Below the pieces are notes generated by a model. It did not search any database and was not told the origin of the DNA. It was given only the letters and a program-made list of their open reading frames with translations. From Anaerolineae bacterium (lineage in GTDB: Bacteria > Chloroflexota > Anaerolineae > Aggregatilineales > Phototrophicaceae), in contig JAPKMO010000008.1 in NCBI GenBank assembly GCA_026645945.1, positions 1-64,000 of the forward strand: a stretch of DNA of 64,000 bases, read 5' to 3'. This document shows, in pieces, positions 1-64,000 of this stretch. The translations under genes and the position numbers were made by a program. Positions within the stretch are counted from its first letter, which is position 1; each line of letters opens with the position of its first letter.

Positions 1-62
1 CGTAAACCGATTGATCTGATAGCCGAACAGTGGGCTTAAGCCCACTGTCTGGTTGGTTTACG
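1..62. repeat. nested palindrome downstream of dps
   Basis: Positions 27-48 form a perfect 22-bp palindrome centred on cttaag. It is enclosed by a second inverted pair, cgtaaacc at 1-8 and ggtttacg at 55-62. The element lies 10 bases beyond the dps stop codon. It could act as a terminator for the leftward dps gene, but no U-run follows on that strand, so a dispersed palindromic repeat is equally possible. Confidence 0.6.
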
Positions 63-71
63 GATAAACTC

Positions 72-569
72 TTAAGCGCCTTCGAGGTGCGCCCGCAGCA
101 GCCAGGCCATTTTCTGGTGCTGCTGGAGCAGCCCGGTCAGAAAGTCCTCCGAGGCGATGTCATCGTAGTCGTCGTCAATTTTGTCGGTGTCCTCGCGCAG
201 GTAGCGGATGAGCGCCTCGTGATCGGCTACCAGGTTGGCAACCATCGTGCGCCAGTCTGGGTATTCGCCCGGCTGTTCCGTCAGCCGCGCCAGCTTCTTA
301 AATTCTTCCAGCGTGCCGGGGGTCATCTCGCCGTACTGGCGGATGCGTTCGGCGGTGTCGTCAATCACTTCGGCCAGCGCGTCGTACTGCTCCTCGAACA
401 GTTCGTGCAGGGCGATGAACTGCGGGCCGGTCACGTTCCAGTGGTAGTTCCGCAGTTTGACGTACAGCACCATTTCGTCGGCCAGAAGCGTTTTGAGAAT
501 ATCGGCGACACCCCGGCGCGCCTCCTCAGAAAGCCCAAGATTGAGCTGTGGGGCAGTTGTCTCGACCAT
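72..569 (-). CDS. dps: Dps-family DNA-binding ferritin-like protein
   Basis: This 165-residue protein matches Dps (DNA protection during starvation) miniferritins. These form dodecamers that oxidise Fe2+ with peroxide, store iron and shield DNA. The characteristic opening is present: KLRNYHWNVTGPQF followed by LHELFEEQYDALAEVIDDTAERIR, which supplies the inter-subunit ferroxidase His, Asp and Glu ligands. The C-terminal helices (ADHEALIRYLRE, DFLTGLLQQHQKMAWLLRAHL) complete the four-helix bundle. The start was placed at the ATG at 569 because GGAGGA lies just upstream; the longer frame to 632 has no ribosome site and encodes an un-Dps-like basic stretch. The N-terminus is short and not lysine-rich, so direct DNA binding is uncertain. 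The gene stands alone, divergent from the P-type ATPase. An inverted repeat at 639-667 in the shared upstream region could be its operator. Confidence 0.93.
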   Translation of the reverse strand: MVETTAPQLNLGLSEEARRGVADILKTLLADEMVLYVKLRNYHWNVTGPQFIALHELFEEQYDALAEVIDDTAERIRQYGEMTPGTLEEFKKLARLTEQPGEYPDWRTMVANLVADHEALIRYLREDTDKIDDDYDDIASEDFLTGLLQQHQKMAWLLRAHLEGA

Positions 570-638
570 TTCATTCCTCCTTAAAAAGAAACCGCGAGTT
601 CCCAATTTTGCGAACCGCGCGTATGCGCTCAAAAAACC

Positions 639-667
639 ATATTTAGCCGTATGCTGACGCTAAATAT
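639..667. promoter_or_regulatory. inverted repeat, candidate operator of dps
   Basis: A 9-bp inverted repeat, atatttagc at 639-647 and gctaaatat at 659-667, is separated by 11 bp. It lies about 70-100 bp upstream of the dps start, in an AT-rich island within GC-rich DNA. On the minus strand one arm contains TATATT, which could serve as a -10 box. Dps genes are usually controlled by iron or peroxide regulators (Fur, PerR, DtxR/IdeR). The arms do not match any of those consensus boxes closely enough to name one. Confidence 0.4.
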
Positions 668-813
668 AACGCAAAGATAGCCGGTTTCTATAAGATGGCG
701 ATCATATTGAGATGAGACGGGGATGAGCGGCGTCTCGAAACCCGCCCGGCGCGCGCATCGTATAACACGTAGAGCGGTTGTATATATCGAATCTTCAGCG
801 CGAAGGACAATTT

Positions 814-3354
814 ATGCAGGCAGTGATGGAAAGCGCGGCGGAGTCCCCGCGCGGCCTTTCGGAAAACGAGGCCGTCCGGCGGCGGCAGAACGGCCAGGGC
901 AACGATGTTCGCCTGGAAACCAGTCGGTCGTATGCCCAGATTTTTCGAGAAAATGTGCTGACGTTTATTAATATGGTGTTGTTCGGCATCGGCGCGGTGC
1001 TGGTGGCGCTGGGCCTGTATACCGATGCGCTGCTGTCGGTCGGAATCGTGCTGCTGAACGTGGTCATCGGCGTGGTGCAGGAAATGCGCGCCAAACGCAC
1101 CCTCGACCGGATCGCGCTGCTCACCCGTCCAAAAGCAGCCGTCATCCGCGACGGCCAGGAAAAAATCCTCGACCCGACCGAAGTGGTGCTGGGCGATCTG
1201 CTGATCGTGCGGCCAGGCGACCAGATCATCGTGGACGGCATGGTGGTGGGCGCGGGCAAAATGGACGTGGACGAGTCGCTGCTCACCGGCGAGTCCGACC
1301 TCATCCCCAAAACAGCGGGCAGCCCGGTGTATTCCGGCACGTTTTGCGTCAGCGGCAGCGCGGCCTACGAGGCGACCCAGGTTGGCGCGGAGAGCGTCGC
1401 CAGCCGGCTGACCGCCGGGGCGCGCGCCTTTCGCCAGGTTAAGACGCCGCTCCAGCGGGACGTGGAGTTCATCATTCGCCTGCTGGTGCTGCTGGCGGTG
1501 CAGTTGGGCATCCTGTTCGGCATGGGCATGTTGATCGCCGGCACGTCGGCCAGGGATAACGCGCGGCTGGCGGCGGTGATCGTCGGCCTCATCCCCAACG
1601 GCCTGTTTTTTATGATTAGCATTGCCTACGCAATGGGCGCGGTGCGGATGGCCGGGCGGGGCGCGCTCATCCAGCAGTCCAACGCGGTCGAGTCCATGAG
1701 CAACGTCAACGTATTGTGCCTGGACAAAACCGGCACGCTGACGGCCAACCGCATCCACTTTTTCCAGCTTGACCCGCTGAACGGCGACGAGGCCGAACTG
1801 CGGCGGCGGCTGGGCGCGTTCGCCGCCAGCGTTTCGGCGGGCAACCGCACTTCGGAGGCGCTGCGCGCGGCGCTCCCCGGCGAAAAACGCCCGGTGGCCG
1901 ATGAAGTGCCGTTTTCGTCGGCGCGCAAGTGGAGCGCCCTGGCTTTTGATGACGACGACCTGCGCGGTGTGTACGTGCTGGGCGCGCCGGAAATGCTGCG
2001 CCCCTTCATGCGGGAAAACGCCGACCTGGGCGACAAAATCCATGAATGGGCGGACGGCGGGCTGCGGGTGCTGCTGTTCGCCTGCCGCCCGGAAGTTACG
2101 CCCCTGCACGATTCGCTCGGCCAGCCGCAGCTTCCGCCGGGGCTGATTCCGCTGGGTGTTATCAGCTTCAGCGACGAGCTGCGCCCCGAAGCCGATAAAA
2201 CGCTGAAGGGTTTTTCAGAAGCGGGGATTCGCCTCAAGATCATCTCCGGCGACAACCCGCACACGGTGGCGGCGCTGGCGCGGCAGGCCGGGCTGACCGG
2301 GGACATCCGGGTGATTTCCGGCCCGGAACTGGACGAGATGGACGAGATCGAACTGGCGAAAGCGGCGGAGGAAACCACCGTTTTTGGGCGCATCACGCCG
2401 CAGCAAAAAGAAAAGCTGGTGGAGGCGCTGCGGGCGCGCGGGCATTACGTCGCCATGATCGGCGACGGCGTGAACGATGTGCTGTCGCTCAAGAAGGCGC
2501 ATATCGGCATCGCCATGCAAAGCGGCAGCCAGGCTACACGCGGCGTGGCGGACATCGTGCTGCTGAACGATTCGTTCGCGGCGCTTCCGCCGGCTTTCCG
2601 CGAAGGCCAGCGCATCGTCAGCGGGATGCAGGACATTATGCGGCTGTTCCTCACCCGCGCGTCATATATGGCGCTGATTGTGGTCGGCGCAGCGGTCATC
2701 GGGCTGGGTTTTCCGTTCACGCCCATTCATTCGTCGGTGCTGTCGCTGTTTACCGTCGGCATTCCCACGCTGGCGCTGGCGGCCTGGGCGCGACCGGGGC
2801 CGCGTAAGGCGGGGTTGATCCGGTCGGTGGGGCATTTTGTCCTGCCCGCCGCCGTAACGCTGGCGCTGTTCGGCCTCAGCGTGTATATGCTGTATTATAC
2901 GGTTCTGCTCGACGGCGGCCTGGGCGTTAGTTCGTTCAGCAGCGCGCAGGATTTAATCGACCTGGAGACGGTGCGCGGCCTGCCGATGCAGGAAATTTTC
3001 GCCCAGGCGGAACAAAGCGCCCTGGTGGTTTCCCGCACCGTCCTCACCTCGCTGCTGCTGTTCGGCGGCCTGCTGCTGGTCGTATTTGTCGAGCCGCCGG
3101 TTCGTTTTTTCACCGGCGGCGACGACCTGAGCGGCGATTGGAAGCCGACCATCCTGGCGGCGCTGCTGGCGCTGGTTTATGTCGCCATCCTGCTCGTGCC
3201 GGAGCTGCGGCGTTTTTTCGATCTCGCACCGCTGGGCCTGCGGGATGCGGCGATCATCGGCGCGGCGCTGCTGCTGTGGGCGTTCCTGCTGCGGCTGGTC
3301 TGGCGCGCCCGGCTGTTCGAGCGTTTCCTGCGTCTGGACGATTTGCGGGGGTGA
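814..3354 (+). CDS. CtpE-like P-type cation ATPase
   Basis: This 846-residue HAD-type P-type ATPase has the actuator motif LLTGESD, the phosphorylation site DKTGTLT (Asp304), the nucleotide-domain KGxx-equivalent region and the hinge GDGVNDVLSLKKAHIG. Transmembrane helices lie at about 55-100, 225-285 and 620-840. The hinge sequence and the string FLTRASYM in M5 resemble the actinobacterial CtpE family, which is implicated in Ca2+ uptake, more than SERCA or heavy-metal pumps. The M4 ion-site motif reads IPNGL with Asn262, where most such pumps have PEGL. The start is the ATG at 814, with AAGGA six bases upstream; the TTG at 778 lacks a ribosome site. It is transcribed away from dps and has no partner gene. 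The substrate is inferred only; a divalent cation is likely. Confidence 0.88.
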   Translation: MQAVMESAAESPRGLSENEAVRRRQNGQGNDVRLETSRSYAQIFRENVLTFINMVLFGIGAVLVALGLYTDALLSVGIVLLNVVIGVVQEMRAKRTLDRIALLTRPKAAVIRDGQEKILDPTEVVLGDLLIVRPGDQIIVDGMVVGAGKMDVDESLLTGESDLIPKTAGSPVYSGTFCVSGSAAYEATQVGAESVASRLTAGARAFRQVKTPLQRDVEFIIRLLVLLAVQLGILFGMGMLIAGTSARDNARLAAVIVGLIPNGLFFMISIAYAMGAVRMAGRGALIQQSNAVESMSNVNVLCLDKTGTLTANRIHFFQLDPLNGDEAELRRRLGAFAASVSAGNRTSEALRAALPGEKRPVADEVPFSSARKWSALAFDDDDLRGVYVLGAPEMLRPFMRENADLGDKIHEWADGGLRVLLFACRPEVTPLHDSLGQPQLPPGLIPLGVISFSDELRPEADKTLKGFSEAGIRLKIISGDNPHTVAALARQAGLTGDIRVISGPELDEMDEIELAKAAEETTVFGRITPQQKEKLVEALRARGHYVAMIGDGVNDVLSLKKAHIGIAMQSGSQATRGVADIVLLNDSFAALPPAFREGQRIVSGMQDIMRLFLTRASYMALIVVGAAVIGLGFPFTPIHSSVLSLFTVGIPTLALAAWARPGPRKAGLIRSVGHFVLPAAVTLALFGLSVYMLYYTVLLDGGLGVSSFSSAQDLIDLETVRGLPMQEIFAQAEQSALVVSRTVLTSLLLFGGLLLVVFVEPPVRFFTGGDDLSGDWKPTILAALLALVYVAILLVPELRRFFDLAPLGLRDAAIIGAALLLWAFLLRLVWRARLFERFLRLDDLRG

Positions 3355-3473
3355 TGACCTTACGAAATTGATAGAAAAATTTACGCATTTTGGGGGATTA
3401 TCACGGCAGAATTCCGTTCGGCTGCGGTATGATTATCGCAGATGATTCTACTGGAGGCCGCAGGGGACCTGGT

Positions 3474-3806
3474 ATGACGACCAAAACGCTGATGGGGCCA
3501 TTGGGTGGCGAAGTTTACATTGACCTCAAAGACCGCTGGGGAAACACCATCTCCCTGACCTATAACGATCTCTGGATGCTGATAGTGTGTCGTGCTTCGC
3601 AGGATGGCGACTGGATTCGTACACGGCAGGCTGCCAGCCTGGTGGCGGACGCTAACAACAAACGCGCGCTGGCCGAGCGTCTTTGGGAACTCGAACAAAC
3701 CCTGGGGGGCCTGCCGGAGATTCCGCCGACCGTGCTTAAGCTCCATATGCAGCGGGCGCATGTCTGGTTCAAACAGCGCCCGGTTCTGCATGATCGTAAC
3801 TGGTGA
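3474..3806 (+). CDS. hypothetical protein, 110 aa
   Basis: I do not recognise this soluble protein of about 110 residues. Its opening (GGEVYIDLKDRWGNTISLTYNDLWML) predicts short beta strands. The middle (ASLVADANNKRALAERLWELEQTL) is a clear amphipathic helix, and the end is basic and aromatic. The ATG at 3474 is preceded by AGGGGA at good spacing, which favours it over the in-frame start at 3390. It has its own hairpin downstream and no obvious partner. Base composition and codon use match its neighbours, so it is probably a genuine native gene. Confidence 0.55.
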   Translation: MTTKTLMGPLGGEVYIDLKDRWGNTISLTYNDLWMLIVCRASQDGDWIRTRQAASLVADANNKRALAERLWELEQTLGGLPEIPPTVLKLHMQRAHVWFKQRPVLHDRNW

Positions 3807-3828
3807 GCATTGGTCACTTTCGACAATG

Positions 3829-3860
3829 CCCCCCGGCTGACCCCCACTCGACCGGGGGGT
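3829..3860 (+). terminator. hairpin downstream of the small hypothetical gene
   Basis: An 8-bp GC stem pairs ccccccgg (3829-3836) with ccgggggg (3852-3859) around a 15-base loop, 23 bases after the stop codon. Only a weak T-containing tail (tattggg) follows, so termination efficiency is uncertain. Confidence 0.5.
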
Positions 3861-4083
3861 ATTGGGTAAAATGTCCAGTTATATACCCCCTTCTCGCCCA
3901 TTTGGGGCGCGCGATCTGAGCATTTCGCCTAACTGCGGCGCTGACGGCGGCCTGGCTGTCAGATTATGACAAAGCCTGTCTGAAAAACTTCATTCATCCT
4001 GACCTGAAAATAACGGATTGTTTCGGGCTAAACTGCTGTCCGTTGCTCTGAAACAGGGTGTTATCTTCAGGGAGGGATGAAGG

Positions 4084-5529
4084 ATGAATAAGAGAAATCG
4101 GCTGTGGCGGCGTTTGCTGGCGATTGCGGCTGGCGCGCTGGTGCTGGCGGTGTTCGCGCCATCTGTAGGCGCGCAGGAAGCGGTCACGTCGGACGTACTG
4201 GAAGCGGCGACCGCCGGCTTGCAGGTTTCGATTGATACGACGTGGGTGCTGGTCGCCAGCTTCCTGGTTTTTTTCATGCAGTGTGGGTTCGCCATGCTGG
4301 AAGCCGGTTTTATCCGTCATACCGGGGTCGTTAATGCCCTGCTGGAAAACTTCATGGACGCCGGTTTAACCGGCCTGGCCTTCTGGGCGGTCGGTTTCGC
4401 TATCGCGTTCGGCACGCCGCACAGCAGCGGCCTGTTCGGGACGGACAACTTCTTCCTCAGCAGCGCCATTACCTTCGAGGAAGGCAGCGTGGTTTACGGC
4501 GGCACGGGGTTGAGCGTATTCACGCTGTTTTTCTTCCAGTTCGCCTTTGCCGCTACCGCCAGCACTATCGCCACCGGCGCGATGGCCGAACGCACCGATT
4601 TCGTCGGGGACATCATCTACAGCGTGATCGCCGGCGCGATCATTTACCCGGTGGTGGTGCATTGGGTATGGGGCGGCGGCTGGCTGTTCCAGCGCGGTTT
4701 TTACGACTTCGCCGGTAGCACCGTCGTGCATACGGTCGGCGGCGTGATGGCGCTGATGGGCGCGATTCTGCTCGGCCCGCGCCCTGGCCGCGTTTTCGGC
4801 CAGATGCCGCGCCCGCACAACCTGGCGCTGGCGACGCTCGGTACGATGGTGCTGTGGTTCGGCTGGTATGGGTTTAACCCCGGTTCGACGCTTGGCACGG
4901 GCGACCCCGGCCTGATCGGCCTGGTGACGGTTAATACCACGCTGGCGGCCTCGGCGGGGGCGCTGGCGGCCATGTTCTTCAGTTATGCCCGCAGCGGCAA
5001 ATGGGACCTGGGCATGACGCTTAACGGCTCGCTGGCCGGGCTGGTGGGCATCACGGCGGGCTGTGCCTTCGTCGTCCCCTGGGCGTCGGTTCTCATCGGC
5101 CTGGTGGCGGGGGTGCTGGTCATCCTGGTGGTGGATTTGATCGAGGCGCTGAAGATTGACGACCCGGTGGGCGCTTTCGCGGTGCATGGCGCGTGCGGCA
5201 TCTTCGGCACGCTGGCAATCGGCCTGTTCGGGCAGCCGGAACTGACCAACGGCGTGGGCGGCCTGCTGATGGGCGGCGGCGTGGATATGCTCATCAATCA
5301 GGCGATTGGCTCGGCGGCGACCATCGTCTGGGTGGGGGCGACGGCAGGCGTGATGTTCCTGGCGCTGAAGGCGATTGGCCGGCTGCGCGTTAACCCGAAA
5401 GCCGATGAAGTCGGCATTGACGTATACGAACACGGCGCGAGCTTGTGGCCGGACGTGCTGCCGGTGGGTGACGACGGCATGATGATGCCGAGCGGTTCGC
5501 CGGTCAGCGCCCCGGCGGCGGGGGATTAA
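4084..5529 (+). CDS. amt: Amt-type ammonium transporter
   Basis: This 481-residue polytopic membrane protein belongs to the Amt/Mep/Rh family of ammonium channels. An N-terminal signal peptide (RRLLAIAAGALVLAVF, cleavage near VGAQE) is followed by 11 predicted helices, as expected for a periplasm-out Amt. The family signature DFAGSTVVHTVGG carries the first pore His and VHGACGIFG the second. The aromatic and Ser lining is present in WGGGWLF. The C-terminal cytoplasmic tail keeps the IGLRV-like hinge (IGRLRVNPKADEVGIDVYEHG) used for trimer gating. The start has a strong AGGGAGG site. No glnK gene adjoins it, although PII proteins usually regulate Amt; the only PII-like gene here is 57 kb away. 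Confidence 0.96.
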   Translation: MNKRNRLWRRLLAIAAGALVLAVFAPSVGAQEAVTSDVLEAATAGLQVSIDTTWVLVASFLVFFMQCGFAMLEAGFIRHTGVVNALLENFMDAGLTGLAFWAVGFAIAFGTPHSSGLFGTDNFFLSSAITFEEGSVVYGGTGLSVFTLFFFQFAFAATASTIATGAMAERTDFVGDIIYSVIAGAIIYPVVVHWVWGGGWLFQRGFYDFAGSTVVHTVGGVMALMGAILLGPRPGRVFGQMPRPHNLALATLGTMVLWFGWYGFNPGSTLGTGDPGLIGLVTVNTTLAASAGALAAMFFSYARSGKWDLGMTLNGSLAGLVGITAGCAFVVPWASVLIGLVAGVLVILVVDLIEALKIDDPVGAFAVHGACGIFGTLAIGLFGQPELTNGVGGLLMGGGVDMLINQAIGSAATIVWVGATAGVMFLALKAIGRLRVNPKADEVGIDVYEHGASLWPDVLPVGDDGMMMPSGSPVSAPAAGD

Positions 5530-5597
5530 TAACCAATCGTGTATGCCGGTTAGACCTCCTCTCTCCGCAGGGGACATACGTTCCCATTCGGGCCGCC

Positions 5598-5625
5598 GAA
5601 TTCAGGGAGAAGGGCTAAAAACAGA
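5598..5625. repeat. short dispersed repeat, copy near amt
   Basis: The string around ccgaattcagggagaagggc followed by a run of A recurs almost exactly at 21279-21296, where it forms the second half of a ctcatccc...gggagaaggg palindrome. Here it sits between amt and the leftward operon terminator. It is non-coding and probably a degenerate copy of a genome-wide palindromic repeat. Confidence 0.5.
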
Positions 5626-5654
5626 CGACCACCGGGGAGAGTCAGGGTGGGATC

Positions 5655-5683
5655 AAAAAGGGGCAGCCTCGCCGGGCTGCCCC
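5655..5683 (-). terminator. intrinsic terminator of the leftward GT87-trmB group
   Basis: On the minus strand, GGGGCAGC and GCTGCCCC form a perfect 8-bp stem (5676-5683 with 5660-5667) followed at once by TTTTT. It lies about 50 bases beyond the stop of the membrane glycosyltransferase-like gene, so it ends that transcript. Confidence 0.85.
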
Positions 5684-5734
5684 TTCGCATCTTCGTGTTG
5701 AGTCTTTTTCCCTCTGAATTTCGGCGGCTTTGTG

Positions 5735-6670
5735 TCAGGCTTTTTTGCCGTTTTCCCGTAGCAGGCGCGCCATCACCAGCAGCGGCTGCGCCAGCAGCAG
5801 CCCCAGCCACCACTGGCTGCCGGTCAGCCCCATCAGCGTGAAGGGCAGGTAAGCAGCGGCGATTTCCCACCATCGCAGCGGGAAAAAAGCCAGCACGAAA
5901 AACGAGTACGCGCCCAGGAACGGCGCGCCGGCTAGCGTGGCCGCGACAATATATTGAAGCTGTTCCCGCCGCCCGCGCACGAAAAACACGCCCACCAGCC
6001 CGGCCAGCAGCCAGGTCGGCGCGATGTAGAACCAGGCATCTCCGCCGAAAACCGTCTGCGGCGTGTAACCCAGCCATCGCTGCGGCCAGTCCAGGCCGTA
6101 GATTAAAAAGCTGGCCGCCGCGCCGATGGCCGGGATGATGAGCGCCTTCGGCCCGTTCCACCGCGCCAGCGCCAGGATGGCGAACGCGCCAAGCTGTGGT
6201 TTAGTCGCCAGCATCAACAGGCCGAACCCGGCCAGCAGCGGCTTCTGCCGCTCCGTACTCCACCAGGCCAGCGCCAGGCCAAAAGCCGGCACGATGTCAA
6301 TCTGCCCCAGCCATAAAATCCACAGGAAAGCCGGCGAAACCAGGGCGGCGAACGGGCTGCCACCCAGCCGTCGAGCCGCCCACCAGCCGGCCCCCATCGT
6401 CAGCGCCGCCAGCAGCAGATAAGCCGCGCGCCAGGGCAGCAGCCCCAGCGGGCGCAAAAACCACTCCAGATAATACGGGTTGTAGGCGCAGGTCACGCAG
6501 CCCTGGGCGACCTTGTGGAAAAAGTGCAGATAGTCGAAGCCGCCCGGCAGCAGCGCCAGCGCCAGCAAAATCAGCCCGCCGACTTCGGCGTAAATGACCG
6601 GCTGCCAGCGCGGGTTTTGCAGCGCCAGCCGCAGGCGCGACCGGCGCGACTGAATGGTTTGAACGGCCAA
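5735..6670 (-). CDS. GT87-like polytopic membrane protein
   Basis: This 311-residue protein has about eight to nine hydrophobic segments. The region NPYYLEWFLRPLGLLPWRAAY and the following SPAFLWILWLGQIDIVPAFGLALAW resemble the core of GT87/DUF2029 polyprenyl-phosphate-mannose-dependent mannosyltransferases, which work on the outer membrane face. It is shorter than typical GT87 members (about 400 residues) and lacks a clear N-terminal Asp loop, so activity is unproven. The start is a TTG at 6670 preceded by AAGGA; no ATG occurs for the next 90 codons. Only one base separates it from the trmB stop, so the two are probably co-translated, though no functional link is evident. Confidence 0.65.
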   Translation of the reverse strand: MAVQTIQSRRSRLRLALQNPRWQPVIYAEVGGLILLALALLPGGFDYLHFFHKVAQGCVTCAYNPYYLEWFLRPLGLLPWRAAYLLLAALTMGAGWWAARRLGGSPFAALVSPAFLWILWLGQIDIVPAFGLALAWWSTERQKPLLAGFGLLMLATKPQLGAFAILALARWNGPKALIIPAIGAAASFLIYGLDWPQRWLGYTPQTVFGGDAWFYIAPTWLLAGLVGVFFVRGRREQLQYIVAATLAGAPFLGAYSFFVLAFFPLRWWEIAAAYLPFTLMGLTGSQWWLGLLLAQPLLVMARLLRENGKKA

Positions 6671-6671
6671 C

Positions 6672-7643
6672 TTAGTCCTTCACCGCCTGTTTGATAATTT
6701 CCGCCCCCGGATGCAGGCTCATCAACCATTCGCCCAGCAGCCCGGCGGCGGCGTGCAGGCCGGGGGTGGGGCGCGGGTGTCCCAGCGTGCTTAAACGCAG
6801 CGAAAACTCGTTGGGCGCGCGTTCCGAAAGCAGGAACGCCACGTGCTGGTCAATGGTTGGTTCCTTCACGTACACTTCCAACAGTAACACGTTTCGGCTG
6901 CGATAAATGTAAAGAAAGCTGATGTAAATGCCGCCCGTCTGGTGCTGGCCGGGGGTAAAGGCTTCGTAAATGGTGTCCAGCGTCAGGGCGCTTTTGATAA
7001 CCAGGTGCGGCATGTCCAGCTCCTTCACCGGCGCGATAAACGGCGGCGGCAGATGATTGCGCCGGCAGGCGAAATAATAACATGCCCGGCCCGCCCGCGC
7101 GGCTTTGCCTTCGTAGCGCGTTAGCGCGCGCCCTGGCAGCGCCGCCGCCCAGGGCTTTTCCAGCGTATTGTCCAGCCCCGGCGTGGCGGCCAGCAGGTCG
7201 GCGCTCATTTCGGCATATTCGAGGATGTCGGTCGCCAGGTACAGCATTCCACCGGGGGCGAGCCGGTTGACCATCACATCCAGGGTATCGCGCTGCATCA
7301 GGCGGCGGTGGCCGTGTCGTTTTTTGAACCAGGGGTCGGGAAAATTGATGTGAATCTGACCGATGCTGGCCGGCTGGAACAGGTGATGCAGCGCCGTTTC
7401 CGCCGTCGAGTGGATGACGCGCGCGTTGGTGAAACCCCGGCGTTCGATCTGCGCCTCCACATGCGACAGGCAGCGGTTGGCGATTTCCAGGCCGATGATG
7501 CTGGCGTCCGGGTGGGCGCGCGCCAGATGCAGCAGAAACTGCCCATACCCGAAGCCGATTTCGACGATCAGCGGGCGTTCGACGCCGAACAGCGCCGCCC
7601 AATCGGTCGGCCAGGGCAGGGTCAGGCTGCTGAGTTTTTGCAT
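6672..7643 (-). CDS. trmB: tRNA (guanine-N7-)-methyltransferase with C-terminal extension
   Basis: The first 205 residues are a complete TrmB, which methylates G46 of tRNA with S-adenosylmethionine. The SAM-binding motif is VEIGFGYGQFLL (about 27-38), and the family hallmark INFPDPWFKKRHGHRR lies near 98-113. Beyond that comes a domain of about 115 residues (from LDMPHLVIKSALTLDTIYEAF to the end) that is absent from the short E. coli enzyme. Extended TrmB proteins are known in some deep-branching bacteria. The extension contains beta-strand-like segments (GGIYISFLYIYRSRNVLLLEVYV) and could aid tRNA binding. It sits 6 bases downstream of the DUF368 gene and one base upstream of the next gene. 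Confidence 0.93.
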   Translation of the reverse strand: MQKLSSLTLPWPTDWAALFGVERPLIVEIGFGYGQFLLHLARAHPDASIIGLEIANRCLSHVEAQIERRGFTNARVIHSTAETALHHLFQPASIGQIHINFPDPWFKKRHGHRRLMQRDTLDVMVNRLAPGGMLYLATDILEYAEMSADLLAATPGLDNTLEKPWAAALPGRALTRYEGKAARAGRACYYFACRRNHLPPPFIAPVKELDMPHLVIKSALTLDTIYEAFTPGQHQTGGIYISFLYIYRSRNVLLLEVYVKEPTIDQHVAFLLSERAPNEFSLRLSTLGHPRPTPGLHAAAGLLGEWLMSLHPGAEIIKQAVKD

Positions 7644-7649
7644 GGCGGT

Positions 7650-8579
7650 TTATTCGGTGGCTGCCGGCCTGCGCGCGATCAGCCGCATCACCGGGTTGTT
7701 GCCCGACTGCAAATGGTCAATGCTGCTGACCACCAGGAAACCGATCACGATGAGCGCAATCGCCAGCACGGCTTCCTGTGCGCCGAACTCCGGCAGGCGG
7801 TTCGCGCCGGCGGATGCTTCTTCCCAGATTTTGCGTAACGAGCCAAGCATGAAGCCGATCAACACGGCTACGGTTAGCTGTTCGTGGTGGTGCAGCAGCC
7901 AGCTTAAAATGCGCGAGAAGATGACGATGCCCACCATGCAGCCCAGCGCCAGCGCGGCCAGGCTGATGATGTCCCGGTCGCGGACGGCACTCAGCACAAA
8001 GGCATACTGGCCGAGGATAAGCAGGATGAACGACCCGGAAATGCCGGGCAAAATCATGGCGCAGATGGCGACCATGCCGCTGAGGAATAATACCCAGGGT
8101 TCATGGTTGGCGTTCTGCATCGGGTTGAGGCCGACGATGAGGTAGGCGGCGGCTGCGCCCGCTGCCAGCGCGGCCAGCGTGGAAACCTTCCAGGTGACGC
8201 GGGTGCTGACGGCCAGAATGGACGCAATGATGAGGCCGCCGAAGAAGGCGAACACGAACAGGGGGTGGTTTTCCAGCCAATTGCTGAGCAGGTGAGAGAG
8301 CGTAAAAACCGCCGTCAGAATACCGATTCCCAGTGTGAACAAAAACTGCCAGGGGATGTGCGCGAGCAGAGCTTTAAACTTCAAACCGAGCGCCAGCCGC
8401 AGGGCGGCGAGGTCGAACGACTTGATGCCGTCAATCAGGTCTTCATAAACCCCCAGGATAAAGGCCATTGTTCCGCCGGATACGCCCGGCACGATGTCGG
8501 CAGAACCCATCGCAAAGCCGGTAAAAAACAGGCGCAGGTACTCGCGGGGGGTCTTTGGGTGGTCTTTTTTCTCAAACAT
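7650..8579 (-). CDS. DUF368 (PopT-type) undecaprenyl-phosphate translocase
   Basis: This 309-residue integral membrane protein opens with the DUF368 hallmark FTGFAMGSADIVPGVSGGTMAFILG and carries the internal repeat GMVAICAMILPGISGSFILLILG, both with the conserved PGxSG. DUF368 proteins (PopT) were reported in 2022-23 to return undecaprenyl phosphate across the membrane for reuse in cell-wall synthesis. About nine helices are visible. The ATG at 8579 has AGGA at proper spacing, whereas the ATG at 8585 abuts the ribosome site. The neighbouring dedA encodes the other known carrier-recycling family, with a terminator hairpin between them. Confidence 0.9.
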   Translation of the reverse strand: MFEKKDHPKTPREYLRLFFTGFAMGSADIVPGVSGGTMAFILGVYEDLIDGIKSFDLAALRLALGLKFKALLAHIPWQFLFTLGIGILTAVFTLSHLLSNWLENHPLFVFAFFGGLIIASILAVSTRVTWKVSTLAALAAGAAAAYLIVGLNPMQNANHEPWVLFLSGMVAICAMILPGISGSFILLILGQYAFVLSAVRDRDIISLAALALGCMVGIVIFSRILSWLLHHHEQLTVAVLIGFMLGSLRKIWEEASAGANRLPEFGAQEAVLAIALIVIGFLVVSSIDHLQSGNNPVMRLIARRPAATE

Positions 8580-8604
8580 CCTCATTCCTCTCTAGGCTCG
8601 AAAC

Positions 8605-8634
8605 TCAAAAAGAGGCAGATCGAGAATCTGCCCC
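8605..8634 (-). terminator. intrinsic terminator after dedA
   Basis: Reading leftwards, a 7-bp stem (8626-8632 with 8614-8620) with a 5-base loop is followed by TTTTTGAGTTT. It lies about 30 bases after the dedA stop, and so separates dedA from the DUF368 gene. Confidence 0.7.
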
Positions 8635-8660
8635 TGCTGGCTTATGCTGTCGGGAAAACG

Positions 8661-9371
8661 TCAGACTTCAGGTTTCACCTTAGGCGATCTGCCCAGGAGC
8701 CGAAGCGCCATGTTTATCAATGACTGCCGGCTCTCCGGTTCTTTCAGGATATGGTAAATGCCGGGCGCGGCTGAAATCAGGACGATCAGGATAATAATCG
8801 GCAGCAGGTATTTGTCAATGTTCTCCGGCCCGATCACCGCCGCCAGGAAATAACCGGCCAGTGTCACGCCGACCGCCCACAGGAAACCGCCGATCAGGTT
8901 AAAGGCGACAAACCGGCGGTAATTCATCGTGCCAATGCCGGCGACAATCGGCGCAAAGGTGCGGATGACCGGCATAAAACGCGCCAGTACAATAGCTTTG
9001 CCGCCATGTTTTTCGTAAAACGCCTGCGCTTTGTAGACGTTTTTTTTGCTGAATAGGAACGAATCCTCGCGCTGGAACAGTTTGATGCCTACGCGCCGCC
9101 CAAAGGCGTACCCCACGCTGTCGCCGGCGACGGCGGCGATAAAACAGCCCATGACCAATATCGGCAGCGAGAAAAACGTCGTCTGGACGGGCTGCCCGGT
9201 AAGCTGTTTCAAAAGCTCCTGGCTGGCCGGGGATGCCAGAAAACCGGCGGTGAACAGCAGGCTGTCGCCCGGCAGAAAGAAACCGATCAAAAGGCCGGAT
9301 TCGGCAAACAGGATGGCAAAAATGCTGAGATAGCCAATGGCCGGCCCATAACGGACGATGAACTCAATCAT
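8661..9371 (-). CDS. DedA-family membrane protein
   Basis: This 236-residue DedA/SNARE-associated (VTT-domain) protein has the family core FAESGLLIGFFLPGDSLLFTAGFLA, the conserved GDSVGYAFGRRVG, and the essential RFMPVIRTFAPIVAGIGTM with its two arginines. DedA proteins such as UptA translocate undecaprenyl phosphate or other lipids and depend on the proton motive force. Five to six hydrophobic segments include two re-entrant-type ones. The start is the ATG at 9371 preceded by AAGGGCG; the longer frame to 9422 adds an unlikely leader. A TATACT at 9451-9456 (minus strand) could be its -10 box. The C-terminal tail is short and basic. Confidence 0.93.
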   Translation of the reverse strand: MIEFIVRYGPAIGYLSIFAILFAESGLLIGFFLPGDSLLFTAGFLASPASQELLKQLTGQPVQTTFFSLPILVMGCFIAAVAGDSVGYAFGRRVGIKLFQREDSFLFSKKNVYKAQAFYEKHGGKAIVLARFMPVIRTFAPIVAGIGTMNYRRFVAFNLIGGFLWAVGVTLAGYFLAAVIGPENIDKYLLPIIILIVLISAAPGIYHILKEPESRQSLINMALRLLGRSPKVKPEV

Positions 9372-9564
9372 ATTCGCCCTTACTTTCCATACCGAGTTGG
9401 GACATGCTCTACTAAAACACATGTACCTTACGGCGGACTATCACCTGAATAGTATATAACGGGTGAATAAACGACAAGGCTGAAAATCAGGGGCGAACCC
9501 GCCGGCCCGCCCCATAACGTGCGTATGCTGTCTATCACTGATACACGGCTTCGGCGCGGAAGCC

Positions 9565-10875
9565 TCATTCTTTTTCGTAGGGGATGCCATCGGCTTTGGG
9601 CGCTCTAGATTTGCCGATCAGCCCCGCCAGCACGACCAGCGTCACAAAATACGGAACCATCTGTAAAAACTGCGGCGGAACCGGCACGCCCAGGAATTGA
9701 AAACGCTGGCCGAGCGCGTCCGAAAAACCGAACAGCAGCCCGCCGCCGAACGCGCCGATGGGCGTCCATTTGCCGAAGATCATGGCCGCCAGGGCGATAA
9801 AACCGCGCCCGGCGGTCATCTGGTCGTCGAACGCGCCGCTGGTTTCCAGCGAGAACCAGGCCCCGGCCAGCCCGGCGATCAGCCCGCCGATGATGACATT
9901 AATCCAGCGGTTTCGCAGCACGTTAATGCCCAGGGTATCGGCGGCGTGCGGATTTTCGCCCACCGCGCGCGTCCGCAGCCCCCAGCGCGTGTAGTACAAA
10001 ACCACGTGCGTCACCAGCAGCAGGGCGAACATACCGTAAAAAATCGGCTTGCCGGTGAAAAATACTTCCCCCACGACGGGGATATCTTTCAGCAGCGGGA
10101 TCGGTACGGCCTGGAGCGTGGCGCGGGCGGCTTCGGCGTTGACCAGCACTTCCAGGCGCAGGTAGCTGGTGAGGCCGATTGCCAGGATGTTGATGACCGT
10201 GCCGCTGACGATCTGGTTGGTTTTGAAGGTGATCGAAAGCCAGGCGTGCAGCACGGCCATCAAACCGCCGGATAACACGGCGATGATAACCGCCAAGAAC
10301 TGCGCCCATGTCCCGGACAGTCCCAGGCCGCTTTGCAGCAGCAGGGTATAACTGACGAATCCCAGTGCCGCGCCGGTGAGCATCATACCTTCGATGGCGA
10401 TGTTGACCACGCCGGAACGTTCGCACCAGATGCCCGCCATCGCCCCCAACACGATAGGTGTGGCGAGCCGCAGGCTTTCTTGCAGCATCACGACGATGTT
10501 GGTGCGCCCCCCGGCGGCGATGATGACCAGTACGGTCGGGATGATGAGCAGACCGTTAACCAGCAGCCAGACGAACTTCACGCGGGAAAGGCGCGGGTTC
10601 GGCAGCAGGCCGATGATGCCCCCGGCCATGTACAGCAGCGCCACACCGACGGCGAACGGCACGGTCGGCACGCTGATGCCCTGCTGCCCGGCGCGGTCGA
10701 GCGTCAGCAGGGTGCTGGCGTCGCCGGGGATGTTCTGCGGCGCGGACAGCAGAATCCAAACGCCGATGAGGATGAAAAAGACCGAAAAAATGCCTGTCCG
10801 CGTGATCTTCAGGCCGTCCCGCCAGGAACGCGCCGGCGCTTCCGCCGGCGTCCAGGTGGATGATGTGGTTGCCAT
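9565..10875 (-). CDS. BMP-type ABC transporter permease (YufQ/NupC-like)
   Basis: This 436-residue permease belongs to the BPD_transp_2 family that serves BMP-type (nucleoside) importers. The core starts near residue 135 with LRLATPIVLGAMAGIWCERSGVVNIAIEGMMLTGAALGF, the usual signature of the second permease. The later stretch RWGLRTRAVGENPHAADTLGINV holds the EAA-like coupling loop. An N-terminal extension of about 130 residues with three additional hydrophobic segments precedes the core, which is longer than in Bacillus YufQ (about 320 residues). It lies 3 bases downstream of the first permease with a GGAGG site, and it ends the operon. Confidence 0.92.
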   Translation of the reverse strand: MATTSSTWTPAEAPARSWRDGLKITRTGIFSVFFILIGVWILLSAPQNIPGDASTLLTLDRAGQQGISVPTVPFAVGVALLYMAGGIIGLLPNPRLSRVKFVWLLVNGLLIIPTVLVIIAAGGRTNIVVMLQESLRLATPIVLGAMAGIWCERSGVVNIAIEGMMLTGAALGFVSYTLLLQSGLGLSGTWAQFLAVIIAVLSGGLMAVLHAWLSITFKTNQIVSGTVINILAIGLTSYLRLEVLVNAEAARATLQAVPIPLLKDIPVVGEVFFTGKPIFYGMFALLLVTHVVLYYTRWGLRTRAVGENPHAADTLGINVLRNRWINVIIGGLIAGLAGAWFSLETSGAFDDQMTAGRGFIALAAMIFGKWTPIGAFGGGLLFGFSDALGQRFQFLGVPVPPQFLQMVPYFVTLVVLAGLIGKSRAPKADGIPYEKE

Positions 10876-10878
10876 GAA

Positions 10879-13113
10879 TTATCCTCCCCAGCCTTTGGCC
10901 GCCAGCAGGCTCTTTTCTTTTTCCTCCAGGGTCGGCTCCGGCACGCGCCATAGGAAGCGAATGATCGCATCGGCGGCGATGAACATGATGATGAGCGCCT
11001 GGATGATTTTGACCAGATCAACCGAAATATCGGCGCGGGTTTGCATCAGCCCCGCCCCGGAAAGCAGCGCGCCCCACAGCAGCCCCGCCGGGATCATATT
11101 ACGCGGGCTGCTGCGCGCCAGCAGCGCCACCGCGATGCCGTCAAAACCCACGCCGGCGAAAAAACCCGGCTGCATGTTGAACTGCACGCCGGAAACGACG
11201 ATGCCCCCGGCCAGGCCAGCCAGCGAGCCGCCCAGCGCCAGCGCCAGGATAGTATTCAGGCGCACGTTCATGCCGGCGTAACGCGCTGCGTCCGGGTTCG
11301 CGCCCACCGTTCGCAGTTCAAAACCCAGCGTCGTGCGCTCCAGGAACCAGTCGGTGAACCAGACGGCGAAGATCATTACCAGCAGCCCCAGGTGCAGGCT
11401 GCCGCGCACCGTAATCCACAGCAGGAACAGGCCACCGGCCAGCACCAGCAGGCCGTTGATGATGGGGCGGATGGCAAAACGCGCGTCCTGGCGGATTCGC
11501 TCGCGGCGCGTCCACAGCCCCCAGCCCAGCACCAGCGTCCCGGCCAGGATGAACCAGATGACCGGAATCTGGTTGAGCGCAGGCAGGCGTGCTGTCGCCA
11601 GCAAAAACGGCGTGCGCGGCGTGCTGGCGGTGGTGTCCAGCAAAATCACCGGATTGGTGGATTTGATGAGCCAGTCTACCGTCAGGATGGCGATAAAGTT
11701 GAGCATGATGGTGCTGATGACCTCGTGCGCGCCGGTGAAGGCCTTAAGAAAGCCCGGTATGGCCCCCCACAGCAGGCCGCCGACCACCCCGGCGATGATA
11801 ACCAGCGGCAGATGCAGCCAGCCCGGCAGCCCGGCGAACAGCGGCGAAAAACCGACCCAGGCCGCCAGCGTGCCGCCCGCGTAAAGCTGCCCCTCCGCGC
11901 CGATGTTAAACAACCCGGCCTTAAAACCCAGCGCCACCGCCAGCCCGGCGATGATGTACGGGATGGAGCGGGTAATCATGTTTTCCAGGTTCGAGGGCAG
12001 GAAAACCAGCGCGCTGCCGCCCAGCCGCAGGTAAACCGCCTCCAGACGGTCGTCGCTGGGGTCATCGGGCGTATTATTGTTGTTGATGATGCTGCCGGCG
12101 GGTGCGCCGCTGCGGTTAAAGAGAATCTGGTTGTTGGGCCGTAGGATAACGATGGCGTTTTGCAGGGCGCTTTCCAGGTCGTCGCGCAGCGCTGCGCCCA
12201 CGTCTGGGCCAGTCAGCAGTTCGACTTCGTACAGGCTTCTCACCAGCCTTAGCTGTGTGGTGAGCGCCGCCGGGTCGCTCAATCCGGCAGCCTGAATCTG
12301 GGCGGCCAGCGCCGCCTGCTCGCGGATGGTTTCCGCGCCGCGCGCTGCTATCGCAGCCATATCCTGGGCGTCGGCGGCGTCGGGCGTTAAACCGGCTGCG
12401 GCCAGCGAATCAAGCTGCCCGACCAGCCGCCCCAGTTTAACCGCGCCTTCGTCCGCCGCGATTTGTATGTAAGCCAGCAGGTCTTCGTCGTCGTAGCCGG
12501 CGGCTGCCGGAACCTGCGCTTCCAGGCCGGCACGCGCTTCCGGCGAGAGCGTGTCCATCCCAGTGAAACTCTCGGCCAGGCGGCGCGCGTCGCCGGGCGA
12601 CAGTTCGCCTAAACCGGCCACCAGCGGTTTCATGGCTTCCAGCGTGTCCGCGCCGATGGCGGCAATGTCCGGCAGCGCCGCCCCCAGTTCGTCTATCTGC
12701 TCGTCGGTCAGGTTGGGGTAGCGCGCCAGCACCTCGCCGTAGCGCGCCAGTGTCGGCAGGTCGCTTCGGGCGGCGATCTCCGAGACGGCGCGGGAAACGC
12801 GGTTAAGGTCGCGGCTGCTGTACGTCCCGGTTTGCAGGAAGTCCCGCGCCTGGTTCAAGCTTTCCGGTTTAAGCGTGTTGTTGATGACGATCCCCAGCGA
12901 GCCTTCCAGCAGGGCGCTGTAGGCCGTGCCGGTGGTGTTCAGCTCTTTGCCGATGTCCACGCTGCCGGTCGTTACCAGGGTGATGACGATCATAAACAGC
13001 ATACTGATAATGAGCGCGGTTATCACCGCCAGCAGCGGAACCAGCCGGGGTGAAACGCGCTGCCACCGCCGCGCCGCCGGCGCCAACGAGCCGTGTAAAG
13101 CGTCTTCAGCCAT
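10879..13113 (-). CDS. BMP-type ABC permease with large extracytoplasmic insertion
   Basis: The C-terminal 370 residues, from ENMITRSIPYIIAGLAVALGFKAGLFNIGAEGQ onward, are a standard YufP/NupB-like permease. The EAA-type loop TLGFELRTVGANPDAARYAGM is present. Unusually the protein is 744 residues long. After the first membrane helix (about 28-50) comes a region of roughly 310 residues rich in Ala, Asp, Glu and Leu (about 55-365), predicted to be mostly helical, before the second helix. Family members are typically near 350-400 residues. By topology this insertion should face outside. It overlaps the ATPase gene by 8 bases and is followed 3 bases later by the second permease. Confidence 0.9.
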   Translation of the reverse strand: MAEDALHGSLAPAARRWQRVSPRLVPLLAVITALIISMLFMIVITLVTTGSVDIGKELNTTGTAYSALLEGSLGIVINNTLKPESLNQARDFLQTGTYSSRDLNRVSRAVSEIAARSDLPTLARYGEVLARYPNLTDEQIDELGAALPDIAAIGADTLEAMKPLVAGLGELSPGDARRLAESFTGMDTLSPEARAGLEAQVPAAAGYDDEDLLAYIQIAADEGAVKLGRLVGQLDSLAAAGLTPDAADAQDMAAIAARGAETIREQAALAAQIQAAGLSDPAALTTQLRLVRSLYEVELLTGPDVGAALRDDLESALQNAIVILRPNNQILFNRSGAPAGSIINNNNTPDDPSDDRLEAVYLRLGGSALVFLPSNLENMITRSIPYIIAGLAVALGFKAGLFNIGAEGQLYAGGTLAAWVGFSPLFAGLPGWLHLPLVIIAGVVGGLLWGAIPGFLKAFTGAHEVISTIMLNFIAILTVDWLIKSTNPVILLDTTASTPRTPFLLATARLPALNQIPVIWFILAGTLVLGWGLWTRRERIRQDARFAIRPIINGLLVLAGGLFLLWITVRGSLHLGLLVMIFAVWFTDWFLERTTLGFELRTVGANPDAARYAGMNVRLNTILALALGGSLAGLAGGIVVSGVQFNMQPGFFAGVGFDGIAVALLARSSPRNMIPAGLLWGALLSGAGLMQTRADISVDLVKIIQALIIMFIAADAIIRFLWRVPEPTLEEKEKSLLAAKGWGG

Positions 13114-14656
13114 GCGTTACGGCCTCCTCTTTGTCGCGTTTGACGCCCGCCATCAGCAGGCCGATAGACTCGCGGGTGGCGTCCTCGACCGGCATGGTAT
13201 CAATAATTTTGCCCGCGTACATGACGGCAATCCGGTCGGAAAGCGAGAAAATTTCGTCCAGCTCGGTCGAAACCAGCAGCACGGCAACACCCTCGTCGCG
13301 CATCGCCACGATCTGCCGGTGGATGAATTCAATCGAACCCACGTCCAGGCCGCGTGTGGGTTGGGCAGCGATCAGCAGGCGGCTCTGGCGCGAAAATTCG
13401 CGGGCGACGATAGCTTTCTGCTGGTTGCCGCCGGAAAGCGTACTCATGTTAACGAAGATGCTCGGCGTCCGCACATCGTACTGTTTCACCAGCCGGTTGG
13501 CGTTTTCTTCTTTGGCGCGCTCGTTGGCAAGGATGCCGATGCTGAACGGACCGATGTAATACGTTTGCAGCACCAGATTATCCTTGACGGGGAAGGCGGC
13601 GACCATGCCGTTTTTCTGGCGGTCTTCCGGCACGTGCGAAACGCCGCTTTCGGTCACGCGGCGCGGGCGGGCGTTGGTCACGTCGCGCTCCTGGATGACG
13701 ATTCGCCCGCTTTCCACCTTCCGCAGCCCGGTGATCGCCTCGACCAGTTCGGTCTGGCCGTTGCCCTGCACGCCGGCCACACCCAGGATTTCGCCGCCGC
13801 GAACTTGCAGCGAAACGCCCCGGAGCGCCGGCAGGTCGCGGTCATCCCGCACCCACAGGTCATGCAGGGTCAGCACCGGCTCGGCTGGATGCGCCAGGTC
13901 TTTTTCCACCTGCAAGATCACCTCGCGCCCGACCATCATTGCTGCCAGCGACTCCTCGGTGGAAGTGCGGGGGTCGGCGCTGCCGACCACGCGCCCCTGC
14001 CGCAGCACCACGATTTCGTCGCAGATTTCCAGCACTTCTTTGAGCTTGTGCGAGATGAAGATGATGCTGACACCGCGCGCTTGCAGCGAACGCATGATGT
14101 CGAACAGCCCCTCGGTTTCCTGCGGCGTCAGCACTGCCGAAGGCTCGTCGAGGATTAAAATATCCGCCTTGCGATACAGCGCCTTGATGATCTCCACCCG
14201 CTGCTGCACGCCGACCGGCAAATCCTGCACCAGGGCGTCCGGGTCTACTTCCAGGCCGTACTGCTGCGAAATTTCCAGGATGCGTTTTTTGGCGGCGCGG
14301 CGGTCAAGGAACGGCCCGCGCACGGCTTCGTTGCCCAGCATGACGTTTTCGGTCACGGTCAGCACCGGCACCAGTTGAAAATGCTGGTGTACCATGCCGA
14401 TGCCGAGCGCGATGGCGTCGTTGGGGTCTTTGATGTGGGCGGCCTGGCCGTTGACCAGGATTTCGCCCTCGTCCGGCGCGTACAGGCCGTAGATCAGGTT
14501 CATCAGCGTGCTTTTGCCGGCGCCGTTTTCGCCCAGCAGGCCCAACACCTGCCCCTTATGGAGCTGAAGATTGATATGATCGTTCGCCAACACGCCGGGA
14601 AAGCGTTTGGTCAGGCCGCGCGCTTCCAGCACAATCGGTCGAGAGGAGTCGTCCAT
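13106..14656 (-). CDS. BMP-type ABC transporter ATP-binding protein (double NBD)
   Basis: This 516-residue protein has two nucleotide-binding domains in one chain, like YufO/NupA and sugar RbsA. NBD1 shows Walker A GENGAGKST, the signature LPVGVQQRVEIIKAL and Walker B ILILDEPSAVL. NBD2 has a degenerate P-loop GVQGNGQTEL, the signature LSGGNQQKAIVAREF and LLIAAQPTRGLD, where Gln replaces the usual catalytic Glu position region. Such asymmetric pairs are normal in this family. The start is the ATG at 14656 with GAGGA upstream; a TTG at 14668 is the alternative. It is the first gene of the transporter operon. No BMP lipoprotein gene precedes or follows it here. Confidence 0.94.
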   Translation of the reverse strand: MDDSSRPIVLEARGLTKRFPGVLANDHINLQLHKGQVLGLLGENGAGKSTLMNLIYGLYAPDEGEILVNGQAAHIKDPNDAIALGIGMVHQHFQLVPVLTVTENVMLGNEAVRGPFLDRRAAKKRILEISQQYGLEVDPDALVQDLPVGVQQRVEIIKALYRKADILILDEPSAVLTPQETEGLFDIMRSLQARGVSIIFISHKLKEVLEICDEIVVLRQGRVVGSADPRTSTEESLAAMMVGREVILQVEKDLAHPAEPVLTLHDLWVRDDRDLPALRGVSLQVRGGEILGVAGVQGNGQTELVEAITGLRKVESGRIVIQERDVTNARPRRVTESGVSHVPEDRQKNGMVAAFPVKDNLVLQTYYIGPFSIGILANERAKEENANRLVKQYDVRTPSIFVNMSTLSGGNQQKAIVAREFSRQSRLLIAAQPTRGLDVGSIEFIHRQIVAMRDEGVAVLLVSTELDEIFSLSDRIAVMYAGKIIDTMPVEDATRESIGLLMAGVKRDKEEAVTHG

Positions 14657-14814
14657 AAGCGTCCTCAATGTTTCGAGTACGGAGGTCCGGTGAATTGGCG
14701 CGGAGTATACCGCTAAACAGCGGGAATTAAAAAAGCTTTAACAGAGGCGGTGGGGCAGTCGCTTTAAAATCAATGGTCGCAGGGACGTGCTGCTGCGCTT
14801 CGGCGCGGTTCAGG

Positions 14815-15771
14815 TCACAGCACTTCGAGCTGCGCTTCGGCGGCTTTGGCGGCGTCGTCTACCATGCCCAAGCGAGTGAAGATGTCCATCGCCAGTTGCA
14901 GCTTGCGGGCGGCGGTCATGCGGCGACCCCGCCGCGCCATGCTGAGCGCCTGACAGAACATGGTGCGGGCGATTTCGCCCTCGGCGTTGATTTCGGCAAA
15001 GGCTTCGCTGGACGCCTGGTAATAAGTGTCCGGGTCGGGCGAAAAACCGTTTTCCGGCGCTTCCCCGGCGGCGTTCAGCACTTCCGCGATGGCGCGGTTG
15101 GCGAAGCCCTGCTGGAGCGGCTGCTGCGTCTCGCTGGCGATTTGATAGGCCAGGCGGGCTTCGCGCCAGGCCGCCGCCGTATCGCCGGACTTAAGGTGCA
15201 GCAGCGCCAAAGCCTGGTGAACCTCGCACAACTGCCCGTTGCGGTCGAGATCGCTGTCGGAAAGCTGGCGGGTGATGCGGCTGCTTTCTTCCAGGTCGGC
15301 GCGGGCGATGTCGAGCTGTCCCATGCTCAGGTGCATCTGCCCCTTGTTGCCGATTGCCATCGCCTCGCTGCCCCGGTCGCCGACGATTTTGAAGGCCTGA
15401 TAGGCTTTTTCAAACAGCAGATGCGCACGTTTGAAGTCCCCCTTGTGCCGAAAAGCCTCGCCCATGTTCAGGTCGCAGATGGCGACGCGCCGCCGGTTGC
15501 CGGCCAGGTTGTAAAGCGCGCGGGCGCGTTCGTAGTGGTGGATGGCTGCGTTCAGGTCGCCGCGATAGCCTTTCATATACCCTAAAAGCTGCTCCACCCG
15601 CCCCTGGTTAACCGCGTGGCCGCTGGCGGTGGCTTCTCGCCCCAGGGCGATTAACTGCTGGCTGGCTTCGGCAAAGGGCAGGTCGCCGCGCTGCCATTCC
15701 TGAATGATCGCCAGACAGCGGGCGTTAAACTCCGGGGTGGGTTCAGTTTCTAACGCGGGTGCTTTGCTCAA
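14815..15771 (-). CDS. tetratricopeptide-repeat protein
   Basis: This 318-residue soluble protein is made of TPR-type helical pairs. Recognisable repeats include GYRGDLNAAIHHYERARALYNLAG, GDFKRAHLLFEKAYQAFKIVG, GQLDIARADLEESSRI and GDTAAAWREARLAYQIA. No catalytic or DNA-binding domain is attached. It resembles the TPR sensor half of MalT/LuxR or NACHT regulators without their effector domains, so a scaffold role is likely. The TTG start at 15771 has GAGGAAC at ideal spacing. It is divergent from the aromatic-pathway gene and separate from the ABC operon, so context gives no function. Confidence 0.75.
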   Translation of the reverse strand: MSKAPALETEPTPEFNARCLAIIQEWQRGDLPFAEASQQLIALGREATASGHAVNQGRVEQLLGYMKGYRGDLNAAIHHYERARALYNLAGNRRRVAICDLNMGEAFRHKGDFKRAHLLFEKAYQAFKIVGDRGSEAMAIGNKGQMHLSMGQLDIARADLEESSRITRQLSDSDLDRNGQLCEVHQALALLHLKSGDTAAAWREARLAYQIASETQQPLQQGFANRAIAEVLNAAGEAPENGFSPDPDTYYQASSEAFAEINAEGEIARTMFCQALSMARRGRRMTAARKLQLAMDIFTRLGMVDDAAKAAEAQLEVL

Positions 15772-15860
15772 GGTGTTCCTCGAAGATTGTGCCGGACGTT
15801 TTTACGATTATAGACGCTGGCGGGAAGGGGTTCAATTACCATTGTCATAAAACTGCCCGT

Positions 15861-15889
15861 TTCGCAAGCCTTCGGGCGCGCTGTATAAT
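15861..15889 (+). promoter_or_regulatory. sigma70-type promoter of the DAHP synthase gene
   Basis: A perfect -10 box TATAAT (15884-15889) lies 17 bases after TTCGCA (15861-15866), which matches the -35 consensus at four positions. It is about 35 bases upstream of the start codon. Confidence 0.65.
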
Positions 15890-15924
15890 GGCGCGGCGTC
15901 CGTGATGAGCAAAAGAGGGTGGTT

Positions 15925-17040
15925 ATGAGTACCCCGGAAAATCGTTTGCAGGAACTCCGCGCTCAGGTTGATGAGATCAACCTGCATATCCTCGACCTGT
16001 TGAATCAGCGCGCGCGTATCGTGTCGGACATCGGCAAGGTGCAGGCGCAGTTAGGCACGTCGTTTTACGACCCGCAGCGCGAAGCCTTCATGCTGCAAAT
16101 GCTGGAGCAGCACAACCAGGGGCCGTTCAGCAACGAGACGATCAAGGCGCTGTTCCGGGAAATCTTCCGCGCTTCGATGGCGCTGGAGGAGCGCGAAGCC
16201 CGTGCTAAAATCCTTGTCCAGCGCAAAACGCCGGACGACCGCACCGTTGTCACCCTGCCGGACGGCAAAACGCAGATCGGCAACAGCCTTTTTCAGGTCA
16301 TCACCGGGCCGTGCGCGGTCGAAAGTTACGAGCAGATGGACATCACGGCGGCGGCGCTGGCGCAGCGGGGCGTCAAAATCCTGCGCGGTATGGCCTACAA
16401 ACCGCGCACCTCGCCTTATGATTTTCAGGGGTTGGGTGAGGAAGGTCTAAAAATCGCCCGGCAGGTCGCCAACAAATACGGCATGTTCATCACCAGCGAG
16501 ATCATGGACAAAAGCCAGATCGAGATGATGTCGGACTATGTGGACATCTTCTGGGTGGGCGCGCGCAACATGCAGAACAGCTTTTTGCTGAAGGCGATGG
16601 GTAAGGTCAAACAGCCGGTCATCCTCAAGCGCGGCCTGTCCGCCACGCTGGAAGAATTTATGTACGCGGCGGAGTACATCGTTAGCAGCGGCAACCCGAA
16701 CGTGATTTTGATCGAACGCGGCATCCGCACCTTTGAACGCTGGACGCGCAATACGCTGGACATCGGCGGCGTGGCGGTGTTAAAGCTGGAAACGCACCTG
16801 CCGGTGATTGTGGATATTTCGCACAGCGCCGGGCGGCGCGATATTGCGATTCCGCTGGCGCGGGTGGCGAAGGCCAGCGGCGCGGACGGCCTGATGGTGG
16901 AGGTGCATCCCAACCCGCCGGTTGCCATGAGCGACGCCAAACAGCAGCTCACGATACCGGAATTTAACCTTCTGATGGACGCGCTGGACGAAGTGGAGAT
17001 CAAACCGCACGCGGCGCGCGAGACGGCGAACGGGGCTTAG
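15925..17040 (+). CDS. bifunctional chorismate mutase / DAHP synthase (type I-beta)
   Basis: This 371-residue fusion combines an N-terminal AroQ-type chorismate mutase (about 5-90, with LRAQVDEINLHILDLLNQRARIV and its Arg/Lys/Glu active site) with a 3-deoxy-D-arabino-heptulosonate-7-phosphate synthase. The synthase condenses PEP and erythrose-4-phosphate at the head of the shikimate pathway. It carries ITGPCAVES (metal-binding Cys), GMAYKPRTSPYDFQGLG, KRGLSATLEEF and the C-terminal VDISHSAGRRD and LMVEVHPNP metal ligands. In this subtype the mutase domain often serves as the feedback sensor for prephenate or chorismate. The start is the ATG at 15925 after GAGGG, not the GTG at 15919. The last codons overlap the convergent toxin gene by 4 bases. 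Part of the 3' end is a 21-bp repeat duplicated beyond the toxin-antitoxin cassette. Confidence 0.95.
   Translation: MSTPENRLQELRAQVDEINLHILDLLNQRARIVSDIGKVQAQLGTSFYDPQREAFMLQMLEQHNQGPFSNETIKALFREIFRASMALEEREARAKILVQRKTPDDRTVVTLPDGKTQIGNSLFQVITGPCAVESYEQMDITAAALAQRGVKILRGMAYKPRTSPYDFQGLGEEGLKIARQVANKYGMFITSEIMDKSQIEMMSDYVDIFWVGARNMQNSFLLKAMGKVKQPVILKRGLSATLEEFMYAAEYIVSSGNPNVILIERGIRTFERWTRNTLDIGGVAVLKLETHLPVIVDISHSAGRRDIAIPLARVAKASGADGLMVEVHPNPPVAMSDAKQQLTIPEFNLLMDALDEVEIKPHAARETANGA
17000..17020 (+). repeat. 21-bp direct repeat, copy inside the 3' end of the DAHP synthase gene
   Basis: The 21 bases from t17000 through the gcggcgcgcg block at 17020 are identical to 17720-17740. The two copies enclose the DUF433/DUF5615 gene pair. 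This copy encodes the residues IKPHAAR of the synthase. Confidence 0.75.
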
Positions 17041-17390
17041 GTTTGAGGTGGGCGGATACGAGCGTAACCGGGTTCGGCGGTTACAATCGCGCCCGCCCCT
17101 AATTCCTGACTGTAACGCTCCAGTACCTTTAAACAGGCTGCGGCTTGCTGTTTAGCGGACATATTGACGAGACGGATAATCCCTGCGTGAGCGGTTCCGC
17201 GAGCGACTGCCAGTTCGCCGAAGTCCTTGTCCAGCGTAACCAGTATTCGGCGTTCCCCATAAGCTTGCGCGAGAATTTCATCATCGCTGGGGTCTGCGTC
17301 CCATTCACCGGCATACAGTACGTCCAGCCCGGCGGCCCGAAGCTCCGATGCTGCTATACCTGAAACACAGGAATCCAGCAGCAGTTTCAC
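17037..17390 (-). CDS. DUF5615 PIN-like toxin
   Basis: This 117-residue protein matches the DUF5615 PIN-like family, the ribonuclease-type toxin partner of DUF433 antitoxins. Acidic residues typical of the PIN-like core are present: MKLLLDSCVS (Asp6), ADPSDDEILAQA, and ILVTLDKDFGELA with the conserved TxDxDF-like motif, followed by GIIRL. It starts with a GTG at 17390 that overlaps the antitoxin stop (GTGA), so the two are translationally coupled. Its stop overlaps the convergent DAHP synthase stop by 4 bases, an unusually tight junction. Toxicity is inferred from the family and not shown by the sequence. Confidence 0.88.
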   Translation of the reverse strand: MKLLLDSCVSGIAASELRAAGLDVLYAGEWDADPSDDEILAQAYGERRILVTLDKDFGELAVARGTAHAGIIRLVNMSAKQQAAACLKVLERYSQELGAGAIVTAEPGYARIRPPQT

Positions 17391-17638
17391 GCCCCGCGCT
17401 CCACGATTAACGGCTCAATCCGCTCATGCGCGACCAGACGACGGGCGTAAATCAGACAGGCGGTGATGTCGTCCGCCTCTAACCAGGGATACCCTTCAAG
17501 GATGGTCTGAGGGGTATCGCCGGCTGCCAGCATCCCCAGCACATGCTCAACGGCCAATCGCCGTCCGCGAATGATGGGTTTTCCGCCGAAAATATCCGGG
17601 TTGACCGTGATTCGCGCCAGCAGTTTTTGCTCGTCCAT
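17387..17638 (-). CDS. DUF433 antitoxin
   Basis: This 83-residue DUF433 protein carries the typical core RITVNPDIFGGKPIIRGRRLAVEHVLGMLAAG followed by ILEGYPWLEADDITACLIYA. The segment from KPIIRG onward forms a helix-turn-helix-like fold. DUF433 proteins act as VapB-like antitoxins paired with DUF5615 toxins and usually repress their own promoter. The ATG at 17638 has GGAGAG upstream; a GTG at 17665 is less likely. The pair forms a self-contained cassette lying between 21-bp direct repeats. Confidence 0.88.
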   Translation of the reverse strand: MDEQKLLARITVNPDIFGGKPIIRGRRLAVEHVLGMLAAGDTPQTILEGYPWLEADDITACLIYARRLVAHERIEPLIVERGA

Positions 17639-17719
17639 GCGCTCTCCGATAAGACAATCTATCACTGGTGAATTATTCTACCGTAAAAGTGGTTGGTTGT
17701 GAGATGGCTTCTGATCGGG

Positions 17720-17740
17720 TCAAACCGCACGCGGCGCGCG
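17720..17740 (+). repeat. 21-bp direct repeat, copy beyond the antitoxin gene
   Basis: This is an exact second copy of 17000-17020, offset by exactly 720 bases. It lies upstream of the antitoxin, in non-coding DNA. Together the copies suggest that the toxin-antitoxin segment was inserted at, or duplicated from, the 3' end of the DAHP synthase gene. Confidence 0.75.
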
Positions 17741-17754
17741 TGATGCTGAACATC

Positions 17755-17806
17755 AACCGCCCAAACGCCGAGAACGCCAGGTGATTTTCTTCGTATCCTG
17801 GCGGTT
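17755..17806. repeat. dispersed repeat bounded by aaccgcc/ggcggtt, copy A
   Basis: This 52-bp element begins aaccgcc, continues with several acgccNagaa-like units and ends tcctggcggtt. A related 54-bp copy lies at 27968-28021. Both end in the same 8-base arms in inverted orientation. Repeats built from gccaagacgc units recur in intergenic DNA of Chloroflexota and other filamentous bacteria, as far as I recall. Confidence 0.55.
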
Positions 17807-17812
17807 AGTCCC

Positions 17813-18805
17813 TTAACCCCAGGTGTCAATCGCCCAGGCCAGCTCGTCGGGGGTGGGGGTGTAGTTGCCCACGCGGCGCACCACCAGGCCGCTGGCGTAG
17901 TTCGCCAGGGTCACAGCGTCCGGGTAGCTCGCCCCGGCGCTAATCGCCAGCGTCATGACGGCGATGGCCGTATCACCCGCGCCCACCACATCGTAAACAT
18001 CGGTCACGGCGGGCGCGGGGCAGTGGACGGCGCTGCCGTCCGAGGTCGCCACCGTCGCGCCTGCCGACCCGCGCGTGATGACCATGCCGCCGGTCAGCCG
18101 GAGCACCCGGCACAGTTCCAGCGCGGCTTCGGCAAACTCGGCGTCCTCGCGCAGGTCGCGCCGCAGATAATCGCGCGCGTCGTCGGCGTTGCACTTCACC
18201 AGGGCGAAGCCGGCATATTTGTCCAGGCTCCCCTGGGCGTCGGCGGTCAGCAGCACCCCGCCGCACAACTTCCGCACCGTTGATACCAGCGAGGGCGTTA
18301 GCAGCCCGACGTGATAATCGGACAGCAGGACGGCGTTTACGCCGTGAATCTGCCGGTCAATCACGGCGCGCACCTGGCGCTCGACCGCCGGGCCGGTTGG
18401 CTCGCGCGAGAGGGTGTCCAGCCGCGCCACCTGCTGCGGAAAACGCAGCCCCATCTGCGCCATGATGCGCGTTTTGACGGTCGTCGGCCTGCCAGAATCC
18501 ACCACCAGCGAATTGGTGTTGATGCCGCGCGCCTGAAGCACCTGCCGCAGCGTCGTTCCGGCTGTGTCCGAGCCGATGATGCCGACCTGCACCGCCGTGC
18601 TGCCCAGGGCGACGATGTTGGCGGCGGGGTTGGCCGCGCCGCCGGGGATGATCTGGCGCGACTCGAATTCCAGCACCGGCACGGGTGCTTCGCGGCTGAG
18701 ACGGGTGGCCCGGCCAATCAGGTATTCGTCCAGCATCACGTCGCCGATCACGGCGATCTGCTGGCCGGCCAGGCGCGGTATCCAGGATTTTAATCGTTTG
18801 GTCAT
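17813..18805 (-). CDS. PfkB-family sugar kinase, RfaE/HldE domain I type
   Basis: This 330-residue ribokinase-fold protein resembles the kinase half of HldE, which phosphorylates D-glycero-D-manno-heptose 7-phosphate at C1. The opening VIGDVMLDEYLIGRATRLSREAPVPVLEF and the GGAANPAANIVALG motif are characteristic of that subfamily. The catalytic anion hole and base are in DVVGAGDTAIA. The adenylyltransferase half is missing here. Chloroflexota mostly lack LPS, so the product might feed a heptose-containing surface glycan or another sugar. It is monocistronic, next to glycan genes about 2.5 kb away. The true substrate is uncertain. Confidence 0.82.
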   Translation of the reverse strand: MTKRLKSWIPRLAGQQIAVIGDVMLDEYLIGRATRLSREAPVPVLEFESRQIIPGGAANPAANIVALGSTAVQVGIIGSDTAGTTLRQVLQARGINTNSLVVDSGRPTTVKTRIMAQMGLRFPQQVARLDTLSREPTGPAVERQVRAVIDRQIHGVNAVLLSDYHVGLLTPSLVSTVRKLCGGVLLTADAQGSLDKYAGFALVKCNADDARDYLRRDLREDAEFAEAALELCRVLRLTGGMVITRGSAGATVATSDGSAVHCPAPAVTDVYDVVGAGDTAIAVMTLAISAGASYPDAVTLANYASGLVVRRVGNYTPTPDELAWAIDTWG

Positions 18806-18960
18806 GAATCCATCCGGCTTTCGGGTACAAACAGCGCCGGCGCGTTCCGCTGTGGGCGCGGCGAACCTTGCCCCTACTATGCCACGCCCCGGCAGATTAC
18901 ACCAGCCAATGCCGGGCGCACCTTTGCGGCCCTGTCTTGAACCCAGGGATACAGAAAGGC

Positions 18961-18982
18961 GGGCGGGTTCGGAAACCCGCCC
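18961..18982. repeat. small GC palindrome between rfaE1-like and cpaF-like genes
   Basis: The arms gcgggtt and aacccgc (18961-18967 and 18972-18978) form a hairpin followed by cccctac. A variant with the same layout (taggggtgggttt...aaacccagcccc) occurs at 25398-25427. The rest of the 18806-19027 gap holds no gene that I can support. Confidence 0.4.
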
Positions 18983-19027
18983 CTACAAAATCTTCGCGCC
19001 TTTGTGTCAGGCATTTTCGGCGGCTGA

Positions 19028-20200
19028 TCAACGGCGCGGGCGCGGCGGCACGGGCGGCAGCGGTGGAATCGGCGGCAGGGGCGGGATGGGCGGCAGGGGA
19101 TGGGTGAAATCGCGCGAGGGGGCAAACATGGCCGCCGGCAGCTGGACGCCCGCCGCCTGGATGCGGTGGATGAAGGTCGGCACATGGCCGCTGGAGACGA
19201 ACTCGCCGGCCAGTTTGCCATCTTCTTTAAGACCCGTGACCACAAATTCAAAGATGTCCTGGGTGGCGATAATGTCGCCGTGCGCGCCCATCACTTCCGC
19301 TACTTTAACGACCCGGCGCGCGCCGTCCTGAAGCCGCTCAATCTGCACGATCAGGTTGATCGCGCTCGCCATCTGTTCGCGCAGCGTCCGCACCGGGATG
19401 TCCATCCCGCCCATCAAAGCCATTATCTCCAGGCGCGCCAGGGCGTCGCGCGGGCTGGAAGCGTGCAGCGTCACCATCGAACCGTCGTGTCCGGTGTTCA
19501 TGGCCTGCAGCACATCCAGTGCCTCACCGCCGCGCAGTTCGCCGACGATGATGCGGTCGGGGCGCATTTTGACGGCGCTCTGGACAAGCTGCCGCATGGT
19601 CACTTCGCCCCGGCCTTCCAGGTTGGGCGGGCGCGTCTCCAGCACCACCTGATGTTCGTGCGGCAGGCGCAGTTCGGCATCCTGCTGAAGCACAACCAGC
19701 CGTTCATCGGCGGGGATGAAGCCGCACAGTAGGTTCATCAGCGTCGTTTTACCCGACCCCGTGCCGCCGGAAACCACGATATTCACCCGTGCCTGGACGC
19801 AGGCGCGCAGGAATTCGACCATATCGGCGGAGATGGATTCCCATTCGATCAGGTTTTCGATGCTAATGGGGCGGTTGAAAAGCTTGCGGATGGTCAGGCT
19901 CGGCCCAGTGAGAGCGATGGGCGGCACGACCACATGCACGCGGGAAGCGTCTGCCAGCCGCGCGTCCACAATCGGGTTGGATTCGTCGGCGCGCTGGCCG
20001 ACCATTCCCACGATATACTGGATGATCTCCATCAGGTGTGCCTCGTCGCGGAAGCGGCTTTCGACGCGCTCCAACCTGCCGCGCCGCTCGACGTAAATAT
20101 GGTCGGGGCCGTTCACTAAAATTTCCATCACGTCGGGGTCGGCCAGGATCGGCTCCAGCGGCCCCAGGTCTGTGCCGTGCTGAGGATTTACATTGTCCAT
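19028..20200 (-). CDS. CpaF/TadA-type secretion ATPase with proline-rich tail
   Basis: This 390-residue GspE-family ATPase matches CpaF/TadA of tight-adherence pili. Walker A is GGTGSGKT (145-152), the Walker B and Glu region is RPDRIIVGELRGGE (213-225), and the His box is GHDGSMVTLHASSP (237-250). After the ATPase core a linker leads to an unusual tail, in which LPPIPP-type units repeat three to four times before the terminal RPRR. CpaF proteins are normally hexameric motors encoded beside tadB, tadC and prepilin genes. None of these is present within 20 kb on either side, so this is an orphan motor. The tail might bind an SH3-like or WW-like partner; this is inference. Confidence 0.9.
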   Translation of the reverse strand: MDNVNPQHGTDLGPLEPILADPDVMEILVNGPDHIYVERRGRLERVESRFRDEAHLMEIIQYIVGMVGQRADESNPIVDARLADASRVHVVVPPIALTGPSLTIRKLFNRPISIENLIEWESISADMVEFLRACVQARVNIVVSGGTGSGKTTLMNLLCGFIPADERLVVLQQDAELRLPHEHQVVLETRPPNLEGRGEVTMRQLVQSAVKMRPDRIIVGELRGGEALDVLQAMNTGHDGSMVTLHASSPRDALARLEIMALMGGMDIPVRTLREQMASAINLIVQIERLQDGARRVVKVAEVMGAHGDIIATQDIFEFVVTGLKEDGKLAGEFVSSGHVPTFIHRIQAAGVQLPAAMFAPSRDFTHPLPPIPPLPPIPPLPPVPPRPRR

Positions 20201-20297
20201 GATCGCGCCTTTTATGTGCTGTTCAACGGTTATTTTGATTATCGCGGGACTCTCGACCGGGCAGAACGGGCAGCCGGACAGTACCGGCCCTGTTTAT

Positions 20298-21149
20298 TCA
20301 ACCGGTATGCCGCGCCCAGCCCCGGCGCAGCGCGTAAACCGCCGCTTCGGTGCGCGTGCTGACACCTAGTTTGGAGTAAATGTTGTCCAGATGAAAATTG
20401 ACTGTGCGGGCGGAAACCTTCAGCGCGCGGGCGATTTCCTTGTTGGTCATGCCTTCGGCCAGCCGCTGGATGACTTCGATCTCGCGGGCGGTGAGTTCGA
20501 CCGCCGGGGCAAAAAAGAAGCGGATTTCCAGTTCAAAGTTGCCTTCCTGCCCGGCGCGCTGTTCGACCTGGCCGCCAAGCTGCTCGATGCGCGCCAGCGA
20601 AGCCCGCAGCCCGCCGGCATCGGTATGGGGCAGGCTGTTGTCGGCCAGCGTCAGCGTCAGTGTTTGTTCGCGGCGTTCCAGCCGGATGGCCGCCCGTGTG
20701 GCGCGCGCCGTATGAACGGCGCGGTCGAGCATATCCTGGACGGCGCGAAAGAGCGCCAGTTCGATTTGCAGCGGCAGCCGCTCGCGCTGGCGTTCTAGCA
20801 GCAGCGCCACCGGCAGGCCGGATGCGCGGGAGACTTGGGCGGCCAGCGCCTCTAAAGCTGGTTCCAACCCCAGCGTTTCCAGCAGCGCCGGGTGAAGGTT
20901 GTTTTTCAGGTCGCGCGCCTGCTGCAAAAGCTGGCGCGCCAGGTTCGCCAGCACCGACACGGCCATATGCGCCTGCGGGTTGGCGGCCAGGGTTTGTTCA
21001 TAAGCGCCGGCCTGCGCCAGCAGCAGGTTCAGTGAGCCGATGATCTCGCTTTCCAGCAGGTCGGCCAGGCGGCGGCGTTCGGCCTCGCCAGCGGCTGCGG
21101 CGTCTTCCGGGGCGCTGCTGTAAAATTCAGGAGCAGAGTGGTCGTCCAT
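20298..21149 (-). CDS. LuxR-type regulator with degenerate histidine-kinase core
   Basis: The last 65 residues are a NarL/LuxR helix-turn-helix (LTAREIEVIQRLAEGMTNKEIARAL, then VSARTVNFHLDNIYSKLG). The preceding 200 residues follow the layout of a NarX-type histidine kinase: a dimerisation helix pair, then a GHKL-like domain. The H-box reads RRRLADLLESEIIGSLN, where active kinases have LHDE, so the phospho-accepting His is lost. The N-box (QDMLDRAVHTAR) and G1 box (LADNSLPHTD) are also unlike functional ones. The chain therefore looks like a pseudokinase fused directly to its output domain. The start at 21149 has GAGG upstream; an ATG at 21173 is possible. It lies about 100 bases upstream of the cpaF-like gene in the same direction. 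Confidence 0.82.
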   Translation of the reverse strand: MDDHSAPEFYSSAPEDAAAAGEAERRRLADLLESEIIGSLNLLLAQAGAYEQTLAANPQAHMAVSVLANLARQLLQQARDLKNNLHPALLETLGLEPALEALAAQVSRASGLPVALLLERQRERLPLQIELALFRAVQDMLDRAVHTARATRAAIRLERREQTLTLTLADNSLPHTDAGGLRASLARIEQLGGQVEQRAGQEGNFELEIRFFFAPAVELTAREIEVIQRLAEGMTNKEIARALKVSARTVNFHLDNIYSKLGVSTRTEAAVYALRRGWARHTG

Positions 21150-21241
21150 CGGCGGCCTCAAACTTTTTTCCATTGTGGCCTGGTTTCAGGCGGCGGCAGA
21201 ACCGGCAGATGACCGGGCGCGACCTGTTTATTTAACCAGCG

Positions 21242-21298
21242 AACCCCCTCATCCCAACCCTTCTCCCCCGAATTCAAGGGAGAAGGGCAAAAAACAGG
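21242..21298. repeat. dispersed palindromic repeat (ctcatccc...gggagaaggg)
   Basis: Complementary arms cccttctccc and gggagaaggg surround ccgaattcaa-type sequence in a non-coding gap. The 3' half recurs at 5598-5625, and a larger member of the same style lies at 40000-40094. The element follows the GT9-GT26 stop codon, so it may also help terminate the leftward glycan operon. Confidence 0.6.
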
Positions 21299-21343
21299 TG
21301 ACTGCTGTACCGGTCAGGGGCAAAAACATGCGCCGGCAGGATT

Positions 21344-23179
21344 TTAACCGGCACCGCGCCGCAGCACCGCCAGCACAAAACGCGGCAGGCGCAGCATCCG
21401 TTTGAAGCGCCAGGGCTGCAAAAACAGGCGGAACAGCCATTCCAGCCCGGCGCGCTGCATCCACAGGGGTGCGCGCGGCACGACCCCGGCCAGGAAGTCG
21501 AACGCGCCGCCCACGCCCATCGCCATCGCCACCTTCAGCCGGGGCAGGTTGCGGGCGATCCATTTGTCCTGCTCCGGCGCGCCGTAAGCCACAAATAAAA
21601 TGTCCGCGCCGCTGGCGTTCACCCGTTCCACAATGGCGTCCTCGTCCTCCGGGGCGGGGCTGCCGCCGTAAATGCCGGCGATTTGCAGCCCCGGAAAACG
21701 CGCCTGCAAAACCGCCCCGGCCCGCTCCGCCACACCGGGCGCAGCCCCCAGCAGGAACAGCCGCCAGCCCAGCCGCGCCGCGCGTTCGGCGATTTTCGGC
21801 ACGCCGTCCGAGCCGGTGACGCGCTCCGGCAGGCTGTGTCCCAGGCGGCGCGCCGCCCACAGCAGCCCCACGCCGTCCGGCACGCACAGGTCGGCGCGGT
21901 GCAGGATGTTCCAGAAGTTCGAGTCGTGCCGGGCGATCATGATAAATTCCGGGTTGATGGTGCAGACGTGATGGCATATCCGGTCGTCCACTTCTTTTAC
22001 CCAGCGCCCGATCTGGTCGAGCCATTCGGGATAGGTGATGCCGTCCACCGGCAGGCCGAGGACAAAAATACGGCGTGGGAAAATCGCCCGGCGCGGCAGT
22101 TCATGAACGGCCGGCAGCGCGCCATCCAGCAGCGACCACGCCGCTTCTAAGACCCGCTCCGGCGTGACCATCCGCATACAAGTGCGGGCGGGACAGCCTT
22201 CGCGCAGGCCGATGCCATGCCCGACGTAGCTGCATGGGCTGCACTCCGGCGCGCTTCGCACGACCCGCGCCGCGCCATCTGGCGGCCAGGGTCCCCAGGC
22301 GTCGGCATTGCTGGGGCCAAAAACGGCCACTACTGGCACGCCGACCGCCGCCGCCAGGTGCATCACGCCGCTGTCCGCGCCGATGAACAGGCGGCAGTGT
22401 GACAGCAGCGCCGCCAGTTGGGGCAGGGTGGTCTGGCCGCTCAGGTCAAGGGCTTCGCTCCGCATAGCGGCCCTGACCGAAGGCGTGTCGTCGCCCGGCC
22501 CGCCGACCAGCACGATTTTTGCGCCGTATTCGTCGTGCAGCGCGTCGGCCACCGCCGCGAAACCGGCGGCATCCCAGCGGCGCGCGCGGCTGTACCCGCC
22601 GCTGCCGGGATGGATGGCGACGGCGAGGGATGAGTGCTGAGGGATAAGGGATGCGTTGAGGAGGGTGGATAGCTGCGGGCTGAGGGGTTCGGCGGCCACG
22701 ACTGCCGGGCGCGGCGAGGAGTCTGCGCCCAGCAGGCCGACCAGATCAAGCCAGTACTGCGCCTGATGCCGCGCGCCAAAACCGATGTCTGGCAGTTTGT
22801 CGGTCAGAAACCAGGCCTTGCCGTTGTCCAGCCCCAGGCGGCGTTTGGCCCGCGCCGCCAGCGCGATGAGCGCAAACTTGAACGTGCCGAGCCGCAGCGT
22901 GAAATGATGAAAATAGATGACCGTATCAAACCGCCCCAGGCCAAGCAGCCGCCGCAGGTTGGCCGGTTTAAACAGGGCGCTTGAACTGTTGAATGCACCC
23001 CGGTCGAAGGTGATAATTTCATCTACCAGCGGCAGGCCGCGAACAACCGGCGCGGCGTGGGCGCCGGCAAGCAGCGTGATGTGCGCGTCCGGGCGTGCCT
23101 GACGCAAAGCGGCCAGCGCCGGTGTAGACAGAATCAGGTCGCCGATGTCGGCCAGCTGAACGACCAGCACACGTTCCAT
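21344..23179 (-). CDS. GT9 heptosyltransferase-like / GT26 (WecG-TagA) fusion
   Basis: This 611-residue chain joins two glycosyltransferases. Residues 1 to about 345 are GT9, the heptosyltransferase fold (RVLVVQLADIGDLILSTPALAAL at the N-terminus, IHPGSGGYSRARRWDAAGFAAV in the donor half, GADSGVMHLAAAVGVPVVAVFGP at the end). Residues from about 365 onward are GT26 of the WecG/TagA/CpsF family, which adds N-acetylmannosamine-type sugars to lipid-linked acceptors (CTINPEFIMIA, CVPDGVGLLWAARRLG, YGAPEQDKWIARNLP, GVGGAFDFLAG). The start is the ATG at 23179, ten bases after the GT4 stop; upstream frame continuation to 23530 is a shadow of the GT4 gene. A repeat-derived stretch (LSTLLNASLIPQHSS) sits in the GT9 interdomain linker. 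The fusion suggests two consecutive steps in one surface-polysaccharide pathway. Confidence 0.9.
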   Translation of the reverse strand: MERVLVVQLADIGDLILSTPALAALRQARPDAHITLLAGAHAAPVVRGLPLVDEIITFDRGAFNSSSALFKPANLRRLLGLGRFDTVIYFHHFTLRLGTFKFALIALAARAKRRLGLDNGKAWFLTDKLPDIGFGARHQAQYWLDLVGLLGADSSPRPAVVAAEPLSPQLSTLLNASLIPQHSSLAVAIHPGSGGYSRARRWDAAGFAAVADALHDEYGAKIVLVGGPGDDTPSVRAAMRSEALDLSGQTTLPQLAALLSHCRLFIGADSGVMHLAAAVGVPVVAVFGPSNADAWGPWPPDGAARVVRSAPECSPCSYVGHGIGLREGCPARTCMRMVTPERVLEAAWSLLDGALPAVHELPRRAIFPRRIFVLGLPVDGITYPEWLDQIGRWVKEVDDRICHHVCTINPEFIMIARHDSNFWNILHRADLCVPDGVGLLWAARRLGHSLPERVTGSDGVPKIAERAARLGWRLFLLGAAPGVAERAGAVLQARFPGLQIAGIYGGSPAPEDEDAIVERVNASGADILFVAYGAPEQDKWIARNLPRLKVAMAMGVGGAFDFLAGVVPRAPLWMQRAGLEWLFRLFLQPWRFKRMLRLPRFVLAVLRRGAG

Positions 23180-23189
23180 GAGATAAGCC

Positions 23190-24281
23190 CTACCCGGCGG
23201 TTTGTGCCGCCTCCTCCAGCGCGGCCAGCGCCAGCCGCGCAGCCTCGTCCCAGGTAAAACGCGCCGCCTGATGATAACCCCGCTCGCGCAGCAGCCCGCG
23301 CAGGGTTTCATCTTCCGACAGCCGCCCCATCGCCCTGGCAACGGCCTCGACATCCAGCGGGTTGACCAGCAGCCCGGCTTCGCCGGCCAGTTCTGGCAGG
23401 CTGGAAGTACTGCTGGCGATGACCGGCGTGCCGCAGCGCATGGCCTCCACCACCGGGAAGCCGAAACCTTCGTACAGCGTGGGGAAAACCAGCGCCAGCG
23501 CCCCGGCCAGCAGCGCGCCCCGGTCGGCATCGTCCACGTAACCGGGCAGAATCACCCCCTCCACACCGTCCACCCAGGCCGGGTCGAACAGCCAGCCGCG
23601 CGCGCCCGCCAGCACCAGCGCCGCCGGATCGTCCGGGTGGTTTTTGCGCCACAGCCGATAAGCCTGGACGATGCGGGCGATATTTTTGCGCGGCTGAAGT
23701 GTGCCGATAAACAGGAAATAACGCGGCGGCAGGCCGTACCGGGCGCGCACCTGTTCAATGCTGCCGGCAGGTGGTGTGTCCACGCCGGGATACACGACGC
23801 GGATTTTGCCCGGCGGCGCGCTGTAAAAACGCGCCAGGTCGTCGGCGGTGGCCTGGCTGTCGGCCAGGATGATCGCGGCGCGGCGGGCGCTGTGGCGCGT
23901 CGTCCAGTCCAGATACAGCCGGTCTTTGAGCGGGTGCGCCTGCGGAAAATACCGGAAACCCAGGTCGTGGACGGTCACGGCGGCGCGGCCCGGAAAAACC
24001 AGCGGCAGCGTGTGCGCCGGGACGAACAATATATCCGGGCGGTCGCGCCAGATTTCAGCGGCCAGCCGCAAATGCGTCCAGGCGCGGCGGAAGGGAATCA
24101 CCCGCTGCTGCACCCGTTCCGAGGGCGGGAATAAACCCGGCGGCGGCGCATCGCGGAAGTAGAGCGCCAGTTGGTGGCACGTGTTTAGGCGGATGATCGC
24201 GCGGATGAGTTCGATGGCATAACGTTCGGTGCCGGTCACGCGGGCGGCAGTACACCGGCTGGCGTCAATGGCGAGGCGCAT
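23190..24281 (-). CDS. GT4-family glycosyltransferase
   Basis: This 363-residue GT-B enzyme belongs to CAZy family GT4. The N-terminal half contains ARVTGTERYAIELIRAI and VTVHDLGFRYFP. The donor-binding half has FIGTLQPRKNIARIVQAY and the EX7E motif in FPTLYEGFGFPVVEAMRCGTPVIAS. It is probably a mannosyl- or galactosyltransferase of a surface glycan. It starts directly after the stop of the upstream membrane protein and ends 10 bases before the GT9-GT26 gene, so the three form one leftward operon. Donor and acceptor cannot be told from sequence. Confidence 0.93.
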   Translation of the reverse strand: MRLAIDASRCTAARVTGTERYAIELIRAIIRLNTCHQLALYFRDAPPPGLFPPSERVQQRVIPFRRAWTHLRLAAEIWRDRPDILFVPAHTLPLVFPGRAAVTVHDLGFRYFPQAHPLKDRLYLDWTTRHSARRAAIILADSQATADDLARFYSAPPGKIRVVYPGVDTPPAGSIEQVRARYGLPPRYFLFIGTLQPRKNIARIVQAYRLWRKNHPDDPAALVLAGARGWLFDPAWVDGVEGVILPGYVDDADRGALLAGALALVFPTLYEGFGFPVVEAMRCGTPVIASSTSSLPELAGEAGLLVNPLDVEAVARAMGRLSEDETLRGLLRERGYHQAARFTWDEAARLALAALEEAAQTAG

Positions 24282-25118
24282 TCATCCTCGCCGGATGACC
24301 GGCAGCAGCCAGACGACCAGCAGCGCCACCGCCGCCACCGGCCATAAACCGGCGGCCATCTCCAGCAGGCTGCCGGGCAGCAGGCCGAAGGTGACGGCCA
24401 GCGCCGCCAGGCCGGAGACGGCCAGCAGCACCCCCGGCAGAATCAACCGGCGGTCGGGTGGGGCGGCCAGCGCCGCCGACAAGAAAAAGGCCGCCCCCAG
24501 GCCGATCAAGGCCAGCGGCCAGCCGCGCGCCGCCCCCGGCGAACCCGGCACGGCCAGCAGCAGCAGCGCGCCGCCCATGCCGCCCAGCGCCAGCGCCAGG
24601 AACAGGCTGCCGCGCGCCCAGCGCCCGGACGATAACCAGCGCCCGGCCAGGATGATGACCACCCCGCTGCCCAGCGCCAGCGCCACCAATCCGCTGTCCG
24701 GCGGTGTTCCGGTGGTGAAGGCGAACGTCAGCCACGCGCCGAGCGCGATCAGAACCAGCGCCGGCAGAACAGACGCCACCTGCCCGCGCCGCAGCACGAC
24801 CGGCGGCGGAACGGGGAAAAACAGTTCCGGGTGTTCCAGCCGCATCCGGCGTTCTTCGGCGGCCATCGCTTCGGCTTCGGCCTGGGCAATACGCGCCTGT
24901 TCGGCGGCTTCCTGCTCCGCCAGCATATCGCTGAGGGTGGATACCGCCGCCAGCGCCGCTTCGATGTCCAGCCCTTCCGCCGGGGCGGGCGCGGTTTCAG
25001 TTTCCGGTTCTGCCGGCGCGCCGGTTTCATCGGGCGGGGCAAAATGCGCGTCGTCGGTTTCATCCGGCGCGTCGAGTGGTTCGGTTTCAGGATAAAAGTC
25101 GTGTTTTTCGTCGTTCAT
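24282..25118 (-). CDS. unknown membrane protein with acidic N-terminus
   Basis: This 278-residue protein begins with about 100 very acidic residues (EPLDAPDETDDAHFAPPDE and similar) containing a short Ala/Glu helix, AEQEAAEQARIAQAEAEA. It then has seven or eight closely spaced hydrophobic helices with many Gly, Ala and Leu residues. I recognise no family. The ATG at 25118 was chosen because the upstream TTG at 25154 lacks support, although neither has a strong ribosome site. Its stop abuts the GT4 start, so it is the first gene of the glycan operon. Its compact helices might form a small transporter-like or scaffolding module. Confidence 0.6.
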   Translation of the reverse strand: MNDEKHDFYPETEPLDAPDETDDAHFAPPDETGAPAEPETETAPAPAEGLDIEAALAAVSTLSDMLAEQEAAEQARIAQAEAEAMAAEERRMRLEHPELFFPVPPPVVLRRGQVASVLPALVLIALGAWLTFAFTTGTPPDSGLVALALGSGVVIILAGRWLSSGRWARGSLFLALALGGMGGALLLLAVPGSPGAARGWPLALIGLGAAFFLSAALAAPPDRRLILPGVLLAVSGLAALAVTFGLLPGSLLEMAAGLWPVAAVALLVVWLLPVIRRG

Positions 25119-25169
25119 GCGGTTGATTGTGGCGCGTTTTGCGGCTGAACGCAAGCGGCGAGGCGGGGC

Positions 25170-25198
25170 TTGATCGGCGCGCGCGCAACTGCTATACT
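25170..25198 (+). promoter_or_regulatory. promoter of the tRNA-Cys gene
   Basis: TTGATC (25170-25175) and TATACT (25193-25198) are separated by exactly 17 bases. The -10 box ends 18 bases before the first base of the mature tRNA, a typical arrangement for a stable-RNA promoter. Confidence 0.8.
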
Positions 25199-25216
25199 AT
25201 CCACACGTCAAACGAT

Positions 25217-25288
25217 GGCGACGTAGCCAAGTGGTAAGGCAGAGCTCTGCAAAAGCTCGATACGCCGGTTCGAATCCGGCCGTCGCCT
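25217..25288 (+). tRNA. tRNA-Cys (GCA)
   Basis: A 72-base cloverleaf can be drawn directly. The acceptor arms GGCGACG and CGTCGCC pair perfectly, the anticodon arm is GAGCT-CTGCAAA-AGCTC with GCA at positions 34-36, and the T arm is GCCGG-TTCGAAT-CCGGC. The variable loop has five bases and the discriminator base is T, as expected for cysteine. The CCA end is not encoded. The gene is a single transcription unit between its own promoter and terminator. Confidence 0.97.
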
Positions 25289-25293
25289 CTGGA

Positions 25294-25326
25294 AAGACAT
25301 CCGCACCATACGCGGGTGTCTTTTTT
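25294..25326 (+). terminator. intrinsic terminator of tRNA-Cys
   Basis: AAGACATCCGC (25294-25304) pairs with GCGGGTGTCTT (25312-25322), with one G-U pair and a 7-base loop. The stem runs into a T tract at 25321-25326, six bases after the tRNA. Confidence 0.9.
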
Positions 25327-25530
25327 AGTTCCGAGTGCTGAGGGATGAGTGCCGAGAAAAGGTTCAACGCAAAAGCGCGAAAGAGGCAAAGGCGCGGAGT
25401 AGGGGTGGGTTTCCAAACCCAGCCCCGCTGCGCGATTTTGGGGGGTTTACAAACCGGCAAAAAAGGGTATGATGAAAATGACCCGGCCAAACAAACCGGG
25501 TTTATTATCCGTGAGTTGAGAGAAGGAACA

Positions 25531-25602
25531 ATGTCCGAGTCTCACAGTAAGAAGCTGGAGCAGCCGCCCTTAGCCGGCGGCGGTAGCGCGGCTCGGCGTT
25601 AA
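25531..25602 (+). CDS. possible 23-codon leader ORF upstream of DUF1003
   Basis: An ATG at 25531 preceded by GAAGGA opens a 23-codon frame that ends with a Gly-Gly-Gly-Ser-Ala-Ala-Arg-Arg segment and a TAA. It contains two Pro and three Gly in its middle. Its DNA also folds (gccgcc at 25563-25568 with ggcggc at 25576-25581), so it could be a leader peptide or just part of a structured 5' UTR. Coding support is weak. Confidence 0.28.
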   Translation: MSESHSKKLEQPPLAGGGSAARR

Positions 25603-25764
25603 TCCCCCTCCTTGTGGACCAGGGGGTGACGCGCCCGGCGTTACCGCCGTACCCTGGTCGGCACTGTTCCACACCCGATTTTACCAACTTAATCGCTCGA
25701 AGGGTCGCTTCGATGCCGGTCGGCGTGGGCGGCCCGGTGTGTCACACGTGCAATGGAGGTCATT
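25603..25764 (+). promoter_or_regulatory. structured 5' leader of the DUF1003 gene
   Basis: A nested hairpin is visible. The outer stem pairs ACCAGGG (25618-25624) with CCCTGGT (25652-25658). The inner stem pairs GGTGACGC (25625-25632) with GCGTTACC (25638-25645), with one G-U pair and a 5-base loop. A 6-base bulge interrupts the 3' side. No intrinsic terminator is evident, so any control would act on translation. DUF1003 genes are often associated with ion stress, but I could not match this leader to the M-box, yybP-ykoY or another class. Confidence 0.45.
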
Positions 25765-26406
25765 TTGTACAACGATCTGCTGCTCAACCGGATCGCGGGT
25801 GCTCCCATCGAGAATCCTGACGATCGTATTCAGGAACTCATTGACGAAATCGAGGAACTCAAGAGTCTGCTCAGCCCCGAAGCGCAGGAATTGATTCGCC
25901 ACCTGCGCCCGCGCATCGTCACCGACGACGTGTACGAGGACATTGACGAGCGAGCTTCGCTGGGCGACCGGCTGGCCGACCGGCTGGCAGCTTTCGCCGG
26001 AAGCTGGAAGTTCATCATCGGTTTTGCGCTGGCGATGGCGGTCTGGATTGCCGTTAACTACTCGATGGGGGCGGAGGCGTTCGACCCGTTTCCGTTCATT
26101 CTGCTTAACCTCACGCTCAGTACGCTGGCGGCCTTGCAGGCGCCGGTGATTTTGATGTCTCAAAACCGCCAGGCGACTAAAGATCGAGCGGTTGCACAGA
26201 ATGATTATCATGTTAATCTAAAAAATGAGGTCGAAATCGCCGACCTGCACCGCAAGATTGACGCGCTGACCGAGGCGCTGGCGATGCAGACCCGGATGGT
26301 CAACGCGCTGGTGGAAGCCCGCCGCAAGGAATTAAGCGCGACGGTGCGGGTGATGGAAAGCACGCTGCCGGCGGTGCGGAAGGTCGGCCAGGCGGCGGCG
26401 GACTGA
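25765..26406 (+). CDS. DUF1003 membrane protein
   Basis: This 213-residue protein contains the DUF1003 core: SLGDRLADRLAAFAGSWKFIIGFALAMAVWIAVN, then PFPFILLNLTLSTLAALQAPVILMSQNRQ, two helices joined by a short loop with the conserved DPFPFILLN. A C-terminal helix begins at the diagnostic KDRAVAQNDYHVNLKNEVEI. The N-terminal 60 residues are acidic and helical. DUF1003 is widespread but of unknown function, often found near cation transporters. The best start is the TTG at 25765: GGAGG lies five bases upstream, overlapping the alternative ATG at 25753. A long structured leader precedes it. Confidence 0.88.
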   Translation: MYNDLLLNRIAGAPIENPDDRIQELIDEIEELKSLLSPEAQELIRHLRPRIVTDDVYEDIDERASLGDRLADRLAAFAGSWKFIIGFALAMAVWIAVNYSMGAEAFDPFPFILLNLTLSTLAALQAPVILMSQNRQATKDRAVAQNDYHVNLKNEVEIADLHRKIDALTEALAMQTRMVNALVEARRKELSATVRVMESTLPAVRKVGQAAAD

Positions 26407-26441
26407 AACGTATATTTCCGGCCAATTGGGTGTTGGCTCAA

Positions 26442-26471
26442 GGGGCGAAATCGTGGGGACGGTTTCGCCCC
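26442..26471. terminator. bidirectional hairpin between convergent genes
   Basis: GGGGCGAAA (26442-26450) and TTTCGCCCC (26463-26471) form a perfect 9-bp stem with a 12-base loop. It lies between the convergent DUF1003 and FAD-oxidase genes and can serve both. Neither strand has a long U-run. Its gggcgaa arms recur in hairpins at 33738 and 36573. Confidence 0.55.
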
Positions 26472-26498
26472 GGCGTGTTTATGCAGGGATGTCCCCCG

Positions 26499-27902
26499 TT
26501 ACGCCTGTTCTGGCTCAGGGAAAATTTTGCCGGGATTGAGGATGCCGTTCGGGTCGAGCATCTGTTTGATGGCGCGCATCACGTCCAGGGCGGGGCCGTG
26601 TTCCTGGCGCATGTACTTGATTTTGCCGATGCCGACGCCATGTTCGCCGGTGGACGTGCCGCCCAGTTCCAGCGCTTTCGCCACAATCTGCGCGTTAACC
26701 TCCATCCGCAGCCGGTATTCCTCCTCGTCCACGAATGGGAACTCCACATGCACGTTGCCGTCCCCGGCGTGGCCGATCATATAGGCGGTGATGCCGTACC
26801 GGCGTTTAAGCTGCTCCACGAAGCCGATCAGTTCCGGGTAGGCGCTGATGGGTACGGCCACATCGTTGATGAAAAACCGTTTGTCCGGGTGCGAGCGCAC
26901 CATGATTTCGTAAGAATGGTGGCGCGCGTGCCACAGTTTTTTGCGTTCCGCGATGTCGGTGGTGGCGCGGAAGCTGACCGCGCCCATCGCCTCGCAAATT
27001 TCCCGCACGATATCCAGCCCCATTTGCAGCGATTCTTCGTGGGCGGCGTGGAACTCCATGAACAGGGTGGGATGGTCGGTCAGGTCAACGCCTTCGGCCT
27101 CGCGCAGCATGTGCGCGTGGGCGGCGTCTATCAGTTCCAGCGCCGCCGGGTCAAGCCCGCTGCCGCGCACGGCCACGACCGTTTCGACCGCCGCTTCGAC
27201 CGTCTCGAAGGCCGCCAGCGCCGCGCTCATGAACTGGGGGACGGGGACGAGTTTGAGTGTCGCTTCGGTGATGAGGCCCAGCGTGCCTTCGCTGCCGACG
27301 AACAGGTGCAGCAGGTCATACCCGGACGCCTGTTTGACCGACCGCGCGCCCAAGTTCAGCAGGCGGCCGTCGGCCAGGGCGACCTGCATCCGCAGCACGT
27401 TATCCTTGCTCGCGCCGTATTTGACCGTGCGAATGCCGGAGGCGTTGTTCGCCAGCATCCCGCCGACGGTGGCGTTCGCGCCGGGGTCGGGCGGGAAAAA
27501 CAGGCCGTAGCGGGTTAGCTGTTCGTTGAGGTCTTTGTGGCCGATGCCCGGCTGCACCGTCACCTGGAAGTCGTCGGCGTGGACGGCGATGATACGGGTC
27601 ATACGCTCGAAGGACATCAAAATGCCGCCGTAAAGCGGGATGGCGCTGCCCTCCAGCCCCGTACCGACGCCCCAGGCCGTGACCGGAATCCGGCGCCCGT
27701 TGGCGAAACGCAGCACCTCCACCACCTGGGCGGCTTCTGCCGGCCAGACGACCACTTCCGCCGGGCGTTCCGGGTGGTGAGACTGGTCGCGGGCGTGCAG
27801 GTCAAGGTCGGCGCGGGCGGCGCTGACGGCTTCCGCGCCGAGGATACGTTGAAGCTGGTTGAAATCATCCGGCGTAACCGGGTTGAAGGCAGGGGCGGGC
27901 AT
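26499..27902 (-). CDS. FAD-linked oxidase, GlcD / D-lactate dehydrogenase type
   Basis: This 467-residue flavoprotein has a PCMH-type FAD domain (VVVWPAEAAQVVEVLRFAN, WGVGTGLEGSAIPLYGGI, PPDPGANATVGGMLANNASGIRTVKYG, GSEGTLGLITEATLKL) and a C-terminal FAD-oxidase domain. The latter carries AYMIGHAGDGNVH and STGEHGVGIGK, whose histidines bind a divalent metal or the substrate carboxylate. The family includes glycolate oxidase GlcD and cytochrome-linked D-lactate dehydrogenases. The length and single-subunit form favour a D-lactate or D-2-hydroxyacid dehydrogenase. No glcE or glcF gene adjoins it. The ATG at 27902 follows AAAGGAA. Confidence 0.92.
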   Translation of the reverse strand: MPAPAFNPVTPDDFNQLQRILGAEAVSAARADLDLHARDQSHHPERPAEVVVWPAEAAQVVEVLRFANGRRIPVTAWGVGTGLEGSAIPLYGGILMSFERMTRIIAVHADDFQVTVQPGIGHKDLNEQLTRYGLFFPPDPGANATVGGMLANNASGIRTVKYGASKDNVLRMQVALADGRLLNLGARSVKQASGYDLLHLFVGSEGTLGLITEATLKLVPVPQFMSAALAAFETVEAAVETVVAVRGSGLDPAALELIDAAHAHMLREAEGVDLTDHPTLFMEFHAAHEESLQMGLDIVREICEAMGAVSFRATTDIAERKKLWHARHHSYEIMVRSHPDKRFFINDVAVPISAYPELIGFVEQLKRRYGITAYMIGHAGDGNVHVEFPFVDEEEYRLRMEVNAQIVAKALELGGTSTGEHGVGIGKIKYMRQEHGPALDVMRAIKQMLDPNGILNPGKIFPEPEQA

Positions 27903-27967
27903 GGCCGATTCCTTTTAATATGCTGGTGAACGATGTTTGACGCGCACTATAATAACGCTCAGGACAA

Positions 27968-28021
27968 AACCGCCAAGACGCAAAGGACGCCAAGCGTATT
28001 TAATGATTCATCCTGGCGGTT
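27968..28021. repeat. dispersed repeat bounded by aaccgcc/ggcggtt, copy B
   Basis: A 54-bp element begins aaccgccaagacgcaaagg and ends atcctggcggtt. The 8-base ends are inverted copies of each other. It aligns with copy A at 17755-17806. It lies in the 220-base gap between the oxidase and HlyIII genes, where nothing else is visible apart from a TACACT that may be a -10 box at 28080. Confidence 0.55.
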
Positions 28022-28124
28022 CAGATTGTAACTCAGAACGAAGGCCGATGTTTTATGCCGGGGAAAGGCGCTAACCGGGTACACTACAAAAAACGAACGC
28101 CGGCACAACATAGGATTAACCATC

Positions 28125-28757
28125 ATGCGCGCTTTCCGCGAACCCGTGAACGGCTTCACCCATCTGGCCGGGGCTTTCTTGGCGGCGGTCGGCCTGGTCT
28201 GGCTGGCGGCGTTGGCCTGGGGCGAGACGGCCAAACTGGTGACGGTGCTGATCTACGGCCTGAGCATGATTGCGCTGTACCTCGCCAGCGCGACCTTTCA
28301 TCTGGCGCAGGGCAGCGAACGCACGCTGCTGTGGCTGCGGCGGCTTGACCACGCCGCCATTTATGGCCTGATCGCCGGTACGTACACGCCGATCTGTTAC
28401 GCGGTGCTGGACGGCGGCTGGCGCTGGGGGATGCTGGCGCTGGTCTGGGGCTTTGCGGTGGTGGGCGCGGCTTATAAGCTGGCGCGGCTGCGGCAGGGAA
28501 GCCGCTGGTCGCTGGTCTTTTATCTGGTGATGGGCTGGCTGGGGCTGCTGGCGCTGCCGAAGGCGCTGGCGGTTCTGCCGCTGGGGGCGATTCTGCTGAT
28601 CGCTGCCGGGGGAGCGGCCTATTCGGTCGGGGCGGCCATTTTCGCCATCCGCAGGCCGAACTTCCACCCGCATTTCGGCCACCATGAAATCTGGCATCTG
28701 TGCGTGCTGACGGGCAGCGTCTTTCATTTTGCGGCCATCGCGCGGTATTTCGTTTAA
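28125..28757 (+). CDS. hemolysin III / PAQR-family membrane protein
   Basis: This 210-residue, seven-helix protein belongs to the HlyIII/TrhA branch of the PAQR superfamily. The family hallmarks are EPVNGFTHLAGAFLA at the start, SATFHLAQGSERTLLWLRRLDHAAIYGLIAGTYTPI, and HHEIWHLCVLTGSVFHFAAI at the end. The Ser, His and Asp residues here are the presumed zinc-binding hydrolase-like site. Bacterial TrhA has been linked to membrane-lipid fluidity control. It is monocistronic with a TAGGA ribosome site. The original haemolysin label does not imply virulence here. Confidence 0.95.
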   Translation: MRAFREPVNGFTHLAGAFLAAVGLVWLAALAWGETAKLVTVLIYGLSMIALYLASATFHLAQGSERTLLWLRRLDHAAIYGLIAGTYTPICYAVLDGGWRWGMLALVWGFAVVGAAYKLARLRQGSRWSLVFYLVMGWLGLLALPKALAVLPLGAILLIAAGGAAYSVGAAIFAIRRPNFHPHFGHHEIWHLCVLTGSVFHFAAIARYFV

Positions 28758-28806
28758 AATAAATGTCTGCGCAGAGAACCGTTTTTGCAGAAAGAGGGGG
28801 TAAATT

Positions 28807-29598
28807 ATGACCGAGCTGATTCTGTTAAACCGGCGTGACCGTCTGGTGGAGATCGTGCTGAACCGCCCGGAGAAACGCAACGCGCTGAACTGGCCGATGC
28901 TGGTCGAACTGGACGCCGCCCTGGACGAAGCCGAACGCATGGACGGCGCGCGGGTTATCCTGCTGCGCGGCGAAGGGGCGGGTTTTTCCGCCGGCATTGA
29001 TCTGACCGGCTTCCAGGAACTGGCGGCGCAGTTTGGCGAAAAGTGGCGCGAGAACCTGTTCCCGCTGACGCGGGCGCACCAGGCCGTTGCCAATAAAATC
29101 GAACGCCATTCGCTGCCGGTGATCGCGCTGCTGCACGGGTTCTGCCTGGGATTGGGGCTGGAACTGGCGCTGGCGTGCGATTTCCGGCTGGCTGCTGAAG
29201 GCACGCGGCTGGGGCTGCCGGAGTCGCGCCTGGGTCTGATTCCCGACGTGGGCGGCACGACGCGGTTGGCGCGGCTGGCTGGCCCGGCGCGGGCGAAAGA
29301 ACTGATTCTGACCGGGCGCGCCATAGACGCGCAGACCGCCGCCGGTTGGGGCATCGTTAACTCGTGCGCGGCGGCGGAACAGTTGGTGGCCGAAGGCGAG
29401 GCGCTGGCGGCGGAAATCTGCCGGGCCGCGCCGCTGGCGGTGAGCTACGGTAAACGTATCATCAACGAATTAAACGACGCCGAGCGCGGTTTTCAACTGG
29501 AAGCCTGGGCGCAAAGCGTGTTGATGCGGACGGAAGATTTTGAAACCGGCGCGCAGGCCATGCTGGCCCGCCAGCCTGCCGAGTGGAAAGGGCGGTGA
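28807..29598 (+). CDS. enoyl-CoA hydratase/isomerase family protein
   Basis: This 263-residue crotonase-fold protein shows NRPEKRNALNWPM, the oxyanion-hole segment GEGAGFSAGIDLTGF and the second oxyanion segment LLHGFCLGLGLELALACDFRLAAEGTRLGLPESRLGLIPDVGGTTRL. The Glu of LPESRLG corresponds to one catalytic Glu of hydratases. The second position reads Asp in PDVGGT, a common replacement, so either a hydratase or an isomerase role is possible. The ribosome site is AGAGGGGG. There are no other fatty-acid or CoA-ester genes nearby, and the substrate is unknown. Confidence 0.92.
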   Translation: MTELILLNRRDRLVEIVLNRPEKRNALNWPMLVELDAALDEAERMDGARVILLRGEGAGFSAGIDLTGFQELAAQFGEKWRENLFPLTRAHQAVANKIERHSLPVIALLHGFCLGLGLELALACDFRLAAEGTRLGLPESRLGLIPDVGGTTRLARLAGPARAKELILTGRAIDAQTAAGWGIVNSCAAAEQLVAEGEALAAEICRAAPLAVSYGKRIINELNDAERGFQLEAWAQSVLMRTEDFETGAQAMLARQPAEWKGR

Positions 29599-29685
29599 CG
29601 TTCGCCGCTTGTCAGGCGTTCCTGATGGGTTTATCATTCTGCGACGGTGGGGGAATTTGCCGGAAGTAGAGATGAGATTGAAACC

Positions 29686-30939
29686 ATGACGGAACAAGAC
29701 CCGCTGCACGAGCCGCCGATAGACCCGCTGGCGGATACCAACCCATCGCTGACGATTAAGCCGGTTGAGCAGAAGCAGGCCGAACCGCTGGCCGGGTGGC
29801 GGCGCGCCATCGGCCTGCTCAGCCTGCTGGGGGCTGCCGGCTTGACGATTGCCACCGCGCTGCTGCTGCTGACGCCGGAAAGCGCCCCGCCGTCCCCGGT
29901 GATGACGGCGACCGAAACCCCAGTCGAGCCGACGGCGACCCTGACTATCGCGGCCAGCGCAACCGCCGCCGAAAACCCACCAGCGGCGGTTTTCCCCACC
30001 ATCGTCCCGGATGTGGCGGCGGCGCTGCTGAATGCTCCGCTGCTGCCGGTTGGCGATATGTCGTCGCTGGAAGTGGTGCGAAACATCTACAACCCGTTTA
30101 CCGTCGTGCCGGACCGCCCGCGTAGCGAAGTGATTCAATACGTCGCTGTCCGGGGCGATACGATTTACAGCATCGCGGAACGTTTTGGCCTGAGGCCTGA
30201 GTCTATTGCCTGGTCGAACCCGCGCAGCATCATCCGGGTGCTGCGTCCCGGCGATGTCATCAACGTACCGCCGGTAGACGGCGTTTTTCATCAAGTGGTC
30301 GGCAGCCGGACGGTAGGCGAAATCATTGCCAGCTTTAAGGTAGACGACCCCTACGTGGTGCTGGATTCTGAATATAACAACCTGTTCGGCGTAACGCCGG
30401 ATACGATTCTACCCAGCGGCACGTGGATTTTTATCCCCGGCGGTGAAGCGGAACAGATCACCTGGAATCCCGGCGTGCAGGTGGAGGGCGGCGACAGCCC
30501 GCGCCGGGGTTACGTGTCGGTGTTCGCGCCCGGCGACCCCGGAAGTTGTGGGCAGATCAATAATCCCGGCGGCGGCGCAAGCTGGGGATTCCCGTTGAGC
30601 GGCGCATATACCTTCATGCGGGGCTTCACGTCCTGGCATACCGGCGTTGATCTGGCCGCGCCGGTCGGCACACCGGTGCTGGCGGCCAACAGCGGGGCGG
30701 TGATTTTTGCCGGGTGGAACTCCTGGGGGTACGGCAATACGGTGGTGCTGGCGCACGGTCCGTACCTGACGCTGTACGGCCACATGAACAGTATCAACGT
30801 GGGCTGCGGGCAGTTGGTTTCGGTCGGGCAGGTCATCGGCGCGGTGGGCAACACAGGCAACTCGTCCGGGCCGCACCTGCACTTTGAAATCCGCAGCGGC
30901 GATACGCCGACCGACCCGGCGGCGACGATTTCGTTTTAG
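29686..30939 (+). CDS. LysM-M23 peptidoglycan endopeptidase
   Basis: This 417-residue membrane-anchored protein has one transmembrane helix (about 37-58), a Thr/Pro/Ala-rich stalk, a LysM domain (VRGDTIYSIAERFGLRPESI, then LRPGDVINVPP), a second LysM-like segment (IASFKVDD to TWIFIPGG) and a C-terminal M23 peptidase. All zinc ligands and the catalytic His are present in WHTGVDLAAPVGTPV, LYGHMNS and GPHLHFEIRSG, so it should be an active lysostaphin-type endopeptidase. It probably trims or remodels the cell wall during growth. The ATG at 29686 is assumed; a GTG at 29647 is the alternative and neither has a clear ribosome site. PucR follows 28 bases later. Confidence 0.93.
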   Translation: MTEQDPLHEPPIDPLADTNPSLTIKPVEQKQAEPLAGWRRAIGLLSLLGAAGLTIATALLLLTPESAPPSPVMTATETPVEPTATLTIAASATAAENPPAAVFPTIVPDVAAALLNAPLLPVGDMSSLEVVRNIYNPFTVVPDRPRSEVIQYVAVRGDTIYSIAERFGLRPESIAWSNPRSIIRVLRPGDVINVPPVDGVFHQVVGSRTVGEIIASFKVDDPYVVLDSEYNNLFGVTPDTILPSGTWIFIPGGEAEQITWNPGVQVEGGDSPRRGYVSVFAPGDPGSCGQINNPGGGASWGFPLSGAYTFMRGFTSWHTGVDLAAPVGTPVLAANSGAVIFAGWNSWGYGNTVVLAHGPYLTLYGHMNSINVGCGQLVSVGQVIGAVGNTGNSSGPHLHFEIRSGDTPTDPAATISF

Positions 30940-30967
30940 GGCTGCGGGTTCAATGATCGAGAGGACG

Positions 30968-32572
30968 ATGTTAACCGTTGCCGATGCGCTCAAACTCGAA
31001 CAGTTCGCCGGGGCAAGGGTGGTGGCCGGGCGCGGCGGGCTGGCTAACCGCGTGTCCTGGGTGCATATCGCCAGCGGGCCGGACGCGCCCTACTGGCTGA
31101 ACGGCGGCGAACTGGTGCTGACGACGGCGCGCAACATGCCGCACGACATAGACGGCCAGTGCCGCTATGTGCAGGAGATGGCGGATAACAGGGCCGCCGG
31201 CTTGGTGGTTTCGGTCGGGCGTTTTTTAGAGGTCATCCCGGACGAACTGCGCCAGGCCGCCGAACAGCGCGGTTTCCCACTCATCGAAATTCCGTTTCAG
31301 GCGCGTTTTATTGACGTTGCCAAAACCACCAACGAACACATCGCCGAGGAAAATATGGCGATGGTGACGCGGGCGTTTCATATCCAGCAAACGCTGACCC
31401 GGCTGGTGCTGGAAGGCGGAGACCTGAAACAGCTTGCCTCCCGGCTGGCGGAACTGATCGGCCAGTCCGTCAGCATCGAAAATGAACGTTTTGAAATCCT
31501 CGCCAGCGCCAATATTAGCGACGTGGACGAAGCGCGCCGCTTTACGGTCAGCAAGGGGCGCACCGACCCCCGGCTGGTGCGGGCGCTGGAAGAACGCGGT
31601 ATCCTGGCGCAGATTCGTCAAACCCTGCATCCGGCGCGCATCGCGCCGCTGCCGGAAGTGGGGTTGGAACTGGAACGCTTTTTAGCCCCCATTGTGGTGC
31701 ATGGCGACATTTACGGCTACGTCTGGGTGATCGCGCACGAACGCCCACTGACCGACCTCGACCGGCTGGCGATCAGCAGCGGCGCGACCATCGCCGCGCT
31801 GATGCTGCTGTACCAGGAATCCATCCAGAGCGCGGAAGCGTCGTTGAAGGGCGGGCTGCTCTCGCAGCTTATCCAGGGCGGTAGCGAAGCCGTGTTAACC
31901 GACCAGGCTTTACGCTACGGCGTAGACCTGGCGCGCCCGTTTGTGGTGCTGCTGCTGGAATACCCCGACCGCAGTTCGAGCAGGGGATTGCAGCTTTACC
32001 GCCGCGTGAATCGGCTGGCGGGCGCACGCGATTGGGCGGCGGTGGTCGGCCAGTTTGCGGGGCAGGTGGTCATTCTGGCGCGGGCGGACGAAAACATCCC
32101 GGCGATGGTCGAGCAGATACGGGCGGAAAGCAGCCAGACGGCGCGCATCGGCATCAGCGGCACGCACCGGGGCGCGGGGGCCGTCAGCGCGGCTTATCAA
32201 CAGTGCCAGGAGGCGCTGCATATCACCGGGCGGCTGGGTGGTGCGCAGCCGGCGGCTTATTTTGACCGACTGGGCTATCTGCATACGCTGTACTGCGCCG
32301 GGGCGGAAGCGCTGGCGGCCAACCCCTACGCGCCCCGCCTGCGCCGCCTGCGCGCCGAACAGCAGCCGGAATTGTTCCAGACGCTGGCGACCTACCTGGA
32401 TACCGGCGGCAGCGGCGTGCAAACGGCGGAACTGCTGCATATCCACCGCAGCACGCTCAATTACCGGCTGGAGCGCATCGTCAAAACCTGCGGCTTCGAC
32501 CTTTCCGACCCGCTGGAACGCACCAACCTCCAGGTGGCGCTCAAACTCATCCAGTTATTTGAGTCGCAGTAG
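30968..32572 (+). CDS. PucR-family transcriptional regulator
   Basis: This 534-residue regulator has the three-part PucR layout. The N-terminal PucR domain (MLTVADALKL to about 125) contains NRVSWVHIA and LVLTTARNMP. A central CdaR/GGDEF-like domain covers about 290-410 (AARPFVVLLLEYP-like core). The C-terminal HTH_30 is LLHIHRSTLNYRLERIVKTCGFDLSDPLERTNLQVALKLIQL. PucR proteins sense purine-catabolism or related metabolites and activate nearby genes. The BMP nucleoside-type ABC operon in this window is a conceivable but distant target. The start is the ATG at 30968 after GAGAGGA. It may be co-transcribed with the M23 gene. Confidence 0.92.
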   Translation: MLTVADALKLEQFAGARVVAGRGGLANRVSWVHIASGPDAPYWLNGGELVLTTARNMPHDIDGQCRYVQEMADNRAAGLVVSVGRFLEVIPDELRQAAEQRGFPLIEIPFQARFIDVAKTTNEHIAEENMAMVTRAFHIQQTLTRLVLEGGDLKQLASRLAELIGQSVSIENERFEILASANISDVDEARRFTVSKGRTDPRLVRALEERGILAQIRQTLHPARIAPLPEVGLELERFLAPIVVHGDIYGYVWVIAHERPLTDLDRLAISSGATIAALMLLYQESIQSAEASLKGGLLSQLIQGGSEAVLTDQALRYGVDLARPFVVLLLEYPDRSSSRGLQLYRRVNRLAGARDWAAVVGQFAGQVVILARADENIPAMVEQIRAESSQTARIGISGTHRGAGAVSAAYQQCQEALHITGRLGGAQPAAYFDRLGYLHTLYCAGAEALAANPYAPRLRRLRAEQQPELFQTLATYLDTGGSGVQTAELLHIHRSTLNYRLERIVKTCGFDLSDPLERTNLQVALKLIQLFESQ

Positions 32573-32582
32573 GCCAGATGCG

Positions 32583-33005
32583 ATGTTTTCTCCACCCGAA
32601 CCCCGGATGTATTATAACGAAATCGTATATGCCATCGTGCGGCAGATTCCGGCGGGGCGCGCCAGCAGCTACGGCCAGATCGCCTCGATGATTCCGCCGC
32701 CGGCAGGTGTCGAGCCGTCCGCCTACCGGCGTTTAAGCCCGCGCTGGGTGGGGACGGCCATGCGGAACTGCCCGGATGATGTCCCCTGGTTTCGCGTCCT
32801 CAACAGCCGAGGGACGATCAGCCTGCCTGCCGGCAGCCCCGCCGCGCACGAACAGTGCGCCCGCCTGGAAGCCGAAGGCGTCGTTTTTGACGAAAACGGA
32901 CGGGTGGATTGGGCGGTGGCCGGTTGGGATGGGCCGGACGATAAGTGGCTGCGGGCGCGGGGTTTGTTCCCGCCGCGCCCGTTGAAAAAATCAAAACGTG
33001 GGTAA
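32583..33005 (+). CDS. alkyltransferase-like protein (ATL), Cys-less MGMT homologue
   Basis: This 140-residue protein corresponds to the DNA-binding half of O6-alkylguanine transferases (IPAGRASSYGQIASMI, YRRLSPRWVGTAMRNC, then the active-site region). Where MGMT has PCHRV, this protein has PWFRV (Trp69, Phe70), so it cannot accept an alkyl group. ATL proteins instead bind alkylated guanine, flip it out and recruit nucleotide-excision repair. Known ATLs usually read PWHRV; the His to Phe change is unusual. NSRGTISLPAGS and the conserved LEAEGV follow as expected. It starts 10 bases after pucR with weak ribosome-site support. Confidence 0.88.
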   Translation: MFSPPEPRMYYNEIVYAIVRQIPAGRASSYGQIASMIPPPAGVEPSAYRRLSPRWVGTAMRNCPDDVPWFRVLNSRGTISLPAGSPAAHEQCARLEAEGVVFDENGRVDWAVAGWDGPDDKWLRARGLFPPRPLKKSKRG

Positions 33006-33066
33006 CGAGCGAAATTATGCCGGGGCAGGGAAGCCCTACCCGCTGGGGGCGAGGTTTGTTTTGCCC

Positions 33067-33642
33067 TTATTGATCGGGCGTCGGCACGTCCTTTTTAGGG
33101 GTTTTGCTGTCCCAGAAGCTCCGCATCCGGTCAATATTGAAGTAGAAGTCCAGTTCTTCGCCGGTTTGCGGATGCTGTGCCGTCAGGATGTCGTAGTTTT
33201 TGCCGATGTGGGTGGCCTTGCGCTGCATGGTCACGCGCAGCCCCAGGGCATTCATGACGGCGTATTCTTCTCGAATGCTGATGACCTCGAAAGCCTTCTC
33301 GAAACTGCGTCCGTTAACACGCATGATGGACGCCAGCAGCCCGCGCGCGAAAGCGGCGTGATACTCTGCTTTGGCGATTTTCCCCGACTGCCGGTAAAAG
33401 TTGTAGGCGACGATGTGCGCTTCGATGTCCAGATAGTCCTCTTGCAGGACGCGCTGCAAACCCGCACCGATCAGATTTTGATCGTCCTGCTGAACTGCCC
33501 GCCGCAGCGCCATCGGGATGTTGGCGGCGTTAAGATAGGGATTAAACAGCGGCGAGCGGGTGTAAGCCTGCCGCAGCGCCAGAAAGTCGGATGTGGCGGG
33601 GCTGCGCTGGGCTTCGGCCAGCAGCTTTTCGTACTCGTCCAT
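33067..33642 (-). CDS. DUF4919-like protein
   Basis: This 191-residue soluble protein has helical repeats in the first 110 residues (YEKLLAEAQRSP, QEDYLDIEAHIVAYNFYRQSGK). A beta-rich end follows with AFEVISIREEYAVMNALGL and YDILTAQHPQTGEELDFYFNIDRM. That combination matches what I remember of DUF4919, a family of unknown function common in Bacteroidota, where members usually carry a signal peptide; this one does not. A strong GGAGGG site supports the start. It stands alone. Confidence 0.65.
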   Translation of the reverse strand: MDEYEKLLAEAQRSPATSDFLALRQAYTRSPLFNPYLNAANIPMALRRAVQQDDQNLIGAGLQRVLQEDYLDIEAHIVAYNFYRQSGKIAKAEYHAAFARGLLASIMRVNGRSFEKAFEVISIREEYAVMNALGLRVTMQRKATHIGKNYDILTAQHPQTGEELDFYFNIDRMRSFWDSKTPKKDVPTPDQ

Positions 33643-33733
33643 CGTCGGCCCTCCGTCTATATTCCGGTGTTGATACTTACATTACCCGAACTAAGACAGT
33701 CTTTTGCACCCGATAGATTGGGGGTATTGGGGG

Positions 33734-33760
33734 AAAAGGGGCGAACAGCGCGTTCGCCCC
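33734..33760 (-). terminator. intrinsic terminator of the M32 carboxypeptidase gene
   Basis: On the minus strand GGGGCGAAC pairs with GTTCGCCCC (33752-33760 with 33738-33746) around a 5-base loop, followed by TTTT. It begins 15 bases after the stop codon. Confidence 0.8.
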
Positions 33761-33774
33761 TGGAGATGCGTGGA

Positions 33775-35280
33775 TTAAAGCGCGTACAGTTCGCCGTATT
33801 TGCCGCGCAGATAGGCCATGTACGGCTCGATACGCAGCGGCCCGCCGGTGACGCGCTCGATCAGCTCGTTGGCCGTGAATTTGCTGCCGTACTGGTAGAT
33901 GTTGGTTTTCAGCCAGCCGTGTAGGGTGTCAAAACGCCCCTGCGCGATTTCACCGGGGATTTCCGGGTGCACCTTCAGCGCCGCTTCGTAAAACAGGCCG
34001 CTGATGATGTTGCCCAGCGTGTACCCCTGGAACGCTCCGCCGATGAGTCCGCCGTACCAGTGGACATCTTGCAGCACGCCGTCGCGGTCGTCCGGGGCGG
34101 TGATGCCCAGGTCGGCCTGGTAGCGATCGTGCCAGACCTGCGGCAGATCGCGGATTTCCAGCGAGCCTTCCAGCAGCTGCAGTTCCAGATCAAAACGAAT
34201 CATCACATGCAGGTTGTAGGTCACTTCGTCGGCTTCGGTGCGGATGAGCGACCGCTCAACCTTGTTGATGGCGCGGTAGAAGGTTTCCAGCGGCACATCG
34301 CCCAACTGGTCGGGGAAAGTTTTTTGCAGTTCGGGATAAAAATGCTGCCAGAAGCCCCGGCTGCGCCCGACGATATTTTCCCAGGTGCGCGACTGGCTTT
34401 CGTGGACGCCCGCTGAAGTCCCGCCGGCCAGGGGCGAGGCTTCGTAAGCCATGTTGATGCCCTGTTCGTACATGGCGTGGCCGGCTTCGTGCAGCGTGCT
34501 GAACAGCGCGTAACCCAGGTCGTCCTCTTTGAAGCGCGTGGTGATCCGCACGTCGCCCAGCGAAAACTTGGTCATGAAGGGGTGGTGGGTTTTGTCCTGC
34601 CGCCCCCGGTTGAAGTCGTAGCCGAAGCGTTTGATAATTGCCTCGCCAAAAGCCAGTTGTTGATCTTCTGGATAAGACCGGCGCAGGCAGGAATCGTCCG
34701 CCGGGGGCTGCGCCGTGATGGCCTGCACCAGCGGCACAAGCTGTTCGCGCAGTTGGGCGAACACCGCCCGCACCGACGCGGCTTTCATCCCGTAGTCGGC
34801 GAAATCAATCAGCGGGTCGGCGATGTGTTCGTAACCGGGGAAGAAGTCGGCCAGCTTGCGGCTCAGGTCAAGTGTCTTTTCCAGCGCGGGGCGCAGGCGG
34901 GCGAAGTCATTGGCGGGGCGGGCTTCCGTCCAGCTCTGGTAGGTCGCCGCGATGTGTTCGTTCAGTTCGGCCACAAATGCCGATGGAATGCGCGTATTCC
35001 GTTCGTATTCGCGCCGGGTGACGCGAATCAGGGCGGCATCGTCGGAGTCGTAAGGCAGGCTTTCTTCATATGGGCGCAGGTCGTCCAGCAGTTTGCCGAT
35101 GGCCGGATCGGTGAATTTTTCGTGCGCCAGTCGGGCGAGGGTCGCCATCTGGCGCCCCCGCGCGGGCGCGCCCCCAGGCGGCATGTAGGTGGTCTGGTCC
35201 CAGGCCAGCAGGGCGTTGGCATGTTCCAGATCATCCACCTCCATCAGGCGGGTTTTGAGTTCCTGAAGCTTGGCTTCCAT
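33775..35280 (-). CDS. M32-family (thermostable) metallocarboxypeptidase
   Basis: This 501-residue cytosolic zinc carboxypeptidase matches Taq carboxypeptidase 1. The zinc site HEAGHAMYEQG is present (the HExxH glutamate and both histidines), with the third ligand in GVHESQSRTWEN. The M32 motifs DVRITTRF and RTEADEVTYNLHVMIRFDLE follow, as does QDVHWYGGLIGGAFQGYTLGN. It removes C-terminal residues from peptides with broad specificity, except after proline. Length matches the family norm of about 500. The start is the ATG at 35280 with GAGGAG upstream. It is monocistronic. Confidence 0.96.
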   Translation of the reverse strand: MEAKLQELKTRLMEVDDLEHANALLAWDQTTYMPPGGAPARGRQMATLARLAHEKFTDPAIGKLLDDLRPYEESLPYDSDDAALIRVTRREYERNTRIPSAFVAELNEHIAATYQSWTEARPANDFARLRPALEKTLDLSRKLADFFPGYEHIADPLIDFADYGMKAASVRAVFAQLREQLVPLVQAITAQPPADDSCLRRSYPEDQQLAFGEAIIKRFGYDFNRGRQDKTHHPFMTKFSLGDVRITTRFKEDDLGYALFSTLHEAGHAMYEQGINMAYEASPLAGGTSAGVHESQSRTWENIVGRSRGFWQHFYPELQKTFPDQLGDVPLETFYRAINKVERSLIRTEADEVTYNLHVMIRFDLELQLLEGSLEIRDLPQVWHDRYQADLGITAPDDRDGVLQDVHWYGGLIGGAFQGYTLGNIISGLFYEAALKVHPEIPGEIAQGRFDTLHGWLKTNIYQYGSKFTANELIERVTGGPLRIEPYMAYLRGKYGELYAL

Positions 35281-35371
35281 AAAAATACTCCTCTGATAAT
35301 GGCGGCGCACAATCGCCGGATTTGTCTACTCTACCGGCGAACCGGCCAGAATGTTCGATTTTGGCGGTTGG

Positions 35372-36010
35372 TCAATCGTAGTCCGTCGGTAGGTCTGGGC
35401 AGCGGTGATGTTCGAACAGCCGTTTGATCTGCGCGGGCGTTACCCGACCGACCGACAGCGGCGGGATGGCATCTTCAGCAAACAGCGCGACGGCTTCGGT
35501 TTCGTCGTTGGCGGCCAGCGGTTCGGGAGCGCCGTTTGGTTCGCACAAAAAAAACAGTTTGTAGATGTGCCAGATGTGCGGCGGGTGGCCGTGTTTGTTG
35601 CGGTCGTAGACGGCCAGCAGTTTAACCGCCCGCGTGCGGTAGCCGGATTCTTCGTACACCTCGCGGGTGCAGGCTTCCGCCGCCGACTCGCCGATGTCCA
35701 CCCAGCCGCCGGGCAGCGTCCAGCCGCCGTCTTTGCTTTCCTTCACCAGCACAATCCGGTCGTCCTGGAAGATCACGCCGCGCACGTCCACTTTGGGTGT
35801 GGCGTGGCCGACTTCGCCGGCGAACAGGTCACGAATGGGCAAAAATTCGCTGCCGGTATAAGCTGCGGCGATTTCGGCGGCCAGTTCACGGATACGTTCG
35901 TAACGCTCGCGGTCGAAAACATCCTGGGTGTAAGCCAGGCCGGTCTGGGCAATCGCCTGAAGTTCCTGAACCCACTTCAACCAGGCCGTTGGGGATGCTC
36001 CGCCGCTCAT
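35372..36010 (-). CDS. Nudix hydrolase with NUDIX_N_2-type N-terminal domain
   Basis: This 212-residue protein has an N-terminal domain of about 65 residues (WLKWVQELQAIAQTGLAYTQDVFDRERYE) typical of the Bacillus YjhB-like branch. A Nudix domain follows, with the complete box GGWVDIGESAAEACTREVYEESGY. Such enzymes cleave nucleoside diphosphates linked to other groups. The branch has been associated with ADP-ribose, ADP-glucose-like or capped substrates; the exact one is unknown. Its ATG overlaps the stop of the upstream flavodoxin-domain gene (ATGA), so the two are co-translated. Confidence 0.92.
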   Translation of the reverse strand: MSGGASPTAWLKWVQELQAIAQTGLAYTQDVFDRERYERIRELAAEIAAAYTGSEFLPIRDLFAGEVGHATPKVDVRGVIFQDDRIVLVKESKDGGWTLPGGWVDIGESAAEACTREVYEESGYRTRAVKLLAVYDRNKHGHPPHIWHIYKLFFLCEPNGAPEPLAANDETEAVALFAEDAIPPLSVGRVTPAQIKRLFEHHRCPDLPTDYD

Positions 36011-36546
36011 AACACACTTTTTTCCAGTTCGCTGCGGACGCGCGCCGTCCAGTTGCGGATGGCGTTCCAGTCCCGGTAATCGTCGTTAAGCATACTGGGG
36101 GTCTGCGAGCCGTCGTAACGCAGCGACAGCGTCCAGCGGTCGCGCAGATCAATGGCATCCAGGCGCAGCTTACCGGCAAAGATGGCGATGTCGCGCGCGC
36201 CGATTTTTTCCAGCGTGTCCTGGTGGACGTAATTTTCCAGGGCGTGCTGGTAGCCGTCCGGTTCGAGGATGCGGATGCAGGTAATAAAAAAATAGAGTGG
36301 TTGTTTTGCCAGTTCGCCCTCAAAACGATCCAGAAAACGCGACATGGGCGTTAACCACATGCCGGCGTGGATGGCCGACCCCAGGATATAAGCATCGTAA
36401 CCGGCGACCGACTCTAGCGTTTCGACATTGGCGACCGTCACGTCAAAATGATTTTCGCCAAACATCTGCCCCATAAATTCGGCGATTTCAGCGGTCGAAC
36501 CGTGAACGGTGGCATAAGCAATGAGGATTTTTTTCGATACCGTCAT
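36007..36546 (-). CDS. flavodoxin-domain protein (HemG-like)
   Basis: This 179-residue protein has the FMN-binding fold of the Flavodoxin_5 family. The phosphate loop is AYATVHGSTAEIAEFMG and the isoalloxazine loop region is YDAYILGSAIHAGMWLTPMSRFLDRF. These features and the size resemble HemG-type protoporphyrinogen oxidase (about 180 residues). Many genomes carry such proteins without haem genes nearby, and none is nearby here. It is translationally coupled to the Nudix gene downstream. An electron-transfer role is likely but the substrate is unknown. Confidence 0.82.
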   Translation of the reverse strand: MTVSKKILIAYATVHGSTAEIAEFMGQMFGENHFDVTVANVETLESVAGYDAYILGSAIHAGMWLTPMSRFLDRFEGELAKQPLYFFITCIRILEPDGYQHALENYVHQDTLEKIGARDIAIFAGKLRLDAIDLRDRWTLSLRYDGSQTPSMLNDDYRDWNAIRNWTARVRSELEKSVL

Positions 36547-36572
36547 TCCCTAACGTTCCTTCGCAGACTTGA

Positions 36573-36595
36573 AGGGCGAACCTATCGTTCGCCCT
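36573..36595. terminator. hairpin between DinB and flavodoxin genes
   Basis: AGGGCGAAC (36573-36581) and GTTCGCCCT (36587-36595) form a 9-bp stem with a 5-base loop, about 60 bases after the DinB stop. The minus-strand tail TTCAAG is only weakly U-rich. Its arms nearly match the terminator at 33738-33760. Confidence 0.5.
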
Positions 36596-36653
36596 CCCTT
36601 ACGATTGATACGGTTTAATTGTACTCGATTTAACGGCTTAAAAAATAGAACCG

Positions 36654-37130
36654 TCAGCTTAAATTCAGCGCGCGCGCGATGTCGTCGGCATGAGTCCGGT
36701 CATGCCCGGCCACCACCTTCAGGATTTCGGCAATCGAAAGGATTCGCATCGAGCCATGCCGTCCCTGTTTGTCCAGCGCGGCGTCATCAACGGTATCCAG
36801 CCAGGCGTCGCGTTCGGCGGCGGTTTGCGCCAGGGCGGCGCGGGCTTCCTCGACCGTCGTTTCGGCGCGTTTTTCGACCGAGCGCCGGTTGAAGCGTTCC
36901 AGGTCAAAATCCTCCGGGATGGTGTTTTCGCCCCTGGCAATCGCCATAATCATGTTGTTGTGTCCCCGGTCGGAAACCATCAGGTGGATGAGAAGCTGGC
37001 GCGCCGTCCAGCCGGCCCCCTCGGAATAAACTTCCTCATCCCAGCGGTCGCCCACCCGGTCGAGGACGGCGTTTAAATAGCGGCGCGCGTCGTTGAGTTC
37101 CTGTTTAAGTTCGTTTATCCTGCCGTTCAT
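36654..37130 (-). CDS. DinB-superfamily four-helix protein
   Basis: This 158-residue protein fits the DinB/YfiT (DinB_2) fold: four long helices and three metal-binding His. The likely ligands are in ARQLLIHLMVSDRGHNNM and VVAGHDRTHADDIARAL. Members of this superfamily are metal-dependent thiol transferases (bacillithiol or mycothiol) or of unknown function. A GGAGG site precedes the ATG at 37130. It has no coupled neighbour, and substrate or cofactor thiol cannot be deduced. Confidence 0.85.
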   Translation of the reverse strand: MNGRINELKQELNDARRYLNAVLDRVGDRWDEEVYSEGAGWTARQLLIHLMVSDRGHNNMIMAIARGENTIPEDFDLERFNRRSVEKRAETTVEEARAALAQTAAERDAWLDTVDDAALDKQGRHGSMRILSIAEILKVVAGHDRTHADDIARALNLS

Positions 37131-37198
37131 TTTTTAAAATTCCTCCTCTGTGGGCGCGCACACCGGCGCATCCCTGCTCATCCCTCGTAACTCACCAC

Positions 37199-37726
37199 TC
37201 AATATGCATCATCCGCCGCCTGTAAGCGGCGCAGCAGGTCGAAGTGTGGATGTTCGGCCCAGCGCGCGGGGTCGTCGGCATGGTGGGCGGCCAGCCAGAC
37301 GGCGGCTTCCGGGGCGCCGGCGGCGGCCAGCAGTTCCGCGCTCCAGGCCGGATGATGCGCGTAAACCACAAACGGGCGCTGCCAGGGGCGGCGCGGGTCG
37401 CCGTCCATCCAGCGGCACGCCAGGGCGGGCAAAAACGCCCGCACCAGCACTGCCAGGGTTTTTTGCCCGGTCGTCAGGGGGTAATGGATTTTGCCAGCGT
37501 CGTGCAGCAGCGCGGCCACCGCCAGGTCGCGCGGGGCCGGCCCCTGCGCCAGCACGCCGCGCAGCACGTTCAGGCTGTGGAGCTGTTCGGCGCGCCGCAG
37601 GCGGGCGAAAAGCGCCTGCTGAGGCGGCGTCAGGTATTCAGCCGCCAGAGACATCTGGACCGGGCGGGCAAAAGCCAGCAGTTCGCCAAGCCCCTGCCGG
37701 AAGCGTTGGACAGCAGAAACGCTCAT
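37199..37726 (-). CDS. HD-domain phosphohydrolase
   Basis: This 175-residue protein contains an HD metal-binding domain: LRRAEQLHSLNVLRG (first His), VAALLHDAGKIHYP (the HD pair), then YAHHPAWSAELLAAAG and HHADDPARWAEHP (further His/Asp ligands). Such proteins hydrolyse nucleotides or cyclic nucleotides. No regulatory domain is attached. Its ATG overlaps the stop of the following site-2-protease gene's frame (ATGA at 37723-37726), so it is translated together with that gene. The substrate is unknown. Confidence 0.88.
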   Translation of the reverse strand: MSVSAVQRFRQGLGELLAFARPVQMSLAAEYLTPPQQALFARLRRAEQLHSLNVLRGVLAQGPAPRDLAVAALLHDAGKIHYPLTTGQKTLAVLVRAFLPALACRWMDGDPRRPWQRPFVVYAHHPAWSAELLAAAGAPEAAVWLAAHHADDPARWAEHPHFDLLRRLQAADDAY

Positions 37727-38403
37727 AAACCCAGCAAAAACTGCGTGATGGCAAAGGTCGGCTGGCTGATGAGCATCCCCAGGATGTTCAGCCCCGGCAC
37801 GCGCAGGAAACTGAGCAAAATGAGGCCGATCAGGATGTAGTTGGTGGTCTGGGCGTGGCGCTGCCAGGTGTAGGCCAAGTCAGGCGGCAGCAGCGCCAGC
37901 ACGATATGCCAGCCGTCAATCGGAAAGACGGGCAGCAGATTAAACACAAACAGCAGCACGTTCCAGAAGACCATCTGCCCCAGGATGAGCGCCACGACGC
38001 CCAGCAGCCCCTGCACCTGGCCGAAAAAAACCGCCCGAAAAACCTCCAGCGACCCCAACCCCAGAAAACGCAGCAGGATCGCCGCCACGACCGCCAGCAG
38101 CAGGTTCGAGAGCGGCCCAGCGGCAACGGCGGCCAGGAAACCCCAGCGCGGGTTACGCATCCGGTGGGCGGCAATCGGAGCCTGGCCCAGGATGCCAAAG
38201 CCGATCAGCGCGAACATCAAAAACCCGACCGGGTTGATATGCACCAGCGGGTTTAAGGTCAGGCGGCCCTGCCGCGCCGGTACAGGGTCGCCCATCAGAT
38301 GGCCGATGTAGTTGTGCGCGAATTCGTGGATGGTCATGCCGGCCAGCACGGCCAGCAGGACGGCGATTAACATCTGAACGCTGAGGTTGCCAAAAAGCAG
38401 CAC
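37723..38403 (-). CDS. site-2-protease-type (M50) membrane metalloprotease
   Basis: This 226-residue protein belongs to the short bacterial M50 group without a PDZ domain. The zinc motif is GMTIHEFAHNYIGHLMGD and the third ligand region is NLLPVFPIDGWHIV (the NPxPxxDG equivalent). Five to six hydrophobic segments are visible. These enzymes cut membrane-embedded substrates such as anti-sigma factors. The start chosen is the GTG at 38403, with GGAGA six bases upstream; a GTG at 38418 is the alternative. It is the first gene of a two-gene unit with the HD protein. Confidence 0.9.
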   Translation of the reverse strand: MLLFGNLSVQMLIAVLLAVLAGMTIHEFAHNYIGHLMGDPVPARQGRLTLNPLVHINPVGFLMFALIGFGILGQAPIAAHRMRNPRWGFLAAVAAGPLSNLLLAVVAAILLRFLGLGSLEVFRAVFFGQVQGLLGVVALILGQMVFWNVLLFVFNLLPVFPIDGWHIVLALLPPDLAYTWQRHAQTTNYILIGLILLSFLRVPGLNILGMLISQPTFAITQFLLGL

Positions 38404-38573
38404 GGGTTGTCTCCACACTTACGAGTTTCAGAGAGTATAACATAAGAGCGCCTTCGCCTGAAGGCACGCCAACTGAGTACCTGATGAGCGTCGAAATGCC
38501 ACCGGCGGGGTTATAGGAAGAAGACTGTGGTATAGTATTGAACGTTGGCACGGCGTTTGTTCGAGCGTGAGCC

Positions 38574-38786
38574 ATGCCGGAACAAATCATGATCGGCGAC
38601 CGGGTGCAGATGCGAAAAAAACACCCCTGCGGCAGCGATGAATGGGAAATTTATCGCATCGGCGCAGACATCGGCCTGCGCTGCCTGGGATGCGGGCGGC
38701 GGGTGATGCTGGCCCGCCCGCTATTTTGGAAGCGGTTGAAAAAGATTCTCGCCAGCAGTTCAAAACGCGGAGAGGATGAGGGATGA
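38574..38786 (+). CDS. DUF951 family protein
   Basis: This 70-residue protein carries the DUF951 core: GDRVQMRKKHPCGSDEWE, then IGLRCLGCGRRVMLARPLFWKRLKKIL. The three Cys (one in HPCG and two in CLGCG) could bind a metal. DUF951 is widespread in Firmicutes and Chloroflexota, and its function is unknown. Its stop overlaps the ATG of the GT28 gene (ATGA), showing tight coupling. A TATAGT at 38531-38536 may be the -10 box. Confidence 0.92.
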   Translation: MPEQIMIGDRVQMRKKHPCGSDEWEIYRIGADIGLRCLGCGRRVMLARPLFWKRLKKILASSSKRGEDEG

Positions 38787-39967
38787 AACGAATGCTGTTT
38801 CTGTTTTCGGATACCGGCGGCGGCCACCGGGCGGCGGCGGAGGCGATCCGGGATGCGCTTTTGCTGCGGTACGAAAACCAGGTTCGCGTCGAGATGATAG
38901 ATGTGTTCCGCTCCTACACCCCGTTTCCGTTTAAGTATATGCCGGAGATGTACCCCTGGATTATCAACTACAGCAAAACCTCTTGGGGCATCAGCTATAA
39001 ACTGACTAACTCGAAAGAAAGCGCGCGGCTGCTGTCGCGTGGGATGTATGTCTCCATCGAAAAGGGGCTTAAACGCCTGTATAAAGAAAACCCGGCGGAT
39101 GTGGTGGTGTGCGTGCATTCCATCCTCACGCAGCCGGCCATGCAGGCGCTCACCCGTTTTGAAAGACGCCCGCCTTTTATAACGGTCGTCACTGACCTGG
39201 TTTCGACGCATATGTTCTGGTACGACAAACGGGTAGACCGCTGCCTGGTGCCGACGCGCCCGGCCTACGAACGCGGCCTGAAAAGCGGCCTGAAGCCGGA
39301 ACAACTGCGCGTGACCGGCCTGCCGGTGCATCCGCGTTTTGCGGAGGGATTGACCGATAAAAGCTCGGCTCGGCGCGAACTGGGCTGGGACCCTGACCTA
39401 CCCGCTATTTTGATGGTCGGGGGCGGCGAAGGCATGGGGCCGCTGTATAAAACCGCCCGCGCCATTAACGATGAAAAGTTCCCCTGCCAGCTTGCGATCA
39501 TCGCCGGGCGCAACAAAATGCTGAAAGATAAGCTGGAGGCCCACGAGTGGAACCAGCCGACCCACATTTACCCGTTCGTGACCAATATGCCGGTGCTGAT
39601 GGCCGCCGCCGACATCCTGGTGACGAAGGCCGGCCCGGCCACCATCAGCGAAGCCTGTATCGCCGGGCTGCCGCTCATCCTCAACGACGCCATACCCGGC
39701 CAGGAAACCGGCAACGTGGATTATGTGGTTGAAAACGGCGCCGGCGTGTTCGCGCCCAGCGTGCGCGGCGTGGTGGACGCGGTGGCGGAGTGGCTGTCGG
39801 AAGGGGCGGCGGGGCTGCGGCGGCGCTCGGATAATGCCCGCCGGCTGGGACGCCCGGACGCGGTGTGGACGATTGCCGATGAAGTGTGGCATCATGCTCA
39901 TAAACCGCTTATCCCGACCAACCGCCGCGCGCCGGTCTTTGAACTGCCGGGGCGCGCGTGGCGTTAA
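38783..39967 (+). CDS. GT28 glycosyltransferase, MGDG synthase / UgtP-like
   Basis: This 394-residue GT-B enzyme has the N-terminal MGDG_synth domain (LFLFSDTGGGHRAAAEAI, PFKYMPEMYPWIINYSK, DVVVCVHSILTQPA, ITVVTDLVSTHMFW). The C-terminal donor domain has ILMVGGGEGMGPL, PFVTNMPVLMAAADILVTKAGPATISEA and LILNDAIPGQETGN. These enzymes transfer glucose or galactose to diacylglycerol to make glycolipids. It is translationally coupled to DUF951. The product is probably a membrane glycolipid; donor sugar specificity cannot be read from sequence. Confidence 0.93.
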   Translation: MKRMLFLFSDTGGGHRAAAEAIRDALLLRYENQVRVEMIDVFRSYTPFPFKYMPEMYPWIINYSKTSWGISYKLTNSKESARLLSRGMYVSIEKGLKRLYKENPADVVVCVHSILTQPAMQALTRFERRPPFITVVTDLVSTHMFWYDKRVDRCLVPTRPAYERGLKSGLKPEQLRVTGLPVHPRFAEGLTDKSSARRELGWDPDLPAILMVGGGEGMGPLYKTARAINDEKFPCQLAIIAGRNKMLKDKLEAHEWNQPTHIYPFVTNMPVLMAAADILVTKAGPATISEACIAGLPLILNDAIPGQETGNVDYVVENGAGVFAPSVRGVVDAVAEWLSEGAAGLRRRSDNARRLGRPDAVWTIADEVWHHAHKPLIPTNRRAPVFELPGRAWR

Positions 39968-39999
39968 GCGGCCTCATAAATCAAACTTGTGCTGCTTTG

Positions 40000-40094
40000 G
40001 CCCTCATCCCCCGGCCCCTTCTCTCTCAGGGCGAAGGGAAGGAATGTGCTTTTAAAGTCCCTCTCCATGAGGGAGAGGGATTTCGGGTGAGGGC
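40000..40094. repeat. imperfect palindromic dispersed repeat
   Basis: A 95-bp element with outer arms gccctcatccc and gggtgagggc, and inner arms of the ccctctc/gagaggg type, fills most of the gap after the GT28 gene. Such ccctctcc...gagggagaggg repeats are common intergenic elements in several bacterial phyla, as I recall. It may act as a terminator. The rest of the gap up to the S41 gene shows no gene. Confidence 0.65.
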
Positions 40095-40209
40095 AAAAAG
40101 GGCCATCAGAGATTTGAACGATTTATGACCAGTCCTCAATTAATCTTATCCAGGTGGACACGCTCCGCCCGTATCTGTTTGTTCAGGCAGTTGAGAGGTT
40201 TTCGGCAGG

Positions 40210-42207
40210 ATGATAAACAAGCGTCTGGTTTTATTGGCGGGGGCGCTGCTGGCGCTCATAAGCATGTCGGCGGCTTTCGCTCAGGATTTCCCCCCGGCGG
40301 CCATCCTGAATGACGAGGGCGGCCCGGCGGTTATTCGCGGCTCGGTGGTTTATACGAACCTGTTTTTCACCGCCGGGGCCGGCGAGCCGCTCATCATTCT
40401 GGAAGATCAGGCCGGTTTTGTAGACCGGGATAAATATTTTCTCATGCCCATCGAGTCGCAGGTGATCGGCCATATCACGTCCGATTTTTACACCTCGCCT
40501 TTCACTTATAATCTGTCGCTGCCCATCGTGCCGCAGGGTTCGCTGCGCGATGTAGACCAGAACGACGAAGCTGATACCGGCGTGATGATTTTCGCCGTCG
40601 CCTACTGGGAAAACATCTGGGGCGACCCGTACCTGGAAGAACGCGATTTGCAGGGCGGCGGCTGGTCTACGGCCTATGCCTCCACCCGCATCAACCAGGA
40701 CCCGTCCGCCGAAGGCGAGGTGATTGGCGGTAAGTATGTGGTCTATGCGCCGGAGGATGGGCAGGGTTTCCCCGCCGGTTTTGGCGAGGACGGCAGGCTG
40801 TTCACGGCGGATGACCCGATTGTGGCGCTGCCGGCGGGTTATACCATCGTGGATATGGATGCCGACCCGTTCACCTTCGACCGCTCCCGCGAGGCGGTGA
40901 TTGATCTGATCGAAGGGGAAGACGCGCAGCTCGATGATTTTTCCAGCCTCGACCTGCCGGAAGCCTTCGACGCCATGATCGAGATGATGCGGAAGGAATA
41001 TGCCTTCACCGAACTGAAACGGGTGGATTGGGACGCCCTGCACGCGCAGTTCCGCCCGCGCTTCGAGCAGGCCCAGGCTTCCAACGACTCGACGGTTTAT
41101 CTGCTGGCGCTGCGTGATTTTATCCGCGCCATCCCAGACGGCCACCACCAGATACCGCTGGTCGGCCCGCTGCACGCGATGTTCAGCCGGGAGGTCGCCG
41201 GCGGCCTGGGGATGGCGATCCGTGAAACCGATGATGGGCGCGTCATCACCAATTTCATCCTGCCGGACGGCCCGGCAGACCAGGCCGGAATCGAACTGGG
41301 GGCGGAAATTCTGTCCTTAAACGGCCAGCCGATTCAAAGCGCCATCCGCGAGACGATTCCCTGGTCGGCCCCCTTCAGCGCCAAACACGTCCTGCGATTG
41401 CAGCAGCTCCGGTATGTGATTCGTTTCCCGCTCGGCACGAGCGTGGAAGTAAACTACCGCAATCCCGGCCAGAGCGAGACGCGGACTGCCCGGCTGATGA
41501 CGGTGGAGGAAAACGCCAGCTTCAATTTTTCGTCGTTCAACGTTGGGCTGACCGATACCGAACTGCCGGTGGAATATCGCCTGCTGCCGAGCGGCTACCT
41601 GTACGTCAAAATTTACAGCTTTTTCGACAACAGCCGCCTGACGATTATGCTGTGGGAACGTATGATGCAGACCTTAAACGACCAGAGCCTGCCGGGGCTG
41701 ATTATTGACATGCGCCAGAACGGCGGCGGCAGCGGTTTTCTGGCAAACCAGATGGCGGCTTATTTCTTCAACGAGCCGTTGGAAATCGGCAATACCGGCA
41801 CGTATGACAAGGAGCGCGGAGAATTTTACTTCGACCCGCGCGGGATGCGGCGGTTTTACCTGCCGCCGGAGGAGCTGCGTTACGGCGGCCCAGTGGCCGT
41901 GCTGGTGGGGCCAAGCTGCGCCAGCGCGTGCGAGTTCTTTAGCTATGCAATGTCGCTTAAAGACCGCGCTGCCATCGTCGGCCAGTATCCGACCGCCGGT
42001 CTGGGCGGCAGCCAGAAGGCCTTTACCATGCCGGGCGGCCTGGTTTTGCAGTTTTCCATCGGGCGGACGATAGACGCGGACGGTAATATCATCATCGAAG
42101 GCGTGGGCGTCGTGCCGACGGTGCGGGTGCCGGTCAACGAAGAAACCCTGTTCAGCCAGGAGGACCCAGTTTTGCAGGCGGCGGTGAATTTCCTGGACGG
42201 TAATTAG
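40210..42207 (+). CDS. secreted S41-family peptidase with PDZ domain
   Basis: This 665-residue exported protein has a signal peptide (LVLLAGALLALISMSAAFAQ), about 220 residues of unknown beta-rich sequence, a helical S41 N-domain (AFDAMIEMMRKEYAFTELKRVDW), a PDZ-like domain (GGLGMAIRETDDGRVITNFILPDG) and a C-terminal S41 peptidase core. The core shows LIIDMRQNGGGSG and LVGPSCASACEFFSYAMSLKDRAAIVG, which places the likely nucleophile Ser in SCASACEF and the Lys in the following helix region. These are tail-specific type proteases working outside the cytoplasm. The N-terminal extension is longer than in CtpA. Confidence 0.9.
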   Translation: MINKRLVLLAGALLALISMSAAFAQDFPPAAILNDEGGPAVIRGSVVYTNLFFTAGAGEPLIILEDQAGFVDRDKYFLMPIESQVIGHITSDFYTSPFTYNLSLPIVPQGSLRDVDQNDEADTGVMIFAVAYWENIWGDPYLEERDLQGGGWSTAYASTRINQDPSAEGEVIGGKYVVYAPEDGQGFPAGFGEDGRLFTADDPIVALPAGYTIVDMDADPFTFDRSREAVIDLIEGEDAQLDDFSSLDLPEAFDAMIEMMRKEYAFTELKRVDWDALHAQFRPRFEQAQASNDSTVYLLALRDFIRAIPDGHHQIPLVGPLHAMFSREVAGGLGMAIRETDDGRVITNFILPDGPADQAGIELGAEILSLNGQPIQSAIRETIPWSAPFSAKHVLRLQQLRYVIRFPLGTSVEVNYRNPGQSETRTARLMTVEENASFNFSSFNVGLTDTELPVEYRLLPSGYLYVKIYSFFDNSRLTIMLWERMMQTLNDQSLPGLIIDMRQNGGGSGFLANQMAAYFFNEPLEIGNTGTYDKERGEFYFDPRGMRRFYLPPEELRYGGPVAVLVGPSCASACEFFSYAMSLKDRAAIVGQYPTAGLGGSQKAFTMPGGLVLQFSIGRTIDADGNIIIEGVGVVPTVRVPVNEETLFSQEDPVLQAAVNFLDGN

Positions 42208-42258
42208 CGCCGGTTCGGTTGTTCGGCCCGGTTTTGTGGCTCTTCACAAGAAATTCGC

Positions 42259-42288
42259 TTGCTACCCCGGCGTGTCTTCTGCTACGAT
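42259..42288 (+). promoter_or_regulatory. possible promoter of the nucleotidyltransferase gene
   Basis: TTGCTA (42259-42264) and TACGAT (42283-42288) are 18 bases apart and lie about 50 bases upstream of the start codon. Each box matches the sigma70 consensus at four positions. Confidence 0.4.
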
Positions 42289-42336
42289 GCGGGTAGTAAA
42301 TCGAGCAAACATTCAACCGGGAGGCATTTTTAGACG

Positions 42337-43410
42337 ATGAAAGCCGTGATTCTGGCGGCGGGTAAAGCGACCCGCCTGCGTCCTGTGACGTTAACCATGC
42401 CTAAGGCGCTGGTTCCGGTCGCCAATAAAACACTCATCGGTTACGCGATTGATGTTCTGAAGGGCGCCGGGCTGACCGACATCGGCATCGTCGTCAACGA
42501 CCTGGAGTCGCCCATTCCGCAGACGCTTGGCAGGGGCAACGGCATGGGCGTGAACCTGGAGTATATCGTCCAGGCGGAGCAGTTGGGGCTGGCCCATGCC
42601 GTCGGGCTGTGCCGGGATTTTGTGGGGGATGAGCCGTTCTGCGTGTTCCTGGGCGATAACATCTTCCAGGATAAGATGGAAAAGCTGTTTAACGGTTTTG
42701 TCGAGTCCGACGCCGAAACGGCCATCGCCCTGGGCGAAGTGTCTGACCCGACGCGCTACGGCATTGCGGAACTGGGCGACGACTGCATCAAGCGGGTGGT
42801 CGAAAAACCCAAAGAGCCGAAGTCGAACCTGGCGATTGCCGGGGTATATCTGTTCCGCCGTTCGATTTTTGATGCCATTGGGCGCATCAAACCCTCCTGG
42901 CGCAACGAACTGGAGATCACCGACGCCATCCAGACCTTGATTGATGATCGCTGCCGGGCGCGCCCCTACGTCCTCAAGGGCTGGTGGATTGACGCCGGTA
43001 AACCGGACGCCATCGTGCTGGCGAACCAGCTGGTGCTGGAAGACCTGCCATATACGCCCGCGCCGGAGGATAAAGACCAGATCATCGGCAAGTCAGAGGT
43101 TTCGCACCGCGTCCTGCTGGGCAAAAACAGCCAGGTGATTGACAGCGTGATTCGCGGCCCGGTCATCATCGGCGATAACACCATCATTCGCAACAGCTAC
43201 ATCGGCCCGTATACCTCGCTGGGCGATAACGTGGTGGTCGAGGGCAGCGAAATCGAGGCCAGCATCGTGATGAAAAACTGCGTCATCCGCAACATTCCGG
43301 GGCGCATTGACTCCAGCCTGCTGGCGGACAACGCCCACGTGGTGGCCGCTCAGCGGATGCCCGCCGCGCGGCGTTTAATCCTGGCCGAAAACAGTTATGT
43401 GCAGCTTTAG
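42337..43410 (+). CDS. sugar-1-phosphate nucleotidyltransferase with left-handed beta-helix
   Basis: This 357-residue protein is a long RmlA-type enzyme, like archaeal bifunctional and Streptomyces long glucose-1-phosphate thymidylyltransferases. The nucleotide-binding loop is ILAAGKATRLRPVTLTMPKALVPVANKTLIGYA. The catalytic metal Asp is in FLGDNIF, and sugar-site residues are in GIAELGDDCIKRVVEKPKEP and WIDAGKPDAIVLAN. From about residue 255 hexapeptide repeats (VIRGPVIIGDNTIIRNSYIGP and so on) form a beta-helix tail. It would make dTDP- or UDP-sugars for the glycosyltransferases in the window. The exact sugar is undetermined. Confidence 0.92.
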   Translation: MKAVILAAGKATRLRPVTLTMPKALVPVANKTLIGYAIDVLKGAGLTDIGIVVNDLESPIPQTLGRGNGMGVNLEYIVQAEQLGLAHAVGLCRDFVGDEPFCVFLGDNIFQDKMEKLFNGFVESDAETAIALGEVSDPTRYGIAELGDDCIKRVVEKPKEPKSNLAIAGVYLFRRSIFDAIGRIKPSWRNELEITDAIQTLIDDRCRARPYVLKGWWIDAGKPDAIVLANQLVLEDLPYTPAPEDKDQIIGKSEVSHRVLLGKNSQVIDSVIRGPVIIGDNTIIRNSYIGPYTSLGDNVVVEGSEIEASIVMKNCVIRNIPGRIDSSLLADNAHVVAAQRMPAARRLILAENSYVQL

Positions 43411-43483
43411 CCGGCGGGCGCGGCTGAACGTTTTAAGCGACGAACGAGTAATGTGAGCAGCACACTATTCCGGGGTAGGGGAA

Positions 43484-44512
43484 ATGGCAACGGTATCCGT
43501 AGCGATTTTAGGACTGGGGCGTATCGGGGCGTCGGCGGCGCTGGCGCTTAAACGCTATAACGAAGGCAAAAACGCGCAGCACACCTTTGAAGTTACCGCC
43601 GCCGACCTGCGCGCCGGCGTGCGGGATGACGCGCAGAAAATCGGGCTGCCGAAGGTCGAGCGCAGCCTGTTCGACGCGGCGCGCGGGCGCGACATCGTGG
43701 TGTTGGCGCTGCCCTATGCCGACGTGCTGGCGGCCTATAAATCGCTGGCGGGGGAGTTCCGCCCTGGCGCGGTCGTGCTGGATGCCTCGCCGCTTAAACA
43801 GCCGTCGCTGGCCTGGGCGAAGGAACACCTGCCGGCGGAAGTGCACATGGTTGGGATGACGCCGGTGCTGAATCCCAAGTACCTGTTCGACGGCCTGGAC
43901 GATACCGCCCACGCGCAGCCGGATTTGTTCGACAAGGGTGGTATGCTGCTGACGCCGAGCGTCAGCGCCGTGCGGGACGCGGTGGAGCTGGCTTCGGATT
44001 TTTCGACCATCCTGGGCGCGACGCCGTTTTTTGTAGACCCCGCCGAACACGACAGCCTGATGGCGCTGACCGAGGGGCTGCCGGAACTGCTGGGCGTGGC
44101 CGCTTTTTACATGGCGTCCCGGCGCGAAGGTTGGAACGACGCCCAACGGCTGACCAACCCGGCTTTTGGCCGCCTGACGCGCGCGCTGTTTGATACCCAC
44201 CCGGACGACCTGCGCGACGGCTGGCTGAACAACCGCGAAAATCTGCTGCGCCACCTGGACGCGCTGCTGGAAAACCTGCGTCTGTTCCGGGGCATCCTGG
44301 CGCAAAACGACCGGGATGCCCTGACCGGCGCGCTGTTTGAAGCCTCCGAAGCCTACAGCGCCTGGGTCAACCGCCGCCATAACGCTCGCTGGGATGAAGA
44401 ATCGTCGCCGGAGAGTCCGCCTTCGATGGGTATTTCGATGATGACGAACCTGATGGGCGGTTTCCTGACCAGACGGCTGCAAGGCCGCGACAACGGCGAG
44501 GAAAAAACTTAA
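43484..44512 (+). CDS. prephenate dehydrogenase-like (TyrA) protein
   Basis: This 342-residue protein has an N-terminal Rossmann domain (VAILGLGRIGASAALALKRY) and a helical C-terminal half, as in prephenate/arogenate dehydrogenases. Family features include the strand-loop DASPLKQPSLAWAKEHLP, VGMTPVLNP (the His of the usual GxHP motif is replaced by Thr-Pro) and PAEHDSLMALTEGLPELLG, which matches DxxxA-type substrate helices. Loss of the catalytic-region His in VGMTP means it may not act on prephenate. It stands away from the DAHP synthase gene, with a GGGGTAGGGG site and its own terminator. Confidence 0.78.
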   Translation: MATVSVAILGLGRIGASAALALKRYNEGKNAQHTFEVTAADLRAGVRDDAQKIGLPKVERSLFDAARGRDIVVLALPYADVLAAYKSLAGEFRPGAVVLDASPLKQPSLAWAKEHLPAEVHMVGMTPVLNPKYLFDGLDDTAHAQPDLFDKGGMLLTPSVSAVRDAVELASDFSTILGATPFFVDPAEHDSLMALTEGLPELLGVAAFYMASRREGWNDAQRLTNPAFGRLTRALFDTHPDDLRDGWLNNRENLLRHLDALLENLRLFRGILAQNDRDALTGALFEASEAYSAWVNRRHNARWDEESSPESPPSMGISMMTNLMGGFLTRRLQGRDNGEEKT

Positions 44513-44543
44513 CGCAGCGGCGCGCAAGCGCAGAGACGCACAG

Positions 44544-44606
44544 CAGAGGGTTTAAGCAGGGCAGCGCCGGCGCGCGCCCTGTGACCTTTAAACCCTCTGT
44601 TTTTTA
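44544..44606 (+). terminator. strong intrinsic terminator of the TyrA-like gene
   Basis: CAGAGGGTTTAA (44544-44555) pairs over 12 bp with the complementary stretch ending at 44599. An inner GC-rich hairpin lies in the loop, and a run of seven T follows (44600-44606). Its U-run overlaps the stop codon of the convergent GT87 gene. Confidence 0.9.
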
Positions 44607-45818
44607 TACGGCGGCGCGCTGCCGGGACAGCAGCCACATCACCAGCCCCCAGATCAGCATCATACCGAAAAACGGCAGCGCCAGCGCCAGGGCAGGCAGC
44701 GTATTGTCCGACGGCGGCTGCAAATAGCCCAGGATGATCGGCATGTGCAGGTTGATGAGCAGCGCCGAAACCAGACTGAGCATTTTGAGGCGCGTGCGCT
44801 GGCGGGGGGACAGCCCGTACCGCTCGCGGAACAGCACGATATACACCAGCAGCGCCGACAGCATCCCGTGAATGCCCAGCGTCGAACCGGCCAGCAGCGC
44901 CACCAGCAGCACCGCTGCGTATTCGAGGTCGAATTTTTCGGCGGGCGTGCGCGACATGGCAGCCGGGCGCGAGATGAGGTACAGCGTCAGCCCGCCCAAA
45001 CCGAACAGCAGCCCGAAGCGCGTCAGCGTCACCAGCGCCGGGCTGACCAGCAGCGGAATGATCTGCGGCGATTCGGAAAATAACTTCTGCGCGAAGCCCA
45101 GGATGGCATTGTTAGAGTGGTTCAGCGCCGGCTGACCTTCCGCCGTCAGGTTGGGCAGCACGTTCAGCAGGTAATACACGAAGGTGTCTGCACCGGAAAC
45201 GGCCATCTGGAAGATGATCGCCAGCAGCGTAGTGACCGCCGCGCTGAAGACCACCCGCCATTCTCGTTTCCACAGGAAGTACAGCACCAACAGCCCCGGA
45301 TAAAACTTCGTCCATACCGCCAGCGCCAGCAGAACTCCGGCCAGGCGCGGCCTGCCGGTTCGATAAGCCGCCCAGGCTCCGGCGGTGGCGGCCAGCAGCA
45401 CGATGGTGATCTGCCCCATCCAGAACGACATCAGCGTGGGCGCGAACAGCGGCGTGACCGCCCACAGAATCAGCCGGTGATGGCGGCGGGTGATAAAGCG
45501 GCTGAGTAATGCCAGCGTCCCGGTCAGCAGTACGATGTTGAGTGCAAACCAGAGCCGCGCCGACGTTCTTTCATCGCGTGCGACTGCCACCAGCGGCGTC
45601 ATAAGCTGGACTTGCAGCGGCGGGCCGACGTAATCGCTGCTTTGCAGGTCGGCGTACAGCGGTCTGCCGTCCAGGATGCGGGATACGCCCCGGTAGTAAT
45701 AACCGTAATCGCCCGCGCCGTTGGGGTGCGTGGTGTAAATGAGCAGCGCCACCGCCAGGAAAACCAGCCACAGCAGGCCGATCAGCACCCAGGGCAGGTA
45801 ATAACGCGGATTTTTCAT
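44604..45818 (-). CDS. GT87-family membrane glycosyltransferase
   Basis: This 404-residue protein with about eleven hydrophobic helices fits the GT87/DUF2029 mannosyltransferase family. The first loop has GAGDYGYYYRGVSRILDGRPLYADL (the presumed catalytic Asp region), followed by VGPPLQVQLMTPLVA, PTLMSFWMGQITIVLLAATAGAW and AVWTKFYPGLLVLYFLWKREWR, all typical of GT87. It would transfer a sugar from a polyprenyl-phosphate donor outside the membrane. The ATG at 45818 overlaps the stop of the upstream membrane gene by 4 bases; a longer frame to 46043 is a shadow of that gene. Confidence 0.85.
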   Translation of the reverse strand: MKNPRYYLPWVLIGLLWLVFLAVALLIYTTHPNGAGDYGYYYRGVSRILDGRPLYADLQSSDYVGPPLQVQLMTPLVAVARDERTSARLWFALNIVLLTGTLALLSRFITRRHHRLILWAVTPLFAPTLMSFWMGQITIVLLAATAGAWAAYRTGRPRLAGVLLALAVWTKFYPGLLVLYFLWKREWRVVFSAAVTTLLAIIFQMAVSGADTFVYYLLNVLPNLTAEGQPALNHSNNAILGFAQKLFSESPQIIPLLVSPALVTLTRFGLLFGLGGLTLYLISRPAAMSRTPAEKFDLEYAAVLLVALLAGSTLGIHGMLSALLVYIVLFRERYGLSPRQRTRLKMLSLVSALLINLHMPIILGYLQPPSDNTLPALALALPFFGMMLIWGLVMWLLSRQRAAV

Positions 45819-47293
45819 GTGTCCCCCAGCGCGGATTTGTCGCCCATTTGCAGCAGCGTGCGCGCGGTCAGCGTCTCGACGCCGTAATAACGAGCGGCGC
45901 AGACGTTCATGCCTTTTTCTGTCTCCGGGCCGAGCGGCTCTAACCCGGCGCGGATGGTCAGGTCTACCTGGAGCATGGTGGTGACGATGTGTTTCTCGCC
46001 GCCGCTGGCATCGGCGCGGATGGCCTGGTCGCGGCTGTCCCATTCGGCGGCGAAAGCGCGGTAGTCCGGCAGTTCGGCCAGGATTTGCCCGGCGGCCAGC
46101 AGCGGGCCGCCGACCAGCAGGGCGGCGATCACGACGCCGGTGATGATCTGCGCGCGCGGTTTAATCACCGGCTGCCGCCGGCGCGCGCCCAGCCCCATCA
46201 CGCTGCCCCAGAAAACCGCCGCGCCCACCAGCGCCAGCTGCGGCATGATGTATACGCGCGCCGCCGGCGCGACCGAGGTAGCATAAATCGGCGGGGCCAG
46301 GCAGGCGGCGATGAGGATGAAGGTGATGGCCGCCGACAGCACCAGCAGCCGCCGGACGGCGCGCGGCGACAGGCGCAGGCGCGAGTCCAGCGGGTGCAGG
46401 CGGTAAAACAGCAGCATCGGCAGCAGCGCCGAAACGATTATCGCCACCGGCGAAAAAAGCCCGGCGGCAGTGGCAGCATACGAAAAGGTGATATACAGGG
46501 TGCGCCAGGCGACCACCGGCAGCGGCAGCGGGTCGGGGAATTGGGCGCGGCGGTTGGCGTTGCCCGGTGCGGCCAGGATGATGAACATGGCCGCCAGCGA
46601 GCAAACCAGCCCAACTGCCAGCAGCGCCAGCGCCGGACGTTTGATCGTGGGTGGGGCGAACAGTAGAAAACCCAGGAAGGTCAGCCCTAGAATGGCGATC
46701 TGGAAGGCGACGTACACTTCCGACAGGCCGCCGGCGAAAAATGTGACGACGGCGAAAACTACCGGCGCGGCAGGGGGGATGCGTCCCGGAGAGCGGCGCA
46801 GCGTATACACAAAATAACCGGCCAGGAACGAGAGAGCGATCAGCGGGATGGTGTAGGGGATGACCGCGCCCATCCAGTAAAGCGACTGGATGCGGCTGGG
46901 TGTGCCGTCGAAAACGGCGAAGACCACCAGCGCGCCCAGCGCCAGCGCCATAAAACGCGGCTGCGGCAGCCGGAAAACCAGCAAAATCTGGTAAATCGCC
47001 CAGACCGCCGCCGCCGTCCAGGTCACCAGCACCAGCGCTGGCAGCACCGATGTCAGCCCTGGCCCAACCGGTGCAGCGATCCCCTTTACTATCTATTCGG
47101 TGAATCGCCCACCCCAGTTGTTGTACCACCACAGCGCCGAACCGATCACGCCGTCCGACAGCGCCCGCCAGGTCGTGCAGTAATCGTCGGCCATATAGCG
47201 GCTGTACAGCCCAGCATAAGCCATCGCCAGCAGCGGCAGCAGCAGGGCGGCCAGCAGCAGCGCCGGAGTCACTTTTCGCGCAGTGTTTTCCAT
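45815..47293 (-). pseudogene. DUF6056-like membrane glycosyltransferase gene interrupted by an in-frame TAG
   Basis: From the ATG at 47293 a frame of 66 codons (signal-anchor helix LLLAALLLPLLAMAYAGLY, then MADDYCTTWRALSDG and the family-typical NWGGRFTE) stops at a TAG at 47093-47095. The same frame then continues without another stop for 425 codons to 45815, giving about ten further membrane helices with no gap or shift. A restart at the GTG at 47047 is possible but lacks a clear ribosome site. A single base change would restore a protein of about 492 residues resembling DUF6056, a family of polytopic membrane proteins of presumed glycosyltransferase type. Its end is translationally coupled to the GT87 gene. 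It could be a recent nonsense mutation, an assembly error or a case of stop-codon readthrough. Confidence 0.75.
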
Positions 47294-47506
47294 AGACGAT
47301 TGCCCCGTGTGTTCTGTCGTTTATCCACACCCCATCCTACACCAATCCCCCGGCGGCGAAACGTAAAAGAACACGCTCATCAACTCCTAAGCGCGCTTTT
47401 ATCTCGATTTCATGGCTTTTTCAGCCATGAATCCTACATTGAGAAACGGTAAGCGTGTGACGATTTCTCTCTCGTATATCCACGCTTTGTTCTGGGAGGA
47501 GTAAAC

Positions 47507-48679
47507 ATGCACAAAAGAAGTGTGATCTATGTGTTTGTCGCGCTGCTGGCGCTGGCGGCGCTTTCGGCTGTGGGGCTGGCCGCCGCGCAGGATGAAAACG
47601 CCGCGCCGCCTTATCTGGGTATCCTGGTGGACGAAGCCCCGGACGGCGGCGTTCTGGTGCAGGATGTGGTGCGGAATGGCCCCGCCGACCAGGCCGGCCT
47701 TAAAAAAGGCGACGTGCTGACGGCCATCAACGATCAGGACGTGTCGCCGGATACTATTCGTGACGTGCTGGCGGCTTTCGCCGTTGGCGATGTCGTCACG
47801 CTCTCGGTCGAGCGCGGCGGCGAGACGCTGACGCTGGAAGCGACCCTGGCCGCCCGGCCTGAAGAACCGGTGACGCCGCGTTCCCGCGATTTCCGCATGT
47901 CAGAACAGGCCATGCTGCTGGGCCTGTGGCTGGAAACCACCGATGATGGCGTGGTGGTGCGCCAGGTGATGGCCGGTTCGCCCGCCGAAACCGCCGGGTT
48001 AAAGGACGGGGACATCATCACCAAAATCGGCGATACCGAGGTTAAACAACTGCGCGACATCCTCGAAGCCGCTCGCAGCCTGAAGGCCGGCGATACGCTG
48101 GCGGTCGAAGTGAACCGGGACGGCGAGACGATCACGCTGGAAGTTGAACTCGCCCAGTTCGGGTTTTCGGAGCGGATGCCGCGCCTGGAAATGCCCTTCA
48201 ACTTCGACATGATGGTCGGCACCCCGCGCCTGGGGGTGGCGTTTGTCATGCTGGATGAGCAGACCGCCCAGGAACGCGGCCTCGACCTGACTGAAGGCGC
48301 ATTGATTACCGAAGTGGTCGAGGATTCGCCGGCGCAGGCCGCCGGGCTGCTGGTGGACGACATCATCACCGCCGTTAATGGCGACCGAGTGGATGCTGAA
48401 CGCACCCTGCGCGACCGCCTGCTGGCGTACGAACCGGGCGATACCATCACGCTTTCGGTGCAGCGCGGCGGCGAACTGCTGGAACTGGACGCCACGCTGG
48501 ACGAGATGGGCATGAACCTTGGCTCGATGATGCCGGGCGGTTTTCACTTCTTCGGCCCCGATGGTTTTGACTTTAACTTTGGGGACGGCCAGCCGGGCTT
48601 TTTCTTCGGACCGCGCGGCTTTATGTTTCCGAACATTCCTCAGCCGCCGTCCGTAGAACCGGCGCAGCCGAACCTCTAA
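47507..48679 (+). CDS. secreted triple-PDZ protein with Phe-rich tail
   Basis: This 390-residue exported protein has a signal peptide (IYVFVALLALAALSAVGLAAAQ) and three PDZ domains. The cores are YLGILVDEAPDGGVLVQDV (about 35-120), LLGLWLETTDDGVVVRQV (about 135-220) and RLGVAFVMLDEQTA to ALITEVVEDSPAQAAGL (about 238-335). Each is followed by the usual GDxV/I and V-x-RGGE strands. No protease domain is attached, unlike HtrA or S41 proteins. The last 50 residues are rich in Phe, Gly and Pro (HFFGPDGFDFNFGDG, FFFGPRGFMF). It may be an adaptor for exported proteases or misfolded proteins. The GGGAGGAG site is strong and a terminator follows. Confidence 0.85.
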   Translation: MHKRSVIYVFVALLALAALSAVGLAAAQDENAAPPYLGILVDEAPDGGVLVQDVVRNGPADQAGLKKGDVLTAINDQDVSPDTIRDVLAAFAVGDVVTLSVERGGETLTLEATLAARPEEPVTPRSRDFRMSEQAMLLGLWLETTDDGVVVRQVMAGSPAETAGLKDGDIITKIGDTEVKQLRDILEAARSLKAGDTLAVEVNRDGETITLEVELAQFGFSERMPRLEMPFNFDMMVGTPRLGVAFVMLDEQTAQERGLDLTEGALITEVVEDSPAQAAGLLVDDIITAVNGDRVDAERTLRDRLLAYEPGDTITLSVQRGGELLELDATLDEMGMNLGSMMPGGFHFFGPDGFDFNFGDGQPGFFFGPRGFMFPNIPQPPSVEPAQPNL

Positions 48680-48708
48680 ACGCCCGTTCAACCCCTTCGT
48701 TTGTTATG

Positions 48709-48742
48709 ACCGACCCGGCCCCCGCGCCGGGCCGGTTTTTTT
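48709..48742 (+). terminator. intrinsic terminator of the triple-PDZ gene
   Basis: ACCG-A-CCCGGC (48709-48719) pairs with GCCGGG-C-CGGT (48726-48736), with a single A-C mismatch and a 6-base loop. Seven T follow (48736-48742). It lies 30 bases after the stop codon. Confidence 0.88.
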
Positions 48743-48830
48743 GCGGTGGCAGGATGATAGTTAATCTGTTAGAATTAAGTGTTGTTTAAGTGTTAAAATG
48801 CCGCCCTTTTGGAAGATGGTCATGACCTGA

Positions 48831-51002
48831 ATGATGTCACTCCGTGAACTCCCCGATCTGGAATTAACCCTGGGCGAGCTGGTTCTCGACCTGCTGCGCT
48901 CCCGCTACGAGTACCCCGAACTGGTTTTGAGCGCGCCCCTAGATGCGCGCGGCGAAGTTTCCTCTAATGCCGTCCGCGTTACGCAGCACTATACGACCGC
49001 CCTGCTGTCCTACGGGTTTCCGGCAGACCAGGATGAACTGCGGGCGGCCTCGGAGTGGTTTGCTACCCCGTTCCCCAACGAGAATCACCGCCGCATGGAC
49101 GCGGTAGAGATGAACCGCCTGGAGGCGCTGCTCAGCCTGAATCCCCGGCATGTTTACGTGATGCCGCGCCTGGAACAGCTTATCCAGCAGCGCACACCCA
49201 CCCACTATTTTGATATTCAGTCCAGCGACCTGACGTTTGATACGCTGTGGGCCATTAAAGTGATGGCGCAGGCGCGCGAGGTGGGCATCCTCAACGGCCT
49301 GATGAGCGAGGATGATCTGCGTAAGTGGTCAAACCGCATGGTGCAGGACATTCGCCGGGACAAAGACCTGGCGCTGGCGCTGCGTCTGCGTTACGAACTG
49401 CTGGGCAAGCTGACGCCCAGCCAGCAGCGCAAACATCTGCATAACCTGCTGGTTATCGCCGACCAGAGCGGCGGCCTGTGGGGCTTAAGCCAGGATATGT
49501 TCGGCCTCGGCCAGTCCATCCAGCAGCAGCAGCTCTCGCCGGATTTGATCGCTGACTACCGCGACATCTTCCGCGAGATGGTGCTGAGTACCTGTTATGT
49601 GATCGAAAACCTGATGCCGCTGCTGCCGGCGTATCCTGAACTGGGGCCGGCACTGTCGCGGGCGATGGAGCTGTGGTGGGGAGTTTTTCATGGCCCGAAC
49701 GCGGTGGATACGCTGCGAACCCTGTTTCCTGACCCCTACGACTACCTGCTGATCGTATCGCGCACGCTGGTTTCGCTGCGCGCTTACCTGGGCCAGCCGT
49801 TGATTCGCTGGGGCGCGGCTCACATTCACCGCAAGATGGCGACCCAGCAGGTGCGCCAGGTGGAGCCTGCCGACACGGTGAATATCAAAAAGGCGCTCAA
49901 AGAGTGGATTCAGTTCGACCTGGAAAAACCGCCGGAGCAGCTTCGCCTGGGCATGTCGGACTCAAACGTCGTCCGCATCCGCCCGCGCATCTGCAATCCC
50001 ATGCAGCCGGAAGACGACTCGTTCCGCCTGCACATCCCCAACGCCGATTCGCTGGTGGTTAAATACGGCCCGATTGAGGAGATTAAACGGGAGAGCGAAC
50101 ACTACGAACGGCTGCCGCTGGCAATCAAGGAATATTTCGTCAACATTCCGCAGCAGCCCACCTATGTAGACCAACACCAGCGCCGCGCTTACGTCATCAT
50201 GGCCGACCTGGGCCGCTACCGGACGCTGTACGAGGCGCTGCAAAAAGTGCCGCAGATTCACGGCCTGCTGGTGGATGAACTCGGCCCGTTCCTGCTGCGG
50301 ATTCATCAGGGCGATGGCCGCCACCGCCGCTACGTGCAGGAAGGGCTGCTGATGCAGATTTACCTGCTGCCGATGCAGCAGCATATTCGGAACATTTTTG
50401 GTTATATACTGGAAAATAAACTGCTGGAGAATACGGATAAACAGAAATACGCGCCGGAGCTGCAGCGCGCGCTGCTGGAAAAAATCGGGCATCTGGTGCG
50501 CCGCCAGCTTGACCTGGAAGCCTTCCCGGTTGCCTGTATGCACGGCGATCTGCACACCCGTAATATCATGGTGCGCCGCCTCAAACAGCGGGAAAATCTC
50601 GACCGGCAGGATGAACTGGATTTTAAGCTGATTGACCTGGAGAAGTTTCGGCGTAACGGCGACGCGGCACTGGACATCGGGGAACTGCTGGTAGACCTGG
50701 AACTGCTGCGCGCGCCCCGGAACATCGCCGCCGAGCGCGACCCGATTTTTTCGCTGATGAAGGCGCTTGAGGACACCTATGCTGCCTTCGCCGCCGAGCG
50801 CGAAGATGCAACCTTCCCCATCCGCGTGCAGTTGGCGCAGGCGCGTTCGTTGATCCGTATCGCCAAGGGGCGCACCAAACAGGGGGAGGTCGCGCTGCGC
50901 GAAAGCCGGAAAGGCCCGGCCATCCGCATTGCCTTCGAGGCCTTAAACGATGCCGGCCAGGCGCTGGAATACTTGAAGCAGGTGGTGGAAACGCTGGGTT
51001 AG
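48831..51002 (+). CDS. tandem paralogue 1: helical-repeat domain fused to APH-fold kinase
   Basis: I do not recognise this 723-residue architecture. Residues 1 to about 345 are all-helical. The stretch GEVSSNAVRVTQHYTTALLSYGF followed by ASEWFATPFP resembles one alpha/alpha unit of prenyltransferase/terpene-cyclase toroids, and RDKDLALALRLRYELLG resembles another. Residues from about 390 form an aminoglycoside-phosphotransferase-fold kinase. The ATP-binding Lys is K411 (VVKYGP), with a partner Glu at 421 or 423. The hinge is AYVIMADL, the catalytic loop is HGDLHTRN (D573, N578), and the metal Asp is D602 in LIDLEK. A helical tail of about 70 residues closes the protein. All catalytic residues are present, so it should phosphorylate something. 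There is no signal peptide or membrane segment. The ATG at 48831 has GGAAGA only at a long distance. The second paralogue begins 49 bases later. Confidence 0.85.
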   Translation: MMSLRELPDLELTLGELVLDLLRSRYEYPELVLSAPLDARGEVSSNAVRVTQHYTTALLSYGFPADQDELRAASEWFATPFPNENHRRMDAVEMNRLEALLSLNPRHVYVMPRLEQLIQQRTPTHYFDIQSSDLTFDTLWAIKVMAQAREVGILNGLMSEDDLRKWSNRMVQDIRRDKDLALALRLRYELLGKLTPSQQRKHLHNLLVIADQSGGLWGLSQDMFGLGQSIQQQQLSPDLIADYRDIFREMVLSTCYVIENLMPLLPAYPELGPALSRAMELWWGVFHGPNAVDTLRTLFPDPYDYLLIVSRTLVSLRAYLGQPLIRWGAAHIHRKMATQQVRQVEPADTVNIKKALKEWIQFDLEKPPEQLRLGMSDSNVVRIRPRICNPMQPEDDSFRLHIPNADSLVVKYGPIEEIKRESEHYERLPLAIKEYFVNIPQQPTYVDQHQRRAYVIMADLGRYRTLYEALQKVPQIHGLLVDELGPFLLRIHQGDGRHRRYVQEGLLMQIYLLPMQQHIRNIFGYILENKLLENTDKQKYAPELQRALLEKIGHLVRRQLDLEAFPVACMHGDLHTRNIMVRRLKQRENLDRQDELDFKLIDLEKFRRNGDAALDIGELLVDLELLRAPRNIAAERDPIFSLMKALEDTYAAFAAEREDATFPIRVQLAQARSLIRIAKGRTKQGEVALRESRKGPAIRIAFEALNDAGQALEYLKQVVETLG

Positions 51003-51050
51003 CTCAGGCATCCGGTGCCGTGACGCCGCCTGGGGGAGACGGGGTTGGTC

Positions 51051-53231
51051 ATGGCTATTAATTTTAACTCGAATGAGTTTAAACGAACGCTCGTTAATCT
51101 GGCGATGAACGTGCTGCGCGCGCCGGAGGAGTTTTCGTCGTTCATCCTGACCGAACCGGACATCCAGGGCGAAGTTAATGCCGAAGCCATGCGGATGAGC
51201 CTGTATTATGCGATGGCGCTGCTGGCTTACGGCTTCGCGCCGGAGGACACCGCCCTTAAAGAATCGGCCCGCTGGTTTGCCACGCCTTTTCCCACCGCCC
51301 AGCGCAACCAGGTAGACGCGGCGGAAATGTACCGGCTGGAAGGCACGCTGCTGCTGCGCCCGTTCGACCCTTCGGTGCAGGGGCGGCTGAAGCAGCTTGT
51401 TAAACAGCGCACGCCGGATGGCCGCCGGTTCGAGATTCAGGACCCGCCCTCGCAGTACGATTTGCTGTGGGCGCTTAAGCTGCTGAACCTGGCGCACAAA
51501 CAAAAAGTGCTGGAACCCGGCCTGATCGTCATGGATGAACTGCGCGATATGCTGGACAATGCCATGCTGTCGGACTCGCTGCCGGACAAAGACCTGGCGC
51601 TGGCGCTGCGCCTGCGGTTTGAACTGTTCGGCGGGCTGCTGCCGGAGCAGGAGGAAAAACTCCTGCGCGGGCGGTTGATTAACAATGCCCGGCTCAACGG
51701 CCTGTGGGACCTGACACACGACAATACCTGGCTGGCCGAGCGAATGCGCCACCACGATTTATCGCTGATGGACATCCAGCAGCACTACCGCGCCTTCTGG
51801 AAAGTGATTCAAAGCGCCTGCACGGTGATCGAAAACCTGTCGGTTTTGATGCCCACCTATGGCGTGGAACTGCACCAGGTGCTGCTGCCGGCGATTGACC
51901 TGTGGTGGAGCGCCTTTAACGCCGACCAGTCCGACGATGCCGCCGGCGAGTTGCGGACGATTTTTTCCGGCAGGACGGAAGATTATTTGATGTCCCTGTC
52001 GCTGACGTTAATCACGCTGCGGGCCTTCTTGGACGAACCGCTTATTCACCGCGCGGCTTCGTATGTGCATACCCAGATGCTCGATCACCCTGGTGAGCGG
52101 TCGTCGCCGTCGGAAAAAGAAATGCTTAAAAAGGCGCTGCGCGACTTTTTGCAGGTAGAGTTCGAGCAGGAGCCAGAACGGCTGAATCTGGGCCTTTCCG
52201 GCGCGGTTGTGCTGCGCGTGCATCCGGTTGTCCGCAGCCCGCTGTACAGCGAGGAGACGATTTTTAACAAACCGCTGGTGATTAAATACGGGCCGGCGGA
52301 TGAAATCCGGCTCGAACACGAAAACTACAAAAAACTGCCGGATGTGATACGGGGCTATTTTGTGAACATCCCGCGCGAAATGTACCCCGACCCGACGCAG
52401 CAGCGGGCCTATGTCATCATGCCTGATCTGTACCAGTTCAAGACGCTGTACGAAAGCCTGTCCCTTCTGCCGCGCATTTACCCGGCGTTGATGCAACGTT
52501 TAAGCGCGTTTTTAATCACCATGCACCGAGCCAACTCGTACAACCCCGTTCGCGCCCCGCGCGGCATCCTGTACGACCTGTACCTGCTGCCGATGCAGCA
52601 GCACGTCGCGCTGATTTTTAACTTCCTCAACAGCGAAAAACTGCTGGTCGAAGATCATGACCGGCAGCACGCCAACATGCTCCAGCAAAAGCTGGTTGAG
52701 CAGCTTGCCGATCTGACCCGTTACCAGATGCAGATTGAGGGGTTTCCGCGCGCGTATATGCATGGCGACCTGCACACCCGCAATATCATGATTCGCCACA
52801 GCGCCCCCCACACCAACGGTGAGGTCGAAGTGGCTATCAAACTGATTGACCTGGAGAAAGTGCGCGCCGACGGCGACGCGGCGCTTGATCTGGGACAGCT
52901 TTTGGTGGACGTGGACCTGCTGCTGGGCGACCCGCGCCGTTTGAACGATTACCACAGGCCGCTGGTCGAAATCATCCAGCAGGTGGTGGCGGCCTACCAG
53001 GAGTTTGCCCGCGAACGGCGAGACGCGCAGTTCACTACGCGCGTGTATCTGGCGCGCGCACGCGCTTATGTCCGGGTGGCGAAGGGCAAAACCCGCCAGA
53101 TCGAGCAGCACTTACGGAACGGGCGGCCTGGGTTGGCGCTGGACGTAACACGCGAGATGCTTTCGCATGGCGAGCAGGCCGCCAAACACCTGCAAACCGT
53201 GTTAAAGTCCTTAAAGCAGGCTGTTTCCTGA
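51051..53231 (+). CDS. tandem paralogue 2: helical-repeat domain fused to APH-fold kinase
   Basis: This 726-residue protein is a full-length paralogue of the preceding gene with the same spacing of motifs. The N-terminal repeat reads GEVNAEAMRMSLYYAMALLAYGF then SARWFATPFP, and PDKDLALALRLRFELFG matches the second conserved block. The kinase half has K412 (VIKYGP), the hinge AYVIMPDL, YLLPMQQH, HGDLHTRN (D573, N578) and LIDLEK (D600). The C-terminal helices differ most. By eye identity is moderate overall but high in these blocks, so the duplication is old. Retention of both sets of catalytic residues argues for distinct roles or a heterodimer. The ATG at 51051 follows GGGG; a TTG at 51045 is possible. 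A hairpin and a separate promoter follow, so the two genes form their own operon. Confidence 0.85.
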   Translation: MAINFNSNEFKRTLVNLAMNVLRAPEEFSSFILTEPDIQGEVNAEAMRMSLYYAMALLAYGFAPEDTALKESARWFATPFPTAQRNQVDAAEMYRLEGTLLLRPFDPSVQGRLKQLVKQRTPDGRRFEIQDPPSQYDLLWALKLLNLAHKQKVLEPGLIVMDELRDMLDNAMLSDSLPDKDLALALRLRFELFGGLLPEQEEKLLRGRLINNARLNGLWDLTHDNTWLAERMRHHDLSLMDIQQHYRAFWKVIQSACTVIENLSVLMPTYGVELHQVLLPAIDLWWSAFNADQSDDAAGELRTIFSGRTEDYLMSLSLTLITLRAFLDEPLIHRAASYVHTQMLDHPGERSSPSEKEMLKKALRDFLQVEFEQEPERLNLGLSGAVVLRVHPVVRSPLYSEETIFNKPLVIKYGPADEIRLEHENYKKLPDVIRGYFVNIPREMYPDPTQQRAYVIMPDLYQFKTLYESLSLLPRIYPALMQRLSAFLITMHRANSYNPVRAPRGILYDLYLLPMQQHVALIFNFLNSEKLLVEDHDRQHANMLQQKLVEQLADLTRYQMQIEGFPRAYMHGDLHTRNIMIRHSAPHTNGEVEVAIKLIDLEKVRADGDAALDLGQLLVDVDLLLGDPRRLNDYHRPLVEIIQQVVAAYQEFARERRDAQFTTRVYLARARAYVRVAKGKTRQIEQHLRNGRPGLALDVTREMLSHGEQAAKHLQTVLKSLKQAVS

Positions 53232-53233
53232 TG

Positions 53234-53262
53234 CACCCAAAACCTGGATTGGGTGTTAAATA
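53234..53262 (+). terminator. possible terminator after the tandem kinase genes
   Basis: CACCCAA (53234-53240) and TTGGGTG (53249-53255) form a 7-bp stem with an 8-base loop, three bases after the stop codon. The tail TTAAATATAAAA is AT-rich rather than a pure U-run. Confidence 0.5.
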
Positions 53263-53295
53263 TAAAAGCGAACAGACCGCCACCTGAACGCAGGG

Positions 53296-53324
53296 TTGAA
53301 GCCCTGCCGCCCGGTGACTATAAT
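53296..53324 (+). promoter_or_regulatory. promoter of the nucleotide-sugar dehydrogenase gene
   Basis: TTGAAG (53296-53301) and a perfect TATAAT (53319-53324) are exactly 17 bases apart, about 45 bases upstream of the start codon. This also shows that the reading frame upstream of 53368 is not coding. Confidence 0.8.
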
Positions 53325-53367
53325 CGCCCGTCGGTTGTTTGCCGGCATTGAGAAAGAACATATCATC

Positions 53368-54681
53368 ATGAGCATCAAACAAACGCTGCTAGACCGCCTG
53401 AATAACCGGACGGCTCGGATTGGCGTGGTTGGGATGGGTTACGTGGGGCTGCCGCTGGCGGTCGAGTTTGCCGAAGCTGGGTTTTCCGTCATCGGCGTGG
53501 ATGTGTCCGCCGCCAAGGTGGATTCCCTGAACCGGGGCGAGAGTTACATCCTGGACATCCCAAGCCAACGCCTGAAACCCCTGGTGGAAAGCGGCCGGCT
53601 GTGCGCGTCCACCGATTATGGCGATCTGCGCCAGGTGGACACGGTGAGCATCTGCGTGCCGACCCCGCTGCGTAAAACCAAAGACCCGGATATGTCCTAT
53701 GTTATCGAGGCGACCGAGGCGGTGGCGGAAATCTGCCATGAAGGGATGCTGGTGGCCCTGGAAAGCACGACATATCCCGGCACGACCGAAGAAATTATCG
53801 TGCCGCGCCTGGTCAACAACGGCTTTCGGGTGGGGGAAAACGTGTTTGTGGCTTTTTCGCCGGAGCGGGTAGACCCCAGCAACCCGCACTACGGCGTGCG
53901 GAATACGCCGAAGGTGGTCGGCGGCGTGACGCCCCACTGCACCGATGTGGCCGTCGCGCTGTACCGGACGGCAGTTGACGAGGTGATTCCGGTGTCGTCG
54001 CCCACCGCCGCCGAGATGGTCAAACTGCTGGAAAACACCTTCCGGGCGGTGAATATTGGCCTGGTGAACGAAATGGCCGTGATGTGTGATAAGCTGGGCA
54101 TTGACGTATGGGAAGTGATTCGCGGCGCGTCCAGCAAACCGTTCGGTTTTATGCCGTTTTATCCGGGGCCGGGGTTGGGCGGCCACTGCATCCCCATTGA
54201 CCCGCATTACCTGAGCTGGAAGCTGAAAGCCCTGAACTACAACGCCCGTTTTATCGAACTCGCCAGCGAGATCAATACTTCGATGCCGGTTTATGTGGTG
54301 AACAAGGTGATGCTGGCGCTGAATGATGATGGTAAAGCCGTCCGGGGTGCCAGGGTGGTAGTGCTGGGCGTGGCCTACAAACGCGATGTCAACGACGTGC
54401 GCGAAAGCCCGGCGCTGGATGTCATCAGCCTGCTGCGAGAGCGGGGCGCGCAGGTGGTTTACCACGACCCGTATATCGAACAAATCCGGTTAGAGGAAGA
54501 TCAGATGATGCGCGGCGTCGAATACAGCAGCGAACTGCTGGAAAGCGCCGACTGCGTGGTAATCGTCACCGACCACAGCCTTTACGACTGGCAGCACGTG
54601 GTAGACCATACCCGGTTGGTCGTGGATACGCGCCACGCCACTTACCCACGCCAGGGGCGGGCGCGCGTCGTTTCGTTGTAA
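53368..54681 (+). CDS. nucleotide-sugar dehydrogenase (WecC/WbpA/UDP-glucose DH family)
   Basis: This 437-residue NAD-dependent enzyme oxidises the C6 of a UDP-sugar to the uronic acid in two steps. It has the Rossmann motif RIGVVGMGYVGLPLAVEFA, the NAD-site SICVPTPL, ALESTTYPGTTEE, and the catalytic Cys in GPGLGGHCIPIDPHYLSWK. The C-terminal UDP-binding domain has VLGVAYKRDVNDVRESPALDVI. The VGGVTP and EMVKLLENTFRAVNI segments favour the UDP-GlcNAc or UDP-ManNAc branch over UDP-glucose dehydrogenase. The product could feed a uronic-acid-containing surface glycan. It begins a run of rightward genes up to the acyltransferase. Confidence 0.95.
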   Translation: MSIKQTLLDRLNNRTARIGVVGMGYVGLPLAVEFAEAGFSVIGVDVSAAKVDSLNRGESYILDIPSQRLKPLVESGRLCASTDYGDLRQVDTVSICVPTPLRKTKDPDMSYVIEATEAVAEICHEGMLVALESTTYPGTTEEIIVPRLVNNGFRVGENVFVAFSPERVDPSNPHYGVRNTPKVVGGVTPHCTDVAVALYRTAVDEVIPVSSPTAAEMVKLLENTFRAVNIGLVNEMAVMCDKLGIDVWEVIRGASSKPFGFMPFYPGPGLGGHCIPIDPHYLSWKLKALNYNARFIELASEINTSMPVYVVNKVMLALNDDGKAVRGARVVVLGVAYKRDVNDVRESPALDVISLLRERGAQVVYHDPYIEQIRLEEDQMMRGVEYSSELLESADCVVIVTDHSLYDWQHVVDHTRLVVDTRHATYPRQGRARVVSL

Positions 54682-54696
54682 CGGGGAGCAAGTGTT

Positions 54697-55380
54697 ATGG
54701 AACTGCCCTTTCACCTGCGCGCGCTGCCGCCGGAAGCCCTGGATGTGCTGCGCTTCTTTGGCGGCCTGGACGAACCTCTGGCGCACGCTTCGATCATCAT
54801 GGAAGAAGTGGGGTTAAGCGAACGCGCCTTTGGTAAGGTTGTGCGGCGGCTGGTGACGAAAGGGTATCTCCAGATGGGGGGCGACCAGATTTATCGGCTG
54901 ACGGACTTCGGCCAGACGGCGCTGGAAGAACTTTCCGATTATGACGAAACCGCCCCGCAGGAAGAATCCTTTGATGAGGATGAATCGGCGTCTGCGGAGC
55001 GGCAGATTGTGCGGCGGCTGGTGATCGCGCTGCCGCGCTGCCTGGCGGCGGGGTCGTCCAGCAGTGTCCAGGTGGGGTTTAACCGGGCAGCGGTGGACGT
55101 GCCGCCGGTCGAACTGGTGGTGCGGCTGTCGGTGGTCAACGGCGAGCCGCTGCGCCCCCAGGAGCGCACTTATCATCTGGGGCGTGAGGCCGACCATCAC
55201 ACGTTTCAGGTCACACCGGGGCGTTATACGCGGATGCGCCTGCGCGTGCAGGTGTACCAGCTCGGCCCCAACCCCGACGATATAGCGGTGGCGGGCGGTT
55301 TGTATGTGGATGTGCCGGTCGCGGCGGCAGCCGACGAAAACCGGGCGGCCTTTGGAGCGGATATTATCGTCACGGTTTAA
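54697..55380 (+). CDS. winged-helix protein with C-terminal beta domain
   Basis: I do not recognise this 227-residue protein as a family. Residues 1 to about 78 look like a winged helix (ALDVLRFFGG, then VGLSERAFGKVVRRLVTKGYLQM and IYRLTDFGQTALEEL), similar to MarR-type domains. A strongly acidic linker follows (about 80-100). The last 125 residues are beta-rich (VQVGFNRAAVDVPPVELVVRLSVV, RYTRMRLRVQVYQL) and recall a beta-sandwich. It lies 15 bases after the dehydrogenase gene and 7 bases before the acyltransferase gene, so it is in the same operon. It could be a ligand-sensing regulator or a protein-protein adaptor. Confidence 0.65.
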   Translation: MELPFHLRALPPEALDVLRFFGGLDEPLAHASIIMEEVGLSERAFGKVVRRLVTKGYLQMGGDQIYRLTDFGQTALEELSDYDETAPQEESFDEDESASAERQIVRRLVIALPRCLAAGSSSSVQVGFNRAAVDVPPVELVVRLSVVNGEPLRPQERTYHLGREADHHTFQVTPGRYTRMRLRVQVYQLGPNPDDIAVAGGLYVDVPVAAAADENRAAFGADIIVTV

Positions 55381-55387
55381 GGAGTCT

Positions 55388-56500
55388 ATGGCTCAGGAAA
55401 TCGCTATCCAGTACCCGCGCAGGCGGTTCCTGCGAAAGTCTATCCGGTTTGTGGGACGCGCGCTGACCGGGCTGCTCACACGCTTGACCATCACCGGCAG
55501 GGAAAATCTGCCCACGCGCGGCCCGTTGATCGTGGTCGGCAATCATGTCGCCATGCTGGAAGCGGCGCTGATGGTGCTGTACACGCCCTGGGAGATCGAG
55601 TTGATGGCGGCGGGCGAAATCCCGCTTGACCCCCGTTACGCGCCGTTCGCCAACACCTATGGTTACATCCCCGTTCGCCGGGGCGCGATGGACCGGCAGG
55701 CCATGAACCAGGCGTTGGGCGTGCTGCGGCAGGGCGGTGTGATCGGCATGTTCCCGGAAGGCGGCATCTGGGAGAGCGCCTTTAAACGCGCCCGGACGGG
55801 TGTGGCCTGGTTAAGCTATCACGCCACCGCGCCGATTGTGCCGGTGGGTTTTGGCGGCATTGATGGCGCGCTGACCGCCGCTTTAAAGTTCGAGCGTCCG
55901 CGCTTGTCCATGAACATCGGGGCGGTGATGCCGCCGATTCAGGGACAAGGCGACAAGCCGCTCAAGGTCATCCTTGAGGAAGGCGCGCGGGCGGTGATGT
56001 CCCAGGTAGAGGCGCTGGTGCCGGAAGAAGACAAACGGCGCTGGAATCGCATCCAGGACGAACGTTTTGAACTGGAACTGAGCGTTTACCGCCGCGACGG
56101 CACGCCGGTTGAACTGCCCGACAATTTAACGCTCTCCAGGCCGGAAATGCTGTCGAAGTTTTTCCATCGCCCGCTGCTGCTGGATGTGATGTCCCGTAAT
56201 CTCGAACTGCCGGTTCAGGCCTTGCAGCGCCTGGACGCTGAAAACGACCCGCAGCGCCTGGCAGACGCGGCGCAGGTAGCACTGGGTTATCTTGACCAGA
56301 ACCCGCATTTCCTGTCGTACCGCTTTGGTTACGAGCAGGGCAGCGGCATGAAAACCGGACTTCTCGAACTGCGCGACATCGGGCGCTGGGCGCAGGAACG
56401 GGGCTACCGGCTGATGGTCACGCCGATTCGCCGCTACCGGCGGCGCGGCAGCGATGAGGAAATCGTCGAAGGTAAACCCGGTTCTTTGCCGCCGCTGTAG
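55388..56500 (+). CDS. PlsC-like acyltransferase with C-terminal extension
   Basis: Residues 30 to about 220 of this 370-residue protein match the 1-acylglycerol-3-phosphate acyltransferase family. The second block IPVRRGAMDRQAM and the third FPEGGIW (122-128) are standard. The catalytic block reads GNHVAMLEA, so the HX4D motif is HX4E (His53, Glu58). A 150-residue extension of mixed helix follows (SRPEMLSKFFHRPLLLDVM, AQVALGYLDQNPHFLSYRFGY), unlike simple PlsC. It has no strong membrane anchor. A GGAG site just before the ATG and 7 bases of spacing couple it to the winged-helix gene. The acyl acceptor could be a glycolipid or a phospholipid precursor. Confidence 0.85.
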   Translation: MAQEIAIQYPRRRFLRKSIRFVGRALTGLLTRLTITGRENLPTRGPLIVVGNHVAMLEAALMVLYTPWEIELMAAGEIPLDPRYAPFANTYGYIPVRRGAMDRQAMNQALGVLRQGGVIGMFPEGGIWESAFKRARTGVAWLSYHATAPIVPVGFGGIDGALTAALKFERPRLSMNIGAVMPPIQGQGDKPLKVILEEGARAVMSQVEALVPEEDKRRWNRIQDERFELELSVYRRDGTPVELPDNLTLSRPEMLSKFFHRPLLLDVMSRNLELPVQALQRLDAENDPQRLADAAQVALGYLDQNPHFLSYRFGYEQGSGMKTGLLELRDIGRWAQERGYRLMVTPIRRYRRRGSDEEIVEGKPGSLPPL

Positions 56501-56573
56501 GCGGTCGAACAACCACAAAACATCATGAGAGATAGGGATGCGCGATGCTGTGTCGCGATAGATTGTGAGCCGC

Positions 56574-56987
56574 ATGGCCGAAATAGACCTGACGAAAACT
56601 CATGCCCTGGTGGTTGAAGACGATGCCGGCGGGATGGCGATCATCGGCGTGATGCTGCGCTATATGGGCGTGGACACGTTGATGAACACCACCGGCGAAG
56701 GCGTGGTCGAACTGGCCTGCGCCATGAAACCGCACCCATCCATCATCTTTGTGGACATCAACCTGCCCAAAACCAACGGCTACGAAGTTTTAAAGCAAAT
56801 CCGCGCCGAGCCGCTGCTCAAAAACGCGCTGGTGGTGGCGGTGACGGCGCAGGACGCCGATACCGAAATCCCGCGCTGCAAAGCTGCCGGTTTTGACGCT
56901 TTTATCGGCAAGCCGATCAGCCGGTCGCGTTTTCCGCGCCAGGTGCGTCGCATCCTCACCGGCGAAGCGGTGTGGGAAACTTATTGA
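56574..56987 (+). CDS. single-domain response regulator (CheY-like)
   Basis: This 137-residue receiver domain has the acidic pocket EDD (15-17), the phosphorylation site Asp61 in IIFVDINLP, the Thr in VVAVTAQD, and the Lys in IGKPISRSRF. No output domain is attached. Such stand-alone receivers act by protein binding or in phosphorelays. The start is taken as the ATG at 56574 and not the GTG at 56565. It lies 73 bases after the acyltransferase gene and 20 bases before the DUF2294 gene. No cognate kinase is near; the only kinase-like protein here (20.3-21.1 kb) has lost its His. Confidence 0.93.
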   Translation: MAEIDLTKTHALVVEDDAGGMAIIGVMLRYMGVDTLMNTTGEGVVELACAMKPHPSIIFVDINLPKTNGYEVLKQIRAEPLLKNALVVAVTAQDADTEIPRCKAAGFDAFIGKPISRSRFPRQVRRILTGEAVWETY

Positions 56988-57007
56988 GCCGGCAAGGATT
57001 GGTCAGA

Positions 57008-57379
57008 ATGAATAAACGCAAAACGCGCGGCGAAGCCGAGGCGGAGTTCACGCGGGCGATTGTGAAGTTTGAAAAAGAGTATCTGGGGCGCGGGCCGGTG
57101 GATGCCCGCACCCTGTTCATCAACGACCTGATTCTGGTGCGGCTGCGCGGCATCCTCACCCCGGCGGAGGTCAAACTGGCCGAAACGCACGAGGGTAGAA
57201 CCCTGGTCAAGGAAACGCGTCGCCAGTTGTTTGAAAGCTCGCGTCCGCTGCTGGAAACCATCGTCGAGGAAATCACTGGCTGCCGTCTCATCAGCCTGCA
57301 CACGGACATGAGTACCCGCACTGGGGAGCGCGTGATCGTGCTGACAGTGGACGCCGACCTGAGCGAGCGGTTTGTTTAA
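57008..57379 (+). CDS. DUF2294 protein
   Basis: This 123-residue protein matches the DUF2294 family closely: FEKEYLGRGPVDARTLFINDLILVRLRGILTPAE, then ETRRQLFESSRPLLETIVEEITGCRLISLHTDMSTRTGERVIVLTVD. The family is common in Gram-positive bacteria and Chloroflexota and has been described as Na-translocating decarboxylase-associated or of unknown function; no mechanism is established. It follows the receiver gene by 20 bases, with AAGGA about 10 bases upstream. A C5/G5 hairpin (57380-57396) overlaps its stop. Confidence 0.88.
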   Translation: MNKRKTRGEAEAEFTRAIVKFEKEYLGRGPVDARTLFINDLILVRLRGILTPAEVKLAETHEGRTLVKETRRQLFESSRPLLETIVEEITGCRLISLHTDMSTRTGERVIVLTVDADLSERFV

Positions 57380-57397
57380 CCCCCAAAAAATGGGGGG

Positions 57398-57512
57398 CAT
57401 CCTCCAGCATACTGATGATATGATTCACTCCGAAACCGGAGTCTATCCGGGATAATTTTAATGTATTACGGCAGACCCAGGCGAAAGGTTTGACCAAACC
57501 GGTTGCAGCGTA
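57398..57512 (+). promoter_or_regulatory. riboswitch-like leader upstream of the Ca2+-ATPase
   Basis: The 115 bases between DUF2294 and an intrinsic terminator are non-coding and structured. ACTCCG pairs with CGGAGT (57427-57432 with 57437-57442, loop AAAC), and GGTTT pairs with AAACC (57487-57491 with 57496-57500, loop GACC). A purine-rich GGCGAAAGG lies between. The leader runs straight into a terminator hairpin that ends only 8 bases before the ribosome site of the cation pump. That is the layout of a transcription-attenuating riboswitch. The aptamer does not match yybP-ykoY, NiCo, GEMM or another class that I can recall. Confidence 0.5.
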
Positions 57513-57513
57513 G

Positions 57514-57554
57514 GCCGACATCCTGTCTCCTCCTGGGGAAGATGTCGGCTTTTT
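57514..57554 (+). terminator. intrinsic terminator within the Ca2+-ATPase leader
   Basis: GCCGACATC (57514-57522) pairs perfectly with GATGTCGGC (57541-57549). An inner stem TCTCC/GGGGA extends it, and TTTTT (57550-57554) follows. Because the ATPase start codon is only 18 bases further on, the hairpin must act as an attenuator and cannot simply be the end of the upstream transcript. Confidence 0.85.
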
Positions 57555-57571
57555 ATATTTTGAGGGCGAGA

Positions 57572-60538
57572 ATGCTGGCTGAAAAACAGGAACACGCGGT
57601 TTCTTCGAGGAATTGGCACGTTTTAGCAGCGGAGCAGGTGGCTGCGGCGCTGGAGGTGGACGTAACTGCCGGCCTGGCGGAAAGTCAGGCGGCGGAGCGG
57701 CGCAAACAGCACGGCCCCAACGAGCTGGTCGAGCGTGGTTTAAAAAGCCCGCTGGCGATTTTGTGGGAGCAGATCACCAATCCGCTGGTGCTGCTGCTGA
57801 TTTTCGCCGCTGTCATCTCGGCCTTTTTGGGCAAAGCCGACAGCGTGATCGCCATCCTGGCGATTGTGGTGCTGAACGCCGTTCTGGGGCTGGTGCAGGA
57901 ATACCGCGCCGAACAGGCGATGGCCGCGCTGAAGAAGATGGCCGCGCCGCTGGTGCGTGTGCGGCGGGATGGGCATCTGGCCGACATCGAAGCGCGCGAG
58001 CTGGTGCCGGGTGATGTTATTTTGCTGGAAGCCGGCAGCGTTGTGCCTGCCGACGCGCGCGTGATCGAGTCCGCCAACCTGCGCGTGCAGGAGGCTTCGC
58101 TGACCGGCGAATCGCTGCCGGTGGAAAAAATCGTTACGGCGCTGGACGATGCCAGCGCGCCGCTGGGCGACCGTTATAACATGCTGTACATGGGTACGTC
58201 GGTGACGTATGGCCGAGGCAGCGCGGTGGTGGTGGAAACCGGCATGAATACCCAGCTTGGCCGCATCGCTGAGCTGATTCAGTCGGTGGAGAGCGAAAAG
58301 ACGCCGCTCCAGCGCCGCATGGCGGAGGTCGGCAAGGTGCTGATCGTCGCGGCGCTAGTGGTGATGGCGGTCGCGTTTTTAATCGGCCTGATCGTTGGCA
58401 CCCCCATCCAGGAGGTGCTGCTCAACGCGGTGGCGATTGCCGTCGCCGTCGTGCCGGAGGGCCTGCCGGCAGTGGTGACGATTGCGCTGGCGCTGGGCGC
58501 GCAGCGGATGCTCAAACGCCGCGCGCTGATCCGCAAGCTGCCGGCGGTCGAAGGACTCGGCTCGGTGACGGTCATCTGCTCGGACAAAACCGGTACGCTG
58601 ACTGAAAACAAAATGACGGTGGTGCTGGTGGATGTGGCCGGAAAAACGGCGGCGATGGACGACGTGATCCGCCGGGGGATGCCGGCGCTGGTGGCCCAGA
58701 ACGGCAGCAGCGACGGCGCGGACGTGGCGCAGGCGATGTTGATGGCCGGGGATGCGCTGTGCAATGACGTGGTGCTGGAAGTGGATAAAGATAACCCCCA
58801 GGGCTACCGCGCCGTCGGCGACCCGACTGAAGGCGCGCTGGTGGTGGCGGCGGCGCGTTTTGGCCTGTGGAAGTCGCATCTGGACCGGGTTTTGCCGCGC
58901 GTGGGCGAAGTGCCGTTTTCGTCGGAGCGCAAACGGATGACCACTCTGCACCGGCTGGACGAAAGCGTGATGCCGGAGGATGGCGTTTCGTATATCGTCA
59001 ACCTGATGCGCGCGCGCCAGGCGGGTTTTATCGCCTTCACCAAAGGCGCGGTGGACAGTCTGCTGGAAGTCTCCAACCGGGTGTGGGTGGACGGCCAGAT
59101 TTTGCCTCTGACGCCAGATTGGCGCGAGCGTATCACCTCCTCCAACGACCGTATGGCGCGGGACGGCCTGCGCGTGCTGGGGCTGGCCTTTACGCGGCTG
59201 CCGGAACTACCTGCCGACCTGTCTGGCGTGGAACAAAACCTGATTTTTGTCGGCATGGTCGGCATCATAGACCCGCCGCGCACCGAGGTCAAACAGGCGG
59301 TTAAAACCTGCCAGCAGGCCGGCATTCGCCCGGTGATGATTACCGGCGATCATCCGCTGACGGCCTTCAAAATCGCCCGCGATCTGGAGATCGCCGGCCC
59401 GAACGACCGCGTGTTGACGGGCCACGACCTCAGCCGTATGTCGCCGGCGGAACTGGAGGCCGAAGTCGAACAGGTGGCCGTTTATGCCCGCGTATCGCCG
59501 GAACACAAACTCAATATCGTGCAGGCGCTCCAGAAAAGAGGGCATATTGCGGCCATGACCGGCGACGGCGTGAACGACGCGCCGGCGCTCAAACGGGCGG
59601 ACATCGGCGTGGCGATGGGCATCACCGGCACGGCGGTTTCCAAAGAGGCCGCCGATATGGTCATCCTGGACGATAACTTCACCACCATCGTCAGCGCGGT
59701 CGAAGAAGGCCGTACCATTTATGACAACGTGCGCCGTTTCGTCAAATACCTGCTGGCGAGCAACACCGGCGAATTGTTCGTGCTGCTGGCGACGCAGTTG
59801 GTGGCGCTGATGACCATCCCGCTGACGACGCTGCAAATCCTGTGGATGAACCTCATCACCGACGGCATCCCGGCGCTGGCGCTGGGCGTAGAAAAAAGCG
59901 AACGCGGTGTGATGAGCCGCGCCCCCTACGCGCCCAACGAGAGCATCTTCGGGCGCGGCATGGGCCGGCATATTTTAATCGTCGGGCTGCTGCTGGGGCT
60001 GACCGGCCTGCTGCTGGGAATCTGGTCGTTTAACCAGTATCTGGCCGAAGCGCAGCCGGTCGCGGACGAGCTGGGGTTGACGATGGAACAAATGGTGGCG
60101 GCGCAGCGCGTCAATGATGTCGACCTGGACGACGCGGCGGTGGTGGCGGAGCGGGCGGCGGAACTGGGCATCCTGCCGGAACAGCTTACGCGCGCGCTGG
60201 AAGTCGAAAATGGCATGACCTATAACGCCTTCACCTGGAATACGATGGTTTTTATCTTCCTGACCATCGCCCAGATGGGACATGCGCTGGCGAACCGTTC
60301 GCACCGCGAGTCCACTTTCAAAATCGGCTTTTTCGGCAACCGTTTTTTGGTGGTGGCGGTGGCGCTGACGATGGCGCTGCAACTGCTGGCGATTTACGCG
60401 CCGTTTTTCAACCAGATTTTTAACACCACGCCGCTGACGCTGGAGCAGTTGGGCATCTGTCTGGTTCTCAGCACGATTGTATTCTGGGGCGTGGAGGCCG
60501 AAAAACTGCTGGTGCGGCGCGGCGTATTCAAGGGGTAA
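57572..60538 (+). CDS. SERCA/PMR1-type P-type Ca2+-transporting ATPase
   Basis: This 988-residue P2A ATPase has the actuator TGESLPVEK, the phosphorylation site DKTGTLTENK (Asp338), the FTKGAVDSLL nucleotide site and GDGVNDAPALKRADIG. Residues matching both SERCA Ca2+ sites are present: Glu296 in VPEGLPA (M4), Asn731 and Glu734 in SNTGE (M5), and Asn760, Thr763 and Asp764 in NLITDG (M6). It should therefore export Ca2+, possibly with Mn2+. About ten helices are visible. An extra acidic loop between M7 and M8 (about 830-880) resembles that of other bacterial PMR1-like pumps. The ATG at 57572 has GAGGG upstream; the longer frame to 57503 runs through the terminator hairpin and is rejected. Transcription attenuation is likely. 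Confidence 0.95.
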   Translation: MLAEKQEHAVSSRNWHVLAAEQVAAALEVDVTAGLAESQAAERRKQHGPNELVERGLKSPLAILWEQITNPLVLLLIFAAVISAFLGKADSVIAILAIVVLNAVLGLVQEYRAEQAMAALKKMAAPLVRVRRDGHLADIEARELVPGDVILLEAGSVVPADARVIESANLRVQEASLTGESLPVEKIVTALDDASAPLGDRYNMLYMGTSVTYGRGSAVVVETGMNTQLGRIAELIQSVESEKTPLQRRMAEVGKVLIVAALVVMAVAFLIGLIVGTPIQEVLLNAVAIAVAVVPEGLPAVVTIALALGAQRMLKRRALIRKLPAVEGLGSVTVICSDKTGTLTENKMTVVLVDVAGKTAAMDDVIRRGMPALVAQNGSSDGADVAQAMLMAGDALCNDVVLEVDKDNPQGYRAVGDPTEGALVVAAARFGLWKSHLDRVLPRVGEVPFSSERKRMTTLHRLDESVMPEDGVSYIVNLMRARQAGFIAFTKGAVDSLLEVSNRVWVDGQILPLTPDWRERITSSNDRMARDGLRVLGLAFTRLPELPADLSGVEQNLIFVGMVGIIDPPRTEVKQAVKTCQQAGIRPVMITGDHPLTAFKIARDLEIAGPNDRVLTGHDLSRMSPAELEAEVEQVAVYARVSPEHKLNIVQALQKRGHIAAMTGDGVNDAPALKRADIGVAMGITGTAVSKEAADMVILDDNFTTIVSAVEEGRTIYDNVRRFVKYLLASNTGELFVLLATQLVALMTIPLTTLQILWMNLITDGIPALALGVEKSERGVMSRAPYAPNESIFGRGMGRHILIVGLLLGLTGLLLGIWSFNQYLAEAQPVADELGLTMEQMVAAQRVNDVDLDDAAVVAERAAELGILPEQLTRALEVENGMTYNAFTWNTMVFIFLTIAQMGHALANRSHRESTFKIGFFGNRFLVVAVALTMALQLLAIYAPFFNQIFNTTPLTLEQLGICLVLSTIVFWGVEAEKLLVRRGVFKG

Positions 60539-60769
60539 TGATGGTACTTTGGTACTGGTGCCTGCGGGTGCAGATTTAATGCCAATCTAATGAGGAGAGT
60601 TTAGAAATGCACATTGGAGGTCTGGTAAAAACGGCGCCGTCCCCGGTCTTAAGTCTGCGATAGCCGCAGATGGTCGGCTGATCGAGCGAACAACCGGTGG
60701 GGATTCTTGCCTTTCTCGCCCTGCCGTCGGCTGTAAAAGGATTGGTTATAGAAAGGGAAAATATCCGTC

Positions 60770-61003
60770 ATGGCGTATGAAAATTTACTCGAACGGGTGG
60801 AAGAATGGTCGGTTCGGCGGCAGCGGCGCGCCGGCAAACGCGCCTATGCGCTGGCCGATTACGAAGACCTGTACGATGAGGTCGCGCTTTACGAGCCGCG
60901 CCGAAGCAAACGCCGCAGCATGGATGATGAGGATTTTGAGGACGAACGCCGCAGCCGCAAGCGCGAAAGCTGGCGCAGCCGGCGCAGGTTGTGGAAGGAT
61001 TAA
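60770..61003 (+). CDS. small highly charged hypothetical protein
   Basis: This 77-residue protein is almost entirely charged, with YENLLERVEEWSVRRQRRAGKRAY followed by an acidic Asp/Glu segment and an Arg-rich end (RRSRKRESWRSRRRLW). It is probably disordered or nucleic-acid binding. AAGGGA precedes its ATG, and the zinc-ribbon gene begins 4 bases after its stop, which supports real translation. The 230-base gap upstream, after the Ca2+-ATPase, has no recognisable gene. I know no family for it. Confidence 0.5.
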   Translation: MAYENLLERVEEWSVRRQRRAGKRAYALADYEDLYDEVALYEPRRSKRRSMDDEDFEDERRSRKRESWRSRRRLWKD

Positions 61004-61007
61004 CGGA

Positions 61008-61268
61008 ATGCAGTGTCCGGTATGTGATGTGGAACTGAAGATTTCAGAACGACAGGGTGTTGAGATTGACTACTGCCCGAAGTGCCGGGGCGTCTGGCTC
61101 GACCGGGGCGAACTGGACAAAATCATTGAGCGGTCGGCGGCGGCTGTCGTCCCGCCAAGCCAGGGCTACGCGCCGTCCAGACATGACGATGATGATGACG
61201 ACTATCGCCCAGGCGAGCCGCGCAAGCGTAAGCGCAAATCGTTCCTGGATGAGCTGTTTGATTTCTAA
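61008..61268 (+). CDS. TFIIB-type zinc-ribbon protein
   Basis: This 86-residue protein has an N-terminal zf-TFIIB ribbon: CPVC at 3-6, then YCPKCRGVWLDRGELDKII, giving a four-Cys zinc site plus the family-typical CxGxWLDxGEL. A linker with six consecutive Asp and a basic patch (RKRKRKS) lead to the terminal FLDELFDF, a short hydrophobic motif. Such proteins are common in bacteria and their function is unknown. AAGGAT precedes the ATG. It is probably co-transcribed with the charged protein upstream, and a terminator follows. Confidence 0.9.
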   Translation: MQCPVCDVELKISERQGVEIDYCPKCRGVWLDRGELDKIIERSAAAVVPPSQGYAPSRHDDDDDDYRPGEPRKRKRKSFLDELFDF

Positions 61269-61280
61269 AGCTAGAGTGCC

Positions 61281-61318
61281 GAGGCCATCCCATCAGATGG
61301 CCTCGTCTTTCTTTTCTT
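61281..61318 (+). terminator. intrinsic terminator between zinc-ribbon and CBS genes
   Basis: GAGGCCATC (61281-61289) pairs with GATGGCCTC (61296-61304) around a 6-base loop, followed by GTCTTTCTTTTCTT. It ends directly before the ribosome site of the CBS gene, so it might also attenuate that gene. Confidence 0.75.
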
Positions 61319-61329
61319 CAGGAGGCATG

Positions 61330-61704
61330 ATGAAAGCCTACCAGTTGATGACCAGAGAAGTGATTACCGTCCGGGCCGATACGCGCCTGGACGAGGTGGC
61401 GCGCCTGCTGGAAGCGCACCGGATTCGCAGTGTTCCGGTGATAAGTGACGACCGGCAGGTGATCGGCCTGGTGCGCGGGCTGGATATTGTCATCCACGCC
61501 GGCGAGCCTGCTGCTGCCGGAATGACGGCTGCCGATGTGATGAAACGCGGCGTGACATGCGTCCGCGAGGAGGAAGAAATCAGCGATGTGGCCTGGCTGG
61601 TCGCCCGGCGCGGATTGGGGATGCTGCCCGTTTTGCGCGAGGGGCGGCTGGTCGGCGTGATTTCTCGAAGCGACCTGGTGCGTTTATACGCCGCCGTGGG
61701 ATAA
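61330..61704 (+). CDS. CBS-domain pair protein
   Basis: This 124-residue protein consists of two CBS motifs forming one Bateman module: QLMTREVITVRADTRLDEVARLLEAHRIRSVPVI with GLVRGLDIV, then VMKRGVTCVREEEEISDVAWLV with LPVLREGRLVGVISRSDLVRLY. CBS pairs bind adenine nucleotides or c-di-AMP and usually sense energy state. There is no catalytic partner domain. Two ATG codons follow GGAGG; the second (61330) has the better spacing. It is convergent with the PII-like gene, with only 2 bases between stops. Confidence 0.92.
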   Translation: MKAYQLMTREVITVRADTRLDEVARLLEAHRIRSVPVISDDRQVIGLVRGLDIVIHAGEPAAAGMTAADVMKRGVTCVREEEEISDVAWLVARRGLGMLPVLREGRLVGVISRSDLVRLYAAVG

Positions 61705-61706
61705 AA

Positions 61707-62069
61707 TCAGTGAGGCTGGTTGTGGTTTCGCATACCGATGGCGCGTTCGACATCCAGCACGAAAACGACTCCGGTATCGGGCCGGTCGAGATCGCCCAGT
61801 TTGGTTTCGGCTGCGGCCAGCAGCGCATCCACCTGGGCATTGTGAACCACCGAAAGCATGACCACGCTGGTGATGTCGCTTTCCCGCAGAATCTCTTGCA
61901 GGGACATCATGCCCGGCAGGATTTCCAGCGATTTTGATTTCTCCTGCAAGCGGCGCAGCCCGTAGCTTTCGATGATCGTCACGCCCGGCGCGCCGGCTTT
62001 CTGCCAGGCTTCACCCACCGCGTGAACATCGTCAATTCGTGACGTAATCAGAATAACCAACTTCAACAT
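61707..62069 (-). CDS. PII-like signalling protein
   Basis: This 120-residue protein has the beta-alpha-beta pattern of the PII/GlnB-like superfamily (LKLVILITSRIDDVHAVGEAWQKAGAPGVTIIESYGL, then TSVVMLSVVHNAQVDALLAAAETKLG, and TGVVFVLDVERAIG). The canonical T-loop uridylylation Tyr and the GlnB signature are missing, so it is not GlnK. Such PII-like proteins often regulate a transporter encoded beside them. Here the Kef/NapA-type antiporter ends 4 bases upstream, so nucleotide-dependent control of the antiporter is plausible. Confidence 0.72.
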   Translation of the reverse strand: MLKLVILITSRIDDVHAVGEAWQKAGAPGVTIIESYGLRRLQEKSKSLEILPGMMSLQEILRESDITSVVMLSVVHNAQVDALLAAAETKLGDLDRPDTGVVFVLDVERAIGMRNHNQPH

Positions 62070-62073
62070 GCAG

Positions 62074-63318
62074 TTAAGCCCCTTCGGTTACTTCGGATGG
62101 CGTCTCCTGAAAAACCCGGCGCACGAGCGGAGGCGTCAGTACCGTTGATAACAATATTACCAGAAATAGCGACGCAAAGAGCGGCTGTTCGGCCCGGAAA
62201 ATGCCGCTGCTGATGCCCAATGAGGCGATAATCAAACCCACCTCGCCGCGTGAGATCATACAAACGCCCAACCGGAGCGCTTCCTGATTGTTGAAGCCCC
62301 CCAGCCGCGCGCCGGCCCCGCAGCCGATAACCTTCGAAGCGACTGCCACCAGCAGCAGCACCGCCGCGAAAGGCAGCGCATCCAGGGGGAAGCGGCTCAG
62401 GTCAGTTTGCAGTCCCACGCTGACAAAAAAGATCGGGACGAGGAAGGCATACGACATATTCGAGGCGGCCACATCAATGGCGCGTTTGACATTTTCCCGC
62501 GCCCGACTGAACCCCACCCCGGCGATGAACGCCCCGGTGATGGTTGCCACGCCGCCGAAATATTCCGCCGACCAGCCGAACAGCAGCGCCATGATGAGCG
62601 CGAAAGCCGGCACGCCGTAGGACTGCGACGCCGCCGGATGATGGTGAATCCAGTTAGCGGCGCGCGGCAGGATAAACCAGGCCACTGCGGAGGCCACGAC
62701 GATATAAACGCCCATCTGCACGACGATCAGCAGCAGGTCGCCGGGTTGCGCGTTCTGCTGCGGGCCGGTGACAGCAATCGCCAGCGAAACCAGCAAAATC
62801 GCCACTACGTCGTCAATCAGCGCCGTCGCCAGCAGGGCATTGCCCTCCCGCGTGCGTAATACGTCTAACTCCAGCAGCACCTGGGCGGAAATGCTGACCG
62901 AGGTGGCCGCCAGCGTGACGCCGGTGAACAGCCCTTCCTGCCAGGAATAACCGAACGCTGCCGCCACCGGCATCGCCATCGCCAGCGGCAGCAGCGCCCC
63001 AGACACCCCGGCGATTCCGGCCACCAGGCCCACTTCGGCCAGTTCGCGTAAATGCACATCCAGGCCGACTTTAAACATCAGCAGCAGCACGCCCAGTTCG
63101 GCCAGTTCGTGGATGGTCACTTCCAGATGGGCGGCCTCGATGCCGAAGGTCGGCAGATGCAGCAGGTCGAGCAGGGTGGGGCCGAGGATGACGCCGACCA
63201 CCAGTTCGCCCAACACGCGCGGCTGGTCGAAATGCCGCACGATGGCGCCGCCGACGCGGGCAGCCGTGATGATGATGCCGAGTACCAGGAACAGGGCGAC
63301 AACCGGATTGGTTTCCAT
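62074..63318 (-). CDS. CPA2-family cation:proton antiporter (Kef/NapA type)
   Basis: This 414-residue membrane protein has 12-13 predicted helices and the CPA2 core. The ion-binding Asp-Asp pair is in ATALIDDVVAILLV, as in NapA, which points to electrogenic Na+/H+ or K+/H+ exchange. ITAARVGGAIVRHFDQPRVLGELVVGVILGP opens the N-terminal bundle, and MISRGEVGLIIASLG near the end is conserved in KefB/NapA. There is no TrkA-N regulatory domain. The ATG at 63318 has GAGGTG upstream. The PII-like gene that follows may take the place of the missing regulatory domain. Confidence 0.93.
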   Translation of the reverse strand: METNPVVALFLVLGIIITAARVGGAIVRHFDQPRVLGELVVGVILGPTLLDLLHLPTFGIEAAHLEVTIHELAELGVLLLMFKVGLDVHLRELAEVGLVAGIAGVSGALLPLAMAMPVAAAFGYSWQEGLFTGVTLAATSVSISAQVLLELDVLRTREGNALLATALIDDVVAILLVSLAIAVTGPQQNAQPGDLLLIVVQMGVYIVVASAVAWFILPRAANWIHHHPAASQSYGVPAFALIMALLFGWSAEYFGGVATITGAFIAGVGFSRARENVKRAIDVAASNMSYAFLVPIFFVSVGLQTDLSRFPLDALPFAAVLLLVAVASKVIGCGAGARLGGFNNQEALRLGVCMISRGEVGLIIASLGISSGIFRAEQPLFASLFLVILLSTVLTPPLVRRVFQETPSEVTEGA

Positions 63319-63388
63319 AGATCACACCTCGCTTTTTAGCAGGCGGGCAGCACCGGCTGTCGGCTGCCCATGACGGTTGGGCCGGAGA

Positions 63389-64000
63389 TCAGTCCGGTGT
63401 CACAAAGCGGACTTCAAACAGCCTGGGCCAGCGTTTGCCGGTCAGGTAAAAAACTTCTTTCTGAGGATCGTAGGCGATGCCGTTCAGCACCGAATCATCG
63501 GCCAGGCTGCTGCGTTCCTCATCGGTCAGCAGGTCGCCGGCGAAGATGACGGCCTTCACCTCGCCGCTGTTTTTGTCAATCTGGAAGATCAGATCGGAAT
63601 ACCAAATGTTGGCATAAATCCAGTCATCCACGCATTCCAGTTCGTTCAGCAGGCTTAATGGCCGCCCTTGGAACGCCCATTCGCTGACCGGGCGGCCTTC
63701 CAGGCTGATGAGCCGCTCATCGGTGGCCTCGAAGGTTTGCGGGTCGCGGACGGTCAGGGTGTCCGTGCCATCGCTCATAAAAAGCTGCTGGCCGTCGTAA
63801 CACAGTCCCCAGCCCTCGCCTTCGTACTCAAACACGCCCACCTGCTCGAAGGTTTCCAGGTCGTAAACGAAGGCGGTTTGCTCGCGCCAGGTGATCTGGA
63901 TAAGGCGGTCTTCGACCAGCGCCAGCCCCTCGGCAAAATATTCGGCGGGTACGTCCACCTGCTTCAGCACTTCGCCGGTTTCAGGGTCCACCTGCCGCAG
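63389..64000 (-). CDS. glutaminyl-peptide cyclotransferase family protein (partial, 5' end outside window)
   Basis: The 204 codons visible form the C-terminal part of a five-bladed propeller of the glutamine cyclotransferase family (PF05096-like), which converts N-terminal Gln to pyroglutamate. Recognisable segments are YFAEGLALVEDRLIQITWREQTAFVYDL, GEGWGLCYDGQQLFMSDGTDTL, LNELECVDDWIYANIWYSD and VLNGIAYDPQKEVFYLTGKRWPRLFEV. The frame is open through position 64000, so the real start and any signal peptide lie beyond the window. The GTG at 63991 lies within a propeller strand and is not the start. Confidence 0.9.
   Translation of the reverse strand: MRQVDPETGEVLKQVDVPAEYFAEGLALVEDRLIQITWREQTAFVYDLETFEQVGVFEYEGEGWGLCYDGQQLFMSDGTDTLTVRDPQTFEATDERLISLEGRPVSEWAFQGRPLSLLNELECVDDWIYANIWYSDLIFQIDKNSGEVKAVIFAGDLLTDEERSSLADDSVLNGIAYDPQKEVFYLTGKRWPRLFEVRFVTPD

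Follow-up and report, generated by a model that had tools for sequence, protein, structure and literature searches.

The two adjacent genes at 48831 to 53231 of the window (the whole stretch of DNA analyzed, 64,000 nucleotides), here called ORF A and ORF B, are a new combination built from known domains: a predicted N-terminal alpha/alpha toroid followed by a C-terminal kinase with intact catalytic motifs. We tentatively favor the reading that both proteins are signaling or regulatory kinases, in which the toroid binds a ligand or partner and so regulates an active kinase of the TCAD9/APH type; we regard this as plausible, though short of probable. The locus comprises the following features:

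48715 to 48735, + strand: intrinsic-terminator-like hairpin (7 G-C pairs) and T-run (TTTTTTT) that would end the upstream PDZ gene; consensus match only
48746 to 48775, + strand: possible A-B promoter with an extended -10-like site; weak pattern match (9/12)
48831 to 49865, + strand: A residues 1 to 345, predicted six-hairpin alpha/alpha-toroid domain (AlphaFold2 and structure matches)
49866 to 51002 including the stop, + strand: A residues 346 to 723, predicted APH-fold, TCAD9-like kinase with K411, E421, D573, N578, and D602 (Pfam and fold matches)
51051 to 52106, + strand: putative toroid domain of B, from homology to A along the entire domain
52107 to 53231 including the stop, + strand: TCAD9-type kinase domain of B with intact K412, D573, and D600 (Pfam TCAD9)
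53296 to 53324, + strand: promoter-like site of the next gene, a UDP-sugar dehydrogenase gene (TTGAAG-17-TATAAT, 10/12; pattern match only)

ORF A (48831 to 51002, + strand) encodes 723 residues from an ATG start. ORF B (51051 to 53231, + strand) follows after a gap of 48 bp and encodes 726 residues from its ATG, or 728 from a TTG located 6 nt upstream. The two proteins aligned end to end with 41% identity over 719 residues (E = 3e-164), confirming the claim of an earlier note that neighboring genes for 723 and 726 residues share one domain order: A and B are full-length tandem paralogues. The kinase motifs were intact at the positions which that note had given, with the Lys motif reading VVKYG in A (K411) and VIKYG in B (K412), the HGDLHTRN Asp at D573 in both proteins, and the LIDLEK Asp at D602 in A and D600 in B. 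The catalytic Lys, Asp, Asn, and Asp (K411, D573, N578, and D602 in A) were invariant across all aligned relatives, the distant class-wide family included. Among the closest relatives, dN/dS ranged from 0.10 to 0.13 for A and from 0.10 to 0.23 for B; these low values point to purifying selection on both genes and thus to maintenance of both copies. In-frame stops encountered in some homologues were an artefact of matches over-extended beyond the true stop. Judged from the pattern-matched sites and the 48-bp gap, A-B appears to form its own two-gene unit, a separation suggested by the promoter-like site that precedes the next gene.

Pfam detected no domain in residues 1 to 345 of A or B. Modeled alone with AlphaFold2, this region of A gave a pLDDT of 90.2 and a pTM of 0.90, and its helices form six hairpins. 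The best structural match was squalene-hopene cyclase (Z 16.7, 267 residues, 3.8 Å), and others were drimenyl diphosphate synthase, the single-domain cyclase MstE, and complement C3/C5, with the C3b thioester domain (TED) at Z 15.9. In a full-length model of A built from 24 sequences (pLDDT 86.4, pTM 0.52), residues 3 to 322 also matched the C3b TED (Z 16.0); given the low full-chain pTM, the relative placement of toroid and kinase is not predicted by this model. A Foldseek search with the A toroid alone gave no match at E < 1e-3 (the best, at 6e-3, was complement TED), and support for the fold comes from the VIA structure ranking rather than Foldseek. Since PDB sequence searches, run with A alone and with toroid and kinase profiles, returned chance matches only, the relation to known folds is drawn from structure comparison. 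LanC was absent among the fold matches listed for the A toroid, which is no evidence of its absence. Taking the domain model together with the matches at Z 15 to 17, we confidently predict that residues 1 to 345 of A form an alpha/alpha toroid of the kind seen in terpene cyclases and the TED, in line with the earlier note, which had likened these helices to prenyltransferase/terpene-cyclase-like repeats.

Within the toroid, conserved positions cluster mainly on every other helix, six in all (mean entropy, 1.26 versus 2.12 bits), and these carry 14 of the 17 polar or aromatic residues with the strongest conservation (R49, Y54, E93, E98, W140, K143, K178, D179, R248, C255, E259, N260, Y305, and R311). 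These six helices are probably the lumen wall of the toroid, with inner and outer helices assigned by alternation along the chain and not from coordinates. The class II terpene cyclase motif DxDD was absent in all 14 N-domains scanned, as was the thioester motif CGEQ. On these defining motifs, the toroid falls outside both the class II terpene cyclases and the thioester proteins. LanC-type Cys-Cys-His zinc ligands were likewise not found: C255 is the one Cys among the invariant columns, and His does not occur in them.

In the kinase half, residues 357 to 722 of A matched APH-fold kinases at Z 16 to 18.6: Rv3168, methylthioribose kinase, PsiK, fructosamine-3-kinase (FN3K), APH(3') (about 17), and choline kinase. 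Further small-molecule-kinase fold relatives were 25-hydroxysteroid kinase and glucosamine kinase, and LxmK, the APH-fold kinase of the lexapeptide dehydratase complex, was also among the structural matches (Z 16.8). This half of A has complete catalytic motifs, is predicted to adopt a bilobal APH/choline-kinase fold, and may have phosphotransferase activity. With Pfam, the B kinase matched TCAD9 (PF19974) above the curated cut-off of 40 (8.1e-11, 42.2 bits); the A kinase matched it below that cut-off (7.2e-7, 29.2 bits) and also matched Kdo kinase and APH weakly. These profile matches would place the kinase of A and B near a known family, as TCAD9-like. TCAD9 (ternary complex-associated domain 9) has been named at CRISPR-linked loci and belongs to conflict systems linked to vWA-MoxR-VMAP (PMC10910872), and APH-like kinases have been tied to vWA-MoxR conflict systems (PMC7159879). 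The window's own genome also encodes an 883-aa fusion of a response regulator, a TCAD9 kinase, and SIR2 (L132:5672-8320, G000:C215) and a 683-aa Clp_N-TCAD9 protein (L131:6442-8493, G000:C172).

The neighbors of A-B in the window are peptidase, sugar-nucleotide, GT87, MGDG-synthase-like, lipid, and acyltransferase genes. By Pfam, none of the 14 flanking genes in the window encodes vWA, MoxR, or VMAP. Upstream, 47507 to 48679 encodes a putatively secreted protein that consists almost wholly of three PDZ domains and in which no protease domain was found; downstream, 54697 to 55380 encodes a winged-helix protein whose C-terminal half has no assignment and whose gene overlaps the acyltransferase ORF near the start of the latter. 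In a neighborhood survey of homologues, a check put forward in the earlier note, the surroundings were common to the closest relatives only, with no neighbor conserved in more distant ones, and operon-based inference of function failed.

These observations bear on a serious rival explanation, one that we nevertheless consider unlikely: that A and B are bifunctional metabolic enzymes acting in envelope metabolism, with a toroid that takes up a lipid, isoprenoid, or glycan precursor, to bind or to convert it, and a kinase that phosphorylates this precursor. The structural proximity of the toroid to terpene cyclases and of the kinase to small-molecule kinases fits this explanation, as do the vertical inheritance of A (see below) and the sugar-nucleotide, GT87, MGDG-synthase-like, and acyltransferase genes nearby. 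However, the DxDD motif is missing, the conserved toroid residues are mostly charged or polar, and a charged wall would argue against a hydrophobic terpene substrate. Nor is the neighborhood conserved beyond close relatives, and the same toroid also serves a TIR protein.

The toroid profile matched 29 of the 154 genomes of the window's order and, among 400 genomes drawn evenly across the phylum, only the window's own. Named relatives were Anaerolineae, Aggregatilineales, or Chloroflexi MAGs, except for one Bacteroidetes-labelled record, the contig of which is the same as that of G009, a genome within the window's genus. No homologues of A were found in plasmid or phage records, and PADLOC returned nothing convincing for A or B. 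A is a vertically inherited gene of one Anaerolineae order, usually single copy. B adjoins A in only 4 of the 29 toroid-carrying genomes: the tandem is intact in G000 (the window's genome), G005, and G006, and in G013 the two genes fall at the ends of separate contigs, bordered by the same genes. In the phylogenetic tree, the four B rows formed a clade outside the genus A clade (support, 99/99) on a long stem, indicating that B is a paralogue of early origin or rapid evolution. At the corresponding locus of G008, the sister of G013, B is missing, a pattern suggestive of loss.

This distribution did not bear out the paired or heterodimeric function suggested in the earlier note. That A and B are an obligate heterodimer or a complementary pair would fit their tandem order, the 48-bp gap with apparently one transcription unit, and the purifying selection acting on both. 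However, the pair is missing from 25 of the 29 toroid-carrying genomes, A alone being the rule, and G008 dispenses with B where its sister keeps it. Given this copy number, we reject the heterodimer as a general rule and consider it improbable overall.

The toroid recurs on a different output domain. In G001, a genome of the window's genus, a 616-aa protein at locus L060 joins this toroid to a TIR domain (TIR_2, 60.8 bits), with a region of about 170 residues plus the TIR domain in place of the kinase; its toroid retains 13 of the 14 conserved polar residues. The gene order is hsdM-hsdS-TIR-[toroid-TIR]-pentapeptide-hsdR-TIR, a type I restriction operon into which TIR genes have been inserted, and it looks like an embedded defense cassette. 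The fusion was seen once, in a single MAG. Three TIR genes in all lie at this locus (L060:23-11613, G001:C180), and the pentapeptide-repeat protein encoded between hsdS and hsdR has a likely membrane segment. Elsewhere, a further toroid domain, a divergent one, runs off a contig end (L125:8918-9922, G057:C48).

Beyond the order, the kinase profile detected distant proteins in other Anaerolineae families, and a profile built on those detected further proteins in a different class of the phylum. These distant toroid-kinases (L126 to L130 and L152 to L157) have the two-domain order of A, an intact kinase, and a longer C terminus. Their N-domain is helical and very divergent, in the same register as that of A; the profile comparison (hhalign E = 0.0044, probability only 8%) makes kinship with the A toroid suggestive at best. 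An AAA_22/AAA_16 ATPase gene lies directly 3' of the toroid-kinase gene in L126 and L130, and a homologue is divergently placed beside it in L129. We read this ATPase as STAND-like from its motifs, there being no curated match. Divergent toroid-kinase plus STAND-like AAA ATPase (L126:6781-10339, L130:4401-8584, L129:6030-10181) is a candidate two-gene system in Anaerolineae, and homologues of the ATPase family are present in the window's own genome on contigs other than that of A-B.

If A and B are regulatory kinases, the toroid, which has no known cyclase catalytic motif, would use the wall of conserved alternate helices to bind a ligand or partner, and its binding state would control the C-terminal TCAD9/APH-type kinase, which would use ATP to phosphorylate a small molecule or a partner protein. 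In this reading, A is the widespread gene of the order and B a tandem paralogue kept in some species, probably diverged in ligand or substrate rather than an obligate partner. The toroid-TIR fusion between hsdS and hsdR, the STAND-like ATPase beside distant toroid-kinases, and the occurrence of TCAD9 with a response regulator and SIR2 and with Clp_N in the window's own genome all point toward signaling or conflict, and the published ties of APH-like kinases and TCAD9 to conflict and CRISPR-linked loci fit this reading. Against a conflict role stand the vertical inheritance of A, its non-defense neighborhood with neighbors unconserved in distant relatives, and the lack of plasmid or phage homologues. 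Binding in the lumen, regulation of the kinase by the toroid, and a part in stress or conflict are our inferences for A and B. Reuse of the toroid on a TIR effector in a restriction operon suggests that it is a reusable sensing module. More doubtful is the extension that it is a previously undescribed bacterial lumen-ligand sensor with interchangeable outputs (TCAD9/APH kinase or TIR), which would make such proteins a novel receptor class for stress or immunity in Chloroflexota. If so, the fold familiar from terpene cyclization and the complement thioester domain would also be a bacterial input domain, paired with a kinase in one protein and with a TIR effector in another.

Among known systems, class III/IV lanthipeptide synthetases (LanKC/LanL) also combine a kinase and an alpha/alpha toroid in one polypeptide, in the order lyase-kinase-cyclase. 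The earlier note had called the layout of A and B the opposite of theirs, and this was borne out, with the toroid preceding the kinase in A. The comparison with these enzymes holds at the level of fold but not beyond it: in A and B the order is reversed, with the kinase closing the chain, no lyase domain is present, the kinase is of the APH/TCAD9 type, and there is no conserved biosynthetic neighborhood. We therefore reject A and B as lanthipeptide synthetases on the grounds of toroid-kinase order and missing lyase domain. An analogous peptide- or protein-modifying enzyme of RiPP biosynthesis would be compatible with the shared kinase and toroid, with the LxmK match, and with the class III LanKC cyclase domains, which likewise lack zinc ligands (PMC10604976); it has only a slim chance, given the lyase and domain-order differences and the absence of any conserved neighbor gene across distant relatives. 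That A and B are resistance enzymes of the aminoglycoside type, their helical half a scaffold of no relevance, is very unlikely, despite the APH similarity in Pfam and the APH(3') fold match, since inheritance is vertical inside one order with none in plasmid records, the toroid half is conserved, and the kinase resembles TCAD9. We found no description of a toroid-kinase layout in the open-licence literature, in keeping with the earlier note's statement that it knew of no such system.

Squalene-hopene cyclase, MstE, drimenyl diphosphate synthase, and the complement C3/C5 TED share with A the six-hairpin toroid (about 250 to 270 residues, Z 15 to 17), whereas A and B lack DxDD and CGEQ and have no sequence similarity to solved members. 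The distant Chloroflexota toroid-kinases share domain order and an intact kinase but differ in their divergent N-domain, the extra C-terminal region, and, at three loci, the STAND-like ATPase. The toroid-TIR protein shares the N-terminal toroid but has no kinase and sits in a restriction operon. Closest on the kinase side is TCAD9, with the B kinase over the curated cut-off, A close to it, and active-kinase motifs in common; A and B differ from it in the N-terminal toroid, which is new to TCAD9 as far as we found, in the below-cut-off score of A, and in having no vWA or MoxR among the neighbors examined. No TCAD9 function was reported in the literature that we found, and A and B would give it a simple two-domain representative suited to expression and assay.
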